From contig JAMCYS010000105.1 in the NCBI GenBank assembly GCA_023473795.1, positions 1-48,155 on the forward strand: a stretch of DNA of 48,155 bases. Reading direction: 5' to 3'. Shown here piece after piece: positions 1-48,155 of this stretch. The notes below the pieces were generated by a model. That model saw nothing but the letters and a program-made list of their open reading frames with translations. It searched no databases and was not told the origin of the DNA. The position numbers and the translations under genes are program-made. Every line of letters begins with the position of its first letter. Positions within the stretch are counted from its first letter, which is position 1. Source of the DNA: Chloroflexota bacterium (GTDB lineage: Bacteria; Chloroflexota; UBA6077; FW602-bin22; JAMCYS01).

Positions 1-127
1 GTAGCGAAGGGGGCGGCCGCGGCCGCCGTAGCGGCGTAGTTGCCAGCTCGGCGTGGGGATTAGACGGGCGGGCGGGTACGGAGCCCCGCCCCTACCGCCA
101 TACCTGCCAGTTATGCACGGATGTCAA
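1..127 (-). repeat. MITE-like repeat, copy 1 (cut by window edge)
   Basis: These 127 bases are an exact reverse complement of 9021-9147. The copy runs off the left edge of the window, so its other end is not seen. It contains the GTAGGGGCGGGG / CCCGCCCGCC core and a 16-bp perfect palindrome of GGC/GCC triplets at 12-27. It has no reading frame of its own. Its inner end (position 127) lies 10 nt before the -35 box of the promoter at 138-166. It is most likely a non-autonomous mobile element; its identity with the second copy suggests recent duplication. Confidence 0.85.
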
Positions 128-137
128 GAGGCAACCG

Positions 138-166
138 TTGACGGAGGCACGGCCGGCGGCTAGAAT
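138..166 (+). promoter_or_regulatory. Promoter for the C39-like lipoprotein gene
   Basis: TTGACG (138-143), a 17-nt spacer and TAGAAT (161-166) make a good sigma-70-type promoter. The expected transcript start is near 173. The -35 box begins 10 nt after the end of repeat copy 1. Confidence 0.6.
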
Positions 167-183
167 GGGCGTAGTTCACATAT

Positions 184-1578
184 TTGGTTGAGGTGGTCTT
201 GCCCAAGCGAACGAACCGTAGTGCCTTCCTGATGTTCCTGACGGTCGCCTTGTCTCTCCTGGCCCTCTTCGCCGGTTGCGCCAGTATTCCCGGGGGGGTT
301 GACCAGATGGCTAGCGAGTCCCAGACCGCCGGAAGAGAAGCAACCGCCTTACCTACTGGACCTGTATCGCGGGCTCCGTCGCCCACCGCGACGCCGACCG
401 TTGCCGCCGCCCCGGCTGTTGAGGAGCAGCGCGGTGGCCCCATGGTCACCCAGGTGCCGCCCACGCCCCGACCAACGCTTACGGCCACCCCACCGGCAAT
501 ACCCACAGCCATACCACCGGCTGCGCCCGCAAGCAAGCCGGCAGCGAGTCCCGGGGCTGCCCTGCCCAGCGTGGCGCTCGTGCGCGACTTCGCGTCTGAG
601 TTCCGCGAGGGTGATCTCAGTAACCTGAGTTTCGGGGTGGATGGCGCCTTGAATCTGGCCGGCAAGCCCAACGGCGGCTACGTCGCCAGTGGCGAGCTCG
701 TTTCACCGGTGCGGAGTCCGGATTGGGCCTTCACCAACGTCGTTCTCTCCTGGGGCGCGACCTCACCCACGGCCTCCGGCATTACGGTTTCCGCTCGCGC
801 GCGCTCGGCGGGAGAATGGTCCGGCTGGTATGTGATGGGCATCTGGCGGGACGGCAAGGGCAGCAGCGTTCGCGCCCAGGCAGACAGCATGGGCATAGTG
901 GACGTGGACACTCTGGTGCTTTCCCGTCCGGCGGACGCCTATCAATACAGGGTTGCCTTCGAAAGCAAGTACGGCAACGTCTCCCCCAGCCTAGACAGCG
1001 TCAGCGTCGCTCTGGCCGACACCCGCCGTGCTGCCACCAGCTCAGGGTCGGCGCTGCCGGCCGGCTGGCAACGAGAGCTGCCGGTGCCGGTCGAGTCCCA
1101 GGTCCTGCAGGAACCGTCCGTGGCCTGGGAGATCTGCAGTGCTACGTCGCTGACGATGGTCCTGCGCTACTGGGGCGCTCCGGTGACGGTGCCGCAAGTC
1201 TACGCTGGCGTGCGCGATGGCACCACGGGCATCTATGGAAACTGGCCGTTGAACACGGCTTACGCCTCCGAGCTCGGCTTCGACGCCTATGTGGCGCGCG
1301 CCGCCTCGCTCGATTTCGTGCGGGCCCAAATAGCGGCCGGCAGACCGGTGCCGATCAGCCTGAAGTATCAGGCTGGCGAGCTGTCGGGGGCGGCCCTCAA
1401 CTCGACCAGCGGTCACATAGTCGTCGTGCGCGGCTTCACGGCCGACGGCAAGGCCATTCTCAACGATCCCGCTGCCCCCGACCTGGCGAGCGTGCGACGG
1501 GTGGTGTCCGCGGAGCAGCTGGAGAAGGTCTGGCTGCGCTCGGGCGGCATCGCCTATGTGGTCAGCCCCGGCCAGTAG
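184..1578 (+). CDS. Lipoprotein with C39-like cysteine peptidase domain
   Basis: A 464-residue predicted exported lipoprotein. The N-terminus has a hydrophobic stretch ending in a lipobox-like LFAGC, so the mature protein should be lipid-anchored outside the membrane. Residues about 35-130 are a Pro/Ala/Thr-rich linker. About 130-285 looks like a beta-sandwich domain. About 295-460 matches the peptidase C39_2 type (papain-like fold): Cys318 in EICSATSL, His411 in SGHIVVV and Asp428 in LNDPAA form the expected triad. The substrate is unknown; families of this kind act on peptides or cell-wall material. The start is uncertain: TTG 184 is the longest, GTG 193 and ATG 231 are alternatives, and none has a well-spaced ribosome site. 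A promoter lies just upstream; no gene partner is obvious. Confidence 0.8.
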   Translation: MVEVVLPKRTNRSAFLMFLTVALSLLALFAGCASIPGGVDQMASESQTAGREATALPTGPVSRAPSPTATPTVAAAPAVEEQRGGPMVTQVPPTPRPTLTATPPAIPTAIPPAAPASKPAASPGAALPSVALVRDFASEFREGDLSNLSFGVDGALNLAGKPNGGYVASGELVSPVRSPDWAFTNVVLSWGATSPTASGITVSARARSAGEWSGWYVMGIWRDGKGSSVRAQADSMGIVDVDTLVLSRPADAYQYRVAFESKYGNVSPSLDSVSVALADTRRAATSSGSALPAGWQRELPVPVESQVLQEPSVAWEICSATSLTMVLRYWGAPVTVPQVYAGVRDGTTGIYGNWPLNTAYASELGFDAYVARAASLDFVRAQIAAGRPVPISLKYQAGELSGAALNSTSGHIVVVRGFTADGKAILNDPAAPDLASVRRVVSAEQLEKVWLRSGGIAYVVSPGQ

Positions 1579-1690
1579 GCGCCGCCGACGCCTACCGGCG
1601 CGCCACCTTTCCCTCCAAACCGGTATCTTCCCCTGGCCTTTGCGCCCAGCAGTACCCTGCCTACCGCCAGTCCGCTCTCTACTAGGGCAA

Positions 1691-1699
1691 TGATATACT
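1691..1699 (+). promoter_or_regulatory. Extended -10 promoter for the nitroreductase gene
   Basis: TGATATACT is a TGn-extended -10 element (TATACT at 1694-1699) with no good -35. The ribosome site GGGAG at about 1719-1723 and ATG 1732 follow at sensible distances. Confidence 0.45.
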
Positions 1700-1731
1700 A
1701 GTGACGAGAGTCAGCTGGTGGGAGATGAAAG

Positions 1732-2229
1732 ATGGTTCTGGATGCCATATTGGGCCGGCGGAGCATTCGCGACTACGCGAACCGCCCGGTGAGCGAAGAA
1801 CAGGTCAAGACCCTCTTGGAGGCGGCGATGGCTGCGCCGTCGGCGAGCGACCGCCGTCCGTGGCAGTTCATTGTGGTCAGGGACCCCGAATTGAGGCGCG
1901 GTCTGGCCCGCACCCACCAATTCTCGGGGATGGCCGAGAAGGCGCCGGTGGTTTTCGTCGTTTGCGGTGACGAGCAGGCGTCGGCGCACTGGATGGTGGA
2001 CGGCAGCGCCGCCACTGAGAACCTGCTGGTGCAGGCGACCGCGATGGGCCTCGGCGGCTGCTGGGTCGCCATCTTCCCGCGCGAGGAACGAGAGCGCCAC
2101 GTGCGGGAGCTGCTGGGCATTCCGAGCGGCATTCGTGTGTTGTGCCTGGTGCCGCTGGGTTACCCAGCGGCACCCAAACCGCCGCGCACCCGCTACGAGG
2201 AGCGGTGCGTGCACTACGATCGCTACTAA
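1732..2229 (+). CDS. Nitroreductase family protein
   Basis: A 165-residue flavoprotein of the nitroreductase superfamily. The N-terminal RRSIRDY (Arg9, Arg10, Ser11, Arg13) is the FMN phosphate-binding signature, followed by PSASDRRPWQFIVV and the C-terminal GLGGCWVAIF segment that contacts flavin. Such enzymes are FMN-dependent, usually dimeric and cytoplasmic, and reduce nitro compounds, quinones or other acceptors with NAD(P)H; the natural substrate cannot be read from sequence. ATG 1732 has GGGAG about 8 nt upstream. It converges on the alcohol dehydrogenase gene, and the two stop codons overlap (2226-2229). Confidence 0.88.
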   Translation: MVLDAILGRRSIRDYANRPVSEEQVKTLLEAAMAAPSASDRRPWQFIVVRDPELRRGLARTHQFSGMAEKAPVVFVVCGDEQASAHWMVDGSAATENLLVQATAMGLGGCWVAIFPREERERHVRELLGIPSGIRVLCLVPLGYPAAPKPPRTRYEERCVHYDRY

Positions 2230-3224
2230 GGCATCACCAGTGGCTTGATGCCAACCTTGTCGCGCAGGGCGTGGATCGCCTGGAGCGTTTGACCGAGCTC
2301 ATAGTTGGGGCCAAGAATCGGGTCCAGCCGTAGCTTCTCCAGCCAGCGCAGCGCTCGCCCCAGGCTGTAAGGGCGCATGTAAGAGGCCACGATAGTTAGC
2401 TCGCGCGCATAGAGGTCGTACGGCTCGACCTCCATCTTGGCGCCGGGCGGGTTGACGCCCACGAGGACGATCCTGCCGGCTTTGGCGGCCAGCTGGACCG
2501 CCTGCTCCGAGGTGCGCGGGTGACCCACGGCCTCGAAGACTACGTCCGCGCCCAGCCCGTAGGTGGCGTCGCGTACGGCGGCGATAGGATCGACCTGACG
2601 GGGGTCGATCACGACGTCCGCGCCCATCTCCTGGGCCAGCGCGCGCCGCTTGGGGTCTGGCTCGGAGACTACGGTCTTGGCTGCCCCCGAATGCAGCGCC
2701 AACTGCAATAGGGACAGGCCGATGCCGCCCGCGCCGATGATGGCCACGGCATCCCCCGAGCGCATCCTCGCCAGGTCGAGCGCGTGCACGGCGCAGGCGA
2801 CAGGCTCGGCCATCGAGGCCGTCTCGAAGGACATGGTTTCGGGGATCTTCCACAGCAGGCGATCGAGGAGCACGGCGTGCGTGCTGAAAGCCCCCGGGGA
2901 CATCGAGCGGTTGAGGCAGAGGTGCTCCATGCCGTTGCGACAGTACCAGCAGGCGTTGCAGACCATGCCGGGCTCAGTCGCCACCCGGTCGCCGGGCTTA
3001 ACCCGGGTTACCCCGGCGCCAACCTCTTCCACCAGGCCACTGAACTCGTGCCCCAACACGCGCGGTGGCACCGTGAGAGGGAACTTGCCCTCTATGGAGT
3101 GTACGTCCGTGCCGCAGACGGCGCTGGCTTTGACCCGCACCAGGACCTCGTTCGCCCCCAGCGTGGGCTTCGGCTGCTCCTCGACCCGAATGTCCTCGCC
3201 ACCGTACCAGACGGCGCTGCGCAT
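2226..3224 (-). CDS. Zinc-dependent medium-chain alcohol/polyol dehydrogenase
   Basis: A 332-residue MDR-family dehydrogenase. Catalytic zinc ligands are Cys37 (AVCGTD) and His59-Glu60 (LGHE); the structural zinc lobe is Cys89, Cys92, Cys95 and Cys103 in the usual C-x2-C-x2-C-x7-C spacing. A Rossmann GAGGIG motif for NAD(P) follows, then GADVVFEAVG. It resembles sorbitol, threonine or galactitol dehydrogenases; the substrate is not determinable. ATG 3224 was chosen over longer in-frame starts because GGGAGG sits about 8 nt upstream and it matches the family N-terminus. It has its own promoter (3295-3323), 162 nt downstream of the ferredoxin gene. Confidence 0.88.
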   Translation of the reverse strand: MRSAVWYGGEDIRVEEQPKPTLGANEVLVRVKASAVCGTDVHSIEGKFPLTVPPRVLGHEFSGLVEEVGAGVTRVKPGDRVATEPGMVCNACWYCRNGMEHLCLNRSMSPGAFSTHAVLLDRLLWKIPETMSFETASMAEPVACAVHALDLARMRSGDAVAIIGAGGIGLSLLQLALHSGAAKTVVSEPDPKRRALAQEMGADVVIDPRQVDPIAAVRDATYGLGADVVFEAVGHPRTSEQAVQLAAKAGRIVLVGVNPPGAKMEVEPYDLYARELTIVASYMRPYSLGRALRWLEKLRLDPILGPNYELGQTLQAIHALRDKVGIKPLVMP

Positions 3225-3294
3225 AGCCTTGTCCTCCCTGACGTTTTCACCTGGCGCGTGACCGATCATCCGGTCGTCGGCGCTCAGCGTGCCT

Positions 3295-3323
3295 ATTCTA
3301 AAGCTGCGACCGAGGTGGAGCAA
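3295..3323 (-). promoter_or_regulatory. Promoter for the alcohol dehydrogenase gene
   Basis: Read on the minus strand: TTGCTC (3323-3318), a 17-nt spacer and TAGAAT (3300-3295). The leader would be about 65 nt. Confidence 0.45.
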
Positions 3324-3386
3324 CGTGGACGCGGACCAAACCAGTGGCCGGCCCGCGCCGGGAGAGGTGCGGTCAGATTGTTGGGG

Positions 3387-3587
3387 TTAGACCAATTGGA
3401 TGGCGCGTGCCGGGCAATCGGCTACGCACTTGGAGCAGCCGTGACAGCGGCCGGGGTCCGTGGCCGGTACCTCGTGCGGCTCCATTTGGATGATCGCCTT
3501 CGTCGGGCAGACCTTGCGCACGCGACAGCGCCCGTCGACACACTCCTGCGGCCGGCAGCGCTGCGGATCTACTATGGCTCTCGGCAC
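3387..3587 (-). CDS. Small two-cluster ferredoxin with unusual first cysteine motif
   Basis: A 66-residue protein with two iron-sulfur motifs. The second is canonical: Cys48, Cys51, Cys54, Cys58-Pro. The first is widened: Cys11, Cys16, Cys21, Cys27-Pro (C-x4-C-x4-C-x5-CP) rather than C-x2-C-x2-C-x3-CP. The C-x4-C opening recalls the ferredoxin domain of ABCE1-type proteins. It should carry one or two 4Fe-4S clusters and shuttle electrons in the cytoplasm; the partner is unknown. GTG 3587 has AGGGAGG about 7 nt upstream, and its G is also the last base of the upstream gene's TAG stop, so translation is probably coupled. Confidence 0.85.
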   Translation of the reverse strand: MPRAIVDPQRCRPQECVDGRCRVRKVCPTKAIIQMEPHEVPATDPGRCHGCSKCVADCPARAIQLV

Positions 3588-3745
3588 TAGGTTTCCTCCC
3601 TCTGGCGGCGCAGGTTGGCTATCTCCTCTTCCAGCTCCTCCAGCCGCAGCATCATGGCCATTGGCACGGAGTGCTTGGGCAGACGTTCCTGTAGGTCGGA
3701 GCGCTCGCGCTCCAACTGCGCCAAGCGAGTATCTTGTTCCGTCAT
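3587..3745 (-). CDS. 52-residue coiled-coil protein of unknown function
   Basis: A small protein, ATG 3745 to TAG. The first 20 residues are charged and helical with Leu at heptad-like spacing, then comes a break LPKHSVPMAM, then a second helix rich in Leu/Glu ending in Arg/Glu. This gives a helix-turn-helix coiled-coil hairpin with no cysteines, signal or membrane segment. It lies 7 nt after the 77-residue gene and overlaps the ferredoxin start by one base. Similar tiny proteins may be adaptors or stabilisers of the ferredoxin; that is inference. I do not recognise a named family. Confidence 0.72.
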   Translation of the reverse strand: MTEQDTRLAQLERERSDLQERLPKHSVPMAMMLRLEELEEEIANLRRQREET

Positions 3746-3752
3746 TGTCTTC

Positions 3753-3986
3753 TTACTTACCCGCAGCCAACCGCAACTTCAGGGCGGCTATTTGCGCGGC
3801 CAGGCGCTGCTCCTCGCCGGCAAACTGCTCCTGCAGCGTCTTGATGCTCCAGGAGTCGATGTGCAGGTTCGTCTGGCCCAGGGTCGCCCTGCGTTCGTCG
3901 TGCAAGTCCCGCAGTGCCACCTCTGCGCGTCTCAGCTCCTCCCGCAGCTCCTCCCGGTTGAAACCCTGCCCCAGAATCTCCGTCAT
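3753..3986 (-). CDS. 77-residue coiled-coil protein of unknown function
   Basis: A small highly charged helical protein. Residues about 10-33 (NREELREEL...RRA) and about 52-75 form two predicted amphipathic helices around a central polar stretch near GQTNLHIDSWS. There is no signal, cysteine or catalytic motif. ATG 3986 is supported by GGGAGG about 6 nt upstream; an upstream in-frame start exists but has no ribosome site. It sits 58 nt after osmC and 7 nt before the 52-residue gene, all on one strand, so it is probably cotranscribed with both. Its function is unknown. Confidence 0.7.
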   Translation of the reverse strand: MTEILGQGFNREELREELRRAEVALRDLHDERRATLGQTNLHIDSWSIKTLQEQFAGEEQRLAAQIAALKLRLAAGK

Positions 3987-4044
3987 CGCCCGCCTCCCGC
4001 CAAAGAGTTCAGTTGCCGGTGCCGGACAGAACCAGCCCAAAGGT

Positions 4045-4530
4045 CTAGTCGGCCGAAAGTGCCTGAGCCTGGGAAATGGCTTCACCGCTCGTCGGGTCGT
4101 CGTCTTCCTCGGTAACGGAGTAGCGGTGCTCTACCGTGGCGGCTTTGCCTAGCATAGCGCTCGCCGGGCAATACTTGGTGGCCGAGAGGCGAACTGCCTT
4201 GCGCACGGCGTCCTCGCTCAGGTGGCGCCCGCGCACGATGTGCTCGACGACGATGGTTGTGAACACCTTGGGATGCACGGACGTTCGCTCGGCCTCAATG
4301 GCGACCTCGTAGCTGGTGACATCCTGGCGCATCTTCTTCAAGATAGAGATCACGTCCATGCCGGTGCAGCCGCCCAACCCCGCGAGCAGTAGTTCCATGG
4401 GCCGCGCGCCCCGGTTCTGCCCGCCGACATCGGCGTCGGCATCCATTTCGACCGCATGCCGGCTGCCAGTCTGGCCCTCAAAGGCCATTTCGCCCAGCCA
4501 CTTCACCCTGCTGTTCATCCGCGACGCCAC
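4045..4530 (-). CDS. OsmC/YhfA-like family protein
   Basis: A 161-residue OsmC-superfamily protein. The hallmark is GGQNRGARPMELLLAGLGGC (first conserved Cys) followed by MDVISILKKMRQ, and a second Cys in TKYCPASAML. Classical OsmC/Ohr members use the two cysteines to reduce organic hydroperoxides with thiol recycling; the YhfA-like branch that this most resembles has no settled activity. The chosen start is GTG 4530 with GGAGAGGAG upstream; ATG 4518 is an alternative giving a protein closer to family length. A strong promoter lies upstream. It heads the probable operon with two coiled-coil proteins and a ferredoxin, which fits a redox role. Confidence 0.87.
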   Translation of the reverse strand: MASRMNSRVKWLGEMAFEGQTGSRHAVEMDADADVGGQNRGARPMELLLAGLGGCTGMDVISILKKMRQDVTSYEVAIEAERTSVHPKVFTTIVVEHIVRGRHLSEDAVRKAVRLSATKYCPASAMLGKAATVEHRYSVTEEDDDPTSGEAISQAQALSAD

Positions 4531-4590
4531 TCGTCGCTCCTCTCCGGGAGTAACCGGCAATCGCTGCCGCATACCCCTCCCCCGTATGTT

Positions 4591-4619
4591 ATTGTAGGCC
4601 GGTCCTGAGCGTTGGTCAA
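4591..4619 (-). promoter_or_regulatory. Promoter for the osmC-ferredoxin gene group
   Basis: On the minus strand: TTGACC (4619-4614), exactly 17 nt, TACAAT (4596-4591). This is near consensus and 60 nt before the start of the OsmC gene. Confidence 0.65.
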
Positions 4620-4730
4620 GCCCGAGCCCCCTTGGTTGGAGGACCACTTGTTCCTGCCGCTTGCCGGTGCTAAGATAGATACCGACCTCGCCGACCGTCA
4701 ATTCAATTATACCGCTCCGCCGGGGAGTTT

Positions 4731-5315
4731 TTGGATGATCTGGTTGTGAAGAAGCGCATTGTCGTCGTAACTGACGGCGATCAGAGCGCCTGGCGTGCCG
4801 CCCGCCGAGCGGTCGTGGAGCTGGGCTTGGGGTTTGTGGACATAACCGAGGGCAATCCCACTCGGGCCACCCTGGCCGAAGTAGAGGAGGCGCTCGTTGC
4901 CTCGCCTTACGAGGTGGTGGTGGTGCTGGCCGACGACGGCGGGACGGCGGGAATTGGCCCTGGCGAGCGACTGATCGAAGCGCTGGCCAGATCGCCGGCA
5001 GTCGAGATTGTCGCCGCGGTGGCGGTTGCCTCCTGGGCGCATCAGGAATCCGAGGTGCGGGTGGACGAGTCAGTCACGGCCGAGGGCTCTGTAGTGGCGA
5101 CCGCCGTTGATAAGGAAGGGCGGCCCGTTCCGGGCAAGCGTCTGTCAGGCGATACAGTGGGCGTGCTGCGGCGGTTATGCGTGCCCATCGTGGGCGTGGG
5201 CGACATCGGCGAGGACGGGCACGCCTGTGGGGTGCCGGCGCTGCGCAAAGCCCTGGCCGAGGCTCTGCGTTTGGCCGCACCCACGGCGATTGAGGTTGAG
5301 GAGCCTATGCAGTAG
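4731..5315 (+). CDS. SpoVAE-like protein (stage V sporulation protein AE, N-terminal type)
   Basis: A 194-residue soluble protein without signal or membrane segments. It carries the pattern I know from SpoVAEa of spore formers: KRIVVVTDGD near the start, GNP, SPYEVVVVLADDGG with GPGER, VAAVAVAS, VDESVT, AVDKEG, then LSGDTVGVLRRL and PIVGVGDIG. In Bacillus this protein sits in the spoVA operon tied to dipicolinate movement; no other sporulation gene is visible here, so the role is open. The start is unclear: TTG 4731 is close to GGGGAG (3 nt), while GTG 4746 matches the usual N-terminus. Its end overlaps the convergent DUF123 gene by 11 nt. Confidence 0.72.
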   Translation: MDDLVVKKRIVVVTDGDQSAWRAARRAVVELGLGFVDITEGNPTRATLAEVEEALVASPYEVVVVLADDGGTAGIGPGERLIEALARSPAVEIVAAVAVASWAHQESEVRVDESVTAEGSVVATAVDKEGRPVPGKRLSGDTVGVLRRLCVPIVGVGDIGEDGHACGVPALRKALAEALRLAAPTAIEVEEPMQ

Positions 5316-5826
5316 GCGGCCAGGGCCGCAGCCCCAGCGCCGCTAGCTGCTTGTCGGGCGGACCCGGCAGCCATACCAGGTGCCCCGGGCAGCGGCAATC
5401 CGAGGAGCCGAAGCGAGGCACTGCCAAACTGCTGCCCGGCTGGCGAGCCAGCGCCGCCGCCAGCGCGCATTCCTGCCTCTCGCGGCCCACCAGCGCCCAG
5501 GCCCGCACATCCGCCGCTAGCGGGCGCAGGTAATCGACGTGCCAGTGGGCCTTGCCGCCCCCCGCCAGGTGTCGTGCCAAACGGGCGCGCAGCCCGCCCA
5601 GGGCGCTGCCCAAGTAGGCGTAGTGGCCGGCTGGGAACGAGAATCGTCCCAACCGGCCGACCTGGACCGCAGCGGGTTCGGCTAGCCACAGCCACAGAGC
5701 GTAGCTACCGGCCGCGCGGGCGGCGGCTACTTGAGGGCAGAGTAGGCCGTCGGCTTGAGGATGCGATTGGTGACGAGGCTGACGATCGGACCGTCTGCCT
5801 CCGACTCGGCCTTGGCTTTGATCCAC
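5305..5826 (-). CDS. DUF123 / GIY-YIG-type family protein, start uncertain
   Basis: The DUF123 domain is clear from about 5710 to the stop: GSYALWLWLAE, VGRLGRFSFPAGHYAYLGSA, RLARHL, HWHVDYLRP, CALAAAL and FGSSDCRCPGHLVWLPGPP. The family is related to GIY-YIG nucleases, but its own activity is not established. No ATG, GTG or TTG lies in frame between the upstream NIPSNAP stop (5727) and the domain. The nearest in-frame starts are GTG 5826 and GTG 5853, both inside the NIPSNAP gene. Either the gene starts there with a roughly 100-nt overlap, uses a rare start codon, or has lost its start. The coordinates take GTG 5826. Confidence 0.7.
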   Translation of the reverse strand: MDQSQGRVGGRRSDRQPRHQSHPQADGLLCPQVAAARAAGSYALWLWLAEPAAVQVGRLGRFSFPAGHYAYLGSALGGLRARLARHLAGGGKAHWHVDYLRPLAADVRAWALVGRERQECALAAALARQPGSSLAVPRFGSSDCRCPGHLVWLPGPPDKQLAALGLRPWPPTA

Positions 5827-6050
5827 TCCGGATCCTTGAAGAACGCGTCCCACAGGCGCTCGCGCGCCTCCATGCTCTCGAAAGCCAACATGTAGACCAG
5901 GCGGTTATTCTGGCCAATCGCCTCTTCCCAGAAGCCGACTTGCTGGAAACCGTACTTCTGCCAGATGCGCAGGGTATGCTCCTGGAAGCGCTTGTGGAGT
6001 AGCGGCAGTTTCAGCGCCGGGCAATCGTAGATGCGCAGCTCGTAGATCAC
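5727..6050 (-). CDS. NIPSNAP family protein
   Basis: A 107-residue protein with the NIPSNAP/Dabb-like pattern: MIYELRIYDC at the start, a middle VGFWEEAIGQNNRLVYMLAFES, then RLWDAFFKDPEW and a terminal ILKPTAYS. These are small ferredoxin-fold-like (alpha-beta barrel) proteins of ill-defined role, sometimes acting on or binding small hydrophobic molecules. GTG 6050 is supported by GAGGAG about 9 nt upstream and lies 2 nt after the ndk stop, so it is cotranscribed and probably coupled with ndk. Confidence 0.85.
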   Translation of the reverse strand: MIYELRIYDCPALKLPLLHKRFQEHTLRIWQKYGFQQVGFWEEAIGQNNRLVYMLAFESMEARERLWDAFFKDPEWIKAKAESEADGPIVSLVTNRILKPTAYSALK

Positions 6051-6052
6051 TT

Positions 6053-6511
6053 CTAAGACTCCTCTTCAAGAATCCACTTCTCGACGTCGCGGCGGTACTC
6101 GACCAGCTCGTCGGGACGGAAGAAGTTGGCTATCTCCTCGGCAGCCGTCTGCGGGCCGTCGGAGGCGTGAATCAGGTTGCGCAGGCCCGTCACCCCGTAG
6201 TCGCCACGGATCGTGCCCGGGGCTGCTTCCGCCGGGCGCGTGGCCCCAACCATTGCCCGCACCATCTTGATCACGTCCGGGCCTTCAATGACTGTGACGA
6301 CCACAGGGCCGGAAGTGATGTAGCTCACCAGTCCGTCGTAGAAGAACTTGCCCTGGTGCACGGCGTAGTGGCGCTCGGCCAGGTCACGGTCGATCCGCAT
6401 CAACTTCAGCGCCGCCAGGCGCAGACCGCGGCGCTCGAAGCGACCCAGGATCGAGGCCACCAAGCCTCGCTGCACGCCGTCGGGCTTGACGATGACTAGG
6501 GTTCTCTCCAC
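6053..6511 (-). CDS. ndk: Nucleoside diphosphate kinase
   Basis: A 152-residue protein of standard Ndk length. It transfers the gamma phosphate from ATP to other NDPs through a phosphohistidine. The active-site His115 lies in RNLIHASDGP, and the N-terminal ERTLVIVKPDGVQRGL, the FYDGLVSYITSGPVV segment and ATRPAEAAPGTIRGDY are all family signatures. GTG 6511 has AGGAG upstream. It follows the TPR gene by 9 nt and precedes the NIPSNAP gene by 2 nt in a minus-strand run. Confidence 0.97.
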   Translation of the reverse strand: MERTLVIVKPDGVQRGLVASILGRFERRGLRLAALKLMRIDRDLAERHYAVHQGKFFYDGLVSYITSGPVVVTVIEGPDVIKMVRAMVGATRPAEAAPGTIRGDYGVTGLRNLIHASDGPQTAAEEIANFFRPDELVEYRRDVEKWILEEES

Positions 6512-6520
6512 ACTTGTCTC

Positions 6521-7219
6521 CTATTGCAGTCTGGCCGCCACGGTGCCGGCCGGGTCCATTTCTTGCGCCCTGGCCAGCAGCTGCTCGGCAGCCACCTGAT
6601 CTCCTTCTTGCCGGCGCACGCGCGCCAGGATAAGCAGGGCCTGCAGGCAGTCGGGCGCCTCGGCGAGGATGGCCTCGCACGCGCCCGCGGCCTCTTCCAC
6701 CTCCCCGGCCAGCCAGAGAGACTGGACAAAGGCCACCCAGACGTCGAGACGGCGAGGGTTGGCGGCGAGAACGGCGCGGAACTCCTCGGCCGCCCACTGG
6801 TATAGCCCCTGCGCGAGGTAGATGCGGCCGAGCATGGCCCGCGTTGGCTTCGCGGCCGAACGGCGGTCCACGACCATGTGCTGCAGGTCCGCAAGGATCT
6901 CCGGGTTGGCGGGCGTCAGTTCGCGCGCGCAGCTGAGTCGAGCAACGGCTTCTTGTTCCTGCTCCTGGTCGCTAAGCAACAAACCTAGCGACCAGTGAGC
7001 CAGCACGCTCTCGGGATCGGCGCTCAGTACCCGGCGCAGCAGGTCCTCGGCGGCGTCCAGCAGGCCCATCTCGCGATACGATTCGGCCAGTAGGGTGGTG
7101 GCCTCGACGTGCTTGGGACACTTGCCAAGGGCGGCACGGCAAGCCTGCACCGCCGCCAGGTAATCGGAGGCCAGGATGGCGGTGCGTGCCTGTTCGAGCT
7201 CCGTCTCTGCTGGGTCCAA
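6521..7219 (-). CDS. TPR repeat protein
   Basis: A 232-residue all-helical protein made of tetratricopeptide repeats (about five to six). Typical repeat endings such as ALGKCPKHVEA, VLSADPESVLAHWSLG, ELTPANPEIL, LAANPRRLDVW and EILAEAPDCLQA recur roughly every 34 residues. No signal, membrane segment or catalytic domain is seen, so it is probably a cytoplasmic scaffold. TTG 7219 has GGGAG about 7 nt upstream. It leads the run with ndk, NIPSNAP and DUF123; the partner protein is unknown. Confidence 0.85.
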   Translation of the reverse strand: MDPAETELEQARTAILASDYLAAVQACRAALGKCPKHVEATTLLAESYREMGLLDAAEDLLRRVLSADPESVLAHWSLGLLLSDQEQEQEAVARLSCARELTPANPEILADLQHMVVDRRSAAKPTRAMLGRIYLAQGLYQWAAEEFRAVLAANPRRLDVWVAFVQSLWLAGEVEEAAGACEAILAEAPDCLQALLILARVRRQEGDQVAAEQLLARAQEMDPAGTVAARLQ

Positions 7220-7284
7220 CTCAGCGCTCCCTTTGCCCGGAAGTCACTGCCGGCGCAAGAGTAAGTTGGCTCATTCGCGGCCAG

Positions 7285-7314
7285 ATCATAGCATGCCGGC
7301 GCTTGCCACGTCTA
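7285..7314 (-). promoter_or_regulatory. Possible promoter for the TPR-ndk run
   Basis: On the minus strand: TAGACG (7314-7309), 18 nt, TATGAT (7290-7285). It is weak at -35. The 271-nt gap 7220-7490 otherwise holds only this and the small hairpin at 7445-7460. Confidence 0.35.
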
Positions 7315-7444
7315 GCGCCGTCTGCCTCCCACGATTGACCGACTGCAATCCAAGGAGCCGCACCCACGTCTGACTGAGCGGGACCTCCCGGATCGAAAAC
7401 CGAGGGGACCGTGCACTTAAACGGAATCGGGGGTTCTTAGGCAA

Positions 7445-7460
7445 ATCGGGGAAGCCCGAT
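7445..7460 (-). terminator. Short hairpin after the DUF1638 gene, possible terminator
   Basis: ATCGGG, loop CTTC, CCCGAT, then TTG on the minus strand. It is a compact 6-bp stem with a stable-type tetraloop 30 nt after the DUF1638 stop, but with almost no U-run. Confidence 0.35.
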
Positions 7461-7490
7461 GTGGTAGAAGGCGGCTGAGTCTGGGCCGTT

Positions 7491-8237
7491 TCAGTCTGAG
7501 GCTAGGCGCAGAATCTCGTCTTCCACGTACGAAGGAGCGGTCTTGCCTCCCGGCGGTACGATCAGGAACTCCCGGGGGTCCCAGTTGCCCTCTACCAGAT
7601 TGCGCGCCAAGCGCAGGTCACCCCGGCATTCGTCGTAGCGCCACTTGTACTGCTGGGCCACTTGCTTGGCTTTCTCTTTGATTTCCGCCATGTCGATCAG
7701 GCCCATTTCGACGAAGAGCGCCCGGCTGTAGTTCTTCTGCCAGCTGTGGAGCATTTCCATAAGATAGCCGGCGTTCTCCGGCCCGTACTTCTCCACGTAC
7801 TCCGCGTGAATTCGCTCGCGGGCAGCCTCTCCATCTACGCTTGTACGTTCCTTGTCTACTCCCTCGCGCTCGATCCAGCCCGGGGTGTAGTAGTAAGTGC
7901 CGGGCGTTTCCCAGAAGGTGCGGTTGTAGGCCTCGCGTGAACCCAGCAGCACGGTGATGCAGTCGTGGCCTCTGGGTATGACCAGTGGCGTGTCCCTGGC
8001 CTCGAGAAACGCGGTGCCGTTGCTGCAAAGGGCGTAACCTAAGAGTAGGTAATCGTAGCCCGCGCCCACGTTGTCATCGATGCGCTTCTGCACCTCTCGC
8101 CGCAGCTTGTCGGGGTCGTTGTGCAGGCTGCGGTGCAAGAAATCGACGTCGATGAGGTGGGGAGAATAGGCGGCGCAGACGCTCAGCTCTCGGAAAAGCA
8201 CGTTGCAGGCGATGATCTTGAACCGCTTGGGCTCCAT
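7491..8237 (-). CDS. DUF1638 domain protein
   Basis: A 248-residue protein matching DUF1638: FKIIACNVLFREL with Cys11, a central YDYLLLGYALCSNGTAFLEA (Cys71), and LVIPRGHDCITVLLGSREAY (His91, Asp92, Cys93). The conserved Cys/His set suggests metal or cofactor binding. In methanogens and some bacteria such genes lie near corrinoid methyltransferases; none is present here. It is probably cytoplasmic. ATG 8237 is the natural start, about 70 nt after a good promoter. Its biochemical function is not established and I cannot infer it from the neighbours (a VOC gene upstream on the same strand, a TPR gene downstream). Confidence 0.82.
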   Translation of the reverse strand: MEPKRFKIIACNVLFRELSVCAAYSPHLIDVDFLHRSLHNDPDKLRREVQKRIDDNVGAGYDYLLLGYALCSNGTAFLEARDTPLVIPRGHDCITVLLGSREAYNRTFWETPGTYYYTPGWIEREGVDKERTSVDGEAARERIHAEYVEKYGPENAGYLMEMLHSWQKNYSRALFVEMGLIDMAEIKEKAKQVAQQYKWRYDECRGDLRLARNLVEGNWDPREFLIVPPGGKTAPSYVEDEILRLASD

Positions 8238-8316
8238 TCCCCGGCCTTTCTAAACAACACCGGCCGAAGGGCTAGCGCCCCAGCGGCCGGCGACGATGAC
8301 TGCCTCTTCCAGGCAA

Positions 8317-8345
8317 ACTATACCATTTGGCCGGGGGGAGGTCAA
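8317..8345 (-). promoter_or_regulatory. Promoter for the DUF1638 gene
   Basis: On the minus strand: TTGACC (8345-8340), 17 nt, TATAGT (8322-8317). The leader would be about 70 nt. Confidence 0.6.
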
Positions 8346-8439
8346 GGCGAAACCGAGACCCGTCTCCTGCCCTCCGGCAGCCACAGTCGGTTGGCGGGAC
8401 GGCAGGCACGCCGCCGCGGCCAGGCGAACTGGCGAGTGG

Positions 8440-8946
8440 CTAGGGTTCGAACGGGTACCAGCGCTCCGGCGGATGACGCTGCTCGGGAATCTCTATGAAC
8501 TCGTAGATCGTGCCCACGTCGTCCGCGGTGTCGAGATAGGCGTAGCCACCATCGCCCTTGGCGCCGAAACCACGTCCGCTCTGGATCACCCTGAGTCCCG
8601 CTGCTTCCGCATCTTTGACGGCAGCCGCCAGGTTCGGCACAAAGATGCCCAGATGCTGCACGCCCTGGCCGGCAATCTTGGCGAAGTCGTTGTAGAGGTT
8701 CTCTCCGTCCAGATGCTGAATGAGTTCGAACATCAGCTCGCCCACGTTGGCCAGGGCAACGCGCATGTGGTAAGTCGCCGGTTGGCCGCGGTAGGTCGTG
8801 TCCTTCACCAACGGCGGGCCGTAGGTATAGATCTTCCAGGGACCGACGCCGAACTGAGTCCAGTAAGCCTCCATGGCCTTGTCCAGGTCCTTGACAACGA
8901 AGCCAATCTGGTTGATCTGCTTGAGCCGGTACTTGGGTTCGACCAC
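8440..8946 (-). CDS. VOC (glyoxalase/bleomycin resistance) family protein
   Basis: A 168-residue vicinal-oxygen-chelate protein with two beta-alpha-beta-beta-beta modules. Likely metal ligands are Gln13 (NQIGFVV), Glu74 (LMFELI), His98 (GVQHLGIFV) and Glu149 (TIYEFIE), a Q/E/H/E set like that of some glyoxalases and methylmalonyl-CoA epimerases. The exact substrate is unknown. GTG 8946 was chosen over the longer frame because AAGGAGG lies 6 nt upstream and homologues begin near KYRLKQINQIG. Its promoter sits directly beside repeat copy 2. Confidence 0.85.
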   Translation of the reverse strand: MVEPKYRLKQINQIGFVVKDLDKAMEAYWTQFGVGPWKIYTYGPPLVKDTTYRGQPATYHMRVALANVGELMFELIQHLDGENLYNDFAKIAGQGVQHLGIFVPNLAAAVKDAEAAGLRVIQSGRGFGAKGDGGYAYLDTADDVGTIYEFIEIPEQRHPPERWYPFEP

Positions 8947-8982
8947 TGTCGTCCTCCTTGGCGCTGGGCTAGGGTTCGCTGC

Positions 8983-9011
8983 ATGATACATCCGGACCGC
9001 CGGCCGGTCAA
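8983..9011 (-). promoter_or_regulatory. Promoter for the VOC gene
   Basis: On the minus strand: TTGACC (9011-9006), exactly 17 nt, TATCAT (8988-8983). The -35 box lies 9 nt from the end of repeat copy 2, mirroring the arrangement at copy 1. Confidence 0.65.
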
Positions 9012-9020
9012 ACGCCACCC

Positions 9021-9213
9021 TTGACATCCGTGCATAACTGGCAGGTATGGCGGTAGGGGCGGGGCTCCGTACCCGCCCGCCCGTCTAATCCCCACGCCGA
9101 GCTGGCAACTACGCCGCTACGGCGGCCGCGGCCGCCCCCTTCGCTACGCTTCGGGGACATGGCTGGCGGGCGGGCAGAGACGCCCGCCCCTACGGGATTA
9201 TGCACGAATGCCA
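9021..9213 (+). mobile_element. MITE-like repeat, copy 2 (complete)
   Basis: An element of about 190 bp without coding capacity. Imperfect terminal inverted repeats are CATCCGTGCATAA (9025-9037) and, reversed, CATTCGTGCATAA (9210-9198). Each is followed inward by GTAGGGGCGGG and a CCCGCCCGCC block, so each half can also fold. A 16-bp perfect GC palindrome sits at 9121-9136. Bases 9021-9147 are identical to the reverse complement of 1-127. The right boundary (about 9213) is inferred from the inverted repeat. It fills most of the 410-nt gap 8947-9356, between two divergent promoters. The GTAGGGG...CCCGCCC core resembles repeats common in Chloroflexota genomes. Confidence 0.75.
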
Positions 9214-9241
9214 GCCACCTGTGCCCGCAATAGCGCCGTCT

Positions 9242-9271
9242 TTGACCGGAAGGGCCGCCGATGCCTACAAT
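9242..9271 (+). promoter_or_regulatory. Promoter for the methyltransferase gene
   Basis: TTGACC (9242-9247), 18 nt, TACAAT (9266-9271). It lies 28 nt beyond the right end of repeat copy 2; the leader would be about 80 nt. Confidence 0.55.
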
Positions 9272-9356
9272 TCAGGTGGGACAGGCGCGCCCAGTTGAAT
9301 GCCGCTGCCGGGAAAGGAAACAGCCGAATCCGGGCCAGCGCCAAGGGAGGAACCAG

Positions 9357-9989
9357 TTGATACACGACCAGCGCAAGTTCGACCATCACCACAAGGATTT
9401 TCTTGACAGCGAGGAACGACATCGCCTGCTTGACGCAGAGGCGATAGTCAGATCCTTGCCACTCGCGCCGGACCAGACCGTGGGCGACGTTGGCTGCGGC
9501 ACGGGGTTCTTTACTGTGCCCCTGGCGCAGGCCTTGCCGAGGGGCAAGGTCCTTGCGTTCGACGTGCAGGAGGAGATGCTGGCGACGGCCAGAGAGCGCG
9601 TGGCGCGCCAGGGCCTCACCAACGTCGAGATACGAGCCTCCCAGGAGTTGCGATTGCCACTGCCCGATGGCCTGCTAGATGGGGCGATGGCGGCCTTCGT
9701 TCTGCACGAAACGCAAGACCTGACAGGCCTGCTCACCGAAATGCGGCGCGTGCTCAAGGCCGGAGGATGGCTCGCCGTGTTGGAATTCCAGCGGCGGCAG
9801 GGCTCGGGCGGTCCCCCGCTGGCAATCCGGCTTAGCCCAGCCGACACTCTGGCGGCGCTCGCCGCCGCAGGTTTTCGGGCGATTGCGGAGCCGCGCGAGC
9901 TGAACGAGCAGCACTACTTGGTGCTGGCTAGAGCCCAAAGCGGCGGACCGCAGGTCGCGGGCGGCGCCGGCGGGGACATATCGCTATAA
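9357..9989 (+). CDS. Class I SAM-dependent methyltransferase
   Basis: A 210-residue methyltransferase. Motif I is VGDVGCGTGFFTVPLA, with an acidic residue closing the next strand (VLAFDVQ) and post-motifs LPLPDGLLDGAMAAFVLHE and MRRVLKAGGWLAVLEF typical of the UbiE/type-11 group. The opening HHHKDFLDSEERHRLLD is usual for the branch that acts on small molecules. The substrate is unknown. TTG 9357 was chosen because AGGGAGG lies 7 nt upstream and the family N-terminus follows at once; longer in-frame starts lack a ribosome site. Confidence 0.87.
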   Translation: MIHDQRKFDHHHKDFLDSEERHRLLDAEAIVRSLPLAPDQTVGDVGCGTGFFTVPLAQALPRGKVLAFDVQEEMLATARERVARQGLTNVEIRASQELRLPLPDGLLDGAMAAFVLHETQDLTGLLTEMRRVLKAGGWLAVLEFQRRQGSGGPPLAIRLSPADTLAALAAAGFRAIAEPRELNEQHYLVLARAQSGGPQVAGGAGGDISL

Positions 9990-10141
9990 TTACTATGCAT
10001 ACCGGAGTTCCAGGTGGCGCGCGTCTGCCCCGAGCGACCGAGCGGGCAGGTTGCCGCTCTGCCCGGGCGGCTAGCTGCCTGGCCTACCCCAGCCGGCACG
10101 GTTTATGCATGGATGGCCAAGCTGACGTGGAGGAGCGGACA

Positions 10142-10666
10142 ATGCAGCAGACGGTGGCGCTGGACCCACTGCATCTGGTGGTTTGGGCAGGCATAGAGGA
10201 AGTCATCAAGGATGCCCGCCTGGCTGGTCTGATAGTGCTCGGGCGCGCTATCGCCAATGCTCTGCCAGGAGCGACGATAGAAGACAAGCTCATCGCTTTC
10301 GACGGCGGGACCGGCAATCGGGAAGTGATCCGCCGAGAGGATGGGCGCGGGCGTTTCGTGCGCGTGATTCGTGACGTGTTCACCGCGGACTGCTGCGGTC
10401 TGCCCTGGTCGCGGCACACCGCTGCCCTACTGGAACGCTACAACAACGAAGTGCCGCGCGGGGGGGCTGCAGTCCACCCGCTACATATCGTTTTGCACGA
10501 GGTCCATAGAGGCTTGGGGCAAATCATGGACATTGCCACCCGCGATCCCATCGGTGGCTTTCTCGTCTTCTCGCCGTACGGCCTGCAGCGCGCCGGCATC
10601 GGCGAAGAAGAGGCAGAGCGGTTACTTGGAGAAGGTGCGATCCTGTACTACGTGCAAGAGGAATAG
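10142..10666 (+). CDS. Hypothetical protein, 174 residues
   Basis: I do not recognise this protein. It starts at ATG 10142 with GGAGG about 8 nt upstream. It has no signal peptide or long hydrophobic segment, so is probably cytoplasmic. Notable patches are LHLVVWAGIEEVIKDARLAG, FDGGTGNREVIRRE, VFTADCCGLPW (adjacent cysteines), the conserved-looking HPLHIVLHEVHRGLGQIMD with three histidines, and IGGFLVFSPYG. The His/Glu cluster could bind metal; that is only a suggestion. It stands alone between a methyltransferase and a strong terminator. Confidence 0.68.
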   Translation: MQQTVALDPLHLVVWAGIEEVIKDARLAGLIVLGRAIANALPGATIEDKLIAFDGGTGNREVIRREDGRGRFVRVIRDVFTADCCGLPWSRHTAALLERYNNEVPRGGAAVHPLHIVLHEVHRGLGQIMDIATRDPIGGFLVFSPYGLQRAGIGEEEAERLLGEGAILYYVQEE

Positions 10667-10691
10667 CTGCTCATCCTAGATGCCGCCTCGA

Positions 10692-10724
10692 CGAAACCGC
10701 CCCGGTCTTCCCGGGGCGGTTTCG
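10692..10724 (+). terminator. Strong intrinsic terminator
   Basis: A perfect 14-bp stem (CGAAACCGCCCCGG at 10692-10705 with its complement at 10711-10724) and a 5-nt loop, followed by TTA. The A-rich 5' side also allows function on the other strand. It lies 25 nt after the stop of the 174-residue gene. Confidence 0.9.
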
Positions 10725-10773
10725 TTATGCCGTCGGCTGGCACCGCTGGGTTTCGCGGGACGAACCAATCCGC

Positions 10774-10779
10774 TACAAT
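10774..10779 (+). promoter_or_regulatory. -10 element before the CPBP gene
   Basis: TACAAT ends 9 nt before ATG 10789 and no ribosome site is present, so a transcript from here would be leaderless or nearly so. The -35 region is poor (TTTCGC at 10751-10756). Confidence 0.4.
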
Positions 10780-10788
10780 TGCCCAACG

Positions 10789-13700
10789 ATGCACTCCTTT
10801 GCTCGACGCAACGCCGTCCTCCTCCTTCTGGCGCTATTGGGCCTGCTGGGTCTGGCGACAGGGATAGTGCTGCAGGGACACAGCTTCCCCGTGGCGCAGG
10901 TCGAATTCCATTTGCTCGGTCCTGACGCGGAGAAGGCGGCCCGCGAGTATCTCCAGGCCCGTGGCTTCGACACCACTGGCTACCAGGCCGCCGTGGCCTT
11001 CGACGTGGACGATACCGCTAAGGGCTACGTGGAACGCCAGGTAGGCCTGGCGCAACTGAACCGGCTGGCCGCCGGCGACCTGAATGTCTGGCGCTGGAGA
11101 GTCCGCTTCTTCCGCGAGCTGCAGGAAGAGGAGTTCAGCGTCTACCTGTCTCCCAATGGCCGGCCCGTCGGCTTCTCGCATCAGCTGCCGGAGGCGGCAC
11201 CAGGCGGCCAGCCAGAGCAGGCCCGGGCGCTGGCCAACGCGGGGGCGTTTCTGCGCACCACGGGCCGCGACCCGGGCGACTACGCCCTCGTCACAGCCAG
11301 CGCCGAGCAGCGCCCCGCGCGCACGGACTTCATCTTCACTTGGGAGCGCAAGAACTTCCACGTCGCCGACGCCTCGTACCGGGTGGACGTCTGGACTCAG
11401 GGCGACGACATCGGTGGCTACTTCGAGTACCTGAAAGTGCCGGAGGCCTGGCAACGGGCGGAGGCAATGGAGGCCAACCGTGGGGGCCTGCTGGCCAACC
11501 TGGGCTGGACGCTCACCTACGGTCTGGGTCTGTTGATGGCCCTGGTTGGCCTCTGGCGGTTGCGTTCCGGGCGCGTGCACTGGCGCTTCGCCCTCTCCCT
11601 GGCGGGCGTTATGGTGGTCATTGCCGTCGCCGTGGCCATCAACTCGTTCCCGCTGGTGCTCATCGACTACCCGACCACCTCCAGCATGTCAGCTTACCTG
11701 CTTGGTCGCTTGCAGTCTCAGTTGCTAAGCCTTCTGCCCACCGGAATGGCAGTGGTACTCGCGGGAGTTGCCGGCGACTGGCTGTACAGCCAGGTATTAG
11801 CGCGTCGGCTGGCGCCGCATCTGCTGTTTAGTCGACGTGGCCTGCGTTCGCGCGAGTTTGTCACCGCCGTGTTGGCCGGCTACGCCGTGGCAGGCATCTG
11901 GCTCGGTTACGTCACCGGGTTCTACACCGTGGTCTCCTCCTGGTTCCACGCCTGGTCGCCCGCGGAGCTCCCCTATCGCGACGTTATGACCACCCTGCTG
12001 CCGGCGCTGTATCCGCTCACGGTCGGCTTCGGTGCCGCCGTCAGCGAGGAATTCGCCTTCCGCCTCTTCGCCGTCCCGCTCTTGCTCTGGCTTGCCAGAC
12101 GGTACGTCGTGCGGAGCGCCTGGGCCCGGCGCTCGGCGGCCGGGCGCGTGGTCAGTGCATTGGCGGTGCTGGGGGCGATAGTGGTGCCCGCGTTCGTCTG
12201 GGGCTCGCTGCACTCCACCTACCCGCAGCAGCCTTTCTTCATCCGGGCGGTGGAGGTCGGTATTATCGGCTGCCTCGAGGCGCTGCTGATGTTCCGCTTC
12301 GGCATCCTGGCGACCGTCACTGCCCACTACACCTACAACGCCTGCGTCATCGGCGGTCTCTTTCTGCTCTCGCCCGACTGGTACCTGCGCGGCTCGGCGC
12401 TGTTCGTGGTCTTGCTGCCACTAGCAGTGCTGCTGCCTGCCGCGGCCCAGCGACGGGCCCGGCGGCCCCTGTACGAGAACTCCGAGCTGGCGGAGGCGCC
12501 GGTCGAAACCACGCCGGTTCCCTTCGCCCAGTCCAGCCGGACGCCGGGCCGGGTGCTATGGCTGCCAGGCCGCCGTCAACTACGTGAACTGGCGGTGCTG
12601 GGGGCCGTCTGCGCGGCGTTGGCTTTGGCCTGGCAGGTGCCTCGACTCGGTGACGGACTGCGTACCGACTTGGACGCATCGCAAGCGGCGGCGGCGGCCG
12701 ACTCGTCCTTGCGCCAGTTGGGGCTAGACCCCGGGCAGTGGGACTCGGCGACTAGTTTTGGCGATTGGAGTGTGGGCAATCAGACGGCCTATCTGTTGCG
12801 CCGCTTGGGCACGACGGAGACGAATCGCTTTCTGCAGAACGATCTGCCGAGCTACCTCTGGCAGACACGCTACTTTCGTCCCGAACAGAAAGAGGAGATC
12901 TCCGTGCGTTTCGATCAGCTTGGCCGCCTGCAAGGCCTCGAGCACACGCTGGCCGAGGACGCTCCCGGCGCCCATCTCAGCCAGCAGCAGGCCCTCGCGC
13001 TGGCCGAGGCTTTCGCTCACGGTCAGGGCAAGGACCAGGCGCTACGCGGGGAGCTGGTCACCGCCGCCAGCCTCGAGCGTCCCGCGCGGACGGATTATAG
13101 TTTCGAGTGGGAGACGAGAGACCCGCGTCTGGGCGAGGCCACCCTCCGTTTGCGCATCACCATAGCAGGAGATCAGATTGGCAGCTATGGCACTTACCTC
13201 AAGGTGCCAGAGGCCTTCAACCGTGCCCTCGCCAGCCGCAGCGCCGCGGACCAGGCGCTCGACCTGCTGCGGCAGGGGCTGCAGCTGGCGGTGTTCTTCG
13301 GCGCCTTGGCCCTCTTCGCCCTGCGCTATCGTAGGGGCCAGATCGACCCGCGCTTCGCCGCCGCCAGCGCAGGCCTGATGGCCGGCCTCTCCCTGCTGGG
13401 AACGCTCAATGGCCTACCCACGTTCTGGACCGGCTATTGGACGACCGTCGACGCGCCGGGCTACATCGGCTGGCGTCTGGTTTGGCTAGTACAGGGGATC
13501 GGCGGTAATTTCGTCTGGTATCTGGTCCTCTTTGGCGTTGGCGAGTCACTTTTCCGAGAGTTGTTCCCCGACGCCCTGCCGGTGGGCCAGCAGCTATGCG
13601 GACTGTTGAACGACGGGCGGCCCGCTTTGGCCAAGGGTCTGTCAGCACTGGCGATGGCGCCGGCGCTGTGGTTACTGCTCGCCGCCTACCGCTGGGCTAG

Positions 13701-14217
13701 GGAGGCCTATGCCGCCCAGTCCCTCGTGGCCGAGGCGACCGTGCCAGCCGGACTGCTCAACACGTTCGCCCCGGCCCTGGAGGTGGCTCGCGCCAACCTC
13801 TCGTTCTCCCTTTGGGTCGTGCTTGGGGCCCTGCCGACTACCCTCTGGCTCTACCGGCGCCTGCAGCGGCGCTGGGCCGTGGCCCTCGTCTGGGTCTTTG
13901 TGCTCACCCTGTTCTACGGTGGCCGGCCGGAGGAGTGGCGCATGTGGTTGGTGGAGGGCGCTCGCTGGCTGCTGTTCGTCGGCCTAGTCTACCTCGCCGC
14001 GCGGAGGTATCTGGGGGAGAATCTGGGAGGCTACGTCCTGGCACTCTATACACTCCTGGCGGGACGCGATGCTTTGTCCCTCCTGCAACAGGATCAGCGG
14101 TGGTACTGGCTCAATGGCACTATTGCCTTAGCCCTGGCATTGGCGCCGGGACTGCTGCTCATCCTGGTTTCGTTTGTTCGCCAGATGGCGACCCGACGAA
14201 CGGCCGGTGTGACCTAG
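10789..14217 (+). CDS. Large CPBP-family membrane protein with internal tandem duplication
   Basis: A 1142-residue multi-pass membrane protein, far longer than usual CPBP (Abi/CAAX prenyl protease-like) proteins of 200-300 residues. Each half has an N-terminal helix, a soluble domain and a membrane block. The soluble domains are clear repeats: RPARTDF (Arg175) and YLKVPEA in the first, RPARTDY (Arg764) and YLKVPEA in the second, 589 residues apart. The first membrane block has the CPBP site: Glu420-Glu421 in VSEEFAFRLF, His475 in WGSLHST and His513 in TAHYTYNA. The second keeps only VGESLFRELF (Glu919, Ser920) and lacks the histidines, so it is probably inactive. It may be an intramembrane protease; the substrate is unknown. 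It begins at ATG 10789 without a ribosome site. Confidence 0.85.
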   Translation: MHSFARRNAVLLLLALLGLLGLATGIVLQGHSFPVAQVEFHLLGPDAEKAAREYLQARGFDTTGYQAAVAFDVDDTAKGYVERQVGLAQLNRLAAGDLNVWRWRVRFFRELQEEEFSVYLSPNGRPVGFSHQLPEAAPGGQPEQARALANAGAFLRTTGRDPGDYALVTASAEQRPARTDFIFTWERKNFHVADASYRVDVWTQGDDIGGYFEYLKVPEAWQRAEAMEANRGGLLANLGWTLTYGLGLLMALVGLWRLRSGRVHWRFALSLAGVMVVIAVAVAINSFPLVLIDYPTTSSMSAYLLGRLQSQLLSLLPTGMAVVLAGVAGDWLYSQVLARRLAPHLLFSRRGLRSREFVTAVLAGYAVAGIWLGYVTGFYTVVSSWFHAWSPAELPYRDVMTTLLPALYPLTVGFGAAVSEEFAFRLFAVPLLLWLARRYVVRSAWARRSAAGRVVSALAVLGAIVVPAFVWGSLHSTYPQQPFFIRAVEVGIIGCLEALLMFRFGILATVTAHYTYNACVIGGLFLLSPDWYLRGSALFVVLLPLAVLLPAAAQRRARRPLYENSELAEAPVETTPVPFAQSSRTPGRVLWLPGRRQLRELAVLGAVCAALALAWQVPRLGDGLRTDLDASQAAAAADSSLRQLGLDPGQWDSATSFGDWSVGNQTAYLLRRLGTTETNRFLQNDLPSYLWQTRYFRPEQKEEISVRFDQLGRLQGLEHTLAEDAPGAHLSQQQALALAEAFAHGQGKDQALRGELVTAASLERPARTDYSFEWETRDPRLGEATLRLRITIAGDQIGSYGTYLKVPEAFNRALASRSAADQALDLLRQGLQLAVFFGALALFALRYRRGQIDPRFAAASAGLMAGLSLLGTLNGLPTFWTGYWTTVDAPGYIGWRLVWLVQGIGGNFVWYLVLFGVGESLFRELFPDALPVGQQLCGLLNDGRPALAKGLSALAMAPALWLLLAAYRWAREAYAAQSLVAEATVPAGLLNTFAPALEVARANLSFSLWVVLGALPTTLWLYRRLQRRWAVALVWVFVLTLFYGGRPEEWRMWLVEGARWLLFVGLVYLAARRYLGENLGGYVLALYTLLAGRDALSLLQQDQRWYWLNGTIALALALAPGLLLILVSFVRQMATRRTAGVT

Positions 14218-14246
14218 CGGACGCGCGGTCCGTCGACTTTGCGCCG

Positions 14247-14275
14247 TTGCATCGCTGCCGCGGAGTCACTATGCT
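14247..14275 (+). promoter_or_regulatory. Possible promoter for the frameshifted acetyltransferase gene
   Basis: TTGCAT (14247-14252), 17 nt, TATGCT (14270-14275). It ends 6 nt before ATG 14282, which has no ribosome site. Confidence 0.4.
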
Positions 14276-14281
14276 TGAGAC

Positions 14282-15176
14282 ATGGAAGAACAAGAGAGCG
14301 AAGTGACTGTGCGCCCGGCGCGGCCCGCGGACCGCGCGGCGGTGCTTGCCTTTTGCGTTGACACCTTCTCCTGGGGAGACTACATCCCCGAGGTGTGGGA
14401 TCAGTGGCTGGCTGATCCCAACGGTCAGCTGCTGATTGCCGAGGTAAGCGGCGTGCCGGTTGGCCTGCAGCACGTGGCCTTCTTGACGCCCGGCGAGGGC
14501 TGGCTGCAGGGCCTGCGCGTTGACCCTGCCGTGCGCCGCCGGGGGGGTGGCGAACGCCCTCTTGGAAGCAGGCCTGGCGGTCGCCGAGCAGCAGGGCGCG
14601 ACGGCGGTGCGACTCTTCACGGCCTCTGACAACCAGGCCACGCAAAGAATGTTAGCCAGCGCCGAATTCCGTCAGGTCGCTGCTTTCACTCACCTGGTGG
14701 CTGACGCCGAGGCTGGGGTCGGCCCTTCACCGGAACGGGCGGTCGCGGCGGAAATCGGGGCTCTGTGGGCTCTAGTGCAGGACAGCCAGTCCTACCGCCT
14801 GGCGGAGGGTCTGTATTGCCTGGGCTGGCGCTGCGCGCACCTGACCGAGGAGAGGCTGAGACGCCTTGTGATCGAGGGCGAGGTCTCGGTGTTGCGTCAG
14901 CAGGGAAAGCCGGTAGCCGCCGCTGTCACCCTGCCCGCCGTGCATAGCTGCGAAGCCGACCTCTGGGTGGCCGGAGTGTACGGCGACCACCAATCGGTGT
15001 CCCACCTCTCCCGGCTGCTGCGCGCCCGCTCGGCCGGCCTGGGGTGGAAATCCGTTTCCCTGCTCTCGCCGGACGTACCGGAGGTTGTGGCGCCACTGCT
15101 GACCGCCGGTTTTCACCGGGACCACGAGGAAGCGCCCGCGATGCTGCTCTACGAGAAGGAGCTTCACCCGTCATAA
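14282..15176 (+). pseudogene. GNAT acetyltransferase gene interrupted by a one-base frameshift in a G run
   Basis: Two frames together encode a 297-residue protein with a GNAT domain followed by a second GNAT-like half. The first frame runs to 14629 and reads sensibly to LQGLRVDPAVRRRG; the family-type continuation VANALLEAGLAVAEQQGA is in the next frame, open to 15176. The break is at seven Gs (14541-14547); removing one G joins the frames perfectly. Acetyl-CoA binding would be at RRRGVAN. A real mutation, phase variation at the G run, slippage during expression or an assembly error could each explain it. Homologues act on amines or aminoglycoside-like substrates, but the substrate here is unknown. 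Confidence 0.8.
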
Positions 15177-15234
15177 ATGGCGGTTGCGCTTGCGGTAGTT
15201 GTTGGCGGGAGTCAGTGGAGAGTCGGCGCCGGGG

Positions 15235-15996
15235 CTAGCGTAGGCAGCCGCGAGCGATGTCCGCGGCCAGCCGCAAGCGCATCTCCCATTGGTCAGGCGA
15301 GGCCGACTGAGCGGCGGTCCAAGCCGCGGGGCCACCCGCCCGGGCTACCTCCTCGGGGAAGCGGTCGGCGGTCTCGTACTCCAGACCGTCGGCGACCGTG
15401 TAGGCCACCGTCAGGCCCGTCTCGATAGCCAGAGCCGGCCACTCGCCCTCCGTGCCAAAGCCCACGACGCGGGACTCTTGCGCTATCAAGTCCGCCGCCC
15501 GGCCCGACAGCCCGCAGGCGGCGGCACAGAGGTCCCAGTCACGGCCGAAGCGCAGCCCGAAGACGCGATTGGCCAGCGCCTCTGTCTCCCTCATCACGGC
15601 GGGATGGCTGGCGAAGGCGCGGGGGGTGCGACCGATCACGAGGTAGTCCACATTGCCAACGCGGTCCGGCAGAGCGGCCAGCTCCTGAGGATAGTGGGCA
15701 ATCCAGTGCAGCGCGCGATCGCTGTCGCAGTAGAGGATGCGTTCGTAACCGGCAGCACGTGCGAGAGCGACGCCTTGGTGGCGGGCGGCGCCGACGCCCG
15801 GTCCGCTCTCGCGCTGCCAGCTCACGCCCAGGCGCGAGAGCTCACCCAGAGCCTCCGGGCGCGTGCCGGCAGAGGCGATGAGAAAGTGGGCGGCGAATAG
15901 GCTCTCCAGCTGGGGCAGGTGCTTGCCCATCGCGCGGAAGAGACGACCTTCAGGGTCGTGCATCAGGCTGACGAGCGCAACATCGGTCATTGCCAT
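15235..15996 (-). CDS. Probable GT-A-fold glycosyltransferase-like protein
   Basis: A 253-residue soluble protein with the features of a nucleotide-sugar-binding GT-A fold: a first strand DVALVSLMHD, then GVGAARHQGVALARAAGYERILYCDSD, where Asp91-Ser92-Asp93 is a DxD-type metal site. It lacks membrane anchors. Downstream parts (VGNVDYLVIGRTPRAF, DWDLCAAACGLSGRAADL, AIETGLTVAYTVADG) suggest an acceptor region. It might be a glycosyltransferase or a related enzyme that lost activity; I cannot name the sugar. ATG 15996 or 15990 could be the start. It lies convergent to the broken acetyltransferase gene and 114 nt downstream of the isomerase gene. Confidence 0.62.
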   Translation of the reverse strand: MAMTDVALVSLMHDPEGRLFRAMGKHLPQLESLFAAHFLIASAGTRPEALGELSRLGVSWQRESGPGVGAARHQGVALARAAGYERILYCDSDRALHWIAHYPQELAALPDRVGNVDYLVIGRTPRAFASHPAVMRETEALANRVFGLRFGRDWDLCAAACGLSGRAADLIAQESRVVGFGTEGEWPALAIETGLTVAYTVADGLEYETADRFPEEVARAGGPAAWTAAQSASPDQWEMRLRLAADIARGCLR

Positions 15997-16110
15997 TCAC
16001 CATGGGCAGAAGTCAGGGCTGCCGGTTCATGTGCTGGCTGGCAGTCGCATGCGGGCGCTGCCGGGGCCCGGGCAGCAAGGGCACCCGTCCTTGCCGCCCC
16101 GCCGTATGTC

Positions 16111-16893
16111 CTACTTCAGGTCCTTCAACCAGCTCAGAGATTGCTCCGAGGATCCTTCGGGGACGTATTCCAGGCCGATGTAGCCCTGGTAGCCAGCGTC
16201 CTCCAAAGCCTTGAGCACGTTGGGGAAGTTGATCTCGCCCGTGCCCGGCTGGTGGCGCCCCGGCACGTCGGCGACCTGGATGTGGGCGATTTTGTCCAGG
16301 TTGTTCGTCATCGTGGTGATGAGGTTGCCCTCCATGATTTGGAGGTGGTAGATGTCGTACTGGAACTTGACGTTCGGTGCCCCAACGGCGTCGACGATGG
16401 CAAAGCCATCGGCCGAGTGGTTGAGGAAGTAGCCCGGCATGCCGTACAGATTGATCGCTTCGACCATCACCGTAACGCCCTGCGCCGCCGCAGCTGGCGC
16501 CACTTTCTGCAACCGCTTGATGGCAATCTCGGTCTGCTTTCCCCGCGACACCTCCGGCACTCGCAGACCGACCAGGGTGTTGAACAGCTTGGTGCCTAAC
16601 TTATCGGCCACTTTCAGGGCCTCATCGAAGGAGCGCCGGAAACCATCCTCCGCCTCCTGGCCGGGCAGGCAGAGATAACCCCGCTTGAAAGGACCGTCGG
16701 CCGGCACGTTCGGGTCGAAAAGATGCACCGTTAGGCCGTACTCTTCTTTCAACGCGAAGCATTCGTCCACGTCAATCTGGCGGGGGAAAAGGAACTCGAA
16801 AGACTTGAATCCGAGCTCGGCCGTCCTGCGCACTCGCTCGGCGAACGGGTATTCGGTGAACATCATCGACAGGTTGGTGCCGTATTTCAGCAT
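16111..16893 (-). CDS. Hydroxypyruvate isomerase-like sugar isomerase/epimerase
   Basis: A 260-residue TIM-barrel protein of the xylose isomerase-like family. It resembles Hyi in VEAINLYGMPGYFL (Glu145), FQYDIYHLQIMEGN (Asp180, His183), HIQVADVPGRHQPGTGEINFP (His204, His214, Glu220) and YIGLEYVPEG (Glu242); these residues form the metal and catalytic site that interconverts hydroxypyruvate and tartronate semialdehyde in Hyi. Other epimerases of the family share them, so the substrate is probable rather than certain. ATG 16893 was chosen over longer starts because AGGGAG lies about 7 nt upstream. A promoter is visible at 16946-16975. Confidence 0.85.
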   Translation of the reverse strand: MLKYGTNLSMMFTEYPFAERVRRTAELGFKSFEFLFPRQIDVDECFALKEEYGLTVHLFDPNVPADGPFKRGYLCLPGQEAEDGFRRSFDEALKVADKLGTKLFNTLVGLRVPEVSRGKQTEIAIKRLQKVAPAAAAQGVTVMVEAINLYGMPGYFLNHSADGFAIVDAVGAPNVKFQYDIYHLQIMEGNLITTMTNNLDKIAHIQVADVPGRHQPGTGEINFPNVLKALEDAGYQGYIGLEYVPEGSSEQSLSWLKDLK

Positions 16894-16945
16894 CGTTGCT
16901 CCCTTGTCCATGCGATAGTCGCCGCAGCCAGCGGCCACCCGCCGA

Positions 16946-16975
16946 ATTATAGTGGCTCGCCAGGCTGCTCCGCAA
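16946..16975 (-). promoter_or_regulatory. Promoter for the isomerase gene
   Basis: On the minus strand: TTGCGG (16975-16970), 18 nt, consensus TATAAT (16951-16946). Confidence 0.55.
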
Positions 16976-17028
16976 GTTTGCCGGCCGGCGGTCGAGCCGC
17001 CACCGCCGGCCGACCCCGGCCATTGGGT

Positions 17029-17034
17029 TATAAT
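17029..17034 (+). promoter_or_regulatory. -10 element for archease-rtcB
   Basis: Consensus TATAAT 43 nt before the archease start; no clear -35. It lies about 80 nt from the divergent isomerase promoter. Confidence 0.45.
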
Positions 17035-17077
17035 TGACTGGCAGCCCACTCGATGGCTGGCAGCCTGGAGGACGCTC

Positions 17078-17491
17078 GTGCAGCCTTATGAGTACTTCGA
17101 GCACACAGCGGACATCGGGCTGCGGTCCTTTGGCAGGGATGTGGCCGAAGCCTTTGCTAACGCAGGACGCGGGCTCAGCGCTTTGCTGGTAGATCCCTCC
17201 ACGGTGCAGCCGCGGGAAGAGCGCCAGGTGACGCTGCAGGGCGGGGAGCTAGCTGAGCTGTTGGTGGAATGGTTGAACGAGATTCTCTTCCTGGCCGACA
17301 GCGAAGGCTTTCTGGCAGTCGATGTGGCGGTACACGTGGTGAACGAGCAGGGCTTGCGAGCCAGCTTGCGGGGAGAACGGGCCGACCTTTCTCGCCATCG
17401 CCTCCTGGGGGGAGTCAAGGCGGCCACCTACCACCAAACGCAGGTCCGTTGCGACGGCGGCTGTGTCGTGCAGGTGATACTGGATGTTTGA
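17078..17491 (+). CDS. Archease
   Basis: A 137-residue protein of the archease family (MTH1598/TM1083 type). The opening YEYFEHTADIGLRSFG carries the conserved Asp, and LLVEWLNEILFLADSEGFL and GGVKAATYHQTQV are family blocks. Archease binds metal and activates the RNA ligase RtcB by promoting its guanylylation. GTG 17078 is supported by GGAGG 6 nt upstream. rtcB starts 19 nt downstream, so the two form an operon, which is direct context for its role. Confidence 0.92.
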   Translation: MQPYEYFEHTADIGLRSFGRDVAEAFANAGRGLSALLVDPSTVQPREERQVTLQGGELAELLVEWLNEILFLADSEGFLAVDVAVHVVNEQGLRASLRGERADLSRHRLLGGVKAATYHQTQVRCDGGCVVQVILDV

Positions 17492-17510
17492 TGCCTAAGG
17501 GAGGACACTC

Positions 17511-18965
17511 GTGAGCAAGCCCGGACGCCTCAAGAGGATAGACGAATACCGCTGGGAGCTGCCGACCACCTACAAGCCGGGTATGCGCGTGCCGGGTCTG
17601 GTGTACGCCGACGAGAACTTGGCGGCGCAGATCGACGCCGACCAGGCGCTAGAGCAAGTGGCTAACGTCGCTTTTCTTCCCGGCATCGTCGGGCATTCCC
17701 TGGCGATGCCGGACATTCACTGGGGCTACGGTTTTCCCGTGGGCGGCGTAGCGGCAACTGGCGTCGAAGACGGTGTGATCTCGCCCGGGGGCATCGGCTT
17801 CGACATCAACTGCGGCGTGCGCCTGCTGTGCAGCGACCTAAGCGAGGTGGGGGTGCGGCCGCGGCTGGTCAAGTTGACGGAGGCGATCTTCCACGGCGTG
17901 CCCTCGGGGGTAGGAGTTGGTGGCAAGGTGCGCTTGGCCGGCAAGGAGATCGACGAGGTGCTGCGCCAGGGTGCTCGCTGGGCCGTTGCCCGGGGTTACG
18001 GCAGCGAGGATGACCTGGAGCGCACCGAAGAGCGTGGTACCTTCTCCGCAGCCGACCCCGGCAAGGTAAGCGAGAAGGCCAAGCAGCGGGGCACGCCGCA
18101 GCTAGGCACACTGGGTTCGGGGAACCACTTCCTGGAGGTACAGGTGGTCGATCGGGTCTACCTGCCGGACGTGGCCCGTGCTTTCGGCATTGCGGGTACC
18201 GGGCAGGTAATGGTGCTCATCCATTCCGGCTCGCGCGGACTCGGCCACCAGGTCTGCGACGACTACTTGCGGCTGATGGGCCCGGCGGTACGCCGCTACG
18301 GCATTGAGGTGCCGGACCGCCAGTTAGCCTGCGTGCCCTTCGAGGCGCCCGAGGGCCAGGCTTACTACACGGCCATGGCCGCCGCGGCGAACTACGCCTG
18401 GGCCAACCGCCAATGCATCGCCCACTGGGTGCGTCAGGCCTTTGAGCAGGTGTTTGGCAAAGATTACCGCGATCTTGGCCTGCAAATGGTGTACGACGTC
18501 GCCCATAACATCGCCAAGGTGGAAACCTACCAGGTAGAGGGCGTACGCCGGCGCCTGGTTGTGCACCGCAAGGGCGCCACTCGCGCCTTTCCCGCCGGCC
18601 AGCCGGGACTCCCCGAGCCCTACCGCGCCGTTGGCCAGCCGGTGCTCATTCCGGGCGACATGGGCCGCTACTCATTTGTCGCCGTGGCTGGCGAGAAGGC
18701 GATGGCGGAGAGCTTCGGCTCCACCTGTCACGGCGCCGGCAGGCTGCAGAGTCGTTCGGCGGCCACCAAGAGCCTACGTGGCGTCGACGTGGCCGGTCGG
18801 CTGGCCAAGCAGGGCGTGGTCGTGCGCGCCAGCGGCGCCGGCACGCTGGCGGAGGAGGCGCCCGAAGCCTACAAGGATGTGGCCGATGTCGTGAGGGTGG
18901 TGGACGGCGCCGGACTGGCTCAGCGCGTGGCGCGGATGCGGCCCCTGGGCGTGGTCAAGGGCTAG
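17511..18965 (+). CDS. rtcB: RNA-splicing ligase RtcB
   Basis: A 484-residue GTP- and Mn-dependent RNA ligase joining 2',3'-cyclic phosphate or 3'-phosphate ends to 5'-OH ends. Metal ligands are recognisable: Cys101 in GFDINCGVRLL, His206 in GSGNHFLEV, His238 in IHSGSRGLGH and His332 in YDVAHNIAK. His407 in STCHGAGR is the residue that takes GMP. Length and motif order match the family. GTG 17511 follows AAGGGAGG. It is cotranscribed with archease. In bacteria the pair is linked to RNA repair or tRNA processing; the RNA target here is unknown. Confidence 0.97.
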   Translation: MSKPGRLKRIDEYRWELPTTYKPGMRVPGLVYADENLAAQIDADQALEQVANVAFLPGIVGHSLAMPDIHWGYGFPVGGVAATGVEDGVISPGGIGFDINCGVRLLCSDLSEVGVRPRLVKLTEAIFHGVPSGVGVGGKVRLAGKEIDEVLRQGARWAVARGYGSEDDLERTEERGTFSAADPGKVSEKAKQRGTPQLGTLGSGNHFLEVQVVDRVYLPDVARAFGIAGTGQVMVLIHSGSRGLGHQVCDDYLRLMGPAVRRYGIEVPDRQLACVPFEAPEGQAYYTAMAAAANYAWANRQCIAHWVRQAFEQVFGKDYRDLGLQMVYDVAHNIAKVETYQVEGVRRRLVVHRKGATRAFPAGQPGLPEPYRAVGQPVLIPGDMGRYSFVAVAGEKAMAESFGSTCHGAGRLQSRSAATKSLRGVDVAGRLAKQGVVVRASGAGTLAEEAPEAYKDVADVVRVVDGAGLAQRVARMRPLGVVKG

Positions 18966-18968
18966 AAC

Positions 18969-18998
18969 TGGACAAGCGAGGAAAGCCGGTATTATACT
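18969..18998 (+). promoter_or_regulatory. Possible promoter for the isopropylmalate/isocitrate dehydrogenase-family gene
   Basis: TGGACA (18969-18974), 18 nt, TATACT (18993-18998), starting just after the rtcB stop codon. Confidence 0.45.
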
Positions 18999-19086
18999 GC
19001 CTCTGCGCTAGTGCGGCTTCCCGCCGGCCTACCCCATACATATCCCAGGCATTAGCGGTCGCCGAGTAAGCCACGAGGAGGAATGA

Positions 19087-20238
19087 ATGCGCGCGTCCTA
19101 CAATATCGGTCTCATCCGCGGTGATGGCATTGGTCCCGAGGTTGTCCGTGAAGGCATCAAGGTGCTGGAGCGCGTGGCGTCCGGTTACGACTTCAAACTG
19201 GACTGGCACGATTTCCCCATCAGTGCCGAGACTTACCTGAAGCGGGGCGTGCTGATGACCGACCAGGAGCTGGACGATCTCAGCAAATCGGCGGCCATCT
19301 ACTTTGGCGCCATGGGCGACCCACGCGTGCCGGAGAAGGTCCTGCAGGGCGGGGGCATCCTGCGTCTGCGCTTCCACTTCGACCAGTATATCAACCTGAG
19401 GCCCGCCAAGCTCTACCGGGGCGTCGAGACCCCGCTCAAGGACAAACGGCCCGGACAGATCGACTTTCAGGTCGTGCGCGAGAATAGTGAGGACTTCTAT
19501 GTTGGCCTGGGCGGCCGCTTTCGGGGCAGCGAGCACGACTTCCATTTGGACCTGAAGCGGCGGCTTTACGAGGCCCAGTTCTCCGTCAACGCAAAGGTAG
19601 AACCCGACGAGGAGTTGGGCTTCCAGATGGGTGTGATGAGCGGCACTGGCGCCGAGCGGGTGCTGCGCTACGGGTTCGAGCTGGCGCGTCGGAAGGGCGC
19701 GAAGCGAGTGACCGTCGTCGACAAGTTCAACGTGCTCAGCGATATCTACGGCGTCTGGCGCGACCGGGCCGACCTGGTGGCGAAGGACTACCCGGAAATC
19801 CAGTACGAATTCGCCTTCGTCGATGCCGTTACCCAGTGGTTCGTGCGGCGCCCGGAGTGGTACCAGATCGTGATCGCCCCCAATACTTTCGGCGACATTA
19901 TCACCGACCTCGCGGCGGCGGTTGTGGGGGGCATGGGAATCGCTCCCGGTGGTAACATCAACCCGGAGCGCAAGTACCCCTCGATGTTCGAACCGATCCA
20001 CGGCTCGGCGCCCAAATACGCGGGCCAGAAGGTCGCCAACCCCGTCGCCACCATTCTGGCCGGGGCGATGATGCTGGAATTCCTGGGCGAGGGCAAGGCT
20101 GCCAAAACGGTCGAGGAGGCGGTCGAGTTCGTGCTGGCCGAGGGCAAGTACCGCACCTACGACCTTGGCGGCTCATCCAAGACCAACGAGGTGGGCGACG
20201 CAGTCGCCGCGGCGGTCGATCGCATGGCAGGCAAGTAG
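19087..20238 (+). CDS. Isocitrate/isopropylmalate dehydrogenase family enzyme
   Basis: A 383-residue beta-hydroxyacid oxidative decarboxylase. GLIRGDGIGPEV opens the fold; RLRFHFDQYINLRPAKLY and VVRENSEDFYVG are the substrate-binding segments; VDKFNVLSD holds the catalytic Lys region; and NTFGDIITDLAAAVVGGMGIAPGGNI is the signature with the metal-binding aspartates. The last part HGSAPKYAGQKVANPVATI binds NAD. It could be 3-isopropylmalate, tartrate or homoisocitrate-type dehydrogenase; the 'LRLRFHFDQ' loop does not settle it, and no leu genes are nearby. ATG 19087 follows GAGGAGG; another ATG at 19083 is out of frame. Confidence 0.85.
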   Translation: MRASYNIGLIRGDGIGPEVVREGIKVLERVASGYDFKLDWHDFPISAETYLKRGVLMTDQELDDLSKSAAIYFGAMGDPRVPEKVLQGGGILRLRFHFDQYINLRPAKLYRGVETPLKDKRPGQIDFQVVRENSEDFYVGLGGRFRGSEHDFHLDLKRRLYEAQFSVNAKVEPDEELGFQMGVMSGTGAERVLRYGFELARRKGAKRVTVVDKFNVLSDIYGVWRDRADLVAKDYPEIQYEFAFVDAVTQWFVRRPEWYQIVIAPNTFGDIITDLAAAVVGGMGIAPGGNINPERKYPSMFEPIHGSAPKYAGQKVANPVATILAGAMMLEFLGEGKAAKTVEEAVEFVLAEGKYRTYDLGGSSKTNEVGDAVAAAVDRMAGK

Positions 20239-20335
20239 CCAGCAGGTTGGTCATTGCTGCTGAGAGCGGCTGGGGTTGCCCATCCGCTCTCCCATCTCGG
20301 CGTTGGCGCCGCCTGAATGGTGCGGAGGGCCTGGC

Positions 20336-21196
20336 GTGGGCGATATCCTGAACCTGATCTTCATTCTCTTCCTGATCGCGGCTTTCGTCCCGATGTTACA
20401 GAAGTTGGTGCTCAATTCGCGCCGGCAGCAGGCCATTCGCTCCTTCGAGCGGCGACGCAGCTCGCGTCTGATCACGCTCATCCACCGTCAGGAATCGGTC
20501 AGCTTTCTGGGCGTGCCGATCGCCCGCTACATCGACATCGAGGACTCCGAGCAGGTCTTGCGTGCCATCAGGCTCACGGACGACGACGTGCCAATTGACG
20601 TCATCCTGCATACGCCCGGCGGTCTCGTGCTGGCGGCAGAGCAGATCGCCTGCGCTCTGGCTCGCCACAAGGCGCCCGTGACGGTCTTCATCCCGCATTA
20701 CGCCATGTCGGGCGGCACACTCATCGCTCTCGCGGCGGACGAGATAGTGATGGATCCCAACGCCGTGGTCGGGCCGGTCGATCCGCAAATCGGCGATCCC
20801 CAGCGCGGCACCTTTGCCGCGGCTTCGATTCTGGCGGCCCTGCAGCAGCCAAATCCCAACCGGGACGATAGCACGCTCATCCTCGGCGACATCGCCGAGA
20901 AGGCCATCCGCCAGGTCAACCAGGCGGTTTTCGACCTGATCCGTGACAAGATGACCGCGGAGAAGGCGCGGGAGCTGGCCGACCTGCTCAGCCAGGGCAC
21001 CTGGACTCACGACTACCCGATCAACGCCGACCAAGCGCGGGACCTCGGCCTGCCGGTGCGCGAGACAATGCCGGTGGACGTCTACAGCCTCATGGATCTC
21101 TACCCTCAAACGCAGCAACGTCGCCCCAGCGTGGAGTTCGTGCCTGTGCCTTACCGGCCAAGCGCGCCGTTGCCGCCGGGGAGAGACCGCCAATAG
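20336..21196 (+). CDS. Membrane-anchored Clp-fold serine protease (SDH/SppA-like)
   Basis: A 286-residue protein of the 'serine dehydrogenase proteinase' family. Residues about 3-26 are a single N-terminal membrane helix (ILNLIFILFLIAAF); the rest is a ClpP/SppA-type domain. DVILHTPGGLVLAA forms the oxyanion region and HYAMSGGTLIAL carries the probable nucleophile Ser125; DEIVMDPNAVVGPVDPQIG follows. Such proteins are thought to cleave membrane or secreted peptides, perhaps with a Ser-Lys dyad. GTG 20336 was chosen because GGAGGG lies 6 nt upstream; the longer frame lacks a ribosome site. Confidence 0.87.
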   Translation: MGDILNLIFILFLIAAFVPMLQKLVLNSRRQQAIRSFERRRSSRLITLIHRQESVSFLGVPIARYIDIEDSEQVLRAIRLTDDDVPIDVILHTPGGLVLAAEQIACALARHKAPVTVFIPHYAMSGGTLIALAADEIVMDPNAVVGPVDPQIGDPQRGTFAAASILAALQQPNPNRDDSTLILGDIAEKAIRQVNQAVFDLIRDKMTAEKARELADLLSQGTWTHDYPINADQARDLGLPVRETMPVDVYSLMDLYPQTQQRRPSVEFVPVPYRPSAPLPPGRDRQ

Positions 21197-21286
21197 CGTT
21201 TGCTCGCTCGCCTTTTCAACGAGTGACGCCCGTGCTAACATTGAACTGCAGGCAAGACCGGGCGGATAGTTCCCAGGAGGCTTGGA

Positions 21287-21796
21287 TTGGCAGGGCCGGG
21301 TGCTCCCTCAGGCCCCGAGGGTCAGGACGACCCACAGGTCGTGGCGCCGCAGCTGTTATGGTACGCTACGGTGGCTGTCAGCCTGCTTGCCGTGTTGCTG
21401 CTGGCGGTCGGACTGCCTGGAAGGTACGGGCTGCCTGTCGTGGCCTTAGTCGTCTCGTCGCCCACGCCGGTGCCGACACCCAGCGTTGGCGCGACGCCCA
21501 CTGCCCGCCCTGCCTTGGTCGTGTTGCCCACACCAAGCAGCACCCCAACGATCACGCCCACGGCGGCACCCCAGCGCTACAAGATTGGCAACACGGGCGG
21601 CGATGGCGCGGCTGTCAGACAGACCCCCAGCAAGACCGGGACGCTGCTGGCCGGTTGGCCGGACAATACAATACTGGTCGAGGCTGGCCCGGACGTCACG
21701 GGCGACGGCGTCACCTGGAAGAAGGTGCGCGACCCCCGAGGCAACGTGGGCTACGCCCAGGCGCAGTACCTCTTGCCGGTGCCCCCGGGTGGCTAG
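21287..21796 (+). CDS. Membrane-anchored SH3-like domain protein
   Basis: A 169-residue protein. Residues about 22-43 form one membrane helix (LLWYATVAVSLLAVLLLAVGL). About 55-95 is a Pro/Thr-rich linker with TPTP-type repeats, and the C-terminal 70 residues form an SH3b-like domain: IGNTGGDGAAVRQTPSKTG, then WKKVRDPRGNVGYAQAQYLL. Bacterial SH3b domains bind cell-wall peptide or glycan, so an envelope role is likely. TTG 21287 is supported by AGGAGG 6 nt upstream. Confidence 0.75.
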   Translation: MAGPGAPSGPEGQDDPQVVAPQLLWYATVAVSLLAVLLLAVGLPGRYGLPVVALVVSSPTPVPTPSVGATPTARPALVVLPTPSSTPTITPTAAPQRYKIGNTGGDGAAVRQTPSKTGTLLAGWPDNTILVEAGPDVTGDGVTWKKVRDPRGNVGYAQAQYLLPVPPGG

Positions 21797-21812
21797 GTAG
21801 GCGCGGCCGTGC

Positions 21813-21841
21813 TTGCGCCAGTCGCCACCGAAGGTTAGAAT
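21813..21841 (+). promoter_or_regulatory. Possible promoter for hisA-hisF-hisI
   Basis: TTGCGC (21813-21818), 17 nt, TAGAAT (21836-21841), about 22 nt before the hisA start. Confidence 0.45.
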
Positions 21842-21863
21842 CCCCTTCCGGCAGGTAATTGCA

Positions 21864-22595
21864 GTGCAAATCATTCCCGCGATCGACATTCGAGACGGTA
21901 GGTGCGTGCGCCTCTGGCAGGGCGATTATGCTCAGGAGACTGTCTACGCCGCCGACCCCGCCGCTGTCGCCCTGGCCTGGCAGGGAGCCGGCGCCAAGCG
22001 TCTTCACGTCGTGGACCTCGACGGCGCTGCCGGCCGAGCCGGCGCCAATGCAGCTGCTATCATGGCTTTGGTGCAGGCAGTGGAGATACCGGTAGAACTG
22101 GGCGGCGGCCTGCGCCGGGAAAGCGACTTGACCGCGGCCTTTGCGTTGGGCATCGACCGCGCCATTCTCGGCACGGTGGCCGTGGAGAATCCCAACCTGG
22201 TGGAGTGGGCTGTGGCTCGTTTTGGCGAAGGCATTGCCGTGGGCATCGACGCGCGCGAGGGATTGGTAGCGACGCGGGGCTGGAGAGAGACATCGGCAGT
22301 GCCCGCTCTCGCTCTGGCCGGCAGGATGGTCGGACTCGGCGTGCGGCGGCTGATCTACACCGACATTGCCCGCGACGGAACCCTCGCCGGTCCGAACGTG
22401 GGCGCGATGGCGGAGATGGCGCGTGCGGTGCCGGTGCCTGTGATCGCTTCCGGCGGCGTGTCCAACCTGGCTGATTTGCTCGCCCTGGCCGAGACGGGGG
22501 TGGAGGCAGCGATCGTCGGTCGCGCGCTTTACACCGGCAAGATCGATTTGGTGGAGGCGCTTGGCGCGCTGGGAGCGGAGGAGTATGCTAACTAA
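21864..22595 (+). CDS. hisA: ProFAR isomerase, histidine biosynthesis
   Basis: A 243-residue TIM barrel that isomerises ProFAR to PRFAR, the fourth step of histidine synthesis. Catalytic Asp8 (PAIDIRDG) and Asp129 (GIDAREG) are both present, with the phosphate-binding GGGLR and ASGGVS loops in the two half-barrels. GTG 21864 gives the exact family N-terminus (VQIIPAID); the upstream longer frame is not supported. hisF overlaps its last 11 nt, so translation is coupled. Confidence 0.95.
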
Positions 22596-23352
22596 GCGGA
22601 TCATACCCTGCCTGGACGTGACTGAGGGCCGGGTGGTCAAGGGCACGCACTTCCTCAACCTGCGCGATGCCGGCGACCCGGTGGAGTTGGCCGCGTTCTA
22701 CAATCGGGAGGGCGCTGACGAGCTGGTGTTTCTCGACATAACAGCCAGCAGCGACGCCCGCGAGACAATGGTACATATTGTGGAGCGCACGGCCGATACC
22801 GTATTCATCCCCCTCACCGTTGGGGGCGGTCTGCGTAGCCCGGAAGACATCAAGCGGATTCTGCGCGCGGGTGCGGACAAGGTGTCCCTCAACACCGCTG
22901 CCGTGGCCAACCCGGAGCTGATCGCCGCCGGGGCCGAGCGTTTCGGCAGCCAGTGCATCGTGCTGGCCATCGACGCCAAGCGCGTGCCGGGCTCGGACCC
23001 ACTGGCCTGGGAGGTGTACACTCACGGCGGGAGGCGGCCGACAGGCATCGACGCCGTGGAGTGGGCGCGCCGCGGGGTAGCCCTGGGGGCAGGCGAGATA
23101 CTGCTTACCTCTATGGATGCGGACGGCACTTTGGCAGGCTATGACCTCCAGCTGACTGCCGCCATCTCCAACGCCGTGCCTGTGCCGGTAATCGCCTCCG
23201 GGGGCGCCGGTGGCCTTGAGCACTTGCGCAGTGCATTGACGACCGGCCGGGCCGACGCCGTTCTGGCGGCATCCATCTTCCACTACGGCACCTACAGCGT
23301 CAGGCAGGTCAAAGAGTACCTTGCCGGCTGCGGTATCCCGATAAGGCTCTGA
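22585..23352 (+). CDS. hisF: Imidazole glycerol phosphate synthase cyclase subunit
   Basis: A 255-residue TIM-barrel cyclase that, with the glutaminase HisH, turns PRFAR and ammonia into imidazole glycerol phosphate and AICAR. Catalytic Asp11 (IIPCLDV) and Asp130 (LAIDAKR) are in place, with GGGLRS and ASGGAGG phosphate loops. ATG 22585 follows GGAGCGGAGG and overlaps hisA. hisH is not in the window, so the partner must be encoded elsewhere. hisI follows after 15 nt. Confidence 0.96.
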
Positions 23353-23367
23353 AAGCGGGGCTAACGC

Positions 23368-23706
23368 ATGGACGTCAAGTTCGACGACAAGGGACTGATC
23401 CCCGCCATTATTCAGGATGCCCAGACACTGGACGTCCTGATGGTGGGCTATATGAACGAAGAGTCGCTGCGGCTGACTCTCTCCTCCGGCCAGGCCTGGT
23501 TCTGGAGCCGTAGCCGGCGCGAGTTGTGGCACAAGGGCGCCACCTCCGGCAACTTCCTCAACGTGCTCGAGGTGCGGCTGGACTGCGATGGAGACGCGCT
23601 GGTTGTGCTGGCCAACCCGGTTGGGCCTACTTGCCATACCGGGGCGCGCAGCTGCTTCTTCAGAGGACTTGGCCAGGGTCTGGAGGCTGAGCCGCTCTCT
23701 AAATAG
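23368..23706 (+). CDS. hisI: Phosphoribosyl-AMP cyclohydrolase
   Basis: A 112-residue single-domain PR-AMP cyclohydrolase, opening the adenine ring of PR-AMP. Zinc and magnesium site residues are clear: Asp72, Cys73, Asp74, Asp76 in RLDCDGDAL, and Cys89 and Cys96 in [27 protein letters not shown] is the substrate segment. It lacks the HisE pyrophosphohydrolase domain fused in many bacteria, so hisE should be elsewhere. ATG 23368 is 15 nt after hisF. Confidence 0.95.
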
Positions 23707-23721
23707 GATGGGGAGAAGCGG

Positions 23722-23751
23722 TTGACAGTATCCTCGCGCTGGCCTTAGACT
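23722..23751 (+). promoter_or_regulatory. Promoter before the DUF1646 transporter gene
   Basis: Consensus -35 TTGACA (23722-23727), 18 nt, TAGACT (23746-23751). The predicted start, near 23758, falls at the base of the hairpin 23757-23782. Confidence 0.55.
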
Positions 23752-23756
23752 GAGAC

Positions 23757-23782
23757 AACCGCGCGGCAGTGACCGCGCGGTT
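23757..23782 (+). terminator. GC-rich hairpin: hisI terminator or 5' leader structure
   Basis: A perfect 10-bp stem, AACCGCGCGG (23757-23766) and CCGCGCGGTT (23773-23782), with a 6-nt loop CAGTGA and a short T-run into TAAG. It may end the hisAFI transcript, or form the very 5' end of the transporter mRNA given the promoter just upstream. Confidence 0.6.
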
Positions 23783-23829
23783 TAAGATGCCGTGTCCGAC
23801 ACTCGTCGGGCATCGACAGGGGTTTGCCG

Positions 23830-24930
23830 ATGCCACAGCCTACCACCGTCGACTTCGCCCTCTTCGTGATCTTTCTTGCCGTTCTTATTCTCCCCTTCAT
23901 AGTCAGACTGGTCGAGCACAACCTCGAGGTGTTTCTATTCGTCATGGGTGCTCTGGCCGTCACCGTCACCGGCAAGTGGGATTTCGACCTCGTGCAGCTG
24001 GCGGCTGAGGAGCCTGTGCAGAAGGGCATCGTACCCGCAGTCCTCATTGCCGGACTGCTCTTCTACTACGGGAGGCACTGGTTCGAGGGAGCCATCAACA
24101 CAATCCTGGCTAGGGTGCCCCTACGCCTTGTCCTTTTCGGGGTCACCATCATCCTCGGTTTGGTCGCCAGTCTCATTACCGCCATTATTGCTTCTCTCCT
24201 GCTAGTCGAGATCGTGAATCTGATGCCCCTGGCGCGCCGGGACAAGATCAATCTGGTCATAATCGCCTGCTTCTCCATTGGCCTGGGCGCCGTTCTCACT
24301 CCCTTGGGCGAGCCGCTTTCCACCATCGCGACCACCAAGCTGCAGGGGCCTCCTTACAACGCCACCTTCTGGTATCTGGCGGATCAGCTGGGCATTCTCA
24401 TCGTCCTAGGCGTCGCCGCCTGCGGTTTGCTGGCCGTTTTCTACGTGGGTGGAAGGTCGAAGGCCCGGGCGGCGCAGCTCGCGGTCGAGGCGGTTGAGCT
24501 GGAAGCGCATAGCGGTAGCGGGCTGCGCGACGTAATCATGCGGGCGGTGAAGGTCTACGCCTTCGTGGCGGCGCTGTTCCTGCTGGGCGCGGGCATGGAG
24601 GTCATCATAAGCAAGTACTTCATTCAGGTGCCGGCGACCGTCCTCTACTGGGTCAACATGGTCTCGGCGATTCTGGATAACGCTACGTTGACGGCCGCGG
24701 AGATCGGCCCTTCGCTCAGTCAGTCCCAGATCAATGCGGCCCTGATGGGGCTGCTCGTCTCCGGGGGCATGTTGATCCCTGGCAACATTCCCAACATCAT
24801 CGCCGCCGGCAAGCTGGGGATCACCAGCGGCGAGTGGGCGCGCCTCGGTCTGCCCCTGGGAATTGCCCTGAACGTCATCTACTTCGTGACGATCTTCCTT
24901 CTGGGCTTCAACCCCCGGCTGGGGCTGTGA
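23830..24930 (+). CDS. DUF1646 family membrane transporter
   Basis: A 366-residue integral membrane protein with about ten helices, of the DUF1646 family in the ion-transporter superfamily (related to ArsB/NhaD/CitM-type carriers). Typical points are LPFIVRLVEHNLEVFLFVMG at the start, GLGAVLTPLGEPLSTIATT in the middle (a re-entrant-like loop), DNATLTAAEIGPSLS and GMLIPGNIPNIIAAG in the second half. The two Pro/Gly-rich loops suggest two inverted halves. The substrate (cation or carboxylate) is unknown. ATG 23830 follows AGGGG; it has its own promoter and hairpin leader. Confidence 0.82.
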   Translation: MPQPTTVDFALFVIFLAVLILPFIVRLVEHNLEVFLFVMGALAVTVTGKWDFDLVQLAAEEPVQKGIVPAVLIAGLLFYYGRHWFEGAINTILARVPLRLVLFGVTIILGLVASLITAIIASLLLVEIVNLMPLARRDKINLVIIACFSIGLGAVLTPLGEPLSTIATTKLQGPPYNATFWYLADQLGILIVLGVAACGLLAVFYVGGRSKARAAQLAVEAVELEAHSGSGLRDVIMRAVKVYAFVAALFLLGAGMEVIISKYFIQVPATVLYWVNMVSAILDNATLTAAEIGPSLSQSQINAALMGLLVSGGMLIPGNIPNIIAAGKLGITSGEWARLGLPLGIALNVIYFVTIFLLGFNPRLGL

Positions 24931-24935
24931 ACGAT

Positions 24936-24968
24936 CTAGTGACTCCCCGCCAAGAAGCAGGTTACTAG
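24936..24968. terminator. Weak inverted repeat between convergent genes
   Basis: CTAGTGAC (24936-24943) pairs with GTTACTAG (24961-24968) with one G-T wobble. It sits in the 34-nt gap between the transporter and trehalose-phosphate synthase stops and could end both transcripts. Confidence 0.3.
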
Positions 24969-26575
24969 GGTTTACTCTCGTGGGTTGCTGGTGTGGTCGC
25001 GCCCGGCGAACCTTGGACCAGATGGGACAGACCGGCGAACTGGTGGTAGAGCCACATCGTGAGGTCTTCTTCCCCGATCAGCTTGCGCAACAGTTCTGCC
25101 CGTCGACTTCGCTCTGCCGGGGGCATGGTAAGGCCATCGTAGAGGGCCTGGGCGGTCCCCTCCAGGTCGGTAGGCGTCACCGCCAGTGTGGCGTCGTGCA
25201 GCTGTTCGTAGGCGCCGGTCCCTTCCGAGAGGACGAGGACTCCATCCCTAGTATTGACTACCGGCCCTTCTTTGGCCACCAGGTTCATGCCGTCCACTAT
25301 GGCGTTCACGAGAAGGACGTCGTAAAGGCGCAGGCCGGCTAGCGCCTGCAGGTAGTTGTTCTCTAGGAACAACTCGATTGGGCGCCAGTTCTCCCGAGCG
25401 TACCTTTCGTTGATCTGATTGGCTGTGGCCATCAGGTCGTCCGCGTTGCGCTGGTATTCGCGAATCCGCGCCCGGGCCGGGGTCAGGAAAGCCAAGAACT
25501 TGACTCTGCCAACCAACCCAGGGTGCCGCTGCAGTAGAGTGTCGAACGCCCGGAAACCTCGGACGATATTGCGGCTTGGGTCCACCCTGTCGACCCGGAC
25601 GATGTTCAGCTCACCGGCCCGAGCGCGCAACCCTTCCTCATATTCGCGAACGCGAGGCGAAGCGCCGGTTCGCCGGATGGAGGCAACGTCGATCGAGAGG
25701 GGATAGGCGGCCACCTGCGTGAGACGGCCGCCGTAGTTGATGGTCTGCCCCTGCACGTCGACCTCCGCTTCCTCCAGGAAGGTCTGCACGGTGTATAGAA
25801 AGGCCCGGGCCGAGCGCTGGCTCTGGAAGCCCACGATGTCATTGGCGCAAAGGCCCTCGCAGATCGCCCGCCGCATCGGCGGAGGCAACAGGCGCCAGAA
25901 ACTTGGCGACGGCCAGGGCACGTGCACCATGTGCAGAAGGCGCACGTCTGGCGCTGCCTCGCGTACCAGCTTGCCCACCAGATACAGCTGGTAGTCGTGC
26001 AGGATAACGAAGCGGGAGGCGTCCTCGCGCCGCAGCTCCTCCAGGATCGCCTGGCCGAAGGCATTGTTCACGGTCACGTAGCCGCTGTGCCAGGCGTCGT
26101 AGGTCGAGGCATCGATGTTGGGTGTATAAGGTGCGTTCCACATATTGTGCTGGAGAAACCAGAGCAGCGGGTTACTGACGACGTTGTAGTACTTATGGTA
26201 GGTGTTTCGCGAGCAGACAACCAGGCGCACGTCTATATTCAGGCCGGGCAGGCTCGGCTTGAGCGCTGCGCCGGCCGCGGCCTGGACGGCTCTGCGATCG
26301 GCCTCGCCCATGGCGCTGGCGATCCAGGTCATCTTGCCTAGTTGGCCGACCGGACTCAGAGCCGCGACCAGCCCGCCCCTGCCCCGCCGGGGTAGCAGAG
26401 CGCCATCCGAAGCGAGGTCGTACTCCACCGGGCCCCGATTGCTCGCGACGATGAGTCGTCGTTCGCCAAGCAGCTCGCGGCACAAAGCGTGCAGACGGGC
26501 GCGATGCTCGACTTGTGGGTCTTTTGGCAACGTCATGTGGGAACTTGTACCCCCAAACAATGTGCTGGGCAGCAC
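24965..26575 (-). CDS. otsA: Trehalose-6-phosphate synthase-like GT20 glycosyltransferase
   Basis: A 536-residue GT20-family enzyme that would join glucose from a nucleotide sugar to glucose-6-phosphate. RLIVASNRGPVEY is the N-terminal loop; the HDYQLYLVGKLVRE and HMVHVPWPS segments line the acceptor site; NIVRVDRVDPSRNI and VNAIVDGMNLVAKEGP bind the nucleotide sugar. Relatives include glucosylglycerol-phosphate synthases, so the acceptor is not certain. No OtsB-type phosphatase is fused or nearby. GTG 26575 is 12 nt from a -10 box without a ribosome site; ATG 26536 is an alternative start. Confidence 0.83.
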   Translation of the reverse strand: MLPSTLFGGTSSHMTLPKDPQVEHRARLHALCRELLGERRLIVASNRGPVEYDLASDGALLPRRGRGGLVAALSPVGQLGKMTWIASAMGEADRRAVQAAAGAALKPSLPGLNIDVRLVVCSRNTYHKYYNVVSNPLLWFLQHNMWNAPYTPNIDASTYDAWHSGYVTVNNAFGQAILEELRREDASRFVILHDYQLYLVGKLVREAAPDVRLLHMVHVPWPSPSFWRLLPPPMRRAICEGLCANDIVGFQSQRSARAFLYTVQTFLEEAEVDVQGQTINYGGRLTQVAAYPLSIDVASIRRTGASPRVREYEEGLRARAGELNIVRVDRVDPSRNIVRGFRAFDTLLQRHPGLVGRVKFLAFLTPARARIREYQRNADDLMATANQINERYARENWRPIELFLENNYLQALAGLRLYDVLLVNAIVDGMNLVAKEGPVVNTRDGVLVLSEGTGAYEQLHDATLAVTPTDLEGTAQALYDGLTMPPAERSRRAELLRKLIGEEDLTMWLYHQFAGLSHLVQGSPGATTPATHESKP

Positions 26576-26587
26576 TATCTGCCGGAG

Positions 26588-26616
26588 AAATTAGCATGCT
26601 GGCAGGCTATAGTCAA
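26588..26616 (-). promoter_or_regulatory. Promoter for the trehalose-phosphate synthase gene
   Basis: On the minus strand: TTGACT (26616-26611), 17 nt, TAATTT (26593-26588), with the GTG start 12 nt further. It shows the gene is not only read through from the NUDIX genes. Confidence 0.45.
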
Positions 26617-26678
26617 CCAGCTAGCTGAGGGGGTGAACCAGAGTGGCGAATGCCTGGCGCTGCCGGTGTCAGAGGTTA

Positions 26679-27110
26679 CTATTCTGCCGAGAGGGCAGTG
26701 ATGGCTTGGCGGATCGCTTCCCGCTCGTTGTCGTATGAGGCCTGTTCGACCGCCTGGGTGGCGTCGAACCACTGGACCTGGTCATACTCGCTGTCGTGGT
26801 AGGCAATGTCCCCGCCGACCGCCTCCATCAAGAAATAGTGGACCGTCTTGTGGAAGCGAGTGCCACGGCTGAAGAACCAGTACTCGATAGAGTCGAGCGG
26901 CCTCACCAGGCGCGCGATTAGCCCAGTCTCTTCCCGCACCTCGCGCAGCGCGGTCTCTTCTGTCGTCTCGCCTTTGAGCGGGCCTCCTTTGGGCAGCCCC
27001 CAGACGTTGCGCTCGCTCTGCCCGACCAAGGCGATTTGCCAGCCGTGATCGTGGTGCCGGTAGACGATGCCGCCCGCGGACACTGTCTGTGCCGTTCTAG
27101 GTCGGGCCAC
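26679..27110 (-). CDS. NUDIX hydrolase
   Basis: A 143-residue MutT-type pyrophosphohydrolase. The complete Nudix box is GGPLKGETTEETALREVREE followed by TGLI, giving the metal-binding glutamates. AGGIVYRH and NVWGLPKGGPLKGE are typical of the Ap4A/8-oxo-type NTP hydrolases, and HKTVHYFLMEAV is common in the diadenosine polyphosphate group. The substrate is uncertain. GTG 27110 follows AGGAG and lies 9 nt after the stop of the nudF-like gene, so they are cotranscribed. Confidence 0.9.
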   Translation of the reverse strand: MARPRTAQTVSAGGIVYRHHDHGWQIALVGQSERNVWGLPKGGPLKGETTEETALREVREETGLIARLVRPLDSIEYWFFSRGTRFHKTVHYFLMEAVGGDIAYHDSEYDQVQWFDATQAVEQASYDNEREAIRQAITALSAE

Positions 27111-27119
27111 GCTCCGCTC

Positions 27120-27665
27120 CTACGCCAGGCCGCGCGCCCTCAGGGTAAGCAAACCGACGATGGTCTTGGCGTCGATAATCTCGCCACTTTCAACCATCGC
27201 CAGCGCCTCCTCCACGGGCACGGGCACAATCTCAATTATCTCGTCTTCGTCCGTACGGGCTCCACCTTGGCTCAGCTCCCGGACGAGGAAGACCTCAATG
27301 AACTCGGTGCAGAAACCCACGGCGGAATAATAGCCCGCGAGTCGCTCGACCTTGCCGGCGGTCAGGCCTGTCTCCTCCCGTAGTTCCCTGTGCAGGCACA
27401 CTTCCACCGGCTCACCCGCTTCCCGCGTCCCGGCAGGGATCTCGAGGAGGTAGCGCTCGGCCGGTTTGCGATACTGGCGGACGAAGATAACGTTGCCCTG
27501 CTCGTCCAGTGGCAACATCGCGACTGCCCCACGGTGCTCTACTATCTCGCGTTTCGTCGTCTGCCCGTCCGGCAATCGTACGGTGTCCACCCGCAAATCG
27601 ATGACCCGTCCCCGGTACACGTACCGCGATTCGATTGTCTGCTCGGGCGAGGCCTGGTCTGGCAC
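27120..27665 (-). CDS. ADP-ribose pyrophosphatase-like NUDIX hydrolase
   Basis: A 181-residue NudF-type enzyme splitting ADP-ribose to AMP and ribose-5-phosphate. Features are VYRGRVIDLRVDTV, REIVEHRGAVAMLPLD, VRQYRKPAERYLLEIPAGT and the Nudix box GEPVEVCLHRELREETGL, then GFCTEFIEVFL. GTG 27665 has AGGAAGG 6 nt upstream and follows the acetyltransferase stop by 3 nt. With nadK in the same run, a link to NAD turnover is plausible but is inference. Confidence 0.9.
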   Translation of the reverse strand: MPDQASPEQTIESRYVYRGRVIDLRVDTVRLPDGQTTKREIVEHRGAVAMLPLDEQGNVIFVRQYRKPAERYLLEIPAGTREAGEPVEVCLHRELREETGLTAGKVERLAGYYSAVGFCTEFIEVFLVRELSQGGARTDEDEIIEIVPVPVEEALAMVESGEIIDAKTIVGLLTLRARGLA

Positions 27666-27668
27666 GTT

Positions 27669-28190
27669 CTACCTTCCTGGCGCCGCGTGCGCGGCTCCTG
27701 CTGAATGCGCCGCGGGGGTCAATTCATGCAAAAGCGCGACCTCGTCGCAATTGGGGAACTTGGGACAATGGAAGCATTCCCCCCAGACTTTCCTGGGCAG
27801 ATGGCTCACGTCGACGCGGCGAAATCCGGTGCGTTCGAAGAAATCCGGCTTCAACGTAAGGGTGAACACCCGCGCGAGGCCCAGCTCTCGGGCCTCGGCC
27901 AGGCAGCGGTTGACCAGGGCGCGGCCGAGGCCACGGCGTCGCAGGGTCCCCACCACGGCCAAGGAACGTACCTCCCCCAGGTCCTCCCAACAGATGTGCA
28001 AGGCGCAGCAGGCGACTGCACGTTCTTCTATCTCGGCGACGTAGTAGTCGCGCAAGTTCTCGTAGATGTCGCTAAGAGCACGTGGCAGCATGTCGCCCTG
28101 ATCGGCCAGCTCGTTGATCAGCCGATGCATAAGCACGACGTCTTGGATTCTCGCTTTGCGGATGAGCCAGTCTCTGTTAGCTTCCGTCAT
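27669..28190 (-). CDS. N-acetyltransferase, ArgA-like single-domain type
   Basis: A 173-residue GNAT protein. The acetyl-CoA loop is GTLRRRGLGRALV, preceded by GEVRSLAVV. The tail WGECFHCPKFPNCDEVALL, with three cysteines, is typical of the short ArgA-like N-acetylglutamate synthases found in many bacteria, which start arginine synthesis. No other arginine gene is near, so the assignment rests on sequence. ATG 28190 lies 16 nt after recN in a probable operon. A Ser/Ala/Gly-rich end (about the last 15 residues) looks unstructured. Confidence 0.82.
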   Translation of the reverse strand: MTEANRDWLIRKARIQDVVLMHRLINELADQGDMLPRALSDIYENLRDYYVAEIEERAVACCALHICWEDLGEVRSLAVVGTLRRRGLGRALVNRCLAEARELGLARVFTLTLKPDFFERTGFRRVDVSHLPRKVWGECFHCPKFPNCDEVALLHELTPAAHSAGAAHAAPGR

Positions 28191-28206
28191 CTGGCGTGCG
28201 CGCTCC

Positions 28207-30018
28207 CTAGGCGCCGGTACTGGCCGTCGGGGCGCGATGTCTCTCCTTCCACTGCACTGCGTTGCGCAGGAGTTCCCCAGCGCTCAAACGCGCTGTCTCG
28301 CTGGCCTCAACCCCTGCCAGCATAGTTGCCAACTCCGCCACCTGTTCGGCATCGGACAACCGCTCCAATGAGGTTGCCGTGCGCCCTTCCCCGACCTGCT
28401 TGACGATGCGGAAGTGGGCGTCGGCGAAGCAGGCCACCTGGGGCAGATGGGTGACGCAGATGACCTGGTGGCGGGGTGTGAGGCTGCACAGCTTCTCGCC
28501 CACGACGCGCCCGCTCCGGCCACCGACGCCCACGTCGACTTCGTCGAAGATGAGGGTGCCTATGTTGTCGGCCCGAGAGAGCACGGCCTTCAGCGCCAAC
28601 AGCAAGCGCGCCATCTCGCCGCCAGAGGCTATCTTCGCCAGCGGCTTCAGTGGCTCGCCCGGATTGGGCGAGATGAGGAACGTCACTCTGTCGATCCCAG
28701 TTGTATCGCAGGCATAGCGGGTCGCGCCAGCGGCCCCGTCTTCCAGGGGCACCCCTTCCGGGTCGGGCGTACGCTCCAGCGACACCTCGTAGCGGGCGTT
28801 ACGCATGTTGAGGTCGCCAAGTTCGCCGCTTGCTGCCGCCGCTAAGGCCAGCGCCGCGCCGCGACGCCGATCAGACAATTGCGCCGCCAAGTGCCCGGCT
28901 GCCCGCACCTCGCTGGCCTCGAGCGCCAGCAGCTCCTCCCGCCGTTCCTCGCCATGGACCAGGGAATCCAGTTCGGCCGCCGACTGCCTGCCGTAGGCCA
29001 GAATCTCGTCGATGGAATTGCCGTACTTGCGTTTCAGGCCGTGTAGCAGCTCCAGGCGTTCCTCTACTTCTTGCAGACGTTCCGGGTTGAACTCGACGCG
29101 ATCGCGATAAGCGCGCACCGTGCGCGCCGCTTCTTCCACCTGGTAAACGGCGCTGTCCAAGCCTTCGGCCGTCGCGCGCAGGGCGGGGTCGAGCTTGGCC
29201 AAGTCCGCCAATTGCGCCGCGGCATCGCCCAGGCGGTCGGCCGCCGCCGGCAGTTCGTCGTCGCCACCGTACAGGGCTCGGTAGGCGGCATCGGCGCCTG
29301 CTGCCAGTCTCTCCGCGTTGGCCAGCAGAATCCTCTCCTGCGCGAACTCTTCTTCCTCGCCCTGCTGCAGCCTGGCGGCCTCTATCTCGTTTACCTGGAA
29401 GCGGAGAAGGTCCGCCCGCCGGGCCAGCTCGCGCTCGTCGGCGCTCAGCTTTGCCAGTTCGCGACGCACTCGCCGCAGCTCGCTAATGCGGACTGCCAGC
29501 TGCCCCCGCGCTTCCAGCGTGCCGCCGAAGCTGTCGAGCAAATCGAGTTGATAGGCGGAGCGCAGCAACGAAAGGTGCTCGGATTGCCCATGTATGTCGA
29601 CCAGGTATTGACCGATTTGCTGCAGAATGGAAGCGGGCACGGCCCGGCCATTGATGCGAGCCACGGAGCGTCCAGAGCGGTAGATGTCGCGGCTCAAGAT
29701 GATGGCGCCATCTTCAATCGCCAACCCCTGCTCGCCCAGTAGCGAAAGTAGGTTGGGGTCCGCGCCGCTCTCTTCACAGGCGAAAACGCCCTCGACCCGT
29801 GCTTGCTCGGCGCCAGAGCGCACCAGATCGGCCCCCACCTTGCTGCCCAGGAGGGCGCTCACGGCGTCGATCACGATCGATTTGCCGGCGCCCGTTTCCC
29901 CAGTGAGGACGTTCAGTCCCTGACCCAGGGCAACGTGCAAACGTTCGATTATGGCGAAGTTGGCGATGTCAAGTTCTACCAGCAAAGCTCGACCACTTGC
30001 TTCAATGATTGCCGCCAT
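28207..30018 (-). CDS. recN: DNA repair protein RecN
   Basis: A 603-residue SMC-like ATPase for double-strand break repair. The N-terminal head has Walker A GETGAGKS (residues 40-47); a long coiled-coil region spans about 160-390; the C-terminal head has the ABC signature ASGGEMARLLLALK, Walker B LIFDEVDVGVGG and HQVICVTHLPQVA. ATG 30018 lies 9 nt after the nadK stop; homologues start close to LLVELDIANFAII, so a start at the TTG near residue 12 is possible. The order tlyA-nadK-recN is a widely conserved arrangement. Confidence 0.96.
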   Translation of the reverse strand: MAAIIEASGRALLVELDIANFAIIERLHVALGQGLNVLTGETGAGKSIVIDAVSALLGSKVGADLVRSGAEQARVEGVFACEESGADPNLLSLLGEQGLAIEDGAIILSRDIYRSGRSVARINGRAVPASILQQIGQYLVDIHGQSEHLSLLRSAYQLDLLDSFGGTLEARGQLAVRISELRRVRRELAKLSADERELARRADLLRFQVNEIEAARLQQGEEEEFAQERILLANAERLAAGADAAYRALYGGDDELPAAADRLGDAAAQLADLAKLDPALRATAEGLDSAVYQVEEAARTVRAYRDRVEFNPERLQEVEERLELLHGLKRKYGNSIDEILAYGRQSAAELDSLVHGEERREELLALEASEVRAAGHLAAQLSDRRRGAALALAAAASGELGDLNMRNARYEVSLERTPDPEGVPLEDGAAGATRYACDTTGIDRVTFLISPNPGEPLKPLAKIASGGEMARLLLALKAVLSRADNIGTLIFDEVDVGVGGRSGRVVGEKLCSLTPRHQVICVTHLPQVACFADAHFRIVKQVGEGRTATSLERLSDAEQVAELATMLAGVEASETARLSAGELLRNAVQWKERHRAPTASTGA

Positions 30019-30027
30019 AGCGCCCGG

Positions 30028-30885
30028 CTAGCGCAGCGTACGACCGATAAGCTCGTAGAAATAGCCTGGCGAACGGGCGCGAACGAAGCGGGCCACAAAG
30101 GGACTGGCGGAGACTTCGATGAGGTCGCTCGCCCCAACGGCTATGTCTACCTGGCCATCGATACTCAGCATGGCCGGCTGGGCGCCCACTATCTGTAATG
30201 TGACCTTGCTCGTTGGGGGCAGAACCAGGGGTACCGAACGGACGGGATGGGGACAGACGGCCGTAAGGATGAGGTCCGCCACCTGCGGGCTTACCACCGG
30301 CCCCCCCGCGGCCAGCGAGTAGGCGGTGGACCCGGTCGGCGTGGCCAGCATCACCCCATCGCCGACGAGCGTCGTGTAGGTCACGCCGTCGATTGCCACT
30401 TTGACCCGGATGACGCGCGGCAAGCCGCTGCGCGTCAGCAGCACCTCGTTGAGGGCGTCGAATTGCTGACCCGGGCTGGCGGCGATGTCGGCGGCGAGCG
30501 TGGCCTGACCATTGGCCAGCCACAGAGTGGCGCGCACCATCGAACGCTGCTCGAGCCAGTACTCGCCCTTCAGGTAGAGGGGCAGCTTATCCGCCATTTC
30601 CTCTGGTTTGAGCTCGGCTAGGAAGCCCAGCCTGCCCACGTTGATGCCCAGCTGAGGTACGCCGCTGGGCGCTGCCAGCCGCGTAGTGCGCAGAATAGTG
30701 CCGTCGCCCCCGCAGGTCACGACCAGCTGCCAGCCGGGGAGTGCCGCTAATATGGCCTCGTCATCCCAGGCCGGCAGCGTAACGACGTTGGCCCCTTGGC
30801 GTCCGATGATTTCGGCCGCTTGCCGCGCCACCTCACGCGCGTCTTCGCGCTTGGGGTGATAGACCACGCCGACGAAGTTGGTCAC
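30028..30885 (-). CDS. nadK: NAD kinase
   Basis: A 285-residue ATP-NAD kinase that makes NADP. The GGDGT motif (residues 59-63) includes the catalytic Asp, with [23 protein letters not shown] (NE motif) and the [19 protein letters not shown] phosphate-binding loop; SIDGQVDI closes the fold. GTG 30885 overlaps the tlyA stop by 3 nt within GTGA, so translation is coupled. recN follows. Confidence 0.96.
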
Positions 30886-31685
30886 CCTGCGCCCTCTAGG
30901 GCGAAGACAGTCTGCCCCTCATTCACCACCGTATCCGTATCCTCCGCTGCCAGAGATGCCCCCTCCCTACCGAGCAAAGCTAGAAACTCCCGGTTGCCGG
31001 CCGGCCCCAGAATGGGCGAGGGCGTAGCGGCGTGGACGCGCCAGCCCTCCCTGCCGGCCCACTCCGCAAAGCGGCGCAGCACCTGCCTGTGCACCGCCGG
31101 GTCGCGTACCACGCCGCCCTTGCCGACTTGGCCGCGGCCGGCCTCGAATTGGGGCTTCACCAGGACCACCGCCTTGCCCGCCGGCGTGAGCAGCCGGGCA
31201 ACGACCGGCAGGATGAGGGTAAGAGAGATGAAAGACACGTCCACAGTGGCCAGATCGACGGCCTCCGGCAGAGAAGTCAGGTAGCGGGCGTTGGTCCGTT
31301 CTATCGTCACCACCCGCGGGTCGCTGCGCAGACGCCAGTGGAGCAGCCCGTAGCCGACGTCCACGGCGTACACTCGCGCGGCGCCGTTCCGCAACAGGCA
31401 GTCCGTGAAGCCGCCCGTCGAGGCCCCGATATCCACCGCCACCGCCCCAGCCACCTGCAAGCGAAAGGCGGCGAGCGCGTGCTCAAGCTTCAGGCCGCCG
31501 CGACTGACGTAAGGAAGGCCGTGAGTGATGGCGACCTCGCTATCCTCAGGCACGGCCGTGCCAGACTTGTCCACGACCTTGCCGCCGACTGTGACTTCGC
31601 CAGCCATGATCAGAGCCTGGGCCTTCTCGCGGCTCTCCGCGAGCCCTCGTTCAACCAGAAGGCTATCCAGTCGCTTCTTTGCCAT
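30882..31685 (-). CDS. tlyA: TlyA family rRNA methyltransferase/putative hemolysin
   Basis: A 267-residue protein with an N-terminal S4 RNA-binding domain ([20 protein letters not shown]...[10 protein letters not shown]) and a C-terminal FtsJ-type SAM methyltransferase domain ([46 protein letters not shown]). TlyA 2'-O-methylates rRNA in mycobacteria. ATG 31685 was chosen: it matches the family start and lies 15 nt from the -10 box. It leads the block tlyA-nadK-recN-acetyltransferase-NUDIX. Confidence 0.94.
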
Positions 31686-31700
31686 GTGCGCAGCTGTCCT

Positions 31701-31729
31701 AGGATATACTCGGCCTGGGCAAAAGTCAA
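31701..31729 (-). promoter_or_regulatory. Promoter for the tlyA-nadK-recN operon
   Basis: On the minus strand: TTGACT (31729-31724), 17 nt, TATCCT (31706-31701). The leader is very short, about 8-9 nt. Confidence 0.6.
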
Positions 31730-31776
31730 CCGCGCTGGCTGGCTGGCCGAGCCGTCGTCGCCGGCCCGGTTGGCGA

Positions 31777-31808
31777 TTGACACGCCCGCAAAGCGTACTA
31801 TATAGTAC
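31777..31808 (+). promoter_or_regulatory. Promoter with operator-like palindrome before the UbiA-type gene
   Basis: TTGACA (31777-31782), 18 nt, TATAGT (31801-31806). A perfect 14-bp palindrome GTACTATATAGTAC (31795-31808) covers the -10 box, so a dimeric repressor could block it. ATG 31817 is 10 nt after the -10, giving a nearly leaderless mRNA. Confidence 0.55.
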
Positions 31809-31816
31809 CATCCGCA

Positions 31817-32743
31817 ATGGCGACAACAGACGAAGCCTCGCCTGGGGTGACGGTTCTCACGCGGCGCGGGGGCATTGCCCTGGCGTTGCTCGTTTCGGCC
31901 CGCCCCAAACAGTGGACGAAGAACGTTCTCCTCTTCGTGGGCCTTGTTTTTGCCCTTAAGCTGACGCACCTTGAGCTGGTTTCCTTGGCAGCGGCAGCTT
32001 TCGTCGTGTTCTGCGCCCTTGCCAGCGGCGTCTACCTGATCAACGACCTGGCGGACGTCGCCAAGGACCGCACCCATCCGCAGAAGCGCTACCGGCCCAT
32101 TGCCTCGGGCGCGCTGCCCCGTCCAGTGGCGGTGGCAGCCGCGTCAGTGCTCCTTGTCGGCGGCCTGGTCGGGGCCTTCCTCATCAATCTGCCCTTCGGG
32201 CTGCTGGCGGTCGGCTACATCGGGCTTACTACCGCGTACACCCTGGCCTTTAAGCACATCGTCATCCTGGACGTCTTCAGCCTGGCCGCGGGCTACGTGC
32301 TGCGGGCGGTGGCCGGCGCTGTGGCGGTTTCCGTGCCCATCTCCTCCTGGTTGTACGTCTGCACCATGCTCGGCGCCCTGTTCCTGGGCATTACCAAGCG
32401 ACGGCACGAGCTCGTGCTCTTGGAAGGGGAGGCCAGCAATCATCGCCCCATTCTGCAGGAGTACACGCCCGAGTTGCTGGAGCAAATGACGGCAGTGGTG
32501 ACGTCCGCGTTAGTAATGGCATATTCGCTTTATACCTTCTCGGCACCCAATCTGCCGCAGAATCAGTCGATGATGCTGACCATCCCCTTCGTGCTTTACG
32601 GCGTATTCCGCTATCTCTACCTCGTCCATATGAAAGAGGCTGGCGGTAGCCCGGAAGAGGTCTTGCTCCAGGACAAGCCGTTGCTGGCGGACGGGATCCT
32701 CTGGATGGTCTCCTGCGCCGTCGTTCTCTACTTCTTCCGTTAG
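31817..32743 (+). CDS. UbiA-type prenyltransferase, decaprenyl-phosphate phosphoribosyltransferase-like
   Basis: A 308-residue membrane protein with about eight to nine helices. The UbiA aspartate motif is [20 protein letters not shown] (Asn76, Asp77, Asp80, Asp84), and the N-terminal RPKQWTKN with the HPxKxxRPIASG ending is characteristic of DPPR synthases. In mycobacteria that enzyme moves phosphoribose from PRPP to decaprenyl phosphate on the way to arabinan donors. The product here is inferred only. ATG 31817 has no ribosome site and sits 10 nt from a -10 box. The kinase-family gene follows after 3 nt. Confidence 0.85.
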
Positions 32744-32746
32744 GTC

Positions 32747-33700
32747 GTGGGAATGGCACGCGCCTGCGTGGTCTTCAGCCCAGCGGCCGGTAACGCTGTT
32801 GCCGCGCCTGTCCTGGAACAGCGTCTGCGCCCGCTAATCGCCGCCGGTTGGCAGGTGCAGCTGGTGGAGGCGAACGACCCCGGCGAGGCGAGCCGTTTGT
32901 CGCGCGAGGCCGTGCAGGCCGGCGCGGAGATGGTGGTCGCCGCGGGCGGCGACGGTACGCTCAACGAGGTATTGCAGCCGCTCGTGGGCACGAAAGTGGT
33001 TCTGGGGGTACTTCCGCTCGGCACGGTCAACGTCTGGGCCCGGCAGGTGGCCATTCCCACGGACCTGCCTGGCGCCGTGCGGGTGCTCCTAGAGGGCCGG
33101 GTACGCCAGGTAGACGTGGGCCAGGCCGGACAACGCTTCTTCTTGCTGATGGCCGGCATCGGCTTTGACGCCGAGGTTACCCGCCACATTCGGCCACAGG
33201 CTAAGCGGCGATTGGGCATTCTCGCCTACATAGTGGCCGGGGTGGCGGTGGCGCTGAGCTACGTGGGTCGGCGAGTGGAACTCAACGCCGACGGCGTGCG
33301 CCGGGGCTACCGGGCCCTGCTGGTCGTGATTGGCAACAGCCGGCGCTACGGCGGCCCGGTGAACGTGACCACTCAGGCGCGTTTGGATGACGGTCTTCTG
33401 GATGTCTGCGTTTTCAAAGGCACCGGTCCCCTGCGCGCCGCCTGGCACGTCTTCCTGGTGCTGCTGGGCAGGCACGTGCACGACCCGGGGGTAGATTACT
33501 TCCAGGCCCGTCGTCTCACGGTATCAGGCGATTCGCCGCTGCCTGTACAGGTGGACGGTGATACAATGGGCGAGACGCCGATGGCCTTCCAGGTGAGGCC
33601 ACGGGGTCTGAATGTGCTTCTGCCAACTGGGGTGAGCGCGGATCTATTTGCCGAGCAGCCGGCGGAGCCAACCTCGACCACTGTCCGGGGAGGTCGTTGA
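32747..33700 (+). CDS. Diacylglycerol kinase/YegS-family lipid kinase
   Basis: A 317-residue DAGK-catalytic-domain protein. GGDGT (residues 67-71) in VAAGGDGTLNEVLQPL is the nucleotide-binding motif; LGVLPLGTVNVWARQ replaces the common LGIIPLGTANDFAR; LLMAGIGFDAEV and VQVDGDTMGETP complete the fold. It would phosphorylate a lipid such as diacylglycerol, a sphingoid base or undecaprenol; which one is unclear. GTG 32747 or ATG 32753 could be the start. Its TGA shares a base with the pyk ATG. Confidence 0.87.
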   Translation: MGMARACVVFSPAAGNAVAAPVLEQRLRPLIAAGWQVQLVEANDPGEASRLSREAVQAGAEMVVAAGGDGTLNEVLQPLVGTKVVLGVLPLGTVNVWARQVAIPTDLPGAVRVLLEGRVRQVDVGQAGQRFFLLMAGIGFDAEVTRHIRPQAKRRLGILAYIVAGVAVALSYVGRRVELNADGVRRGYRALLVVIGNSRRYGGPVNVTTQARLDDGLLDVCVFKGTGPLRAAWHVFLVLLGRHVHDPGVDYFQARRLTVSGDSPLPVQVDGDTMGETPMAFQVRPRGLNVLLPTGVSADLFAEQPAEPTSTTVRGGR

Positions 33701-35124
33701 TGTTACGCACCAAGATCGTCTGCACGATCGGGCCGGCGAGCGGCGGCGAGGCCGTGCAGCGGGAGATGATCGCCGCCGGAATGAACGTGGCCCGCCTGAA
33801 CTTCTCCCACGGCGACCACGCGACTCACGCCACGTACATCGAGGGCTTGCGCCGGGTCGCCGCCGAGCTAGGCGCCAATCTCGCCATCCTACAGGACCTG
33901 CAGGGTCCTCGTTTGCGCGTGGGGATCCTGGCCAGCCCCCAGGTCGACCTGAAGGCCGGCCAGCAATACATTCTCACGACCCGCCCGGTGATTGGCAATG
34001 ACGAAGAAGCCTACGTAGAGTCCGTAGACCTGGCGCGGGACGTGAAGGCGGGCGATGCCATCCTGATCGACGATGGCCAGCTGGAGCTGCGGGTGGTCCG
34101 CACCTCCGGCAAGGACGTTGTCTGCGTGGTCGTGATAGGTGGGCCCCTGCGGCCCCACAAGGGCATCAACGTGCCCGGCGTGGTGCTCAGTGTGCCGGCG
34201 ATCACGGACAAGGACAAGGACGACCTTGCCTTCGGCCTGGAGCACGGCGTGGATTTTGTAGCCATGAGCTTCGTGCGTTCGGCCGAAGAGGTGCGGGGGT
34301 TGCGCGATCTAGTCAGCCAACTGGGCGGCAGTGTGCCGATCATCGCCAAGATCGAAAAGCACGAGGCCGTCGACCGCTTTGACAAGATCCTGGCGGCGGC
34401 AGACGGCGTGATGGTAGCCCGCGGCGACCTCGGCGTCGAGACTGCGCCGGAGCAGGTGCCCGTCGTACAGAAGATGGCTATTGCTAAGTGCAACGCGGTA
34501 GGCAAACCCGTGATCACGGCGACGCAGATGCTGAACTCGATGGTCGAGAACCCTCGGCCAACTAGGGCGGAGGCCAGCGATGTGGCCAATGCGATCTTCG
34601 ACGGTACCGATGCCGTGATGTTGAGCGCCGAGACCTCGGTGGGCAAGTACCCCGTGGAGTCGGTGCGCATGATGGCGCGTATCGCGGGCCGGGCGGAGCA
34701 GGCCCTACCCTACGAAGCGATGCAGGCCAGACTTTCGGCCTTACTCTCGCACAATATCACCGACTCCATCGGTCGGGCGACTGTCGAGCTGGCGGATGCA
34801 TTAGAGGCCAAGGCCATTCTCACCATGACCGAGTCCGGCTACAGTTCTCGCATGGTGGCGCGCCACCGCTCGCCCAGTCCGATACTGGGAGTAACGCCCA
34901 ACCCCCTCACCCAACGGCAGCTAGCCCTTTCTTGGGGTGTCACGGCCGTCTTGGTGGAGCGTTACCGGACGGTGGACGAGATGCTGGCGCTGGCCAATCA
35001 GATGGCGGTGGACTGCCAGGTGGCCGGGCCGGGAGATAAGGTCATCGTGACGGCCGGCTTGCCTATCGGCACCGGTGGTCGCACTAACTTGATCAAGGTG
35101 CAGACGGTCGGGGAGCCAGACTAG
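33700..35124 (+). CDS. pyk: Pyruvate kinase
   Basis: A 474-residue pyruvate kinase without the extra C-terminal domain found in some bacteria. It converts phosphoenolpyruvate and ADP to pyruvate and ATP. Signature parts are TKIVCTIGPAS, MNVARLNFSHG, IAKIEKHEAVDRFD, VMVARGDLGVE and KPVITATQMLNSM. ATG 33700 overlaps the previous TGA by one base (TGATG), with GGGGAGG 6 nt upstream, showing translational coupling to the lipid kinase gene, an unusual pairing. Confidence 0.97.
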   Translation: MLRTKIVCTIGPASGGEAVQREMIAAGMNVARLNFSHGDHATHATYIEGLRRVAAELGANLAILQDLQGPRLRVGILASPQVDLKAGQQYILTTRPVIGNDEEAYVESVDLARDVKAGDAILIDDGQLELRVVRTSGKDVVCVVVIGGPLRPHKGINVPGVVLSVPAITDKDKDDLAFGLEHGVDFVAMSFVRSAEEVRGLRDLVSQLGGSVPIIAKIEKHEAVDRFDKILAAADGVMVARGDLGVETAPEQVPVVQKMAIAKCNAVGKPVITATQMLNSMVENPRPTRAEASDVANAIFDGTDAVMLSAETSVGKYPVESVRMMARIAGRAEQALPYEAMQARLSALLSHNITDSIGRATVELADALEAKAILTMTESGYSSRMVARHRSPSPILGVTPNPLTQRQLALSWGVTAVLVERYRTVDEMLALANQMAVDCQVAGPGDKVIVTAGLPIGTGGRTNLIKVQTVGEPD

Positions 35125-35150
35125 TCGCGCTCGGGGCGGCCGGACGGAGC

Positions 35151-36287
35151 CTACTTGAGCAGACTCCTGGCGACGATCACCCGTTGGACCTGACTGGTGC
35201 CCTCGTAGATCTGCGTGATCTTGGCATCGCGCATCATCCGCTCCACCGGAAGATCCCTCATGTAGCCGGGCCCGCCAAACACCTGCAGGGCGTCGGTGGT
35301 CACGCGCATGGCGGTGTCGGAGGCGAACATCTTGGCCATGGCGGAGAACTTGTTGATCTCCCGGCTCTCCTGATCCACGAGGGTTGCTGCCCTGTAAACG
35401 AGCCCCCGCGCAGCCTCAGTCTGGGTCTCCATGTCGGCCAGCATGAACTGGATGCCCTGCAGCTGGGCCAACGGCCCGCCGAACTGGACCCTCTGCTTGG
35501 ACCAGGCCACGGCGAGGTCGAGGGCACCTTGAGCGAGACCCACTGCCTGCGCCCCGATGCCCGGCCGGGAGTGATCGAGCGTACCCATCGCGATCTTGAA
35601 GCCCTCGCCCTCGCGGCCCAGCAAGTTGGCAACCGGCAAACGAACGTCATCGAAGACGAGCTCGGCCGTCTTGGAGCCGCGGATGCCCATCTTGTCTTCG
35701 ATCTTGCCGATGCTGAAACCGGGCCTATCCTTCTCTACCACGAAAGCGCTGATGCCCCGCGTACCCAGCTGGGGGTCGGTCATCGCGAAGACGACGTACA
35801 CGTCGGCCAAACCCCCGTTTGTGATGAAACACTTGCCACCGTTCAGCAGGTACTCATCGCCCTGGCGCGTGGCCCGGGTGGCCATCGCCGCCGCGTCGGA
35901 ACCCGCGCCAGGCTCGGTCAGCGCGAAGGCGGCTATCTGCTCGCCACTGGCCAAACGCGGCAGGAAGAGCCGCTTCTGCTCCTCGTTTCCGGCGATGAGG
36001 AGGGGGAAGGCACCCAGCGCCTGCACGGCAGGAATCAGTGAAGAAGACACGCAGGCCTTAGCGATCTCCTCGACGACGACGCAGAGAGCCAGGACGCCGG
36101 CGCCAGAGCCGCCGTATTCCTCGGGGATGGGCAAGCCCAGCAGTTCCTGTTTGGCCAGCAGTTCCTTGATGTCCCAGGGGTACTCGCCTTTGGCGTCTAT
36201 CTCCGCCGCTCGCGGCGCGATCTTTTCCCGTACCAGCCTGCGCACAGTATCGCGGAGCATCAACAACTCATCGCTCAACTGGTACAT
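35151..36287 (-). CDS. Acyl-CoA dehydrogenase
   Basis: A 378-residue FAD-dependent dehydrogenase introducing the alpha-beta double bond in acyl-Co[17 protein letters not shown] and [19 protein letters not shown] are the FAD/substrate segments; Glu362 in QIYEGTSQ is the catalytic base position used in short-chain acyl-CoA dehydrogenases. [20 protein letters not shown] is the second family signature. The chain length is not determinable. ATG 36287 has AGGGAGG upstream. Its promoter overlaps the end of hemC. No electron-transfer flavoprotein gene is nearby. Confidence 0.94.
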
Positions 36288-36342
36288 CGCTTGCCCTCCC
36301 TTTGCGGCGTGCTCTGCCGGACCACAAGCCGGCCCTACTTCG

Positions 36343-36372
36343 AGTGTAACCAGCGCTGGCGAGGACTGTCAA
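36343..36372 (-). promoter_or_regulatory. Promoter for the acyl-CoA dehydrogenase gene
   Basis: On the minus strand: consensus TTGACA (36372-36367), 18 nt, TACACT (36348-36343). The -35 box covers the hemC stop codon. Confidence 0.6.
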
Positions 36373-37280
36373 CGGGCGTCGAGTAGACGGTCGGCGCCGG
36401 CGGCGATCAGGGCCTCGGCCAGCCGGTAGCCGAGCGCAGCCGGATCTGCGGCGTCGCCAGACAGCGTGTCCCGCAGGCAGGGGTTGCCAGAGGCATGGGC
36501 CACTACGGCCTGCAAAGTGAGCAGGGCGCCGCTCACCTGGGCGATAGCCCCCACGGGGACGTGGCATCCACCCCCCAAGCGCTGCAGGAGGGCACGCTCG
36601 GCGGCAACCGCCGTCCTAGTCGGGCCATCGTCCAGGGGCTGAAGCAGAGCGTACACCGAATCATCGGTTGCCCGCGTTTCGATGGCCAGCGCCCCCTGCC
36701 CGACTGCGGGCGTGCAGACCTCGACCGGCAGTATTTCCGTGATCCGCCCGGCCATGCCCAACCGCAGCAGGCCGGCCACCGCGACCACTATGGCGTCGAA
36801 ATCGATTACTGCCTTACGGAGCCGCGTGTCTAGGTTGCCCCGCAGGCTGCCCACTCGCAGGTCCGGGCGAGCCGCAAGCAGCTGAGCGGCACGTCGCGGG
36901 CTACTGGTGCCGACGCTGGCCCCCCGCGGTAGCGTGGCCAAGGATGCTCCCAGTCGGCTCACCAGGGCATCGCGCGCGTCTTCGCGCGGCGGGACCGCGG
37001 CGATGGCCAGTCCCTGGGGTTGCTCTGTCGGTAGGTCCTTCAGGGAGTGGACCGCTAAGTCGATCTCACAACGGAGAAGCGCCTGCTCGATTTCGTTGAC
37101 GAACACGCCTTTGCCTAGTTGGGATAGCGGCTCAGCCCAGGCAGCGTCTCCCAAGGTCTTGATCGGGACAACTTCGACGTCGACGTCTGGGTAGAGGCGA
37201 CGCAGCTGCTCGACCACCCAGTTGGTTTGCCACAGGGCCAGAGCGCTGGCCCGGGTGCCAAGGCGCAGATCGGTAGTCAC
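36369..37280 (-). CDS. hemC: Porphobilinogen deaminase (hydroxymethylbilane synthase)
   Basis: A 303-residue enzyme that polymerises four porphobilinogens. RLGTRASALALWQT, VHSLKDLPT (with the catalytic Asp region), GTSSPRRAAQLL, LRGNLDTRLRK and LGGGCHVPVGA are present; Cys239 in the last carries the dipyrromethane cofactor. GTG 37280 lies 1 nt after the hemA stop, so expression is coupled. The usual next genes hemD and hemB are not here. Confidence 0.96.
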   Translation of the reverse strand: MTTDLRLGTRASALALWQTNWVVEQLRRLYPDVDVEVVPIKTLGDAAWAEPLSQLGKGVFVNEIEQALLRCEIDLAVHSLKDLPTEQPQGLAIAAVPPREDARDALVSRLGASLATLPRGASVGTSSPRRAAQLLAARPDLRVGSLRGNLDTRLRKAVIDFDAIVVAVAGLLRLGMAGRITEILPVEVCTPAVGQGALAIETRATDDSVYALLQPLDDGPTRTAVAAERALLQRLGGGCHVPVGAIAQVSGALLTLQAVVAHASGNPCLRDTLSGDAADPAALGYRLAEALIAAGADRLLDAR

Positions 37281-37281
37281 G

Positions 37282-38550
37282 TCAAACGCTCCCGTCGAGA
37301 CCGAAGAGGTCGCGCGTCACATCTAGGTAGTCGTTGTCGTCGCAACCGGACGCCGCCCAGTCTTTCAGCCTCTGGGTGGGACCGTGCAATATCTTATTGA
37401 CGATTGCCGCGGTCATAGCCTCGACGGCCCGCACCTGGCGCTCGTCGAGAGGGCCCAGCGCGGACAGGCCCCTGGCCGTTTCCGCCTGGCGGACGCGCTC
37501 AGCCGCGGCGCGCACGGCGCTGATCGTGGGCACCACCGCCAGCGACCGTAAACGGCACTCGAAGCGGTCAACTTCCTCGGCGATTATCCGCTCCACCTTA
37601 CTCAGTTCGCTTCGCCTGGCGCGGAGGTTATCTTCGACGACGGCGTGCAGATCGTCGACGTCATAAAGATGAACGTTGGGGAGGCCCTGCACGGCAGGGT
37701 CAATGTCCCTGGGCACGGCGATGTCGATCAGGAACAGCGGCCGGTCGCCCCGGCGCTCCATCGCCGCCGCAACCTGGCTGGCGTGCAAGACGAAGTGAGG
37801 AGCGCCAGTCGAGCTGATGACTATGTCCGCCTCCGCCAGCCCCTCCGGCAGCCGGGAGAAGTCGATAACGCCGCCGCCGAAGCGACGGGCAATCTCCTCC
37901 GCCCGCGCCCGAGTTCGGTTGGCCACGATCAAGGCGGTGGCACCGCAGTCGAGCAGGGTTTTGGCCGTTAGTTCGCCCATTTCGCCGGCGCCGATGATGA
38001 GAATGCGCCGCTCCCGCAGGCTGCCGAAAATGCGCCGCGCCAGCTCGACTGCCGCGTAGCTCACAGAGGCGGCGCTGCGGGCAATGCCAGTCTCGCTCCG
38101 GGCCCGCTTGCCGACGAAGATGGCGTGCCGGAAAAGCGCCGACAGCACCGTCCCGGCGGCGCTTGCCGCCAGTGCCTGTTCGTACGCTGCCACAACCTGC
38201 CCCAGCACTTGTGGTTCGCCGACGATAAGAGAATCCAGCCCGCAGGTGACGGCGAAAAGATGGCGCAGCGCGTCGCGGTCGCGATGCACGTACAAGTAGG
38301 GGACGAGTTCGGCCTGTCGAACCTCGTGGAACTGCGCCAGGAACGAGACCAACGTGTCCGCGAGGGGCAGGTGGTCGGCCCCCGCCGCGTAAACCTCCGA
38401 CCGGTTGCAGGTGGAAAGGATCGTCGCCTCCGGACAGAGGTTGCGCAGCTGCTGAAGGGCCACGGGCAGCGTGCCGGCGGTGAAGGCAACGGCCTCGCGC
38501 ACCGACACCGGTGCCACTTTGTGGTTCAGTCCAACCGTCGCTATCTGCAC
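37282..38550 (-). CDS. hemA: Glutamyl-tRNA reductase
   Basis: A 422-residue enzyme making glutamate-1-semialdehyde from Glu-tRNA with NADPH, the first step of C5 tetrapyrrole synthesis. Catalytic Cys48 lies in ILSTCNRSEVY; GLDSLIVGEPQVLGQV and RILIIGAGEMGELTA (NADPH site) follow, and a C-terminal dimerisation helix contains NKILHGPTQRLKD. GTG 38550 is chosen: it starts the family N-terminus (VQIATVGLNH) and comes 1 nt after the sirC stop. It is in the operon sirC-hemA-hemC. Confidence 0.96.
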   Translation of the reverse strand: MQIATVGLNHKVAPVSVREAVAFTAGTLPVALQQLRNLCPEATILSTCNRSEVYAAGADHLPLADTLVSFLAQFHEVRQAELVPYLYVHRDRDALRHLFAVTCGLDSLIVGEPQVLGQVVAAYEQALAASAAGTVLSALFRHAIFVGKRARSETGIARSAASVSYAAVELARRIFGSLRERRILIIGAGEMGELTAKTLLDCGATALIVANRTRARAEEIARRFGGGVIDFSRLPEGLAEADIVISSTGAPHFVLHASQVAAAMERRGDRPLFLIDIAVPRDIDPAVQGLPNVHLYDVDDLHAVVEDNLRARRSELSKVERIIAEEVDRFECRLRSLAVVPTISAVRAAAERVRQAETARGLSALGPLDERQVRAVEAMTAAIVNKILHGPTQRLKDWAASGCDDNDYLDVTRDLFGLDGSV

Positions 38551-38551
38551 G

Positions 38552-39226
38552 CTATTCTGCCTTACCGTCAAGTGGCCCGGCAAGGCCACTACTCAGCTGT
38601 TCCAGGACGGCAAGCAGGCGTTCCTTGGCCCGCGCCTCGTCGCCGGCCCGCAGGCAGTCCAGGACATCAGACTCCAACAGGGTCTGCCAAACGCGCTCGC
38701 GCTGATTCTGTCTGGGAAATCTGGCCTTCACCTGCCCTCGTAGCTCCCCCAGCCAGGTGGCGAGAATGCCGTACTCCGGGCCATACTCGCGCTCCAATCG
38801 CTCCCGAATGGCGCGCGCCAGGGCGGGGCTGGCGCCGTCGGTGGAAACGGTCACAAGAAGGGGCCCTCGGCGAACCATCGCCGGTACCGTGAACGTACAG
38901 TGGTCTGGATCGTCGGCTGCGTTGACGGGCACGCCCAGCTCTCTCGCCTCATCCCAGACCGCTCGGTTCACCTCGGGCTGGTCGGTGGCGGCGAAGACCA
39001 GAGCGGCGCCTACCAGGTCCCCTCCCCGGTACTCGCGAATCGCCAGGTCGATGGCGCATTGTCCAGCCAAAGCCCGCAAGGCGGGTCCCGGCGCCGGGGC
39101 AATCACCTTCACTCTAGCCTGGCAATCCAGCAGCGCCGCAACCTTGCGGGCGGCAACATCGCCGCCGCCGACGACAACGCACAGCCGGTCGCGGAGAACG
39201 AGCATCAAGGGATAGTGGTGAGCCAT
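38552..39226 (-). CDS. sirC: Precorrin-2 dehydrogenase/siroheme ferrochelatase-type protein
   Basis: A 224-residue protein matching the N-terminal part of CysG, without a methyltransferase domain. YPLMLVLRDRLCVVVGGGDVA (NAD motif at residues 20-25), VFAATDQPEVNRAV, VNAADDPDHCTFTVPA and VTVSTDGASPALARAIRERLE are family blocks. It oxidises precorrin-2 to sirohydrochlorin; some members also insert iron. ATG 39226 has no ribosome site but lies 10 nt from a strong -10 box. It heads the tetrapyrrole operon. Confidence 0.92.
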   Translation of the reverse strand: MAHHYPLMLVLRDRLCVVVGGGDVAARKVAALLDCQARVKVIAPAPGPALRALAGQCAIDLAIREYRGGDLVGAALVFAATDQPEVNRAVWDEARELGVPVNAADDPDHCTFTVPAMVRRGPLLVTVSTDGASPALARAIRERLEREYGPEYGILATWLGELRGQVKARFPRQNQRERVWQTLLESDVLDCLRAGDEARAKERLLAVLEQLSSGLAGPLDGKAE

Positions 39227-39236
39227 AGGTTCGATT

Positions 39237-39265
39237 ATCTTAGTCGCGCCCCCTGGTTGTGTCAA
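39237..39265 (-). promoter_or_regulatory. Promoter for sirC-hemA-hemC
   Basis: On the minus strand: consensus TTGACA (39265-39260), exactly 17 nt, TAAGAT (39242-39237). The start codon follows 10 nt after the -10. Confidence 0.65.
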
Positions 39266-39308
39266 TCGTTGGACGAGCTGGCACCATCTCCCCATCTCCT
39301 GGCCGGAC

Positions 39309-39336
39309 TTGACACGAGAAAGTCAGTCTGTATAAT
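39309..39336 (+). promoter_or_regulatory. Promoter for the glucosaminidase gene
   Basis: Full consensus TTGACA (39309-39314) and TATAAT (39331-39336) with a 16-nt spacer. It is the best-matching promoter in the window and diverges from the sirC promoter. Confidence 0.75.
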
Positions 39337-39397
39337 TGGCGCGTTGCTCGGTGCCAAATGACCTGACGAGCGTAACGACCTTTGATTGGAGGGTGTA

Positions 39398-40354
39398 TTG
39401 AGGAGGATTTGGAGAGAACGATTCGCGGGACTCCAGGAACGTGTGCGGGTGCTGGCGCGCCCGGGCGCGCATGGCTACGCCGCCATCACGGCGGTCGCCA
39501 TTGTTGCAGCATCACTACCCGGCTTGGACCGCTCTGGTCTCTTCGCCGCCTCTGATACAGTCCCCACCGCCCCTGTCGTCGAAGTAGCAGCCGCCCCTCA
39601 GAGTCACCAGCTGAACCTGCCGGCACAGTCAAGCGGACCCGCGGTGGCCGACGCCCAGGCGCAGCCCGCCGCCGTCGAGCCTCAGCCAGCGGGCGCTGCC
39701 GACCGGGTCACGCCGAGCTCACGCGGGGGCGACAGACCGCCCCAGTCCACGCCTGCCGCCGCCGCGCCCCAGTCGCAACCCACTCTGCCTGCCGAGCAGA
39801 ACCCGGCCCCGGCTCAGCAGTCTGCGCCGGCAGCCCAGCCGACGGTGAAAGCCGCTGCGCCTGTCGCTGATGCCAAAGCCACGCCAACCACGCCGCAGGA
39901 GAAGTTCATCGCCTCGCTAGCCGGTGACGCGCGGCAATCACAGCGCGAAAGCGGGGTGCCGGCGTCGGTGACGCTTGCCCAGGCGATGCTGGAGTCTGAC
40001 ACAGGTCGCAGCCAGCTCTCGCAGCTGGCGAAGAACTACTTCGGCATCAAGGCGACAAATGGCCCCGGCCCAGCGGGCGTTGTGACCATGGACACCTGGG
40101 AAGTGATCAAGGGCGCCAACGTGACCGTTTCCGCGGCTTTCCGCGCCTACAATACGGCGGCCGAGTCGTTTGCCGATCACGGCCGCTACTTGCGCGACAA
40201 CTCTGTCTACGCCGAAGCGATGGAGCACACGGAGGACGCTCAGCTCTTCGCCAAGCTCATCCACAAGGCAGGCTACGCCACGGACCCGCAGTACGCGAAC
40301 AAGCTGATCGCGCTTATGGATCGCTACAACTTGTACGCCTACGACCTGAAGTAA
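39398..40354 (+). CDS. Exported N-acetylglucosaminidase-type cell-wall hydrolase
   Basis: A 318-residue protein with an N-terminal membrane segment (about residues 25-45, AAITAVAIVAASLPG), a long Ala/Pro/Gln-rich linker to about residue 160, and a C-terminal glucosaminidase domain of the FlgJ/AcmA type. Catalytic Glu199 is in LAQAMLESDTGRS; NYFGIKA and FRAYNTAAESFADHGRYLRDN are family marks. It should cut peptidoglycan glycan strands outside the cell. TTG 39398 follows GGAGGG at 4 nt; TTG 39386 is also in frame. It is driven by a strong promoter. Confidence 0.87.
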   Translation: MRRIWRERFAGLQERVRVLARPGAHGYAAITAVAIVAASLPGLDRSGLFAASDTVPTAPVVEVAAAPQSHQLNLPAQSSGPAVADAQAQPAAVEPQPAGAADRVTPSSRGGDRPPQSTPAAAAPQSQPTLPAEQNPAPAQQSAPAAQPTVKAAAPVADAKATPTTPQEKFIASLAGDARQSQRESGVPASVTLAQAMLESDTGRSQLSQLAKNYFGIKATNGPGPAGVVTMDTWEVIKGANVTVSAAFRAYNTAAESFADHGRYLRDNSVYAEAMEHTEDAQLFAKLIHKAGYATDPQYANKLIALMDRYNLYAYDLK

Positions 40355-40365
40355 AAACGCTACTG

Positions 40366-40638
40366 TTATCGGCCGCTGTCACTCGTGGCGGCGGCCTTTT
40401 CCTCACTCTCGGTCGGCAGCATTACCCCCAACATTCGCTGCATTGCCATCGTGTGGCTACATATCCCAGACAGGGCGAAGAAATTACACGAGCACTGCCA
40501 TCGGCCCTGGTCGAAACTAACTCGGTGGACATCGTGCGAACCGCGGAAGGTGACCTCGAGCTTCCGAACCTGGACCCTCTCGGGTTCTTGCGCATACCGT
40601 TTGGCTTTCTCAATCTTGCCGATCAGACTTGAGTTCAT
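40366..40638 (-). CDS. Small SWIM zinc-finger protein
   Basis: A 90-residue protein with a single SWIM motif: Cys49-x-Cys51, then Cys60-x-His62 in WQCSCNFFALSGICSHTMAMQ. An N-terminal helix rich in Lys/Glu precedes a short beta region (RVQVRKLEVTFRG). SWIM fingers bind nucleic acid or proteins; stand-alone ones like this have no known role. ATG 40638 follows AGGAGG. It converges on the glucosaminidase gene (stops 11 nt apart). Confidence 0.87.
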   Translation of the reverse strand: MNSSLIGKIEKAKRYAQEPERVQVRKLEVTFRGSHDVHRVSFDQGRWQCSCNFFALSGICSHTMAMQRMLGVMLPTESEEKAAATSDSGR

Positions 40639-40693
40639 CAGCGCCTCCTGGAAAGATTCTCGCGGTAGCCGACTGTTTCTTCCCGGAACAATA

Positions 40694-40721
40694 AGGCACT
40701 AGGAGCTTGCCCCTAGTGCCT
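40694..40721 (-). terminator. Intrinsic terminator after the deacetylase gene
   Basis: A 10-bp perfect stem, AGGCACTAGG (40694-40703) and CCTAGTGCCT (40712-40721), with an 8-nt loop. Read on the minus strand it is followed by TATTGTT, a weak U-run. A second small hairpin ATATC-TTC-GATAT is next to it (40722-40734). The rest of the 244-nt gap 40639-40882 holds nothing I can name. Confidence 0.6.
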
Positions 40722-40882
40722 ATATCTTCGATATTCGCTTGTAGGAGGGCGGCCCATAGCGCGACTCCTGCCAGAGCGATGCGGCCCTATCTGCCGCGAT
40801 TATAACCGCAGGTTGTGGACCTCGTCAAGCGAGAAGGCCCATCTTTCCTCGCCCGTGTTTCAGGCAATCTCGATCGCTCAGC

Positions 40883-42091
40883 CTAAGGTATTCGGTAGGC
40901 CCTGTACTGACCGGCCAAGCCGGCCGGCAGCTGCACCTCCTGCGCTCCCGGGCCAGGCTTGTATTGACTCGCCAGGTTGGCCGGGAAGACCACCAAGTGA
41001 GGGTCGCCTGAGCTGACATAACGCTGTTCGGGATGCTGATCGAAGTAGGCGAGGTAGACCTTTTCCCAGTCCAGCTGCATGTTCGTGGCCTGGATGCGGG
41101 GCACTGTGTAGGGGTCCCAGTTCACGCTATTGGGCGTCACTGCTGGCCCGCCCGTTTCGCGCATCACGGCTTCGTTGTGGTAGTGGATGCCGTTCCACGT
41201 GCCGTCGCGATCCCAGGTGGGGTCCTTGGGCTTCATGCCGAGTGGCAAGGCCAGTACGCGCACGTTGTAGTTCGGCAGGTAGCTCCGCACGGCCTGCACT
41301 GCTCTTGCCAGCTGCTCGTCTACCGCCGCCTTGCTCTTCAAGAGGTCGAGGCGCTGGTGCCAGAAGGTGTGGTTGCCGATTTCAAAGCCATCGCTGACCA
41401 GATGTTGCAGTTTCTGCCCCTTGAGGTTCTCTTGGCCGAACAGATCGTGCGGATGGTCGGCGCCAGGCAGTACGAAGAACGTGCCCTTCAGTCCCCACTC
41501 GGGGTGCAGTTGGTGAAAGCGCTCGAGCATGCCGACGGCGCTCTGGGGATCGACTTGCCAGCTGCCGTCCGGGCCCTGAATGTAGTCAAATTGCATGGGG
41601 GACGAGTCGTCGAAAGTAAGAACCACCGGACTCGTGCCGGCCGGGATGTCGATGTGGTTCTCGACCAGGTCGCTGGCGTTGATGGGACGATAGCCTCTAT
41701 CGTAGAGTAGGTTCAGGTCGTGCCAGAAGTTGGCATAAGACCTGGTCCAGCGCGACTCGGTGGGGCCGAGTAGATGATACTCGAGGATCATTACTTTGCC
41801 CAGCGCATTCGGCCTAGTCCGCGCCCAATCAGCGCCGAGCGGCGCAGCCGTGGCTGTCGGCGCTGCCGTAGGCGCGGCAGCCGCCGCGGGCGTCCGCTGG
41901 ACGCTGGCAGGTGCTGTCTCGATGGGCGGAGCGGCAGGCCCCGCCTGGGCTTGCCGGCCGACGAGTGCCGCCGACTTGGCGGGAGTGCCGTTCAGTGATA
42001 GTACGTTGGTGGCACCGAGGCCAGCCGCCAGGGCGACGATCAGACCGAGGGCAACTAGCACGGCCGTGGAGAGCGAGCGACGAAAGTGCAT
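40883..42091 (-). CDS. Polysaccharide deacetylase (CE4) family, exported
   Basis: A 402-residue protein. An N-terminal membrane/signal segment (about residues 7-30, STAVLVALGLIVALAAGLG), an Ala/Pro/Thr linker to about 88, then a CE4 domain. Asp161-Asp162 in VLTFDDSSP and His241/His245 in EIGNHTFWH are the metal and catalytic residues. CE4 enzymes deacetylate peptidoglycan, chitin or exopolysaccharide. The opening VMILEYHLLG is typical. ATG 42091 has AGGAG about 9 nt upstream and matches the signal peptide; the longer frame is not supported. Terminators lie on both sides, so it is monocistronic. Confidence 0.88.
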   Translation of the reverse strand: MHFRRSLSTAVLVALGLIVALAAGLGATNVLSLNGTPAKSAALVGRQAQAGPAAPPIETAPASVQRTPAAAAAPTAAPTATAAPLGADWARTRPNALGKVMILEYHLLGPTESRWTRSYANFWHDLNLLYDRGYRPINASDLVENHIDIPAGTSPVVLTFDDSSPMQFDYIQGPDGSWQVDPQSAVGMLERFHQLHPEWGLKGTFFVLPGADHPHDLFGQENLKGQKLQHLVSDGFEIGNHTFWHQRLDLLKSKAAVDEQLARAVQAVRSYLPNYNVRVLALPLGMKPKDPTWDRDGTWNGIHYHNEAVMRETGGPAVTPNSVNWDPYTVPRIQATNMQLDWEKVYLAYFDQHPEQRYVSSGDPHLVVFPANLASQYKPGPGAQEVQLPAGLAGQYRAYRIP

Positions 42092-42199
42092 ACCTCTTGT
42101 CTCCTGAATGACCAGGAAGCACACGTCGGATCGCGGTGGGAGCCGGTCTGTGCGATCGAAAGGTGGGCAAGCCCGCGGTCCGCGCGGCGTGGCCTGGAC

Positions 42200-42228
42200 A
42201 GAATAGCAGAGTCCGTTCCAGGTTGCGA
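42200..42228 (-). promoter_or_regulatory. Possible promoter for the deacetylase gene
   Basis: On the minus strand: TCGCAA (42228-42223), 17 nt, TATTCT (42205-42200). Good -10, poor -35. Confidence 0.3.
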
Positions 42229-42296
42229 TCATCGGCCCGAGTCGATGGTTGGCGGGGACTTGCCGGCCCTTGGGTGAGATTTTGCGCGCAGTTAGG

Positions 42297-42326
42297 CCAG
42301 CCCGCCGGTGCTACCCGGCGGGCTGG
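42297..42326 (-). terminator. GC-rich hairpin after the VanW gene
   Basis: A perfect 12-bp stem, CCAGCCCGCCGG (42297-42308) and its complement (42315-42326), with a 6-nt loop, 18 nt past the VanW stop. It lacks a U-run, so termination is probable rather than certain. Confidence 0.6.
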
Positions 42327-42344
42327 CGGGGCTCAAGAGGCTGG

Positions 42345-44354
42345 CTAACGCTTTGGTGTGGGCGTTGGTTGGGCAGGCGGGACGGGTGTCGCCTGCGGCT
42401 GAGGAGTTCCCTGGGGTTGGGGCGTGCCCGGCGACTGGGGTGTCCCGGTGCCGACCGCCGGTACACCCGGAGTAGGTGTCGGCAGGGGCGGGCCGTAGTT
42501 CTCGACGTTACGCGCGGGACTGTAACTGCTCTTGACAACCATCTGGCTAAGAAGCTGACTGCCGTCCCAGACCTTGCGGGTTATGGAGCTATTGAATCCA
42601 TCCTGGGCCACCTCGACCCAGACCACCTGGCCGGGTAGCAGGCCGGGATTGAACTCCCGAATCATCGTCGGGTCGGTCTTGACCACGTTGGTGATCACCG
42701 GCTCGCTGGCCTCGACGCGCCAGGTAGGCTTGATGCCATAAAGGGCGAAGTACATGTTTTGGCCGTCGACCCAGCCGGAGATGGCGAGCCAGCCGGACGT
42801 ATTGTTGGTGAACTTGAAATCGAGGGTCTGGTCGCTACCCGAACCATCCACCGTGCTGTCGAGGCCCTTGCGCCCCAGGGGTGGCTGGGCGTAGCGCGGT
42901 ATATAGTAGGTGTGCTCGGTGCGTTGGTCGATCTGCAGGCCGGCCCAGAATGTGGCGTGGAAGAGCGTCGTCGACACCTGGCAGATTCCACCGGCCTCCG
43001 AAAGCACCGTCTCGTGACCGCCCGAACCGGTGCCGATGATGCCCCAAGCCAGCTTGTAGCCATCGGCTAGAGTGGTGGGACCCAGCGCCTTGTTGAACGA
43101 GAACTGCTCTCCGGGCGGGATGACGTTGCCGTCGAGGCGGGATACCGCCAGACGAAGATTGTGCTGGCGCTCGGCGCCGGTGTCGCCGTACACCGTGGAG
43201 GCTTCGATGATCTTGTTCGGCAATTGAATGCTGGCGATATCAGAGCTGTGATACTTGGGCGGTTTCACCACCACCGCCAGCTGTACGGTTCGCTGGTCAG
43301 TGAGCGACTGTTGCGCTACGGCTTGCACGCTGGCGGCTACGTCGACACTGAGCCCATCCTGGCTCTCCGTCGCCAGCTGCACCTTGCCACCTTTGAAAAC
43401 GAACTGCGCGTCCACCGGCGAGCGATTGATCTTCTCGGCCATCGTGTTGACGATGTTAGTCAGTTCCTTCGCATCGAGCTGGGCTACGGTCCTGTCGCCT
43501 TCGGGGCGGAACCCTAGCATAGACGTCAGCCTTGTGCGGTCGAGGACCAGCGTCTGGCTGCCGTAGGTAATAGTCAAGGGGGCCTGGAGGATCCGCTGGG
43601 CGCTATCCTTGGCAGCCGCCAATTGCGCTTCCAGCACGCGTGGCTGCGTCTCCGTGACCGGCACGTCTATGGCGGTGGTAGAGAGCGTAGCCAGAGTACG
43701 CTCTACGCGCCGGGCGGTTTCTGCCACGTCGAGCTTGCGCCCCACCTGTGAAGCGGATATCTCCACGGTTCCGTCGGGATGGACCACCAGGGAGGCGTTG
43801 ATCACTGGGCGGTCGATCTCGGTCGCCAGATTGGCGGTCACAGACGACTGGCGGTCGGCGTCGAAGGACAGCACCGGGCTGATAGTCTGTGCCTTGCGCA
43901 GGAGGCCGAACTGCTCGCCCACGGCCTCCATGACGTTCCCTGTTCTGCCGGCGGCCAGCGCTTTGCGTACTGTGGCGTCGGCGTCGAAGCGAACGCCCAG
44001 CGCCCCTGGGGTCGTGCGCCACTCCTTGGTCCCATAGCGCAGCACCATCTCCGCCTGGGCGTACTTGGCGAACTGGGAGCTTAGCGCGGCCTTGGCCTCC
44101 GGAGCACTGTAGCCGCCGACATCCACCCCCAGCGAATCGATGCCCAGGTAGACCCGGTCGGCGTAGACTATCTGGTACATCACGACCGGTGCCAGCGCCA
44201 GCACGATGACCGCGGCCAGAACGAGCACGGCGATCCGCCTGGGGGAGAACAGTGAGCTGCGCCGCCGGCCGGCAGTGGGGGGCAGTAATCCAGTCTGGCC
44301 GAAACGTCGTGCCGTCCGCTGCTCGGACGAGAAGCTCCACCGATCTTTGCTCAT
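42345..44354 (-). CDS. VanW family protein with peptidoglycan-binding-like domains
   Basis: A 669-residue membrane-anchored envelope protein. Residues about 38-66 are one transmembrane helix; about 70-380 carry two YoaR-like putative peptidoglycan-binding modules (e.g. YLGIDSLGVDVGGYSAPEAKAAL); about 395-545 is the VanW domain (RLDGNVIPPGEQFSFNKALG, GGICQVSTTLFHATFWAGL); the end is a Pro/Thr/Gly-rich tail. VanW belongs to some vancomycin-resistance clusters but its activity is unknown. ATG 44354 follows GAGGG. It is in a run with cutA and the YfhO-like gene. Confidence 0.9.
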   Translation of the reverse strand: MSKDRWSFSSEQRTARRFGQTGLLPPTAGRRRSSLFSPRRIAVLVLAAVIVLALAPVVMYQIVYADRVYLGIDSLGVDVGGYSAPEAKAALSSQFAKYAQAEMVLRYGTKEWRTTPGALGVRFDADATVRKALAAGRTGNVMEAVGEQFGLLRKAQTISPVLSFDADRQSSVTANLATEIDRPVINASLVVHPDGTVEISASQVGRKLDVAETARRVERTLATLSTTAIDVPVTETQPRVLEAQLAAAKDSAQRILQAPLTITYGSQTLVLDRTRLTSMLGFRPEGDRTVAQLDAKELTNIVNTMAEKINRSPVDAQFVFKGGKVQLATESQDGLSVDVAASVQAVAQQSLTDQRTVQLAVVVKPPKYHSSDIASIQLPNKIIEASTVYGDTGAERQHNLRLAVSRLDGNVIPPGEQFSFNKALGPTTLADGYKLAWGIIGTGSGGHETVLSEAGGICQVSTTLFHATFWAGLQIDQRTEHTYYIPRYAQPPLGRKGLDSTVDGSGSDQTLDFKFTNNTSGWLAISGWVDGQNMYFALYGIKPTWRVEASEPVITNVVKTDPTMIREFNPGLLPGQVVWVEVAQDGFNSSITRKVWDGSQLLSQMVVKSSYSPARNVENYGPPLPTPTPGVPAVGTGTPQSPGTPQPQGTPQPQATPVPPAQPTPTPKR

Positions 44355-44408
44355 CGAGCGTCCCTCAGATCTGAGCCCGCGCCGAGCCTAGGCGGCGCAG
44401 TCGCCTGG

Positions 44409-44744
44409 TTAGTCGGGCAAGCACGAGACGGTTTCCGCCTGCAACCAGGCAAGATAGGCTCCGTCTGCTCCCGCAACCGGCAGCCGAATTATAGCAGGGA
44501 CTTGGTAACTGTGCATGGACTTGACAGTAGCAACTAAAGAAGAATAGCATTCTGGCCTAGTCTTGAGGAGCAGTACGTGCTCGTTGTCCTCTACCAGTTC
44601 GCCTTGCCACCAGTAGAACGATTCAATTGGCAAAAGGTTAGCACAGGCGGCCAGACGTCGCTCCACGAGCAGCCGCCCGATCCGACGGGCCTCCTCACGA
44701 TTCGGGCACACCGTGTAAACCAGAATCATGCTTGGTTCGCTCAT
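44409..44744 (-). CDS. cutA: CutA1 family protein (divalent cation tolerance)
   Basis: A 111-residue trimeric-ferredoxin-fold protein. ILVYTVCPNREEARRIGRLLVE, RLAACANLLPIESFYWWQGEL, VLLLKTR and SYQVPAIIRLPV are all family blocks. CutA1 binds copper and other ions in vitro; its physiological role is unsettled. ATG 44744 overlaps the YfhO-like gene's stop within ATGA, so translation is coupled, an odd partnership of a soluble protein with a large membrane protein. Confidence 0.94.
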   Translation of the reverse strand: MSEPSMILVYTVCPNREEARRIGRLLVERRLAACANLLPIESFYWWQGELVEDNEHVLLLKTRPECYSSLVATVKSMHSYQVPAIIRLPVAGADGAYLAWLQAETVSCLPD

Positions 44745-47077
44745 CGCCTCTTCACCCTGGCCGCGACGAAAAGCCCCCCGAGCAGCAGCGCCAAGAAGGT
44801 GCCGCTCAGGATGGCGCCTAATCTGATGGACCGCGGTGCGTAGTCCATCGTCACCACGTGTCTACCTGCCGGCACCGGCAGAGCGCGGAGGTAGTAGTTG
44901 CCGCGATACAGCGTGGCCGGCTGACCGTCGAGGGTGGCTTGCCAACCCGGGTAATACGGTTCGCTTACCACGAGCAAGGCGTCCTCGTCGAGCTGAACCT
45001 GGATTGCCAGGTGCTCGTCGCCATAGTCTGTGATCTCATACTTGATCTGAGGCTTCTGTTTGTCCGCGAAGCGCAGCCAAGCATTCCCTTCCAGCACCGC
45101 GGCGTTGCCGGGCGCGATATCCGGCGAGAGGGTCAGGCGCAGAGCGTCCGCCTGGCTGTCCGCGAACCGCACGTCCCTGGTTGCCCAAACCCGTGGCACC
45201 GGCCACTGCATCCGGTATACCCGCAGCTGCCCTCCCTGGCCCACGTAGTCCAGACCTCCTTCGAGGGCTCGCCGCGAGAGGGTGTACTTCACGTTGAGCA
45301 GCTGCCACAGCCGCCACTCGCTATTCGCCGATAGCAGGTCCAGCAACCGGCCCTGGAAGAAGGGGCTGTCGCCACCAATTAGATGAAGATCCACTATGTG
45401 TCCGTAGTTCTCTGGCAGGAGGTCGTGGTCGTCGGTCTGCACGCGCACGCGGAATTGCGGTTCCTCCTGGCGAGCGGCGGCATCGCTGGTCACGATGGCT
45501 GCGGCCTGAGTCGCGTCTCGAGACAGACTTGGCTGCTCGCGGACCAGCCCGCTGCCGGCATTGACCGCCCAAAGGTCAGCTACAACCAGGCCGACGGCTA
45601 AAGGAAGCCACCAACGCGCGGGCAGCGGGCGGGACAGTTGCCACCCCAACAGGCTCGCCCCTGCTGCCGCCAGCAGGGCAGCATAGACTACCTGGCTGGA
45701 TGTTTGCTCGGGGTACCCGAGCTCTCTCGCCGTCAGCCCACCGACGAACAATGCTACCGGCACAAGCAGTAAGGCAGTGGGCGCGTGCCGCGCACGCGGC
45801 CCTGCCGCCAGCGCGGCGTAGCCGAGTCCTGCCAGCACTGCCAAGGCAAGCGAGAAGACTAGCATGGCGCGCTCCTGGTCCCGAAAGAGGGCGAAGCCGG
45901 GCGCCACTGCGTGGAGCAGGGGGTAGAGTGGCCCGTTGCCTCCCAGGGAGACCAGGCCGCTCACGACCGCGGCCGCCAACCAGAACCAGCGGCTGCCGTG
46001 GGTCCCTCGCCAACAGCCCACCCCCGCTAGAAACAGGCCCAGGATGCTCACGTACGGCGCGTGCTCGGCTTTCCAATCTGGCAGTAGAATGGCCAGCAGC
46101 GAGTCGGGAGCGTAGCCAATCGCGGCCTGGGCATAGGGCAATTCGCTACGGTTGGAAAGCGGAATGAATTCCGCGCTGGGTAGAAGTTGTATCGCCGACA
46201 GGCCGAGCACGAACAGCCACAGTAGTCCGAGACGCCAGGCACTGCTGGTCAGCCACCGTCCGACCCTCACCGCGGCCGAACCGCCGCCAGCGGGCCACGC
46301 CCGCAGCACTACATACGCGCTGACCGTGTAGGCGATGTACATAATGCTCTGCGGATGGCCGGCAAGCACGCACGTCGCCAGTGTCGCCGAGCCGAGCAGC
46401 AGCCAGAACACCGGGGCTGGGCCAGCCGCGCCGCGCTCGGCAAAGTACAGCGCTAGGGGCAGCCAGAGTGCTGTTTCGAGGATCGGCATCTGCTGCAAAG
46501 GATAGGAAGTCAGGAAACCCCCAAGCGCGAAGGCGAGTCCGCCAAGCAACCCGGCGCCACGATTGCGGGTCAATTGCCAGATCAGCAGGTAGCAGAACGT
46601 GCCGGCGAGGGGGTAGGAGAACACCACCCGGTACTGCAACTCCGCTAGGGTCAGACCATCGCTGCCAAAGATGAGGCACCACAGCAGCCCAATCGGGTAG
46701 AAGGTCGCGGACTGGATGTCCGCCAGCACGGGGTGTCCGGCGTACATGTAGGGGTTCCAGAGTGGTAGATGACCCTGCCACAGTTCCTGAGCGGTGAAAC
46801 TGTGGAACGCGAAGAACTGATTGGTGAAATCCCCGGGACCGACCCAGAGGCGGGCGGAGGGATCGGGCGTCAGTAGTGGCCAGAAGAAAGCGAGGCTTAT
46901 TAGCCAGAGCGCCCCGATGGCTACAACGTGGGCGGCGGTCCTGCTTAGGAGGCCGGCTGCCAATTGGCGGCACGGCGGCACCTCGGTAGTCCTGTCGCCT
47001 AGCGATTCACTGGCCAATTCGCCACATCCGATTCGCCTTCCGTCGCCTAGCGAGTGAGTCGGGGCCGATTCTATCAC
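44741..47077 (-). CDS. YfhO-like large membrane protein
   Basis: A 778-residue protein in its longest form, with about 12-13 membrane helices in the first 500 residues and a soluble C-terminal domain before a final helix. FHSFTAQELWQGHLPLWNPYMYAGHPVLADIQSATFYP is the diagnostic loop and PYYPGWQATLDGQPATLYRGNYYLRALPVPAG the C-terminal motif of the YfhO family, which in Bacillus aids lipoteichoic-acid glycosylation and elsewhere is a GT-C-like transferase. The GTG 47077 start overlaps the -10 box, so translation must begin further in, perhaps at the TTG or GTG codons near residues 22-33; the first 35 residues are unlikely to be real. Confidence 0.85.
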   Translation of the reverse strand: MIESAPTHSLGDGRRIGCGELASESLGDRTTEVPPCRQLAAGLLSRTAAHVVAIGALWLISLAFFWPLLTPDPSARLWVGPGDFTNQFFAFHSFTAQELWQGHLPLWNPYMYAGHPVLADIQSATFYPIGLLWCLIFGSDGLTLAELQYRVVFSYPLAGTFCYLLIWQLTRNRGAGLLGGLAFALGGFLTSYPLQQMPILETALWLPLALYFAERGAAGPAPVFWLLLGSATLATCVLAGHPQSIMYIAYTVSAYVVLRAWPAGGGSAAVRVGRWLTSSAWRLGLLWLFVLGLSAIQLLPSAEFIPLSNRSELPYAQAAIGYAPDSLLAILLPDWKAEHAPYVSILGLFLAGVGCWRGTHGSRWFWLAAAVVSGLVSLGGNGPLYPLLHAVAPGFALFRDQERAMLVFSLALAVLAGLGYAALAAGPRARHAPTALLLVPVALFVGGLTARELGYPEQTSSQVVYAALLAAAGASLLGWQLSRPLPARWWLPLAVGLVVADLWAVNAGSGLVREQPSLSRDATQAAAIVTSDAAARQEEPQFRVRVQTDDHDLLPENYGHIVDLHLIGGDSPFFQGRLLDLLSANSEWRLWQLLNVKYTLSRRALEGGLDYVGQGGQLRVYRMQWPVPRVWATRDVRFADSQADALRLTLSPDIAPGNAAVLEGNAWLRFADKQKPQIKYEITDYGDEHLAIQVQLDEDALLVVSEPYYPGWQATLDGQPATLYRGNYYLRALPVPAGRHVVTMDYAPRSIRLGAILSGTFLALLLGGLFVAARVKRR

Positions 47078-47096
47078 GCCGGCTGCCGCCGGACAA
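47068..47096 (-). promoter_or_regulatory. Promoter for the YfhO-cutA-vanW run
   Basis: On the minus strand: TTGTCC (47096-47091), 17 nt, TAGAAT (47073-47068). It diverges from the GT39 gene promoter, 16 nt away. Confidence 0.55.
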
Positions 47097-47112
47097 TGCC
47101 ATGGGCCCGCCC

Positions 47113-47141
47113 TCGACCGGCGCCGACTGACAGCCTATAAT
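47113..47141 (+). promoter_or_regulatory. Promoter for the GT39-type gene
   Basis: TCGACC (47113-47118), 17 nt, consensus TATAAT (47136-47141), followed by a GAGGAG ribosome site and GTG 47183. Confidence 0.6.
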
Positions 47142-47182
47142 GGGCGCCACCCCGCGGTGACCCCGGGGCTTGAGGAGAGGGA

Positions 47183-48155
47183 GTGGATAGGAAGTGGGGC
47201 GCACGGTTCGTTGCTCTCGGCCTGACGGCTCTGGCCGCCCTACTTCGTTTCTACCATCTCGGCTATCACGACCTGCGGGGCGACGAGTCCTTCAGCATCA
47301 CTTTCGCTAAGTACGACGTCTCCACCCTTCTCCAGCGCCTGAGTGTGGGAGAGCCTCATCCGCCGCTATACTACCTCAGCCTCAAGGCTTGGATGGAGGT
47401 GGCCGGCAATAGTGAGGTGGCTGCGCGCTGGCCTTCGGCCGCGGCTGGAATCGTGACCTGCTCTTTGGCCTTCGCCTTCTGGCGTAGAGTTGGCCATCCC
47501 TACTGGGGGCTGCTGTCGGCGCTGCTGCTAGCTGTCAATCCCTACTTGATTTGGAACTCGCAGGATGCCCGTATGTACTCGCTGGCCACTGCCGCTTGCC
47601 TGGCGGCCGCCTACTGTGGTCTGGGAGTGGCCGGGATCGGGCGACCCGCTCGCCGGCTTGACTATATCGCCTTCTCAGTTGTCGCCACTGTGGCGCTATA
47701 CAGTCACTATGTCGCCGCGGTGGCCGTAGCGAGTGTGGGTTTGGTGGTGCTGCTCCGCACTTTGGCGAAGCGGCCCTGGCAGGTGGCGCCGGTCGTCGCC
47801 ACAATCGGCGCGGGCGCGATGGCTCTGCTGCTGTTCCTGCCCTGGCTGGTGATTGGCCTGCCCGCGCTCGGCTCAGGCTACAACGGCTCTTTCAGCTCAC
47901 CTGACCTAGGGACGGCGCTTAGCAACACACTCATCGTCTTCGCCGCGGGTGAGGCGCCGGCAGGCTCGACGCGGGTATGGCTTGCCTGCGGCCTGACCAC
48001 GTTCGCTCTCTTGGGCGTCGTCTGGTTGGCCAGGCGGCAGCCGTGGGTAGGTGCCCTGCTGGTCGCCTACGCGGCGTTGCCGTTCATTGCCCTCTTTCTC
48101 GCCTCCCGGGAGAGGGCCGTCTTCACAGAACGCTACCTGCAGCTAGCGTCACCTG
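47183..48155 (+). CDS. GT39/ArnT-type membrane glycosyltransferase (partial)
   Basis: The reading frame is open to the window edge: 324 residues seen of a likely 450-600. It starts at GTG 47183 with GAGGAG about 5 nt upstream. The first helix (RFVALGLTALAALLRFYHLG) is followed by the extracytoplasmic loop HDLRGDESFS with Asp34-Glu35, the catalytic acidic pair of the PMT/ArnT family, then PPLYYLSLKAWM and about seven more helices. It should use a polyprenyl-phosphate sugar to glycosylate a lipid or protein outside the membrane; the acceptor is unknown. Confidence 0.85.
   Translation, partial: MDRKWGARFVALGLTALAALLRFYHLGYHDLRGDESFSITFAKYDVSTLLQRLSVGEPHPPLYYLSLKAWMEVAGNSEVAARWPSAAAGIVTCSLAFAFWRRVGHPYWGLLSALLLAVNPYLIWNSQDARMYSLATAACLAAAYCGLGVAGIGRPARRLDYIAFSVVATVALYSHYVAAVAVASVGLVVLLRTLAKRPWQVAPVVATIGAGAMALLLFLPWLVIGLPALGSGYNGSFSSPDLGTALSNTLIVFAAGEAPAGSTRVWLACGLTTFALLGVVWLARRQPWVGALLVAYAALPFIALFLASRERAVFTERYLQLASP

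Follow-up and report, generated by a model that had tools for sequence, protein, structure and literature searches.

A miniature element of a Chloroflexota genome that very probably derives from an IS4-like transposon and inserts immediately upstream of sigma70-type promoters

The same repeat ends a few nucleotides before the predicted -35 boxes of two genes in the draft genome of a Chloroflexota bacterium, which raises the question of whether a mobile element selects promoters as its landing sites. The window analysed here, 48,155 nucleotides, is the whole of contig C52 of this 4.44-Mb assembly of 170 contigs. The initial annotation, made from the sequence of the window, was accurate in the positions of both repeat copies and of both promoters (spacers 17 and 17), and in regarding the adjoining genes as unrelated; one encodes a C39-like peptidase lipoprotein and the other a glyoxalase-like protein. 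The repeat is a 194-bp miniature inverted-repeat transposable element (MITE), intact at 9020-9213. Only 127 bp of the other copy are visible because the contig start falls inside it and its left part is lost. The features are as follows.

1-127, plus strand: MITE copy 1, right 127 bp only; right terminal repeat at 111-126
128-135, plus strand: target duplication GAGGCAAC; the same 8 bp adjoin the left end of element piece L037 on contig C139, the match itself defining the pairing
138-166, plus strand: predicted promoter TTGACG-17-TAGAAT of the C39-like peptidase lipoprotein gene; TTGACG 138-143, TAGAAT 161-166; score 15.95, offset 11
184-1578, plus strand: open reading frame with a Peptidase_C39_2 domain, downstream of copy 1
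8440-9027, minus strand: longest open reading frame with a Glyoxalase_4 domain
8983-9011, minus strand: predicted promoter TTGACC-17-TATCAT of the VOC/glyoxalase-like gene; TTGACC 9011-9006, TATCAT 8988-8983; score 16.06, offset 10
9014-9019, minus strand: target duplication GGTGGC, promoter side of copy 2
9020-9213, minus strand: MITE copy 2, full 194 bp; terminal repeats at 9198-9213 (left) and 9022-9037 (right)
9214-9219, minus strand: target duplication GGTGGC, far side of copy 2

The reading frame at 8440-9027 overlaps its own promoter and therefore its true start is probably further downstream. The MITE is non-coding, ends in 16-bp inverted repeats (TGRCATYCGTGCATAA), is flanked by target duplications and is present in 40 pieces in the genome. 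Much of it is self-complementary and can be drawn as a long hairpin (DNA fold z -4.06).

The 40 pieces come from a DNA search with the MITE, which returned 42 matches, two of them internal inverted matches. Eighteen pieces lie at contig ends, and matching target duplications join 14 of them into seven insertions; window copy 1 and L037 on C139 are one such pair. The pieces thus represent 33 insertion loci, of which 22 are clear of contig ends, seven are pairs and four are single ends. Ends marked '?' by the script (L023, L025, L028, L037, L044 and L046) were set to left or right by hand. One copy, L015, contains a 1.7-kb insert that was considered as the autonomous partner and rejected; having ends of its own, an open reading frame of 528 aa and a 4-5 bp duplication, the insert is a nested element in its own right, probably an insertion sequence and possibly an IS1182-like one.

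Sixty-one ends, identified by the terminal-repeat pattern, were scored outward for a sigma70-like promoter at offsets 0-40 with an E. coli-like matrix; all promoters are thus predicted. At a threshold of 8.6, chosen after a gap in the scores was seen, 33 of the 61 ends pass. In 32 of them the -35 box starts 8-13 nt from the terminal repeat (offset 8, n=1; 10, n=12; 11, n=12; 12, n=4; 13, n=3), and in the remaining one at 28. Random genome stretches, taken at the best of offsets 0-40, have a 99th percentile of 11.05; 31 of the 32 promoter ends score 12 or more, and 31 of the 61 ends still pass at offset 8-13 with 11.05 as the cut-off. The spacer is 17 in 27/32. The initial annotation had proposed that other copies be checked for random distances from promoters. 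Run genome-wide, this comparison finds an outward promoter at offset 8-13 in 29 of the 33 loci (20/22 away from contig ends, 7/7 pairs, 2/4 single ends), as compared with 2.6% (523/19,796) of positions upstream of called genes having such a promoter on either side in a 266.8-kb sample. Other intergenic positions give 0.9% and coding positions 0.7%. At the 2.6% background, finding 20 of 22 has a P of about 6e-30, a value to be read with the sample's crude gene caller and the non-independence of neighbouring positions in mind. Two of the four misfit loci show one end only.

By manual count of the visible ends, the promoter is on the right only at 18 loci, on the left only at eight and on both sides at three; at three of the left-only loci (L035, L044, L045) the right end is not visible. 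The crude caller places a co-directional gene downstream at 29 of the 32 promoter ends, at a median of 78 bp from the -10 box (range -2 to 954). Called ORFs run into nine of the 32 promoters, and the same caller may have placed their starts too far upstream.

Target duplications show which came first, the promoter or the element. An exact duplication of at least 6 bp flanks 17 of the 21 copies with both ends recognised (random pairing, 0.6%), and all 17 have a promoter at offset 8-13. The duplications are 6-10 bp long, mostly 7-8. Those of the seven contig-end pairs are not independent evidence, since the pairs were defined by matching duplications. L044 has one recognisable end only. Two further copies, L032 and L033, show near-duplications by eye and have the promoter. 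L015 and L022a have neither promoter nor duplication, the only two such among the 22 copies away from contig ends, consistent with later rearrangement. The promoter-side duplication sits between the element and the -35 box; therefore the promoters are older than the insertions and their core was spared. From the duplication edge to the -35 box, 27 measured ends give 2 bp (n=14), 3 bp (n=9), 4 bp (n=1), 5 bp (n=2) and an overlap by 1 (n=1).

The terminal repeat occurs in 3/29 genomes of the class and 5/400 of the phylum (pattern TGASATCCGTGCATAA), own genome included. The same promoter test, applied to elements in six other Chloroflexota genomes that differ in length and, as far as seen, share little beyond the terminal repeats, gives a promoter at 10 of 14 insertion sites, all ten at offset 10-11: 3/3 in G019, 2/3 in G009, 2/2 in G038, 1/1 in G005, 2/4 in G339 and 0/1 in G215. 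The G215 site (L121) is a single end without a promoter. Of the two G339 misses, L117 and L118, one shows no promoter, and in the other a TTGACA at offset 11 is not followed by a good -10 box. The G009 miss (L187) is one of two tandem 201-bp copies 12 bp apart, the neighbour of which has the promoter in place. L123 in G011, whose terminal repeat has two mismatches, and a Deinococcus relative, whose ends are not clear, were left out of the scoring. Among distant Thermus relatives (31% identity, other ends), one of six copies reaches 8.6 at offset 8-13, and therefore the claim is not extended to them.

Two of these genomes link the MITE to a transposase. G019 has two 1.0-kb elements in which 20 nt (TGACATCCGTGCATAACTGG) are identical to the MITE right end (TTGACATCC). 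Both elements contain a reading frame for a transposase; where this frame is intact (L098), an internal deletion has taken out the catalytic E. Relatives of this remnant occur in 9/400 genomes. An intact one, 52% identical to the G019 protein, is found in G339 (Ktedonospora formicarum, Chloroflexota), where four nearly identical 1,485-bp IS copies have the ends CTGACAACCACTCATAA and CTGACATCCCATCATAA and duplications of 6-7 bp, read by eye. A scan of genome contigs with this transposase found only these four copies, and a scan of genome contigs with the MITE left end gave no match. The transposase partner was not found in the window's own genome, where the search gave one weak C-terminal match on contig C55 with no terminal repeat found there; the partner was lost, unassembled or too divergent.

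The G339 transposase is a single ORF of 481 residues from the first start. It has D126, D215 and Y359-R362-E366-K373, i.e., Y(2)R(3)E(6)K, with D-89-D-151-E spacing. This agrees with the IS4-family pattern D(60-110)D(100-150)E plus Y(2)R(3)E(6)K, except that the D-E distance of 151 is one over the range in the consulted part of PMC2266710. The best NCBIfam match is transpos_IS4_3 (E 3e-18; 65.8 bits against a cut-off of 160), and Pfam DDE_Tnp_1 scores 24.3 bits against a cut-off of 23. In the PDB it has weak matches only, to the Tn5 transposase or the inhibitor of that enzyme. Overall it matches models of the IS4, IS701, IS1634, IS1380 and ISH3 types, DDE_Tnp_1 and entries for Tn5; none of these matches is to the Mutator group, and the 11 NCBIfam models matched include none for IS256, ISLre2 or ISKra4. 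A single-sequence structure model of the transposase was poor (mean pLDDT 39.5).

Taken together, the MITE is very probably a non-autonomous miniature of an IS4-like (Tn5-related) DDE transposon that inserts directly before the -35 box in promoters of the sigma70 type. Judged by sequence, insertion is within a few bases upstream of the predicted -35 box, the promoter is spared and either end of the element can adjoin it; the same rule is seen for the larger elements, in which the transposase or a remnant of it is encoded. The geometry shared across loci, and its repetition among relatives in other genomes, strongly support the suggestion in the initial annotation that promoters may be the target of the element.

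A different reading of the same sites is that the target is DNA only: the transposase would read TTGACA through its likeness to the element's own terminal repeat, and promoters would be hit since an intergenic TTGACA is often part of one. The MITE right end does begin TTGACAT, 22 of the 32 target -35 boxes are TTGAC, and a TTGAC lies 9-16 nt from four of the six Thermus copies, in most cases with no proper -10 box; one of the tandem G009 copies landed beside the other's end or a TTGAC there. The -10 box, however, is enriched even when an intergenic TTGAC is given. A -10 score of at least 4 is found at 17/23 ends with an exact TTGAC at offset 8-14, compared to 28/87 intergenic and 8/287 coding TTGAC. 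Moreover, 10 of the 32 promoters show a -35 box other than TTGAC (TTGTCC twice, TTGCTC, TGGACT, TTGAGC, TGGACG, TTGAGT, TTGCCG, TTGTAT and GTGCGC) and have the -10 box in place, although the scoring itself favours sites with a -10. Nor is TTGAC clearly enriched over ordinary intergenic promoters scoring at least 12 (22/31 as against 29/55). What does differ is a C three bases before the -35 box (23/31 insertion-site versus 19/55 intergenic promoters, P 6e-4), which is mostly the duplication edge. From the -10 enrichment and the sites without TTGAC, the two-part promoter predicts the site better than the -35 hexamer alone. Mimicry of TTGACA or TTGACAT thus accounts for part of the pattern and not for the -10 dependence; as the whole explanation it is unlikely, though still a serious contender.

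Random insertion followed by selection is far less probable. Here copies would be kept at the right spacing to activate, insulate or regulate a promoter, and the long hairpin could block read-through or bind a regulator; the co-directional genes close downstream, as placed by the crude caller, also fit. Yet the same spacing is seen for different elements in five other genomes, and their having little in common beyond the terminal repeats makes a regulatory sequence carried by the MITE a less likely cause. That either end of the element adjoins the promoter, and that the two genes hit in the window are unrelated, also speak against selection. The roles of upstream activator, insulator or regulator-binding site raised in the initial annotation are not needed for the geometry; they may be consequences of insertion. 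The probability that the element brings the promoter itself, as Correia elements do, is close to nil. Promoter-carrying MITEs are known, as the portion of PMC10969869 consulted describes, but here the promoter sequences vary by site and lie outside the element, and outside the target duplication at 26 of the 27 measured ends. This reading is refuted for the outward promoters described here.

If insertion is targeted to promoters, as we prefer, the transposase would find its site through a promoter occupied or marked by RNA polymerase holoenzyme, possibly by touching sigma region 4 or the C-terminal domain of alpha. The cuts, some 2-3 and 9-11 bp from the -35 box on its upstream side, coincide with the places of sigma region 4 and the C-terminal domains of alpha. 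Alternatively, the transposase may itself read the two-part promoter DNA. In either case, insertion upstream of the -35 box would spare coding and core promoter sequence, making it a low-cost site for both element and host. The MITE copies may be natural promoter marks in uncultured Chloroflexota, and their target duplications suggest how fragmented genomes join.

Promoter targeting as such is already known from Mutator-type transposases; what would be new is promoter targeting by an IS4-type element. According to the part of PMC3942029 consulted, TnGBS/ISLre2 (p-MULT 3) and the ISKra4 group (p-MULT 4) of the Mutator superfamily insert upstream of sigmaA promoters and keep a fixed distance from them, as the MITE does, and ISKra4 members have nearly symmetric terminal repeats with promoters on either side, again as in the MITE. 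The distance from the -35 box to the repeat is 13-17 bp in those elements, whereas in the MITE it is 8-13 (mode 10-11), and their transposases belong to the Mutator superfamily, in contrast to the IS4-like enzyme of the MITE's relative in G339. The same text terms this specificity unique and explains it, on the model of Ty3, by a contact made with the polymerase initiation complex. The IS4 family (IS10/IS50 subgroups), as covered in the excerpt of PMC2266710, resembles the G339 element in its DDE residues, Y(2)R(3)E(6)K, 5'-CT ends and single ORF; duplications there are about one helix turn (8-13 bp by subgroup), compared with 6-10 bp, mostly 7-8, for the MITE and 6-7 bp for the G339 element. 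Some IS4 elements have spectacular target specificity, and the word promoter is absent from the text examined (PMC2266710). A literature search, with subscription journals mostly outside its coverage, found no IS4-type element targeting promoters. In the part of PMC9208149 consulted, insertion sequences are often located in promoter regions, closer than 100 bp to a gene, with no fixed spacing. Correia and other promoter-bearing MITEs are likewise short, palindromic and close upstream of genes (PMC10969869, in part); they carry promoters, whereas the window MITE lands beside existing ones. In the yeast elements Ty3 and Ty1, too, the transcription machinery places integration upstream of a transcribed gene (for Ty3, through the section of PMC3942029 consulted). 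These are retrotransposons of a eukaryote that depend on RNA polymerase III, and the tethering shown there is inferred for the MITE. If promoter targeting by the IS4-type lineage is true, a second catalytic family would do so at another spacing, i.e., the trait evolved more than once, and the two families could be compared for what is recognised on the promoter or the polymerase. By this analogy, and as a tentative proposal that we hold at slightly less than an even chance, the IS4-like (Tn5-type) lineage independently evolved tethering to the sigma70 holoenzyme or promoter complex, with MITE copies marking active promoters, and would provide, beyond the Mutator superfamily, a counterpart of Ty3 in bacteria.

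Matching target duplications flanking copies of the 194-bp MITE suggest that seven pairs of contig ends in this draft genome would join across a MITE copy, one of them at the start of the window (C numbers denote contigs).

Contig-end pairs that share a matching target duplication
C52:1 (window start) and C139:1
C145 and C81
C155 and C86
C124 and C143
C68 and C160
C70 and C166
C43 and C138

Divergent predicted promoters are found on both sides of the complete window copy; that of the glyoxalase-like gene is 10 nt from the element, and a second, TTGACC-18-TACAAT, lies 28 nt from it (within window 9214-9271), close to the methyltransferase ORF start. Another MITE copy (locus L015) is interrupted by a nested 1.7-kb insertion (L015:1277-3011), which has ends of its own and a duplication of 4-5 bp and contains an ORF of 528 aa.

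In G009, another Chloroflexota genome, two different 201-bp elements with ends of the same kind adjoin with a 12-bp gap next to one predicted promoter (L187:1501-1914). In the distant IS4-like element of Thermus plasmids (L178-L185), TTGAC occurs 9-16 nt off one end in 4/6 copies, and the -10 box is mostly absent at these sites. The preference for TTGAC possibly predates that for promoters, as judged from these Thermus copies.

Follow-up and report, generated by a model that had tools for sequence, protein, structure and literature searches.

It is not immediately apparent why a bacterium would keep, within a single polypeptide, an intramembrane protease domain with a full set of catalytic residues and a second copy from which these residues have been lost. 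This question is raised by an ORF in the 48,155-nucleotide stretch of Chloroflexota DNA analyzed herein (the window), which runs as a single intact frame of 1,142 codons with no stops from 10789 to 14217 on the + strand (Table 1). An earlier note, made from the letters alone, described its product as a CPBP protease-like protein duplicated in tandem, with an active first half, a degenerate second half, and two copies of an unassigned soluble domain, and suggested a built-in dimer whose inactive half would regulate or bind substrate. The product is the sole match to itself within its own 4.44 Mb, 170-contig assembly, and its relatives on named contigs point to an origin within or close to Chloroflexota.

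Table 1. Features of the ORF and its product (res, residues of the protein).
Feature	Coordinates	Strand	Basis or remarks
Whole ORF, 1142 aa: (PepSY-like pair + CPBP-type membrane domain) x2 in tandem	10789..14217	+	
N-terminal membrane helix, half 1 (res 8-32); charges place the N-terminus inside	10810..10884	+	AF2 model, hydropathy, loop charges
Soluble domain 1 (res 40-222), predicted outside: two PepSY-like modules of YcdB/YcdC type	10906..11454	+	PF16244 in relatives; helix + 4 strands twice; internal repeat
Helices 1-3, half 1 (res 219-336); half 2 holds a second copy	11443..11796	+	BLAST/profile alignment, AF2 model
CPBP/Rce1-like catalytic core (res 355-556)	11851..12456	+	PF02517 match; most conserved region
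EExxxR motif: E420, E421, R425	12046..12063	+	Invariant across aligned homologues
H475, second catalytic motif	12211..12213	+	Invariant
HxxxN motif: H513/N517 (N517 replaced by D in Acidobacteria MAG)	12325..12339	+	Conservation in homologues
Inter-half linker (res 557-596), predicted cytoplasmic	12457..12576	+	pLDDT low across most of the linker; 9 K/R; poor conservation
First membrane helix, half 2 (res 597-613)	12577..12627	+	AF2 model, hydropathy/loop charges
Soluble domain 2 (res 626-811)	12664..13221	+	Fold and invariant residues (W, R, A, A, RxD, FxW, R, G, P) as in domain 1
Helices 1-3, half 2 (res 817-926)	13237..13566	+	BLAST, profile alignment
GESLFRELF (res 918-926): end of half-2 helix 3, no catalytic remnant	13540..13566	+	Alignments
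C-terminal membrane part, half 2 (res 945-1137): six predicted helices, without catalytic residues	13621..14199	+	Collinear with CPBP core; core comparison alone not significant (E 0.12)

By all measures of sequence similarity applied, the tandem duplication in this ORF is real and is not an effect of chance or composition, because BLAST aligns half 1 with half 2 at 37% identity over 255 aa (59-308 versus 645-897, E = 4e-37), because the global alignment score of the halves (332) lies far beyond the scores of 100 shuffles (-70 ± 20, maximum -22), and because direct DNA repeats occur within the ORF at a spacing of 1767-1770 nt. This spacing equals 589-590 codons and agrees with the 589 residues that the earlier note had given as the distance between the halves, whose internal duplication is thus borne out by self-alignment. 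The duplicated stretch comprises the soluble domain and the first three helices that follow it, the two copies lying ~590 residues apart. Profiles of half 1 and half 2 align over 484 columns (E 1.4e-54), and the membrane parts alone give E 2.3e-9, mostly from helices 1-3. The kinship of the second half with the first, on which the earlier proposal depended, is therefore found, although it is secure no further than the third membrane helix.

The shared membrane layout that had been proposed is likewise recovered in the AF2 model, wherein helix number and order are equal between the halves, each having one N-terminal helix and nine helices after the soluble domain (half 1: 8-32, 219-260, 265-285, 300-336, 355-386, 407-445, 450-474, 483-504, 506-526, and 531-546; half 2: 597-613, 819-848, 854-873, 889-925, 946-979, 994-1025, 1028-1043, 1047-1075, 1079-1099, and 1104-1141). 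The product would accordingly be a 20-helix membrane protein built from two parallel repeats.

Prokaryotic CPBP proteases are widespread and largely unexplored (PMC11980579). Their EExxxR and HxxxN motifs and a middle histidine are the catalytic motifs of MmRce1 and of the experimentally tested myxosortase MrtX (PMC11980579), and half 1 resembles these type II CAAX prenyl endopeptidase Rce1-like proteins in having EExxxR, the second-motif histidine, and HxxxN within membrane helices. Pfam PF02517 (Rce1-like) matches half-1 residues 406-518 (E 1e-5; 26.0 bits versus a curated cut-off of 22.4), which makes this the only half of the protein to match, and 12 of 12 first halves match at E ≤ 1 (best 3.8e-15). 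As the earlier note had recognized, half 1 holds a Glu-Glu pair (E420/E421) and both histidines (H475 and H513). Its catalytic residues are conserved, as a claim of activity would demand: E420, E421, R425, W471, H475, Y478, R486, E489, and H513 are invariant in the window protein, other Chloroflexota, and one Acidobacteria MAG, and N517 is nearly invariant across the homologues aligned. The half-1 core is also the best-conserved region of the protein (mean pairwise identity 44%, 33 invariant columns), and Foldseek with the full model lists Rce1 4cad at probability 0.57 (E 0.52, TMt 0.38). On its sequence features, half 1 belongs to the CPBP-type glutamic intramembrane endopeptidases and has a full catalytic set, and these features strongly imply that it is an active protease.

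The soluble domain had been left unassigned, and in this respect the earlier description can be amended. Mapping against known domains yields the YcdB/YcdC repeated domain (PF16244, DUF4901), which lies above cut-off in relatives, namely L016, from a MAG labelled Acidobacteria (36.1 bits), and the Herpetosiphon-type genomes G119 (28.4 bits) and G098 (27.5 bits). The window copy in half 2 scores 17.1 bits and falls below the cut-off of 27 (E 0.006), with E 4.9e-6 in a relative. PF16244 and PF02517 are both above the Pfam cut-off within the one chain of L016, and across 151 genomes of the phylum only these CPBP-fusion proteins match PF16244.

The PepSY fold consists of one helix and four strands (PMC10653890). 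DSSP of the AF2 models, read for the number and kind of elements, divides each soluble domain into two modules of one helix and four strands, and pLDDT is about 90 over most of the length. The two modules within a soluble domain are related to each other (hhalign probability 83%, E 9e-6). With the full model, Foldseek returns 4exr at probability 0.91 and the DUF2874 structure 4k61 at 0.69, both nonsignificant at E > 0.1; DUF2874 has been placed with PepSY in the BLIP-like superfamily (PMC10653890). The PepSY PF03413 profile has no match to the soluble domains up to E = 10, and in a PDB sequence search the family profile has no match and the soluble domain has one nonsignificant match. Based on the profile matches of relatives and on the predicted fold, the soluble domain is best assigned to the YcdB/YcdC type and is PepSY-like. 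It shares with YcdB/YcdC the modules of a helix and four strands, and it differs in being anchored ahead of a CPBP protease, twice. Eleven ectodomain residues (W103, R106, A147, A151, R178, D180, F183, W185, R198, G205, and P218) show no variation among all the first and second halves compared, which suggests that the two ectodomains are similarly constrained.

The second half is without the catalytic set, as had been claimed. PF02517, even with hits up to E = 1 allowed, matches none of nine second halves, the half-2 positions that pair with E420/E421/R425/H475/H513 are unconserved, and the catalytic residues are absent in 7 of 7 second halves compared. The further claim that GESLFRELF is a trace of the active site does not stand, since in both joint and profile-profile alignments this segment lies on the wrong helix, where it pairs with half-1 GDWLYSQVL (329-337), ~90 residues ahead of the catalytic pair. 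Among relatives the site reads DSLYNELF or ESLYRAMF, or is absent (Herpetosiphon), and the homologue L002 has GAALYNKMF at this place in its first half and DSLYNELF in its second. The position of the segment in the third helix after the soluble domain, together with its nonconservation, rules out a decayed EExxxR motif.

Beyond this helix, the relationship between the halves is fainter. Leaving aside the N-terminal helix, no region of the protein is less conserved than the C-terminal membrane part of half 2, which has a mean pairwise identity of 23% and 2 invariant columns out of 193, and its model confidence is low (pLDDT 30-63). One possibility is that the duplication took in the ectodomain and went no further than the third helix after it, such that the last ~190 residues are unrelated to the CPBP core and half 2 is receptor-like rather than a pseudo-CPBP protein. 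Consistent with this, a profile comparison of the catalytic core with the C-terminal part of half 2 alone is not significant by itself (E 0.12, probability 0.5%), and no Rce1 structure appears among the 50 Foldseek matches listed for the half-2 model. The Foldseek comparison is a weak test, because even the full model, which includes the active half, reached 4cad only at the probability given above; neither model has a match at E ≤ 0.001. However, the two halves agree in the number and order of their helices, their profile alignment stays collinear to the end, and a half-1 profile aligns with the second half of the homologue in G003 over 14-548 of 578 positions. We therefore consider an unrelated C terminus rather unlikely. 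Given the equal predicted helix order in both halves, the most plausible reading is that half 2 duplicates the whole of half 1 and that its catalytic part has since become unrecognizable, homology over the last ~190 residues being collinear but below significance on its own.

Two-half proteins are found, in addition to the window, in G003 (same order), G023 (same class), and eight Herpetosiphonaceae-type genomes, and among named contigs in a Chloroflexi MAG (L015) and in the Acidobacteria-labelled MAG of L016. The family is rare, occurring in 11 of 400 genomes sampled across the phylum. A profile search of named contigs gave 11 loci, a search of these contigs with a single protein gave no match, and plasmid and phage collections gave none. 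Single-half homologues, for which the earlier note had recommended a search, do exist: three related 718-aa chains, Anaerolineales-type by the genomes searched (L022:6950-9106, L023:6989-9145, and L024:6932-9088), have the catalytic residues intact and end, in place of half 2, with a GNAT domain that scores above the Pfam cut-off. A YcdB-type ectodomain, an intact CPBP core, and GNAT in one chain make an unusual fusion. In a tree of the halves, one ancestral duplication is not rejected (AU p 0.54), nor is it shown, and the Acidobacteria second half is unplaced. Two other variations were observed among the homologues. In half 2 of L014:6898-8712, a AHPEPAAHPEPA-type repeat is inserted between helices 3 and 4, within a loop predicted to be cytoplasmic. 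In a Herpetosiphon-type genome, a small soluble-domain remnant with an in-frame TGA (L013; G280:C3:517950-518120) lies ~10 kb from the full gene and is probably a decayed second copy.

These homologues bear on whether half 2 might simply be a decaying leftover of tandem duplication that has no function of its own. Every catalytic residue is gone from half 2, its membrane part is as poorly conserved as described above, and the single-half relatives manage without it. Nevertheless, the frame is intact in every two-half homologue read, even though these represent divergent lineages at 28-41% identity, and soluble domain 2 retains the invariant residues of domain 1. For these reasons, we think it unlikely that half 2 is such a leftover. 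Its retention together with the soluble domain in every two-half homologue suggests that the dead half has a job, and because the active-site residues are all lost whereas the ectodomain signature residues are kept, this job is more likely to be binding or gating than catalysis.

The predicted topology offers a clue to how such a role could be exerted. Loop charges place the N terminus inside and both ectodomains outside, with the halves in the same orientation, and from the positive charges we infer that the ectodomains occupy the outer face of the membrane. Under this topology, ~13 residues would separate E420 from the point where its helix reaches the outer side, and H475 would stand at the outward tip of the helix that follows. 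Given these positions, the active site would be turned towards the membrane's outer half, on the side of the PepSY-like modules.

Several precedents are relevant to this arrangement. First, PepSY domains are recorded, in a citation of the original work (Yeats 2004, cited in PMC10653890), as having first been described as intramolecular protease inhibitors. Second, catalytically dead CPBP proteins are known (Staphylococcus aureus LnsB and SpdC/LyrA, and APH-1 of gamma-secretase), and a chaperone-like or scaffold role has been proposed for LnsB and APH-1 (PMC7387801). Like half 2, these have a CPBP-type membrane domain without catalytic residues, but they are separate polypeptides, whereas the dead copy in the window, with its putative CPBP fold, shares a chain with an active half. 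Third, membrane proteins can plug or gate the cleft of an intramembrane protease (PMC9042235). The likeness to SpoIVFB with BofA/SpoIVFA extends to this idea of gating, although SpoIVFB is an intramembrane metalloprotease of an unrelated family and its inhibitors are separate proteins.

Because of these three kinds of precedent and the predicted topology, we favor an outward-acting, regulated endopeptidase. Specifically, the best explanation, to which we assign a probability of about 0.5, is that half 1 is an outward-facing intramembrane protease and that the dead half and the four PepSY-like modules gate it or present its substrate. In this scheme, half 1 would most likely cleave, close to the outer face, a substrate that is exported or anchored in the membrane, half 2 would be its duplicated, catalytically dead partner, and each half would contribute a pair of PepSY-like modules, recognized from sequence and model, on what is predicted to be the outer face. 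Together with the dead half, the four modules could then form an in-cis scaffold that controls the substrate or presents it to the active cleft. More tentatively, it is possible that the outward PepSY-like modules of the dead twin sense a signal or substrate and thereby open or close the active half, which would make the protein an in-cis pair of enzyme and pseudo-enzyme.

An alternative role for half 1 is that of a protein-sorting endopeptidase which, like the myxosortase MrtX, cuts a C-terminal tag of surface proteins. The two share their catalytic motifs and family (PMC11980579), and the active site of half 1 is predicted to lie towards the outer half of the membrane. However, no NCBIfam sorting-family model matched, and an unsystematic inspection of the genes adjoining the ORF recognized none for a tagged substrate. 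Moreover, described members such as MrtX are small single-domain proteins (239 aa for MrtX, which has no second half), whereas the window protease is fused to an ectodomain and a dead second copy. A sorting enzyme thus seems quite improbable.

No conserved gene neighborhood was recognized by eye across lineages, and the surroundings give no hint of a substrate. The next gene downstream (14282-15176, +) encodes a GNAT-type acetyltransferase and is interrupted by a frame break close to seven consecutive Gs (14541-14547), such that the match is split between ORF 14282-14629 (first part) and 14520-15176 (remainder). This break may be a sequencing error or a real frameshift. Genes for archease and RtcB RNA ligase adjoin at 16952-18965 (+), a pairing that is known. 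The proposal that half 1 is part of a lipid or acyl transfer machine rather than a protease seems highly improbable: it draws on the GNAT domain of the three single-half relatives and on LnsB, a CPBP-like acyltransfer factor (PMC7387801), but LnsB is diverged at the catalytic motifs, all of which half 1 keeps, and the GNAT gene adjoining the ORF has no detectable similarity to the fused GNAT.

Returning to the regulated, outward-acting protease, we found no description of a PepSY/YcdB-CPBP protein or of a tandem CPBP protein in the open-access literature searched. The component parts are each known; no instance of their combination turned up in that literature. Distant bacteria, culturable Herpetosiphon among them, keep a dead copy and PepSY-type modules in one chain with an active CPBP domain, which makes regulation directly testable, and the single-half relatives provide a natural comparison for CPBP regulation. 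If true, regulation by a dead twin would amount to the pairing in cis of an enzyme with a pseudo-enzyme among the glutamic intramembrane proteases, a class whose bacterial members have seen little study of how they are controlled.
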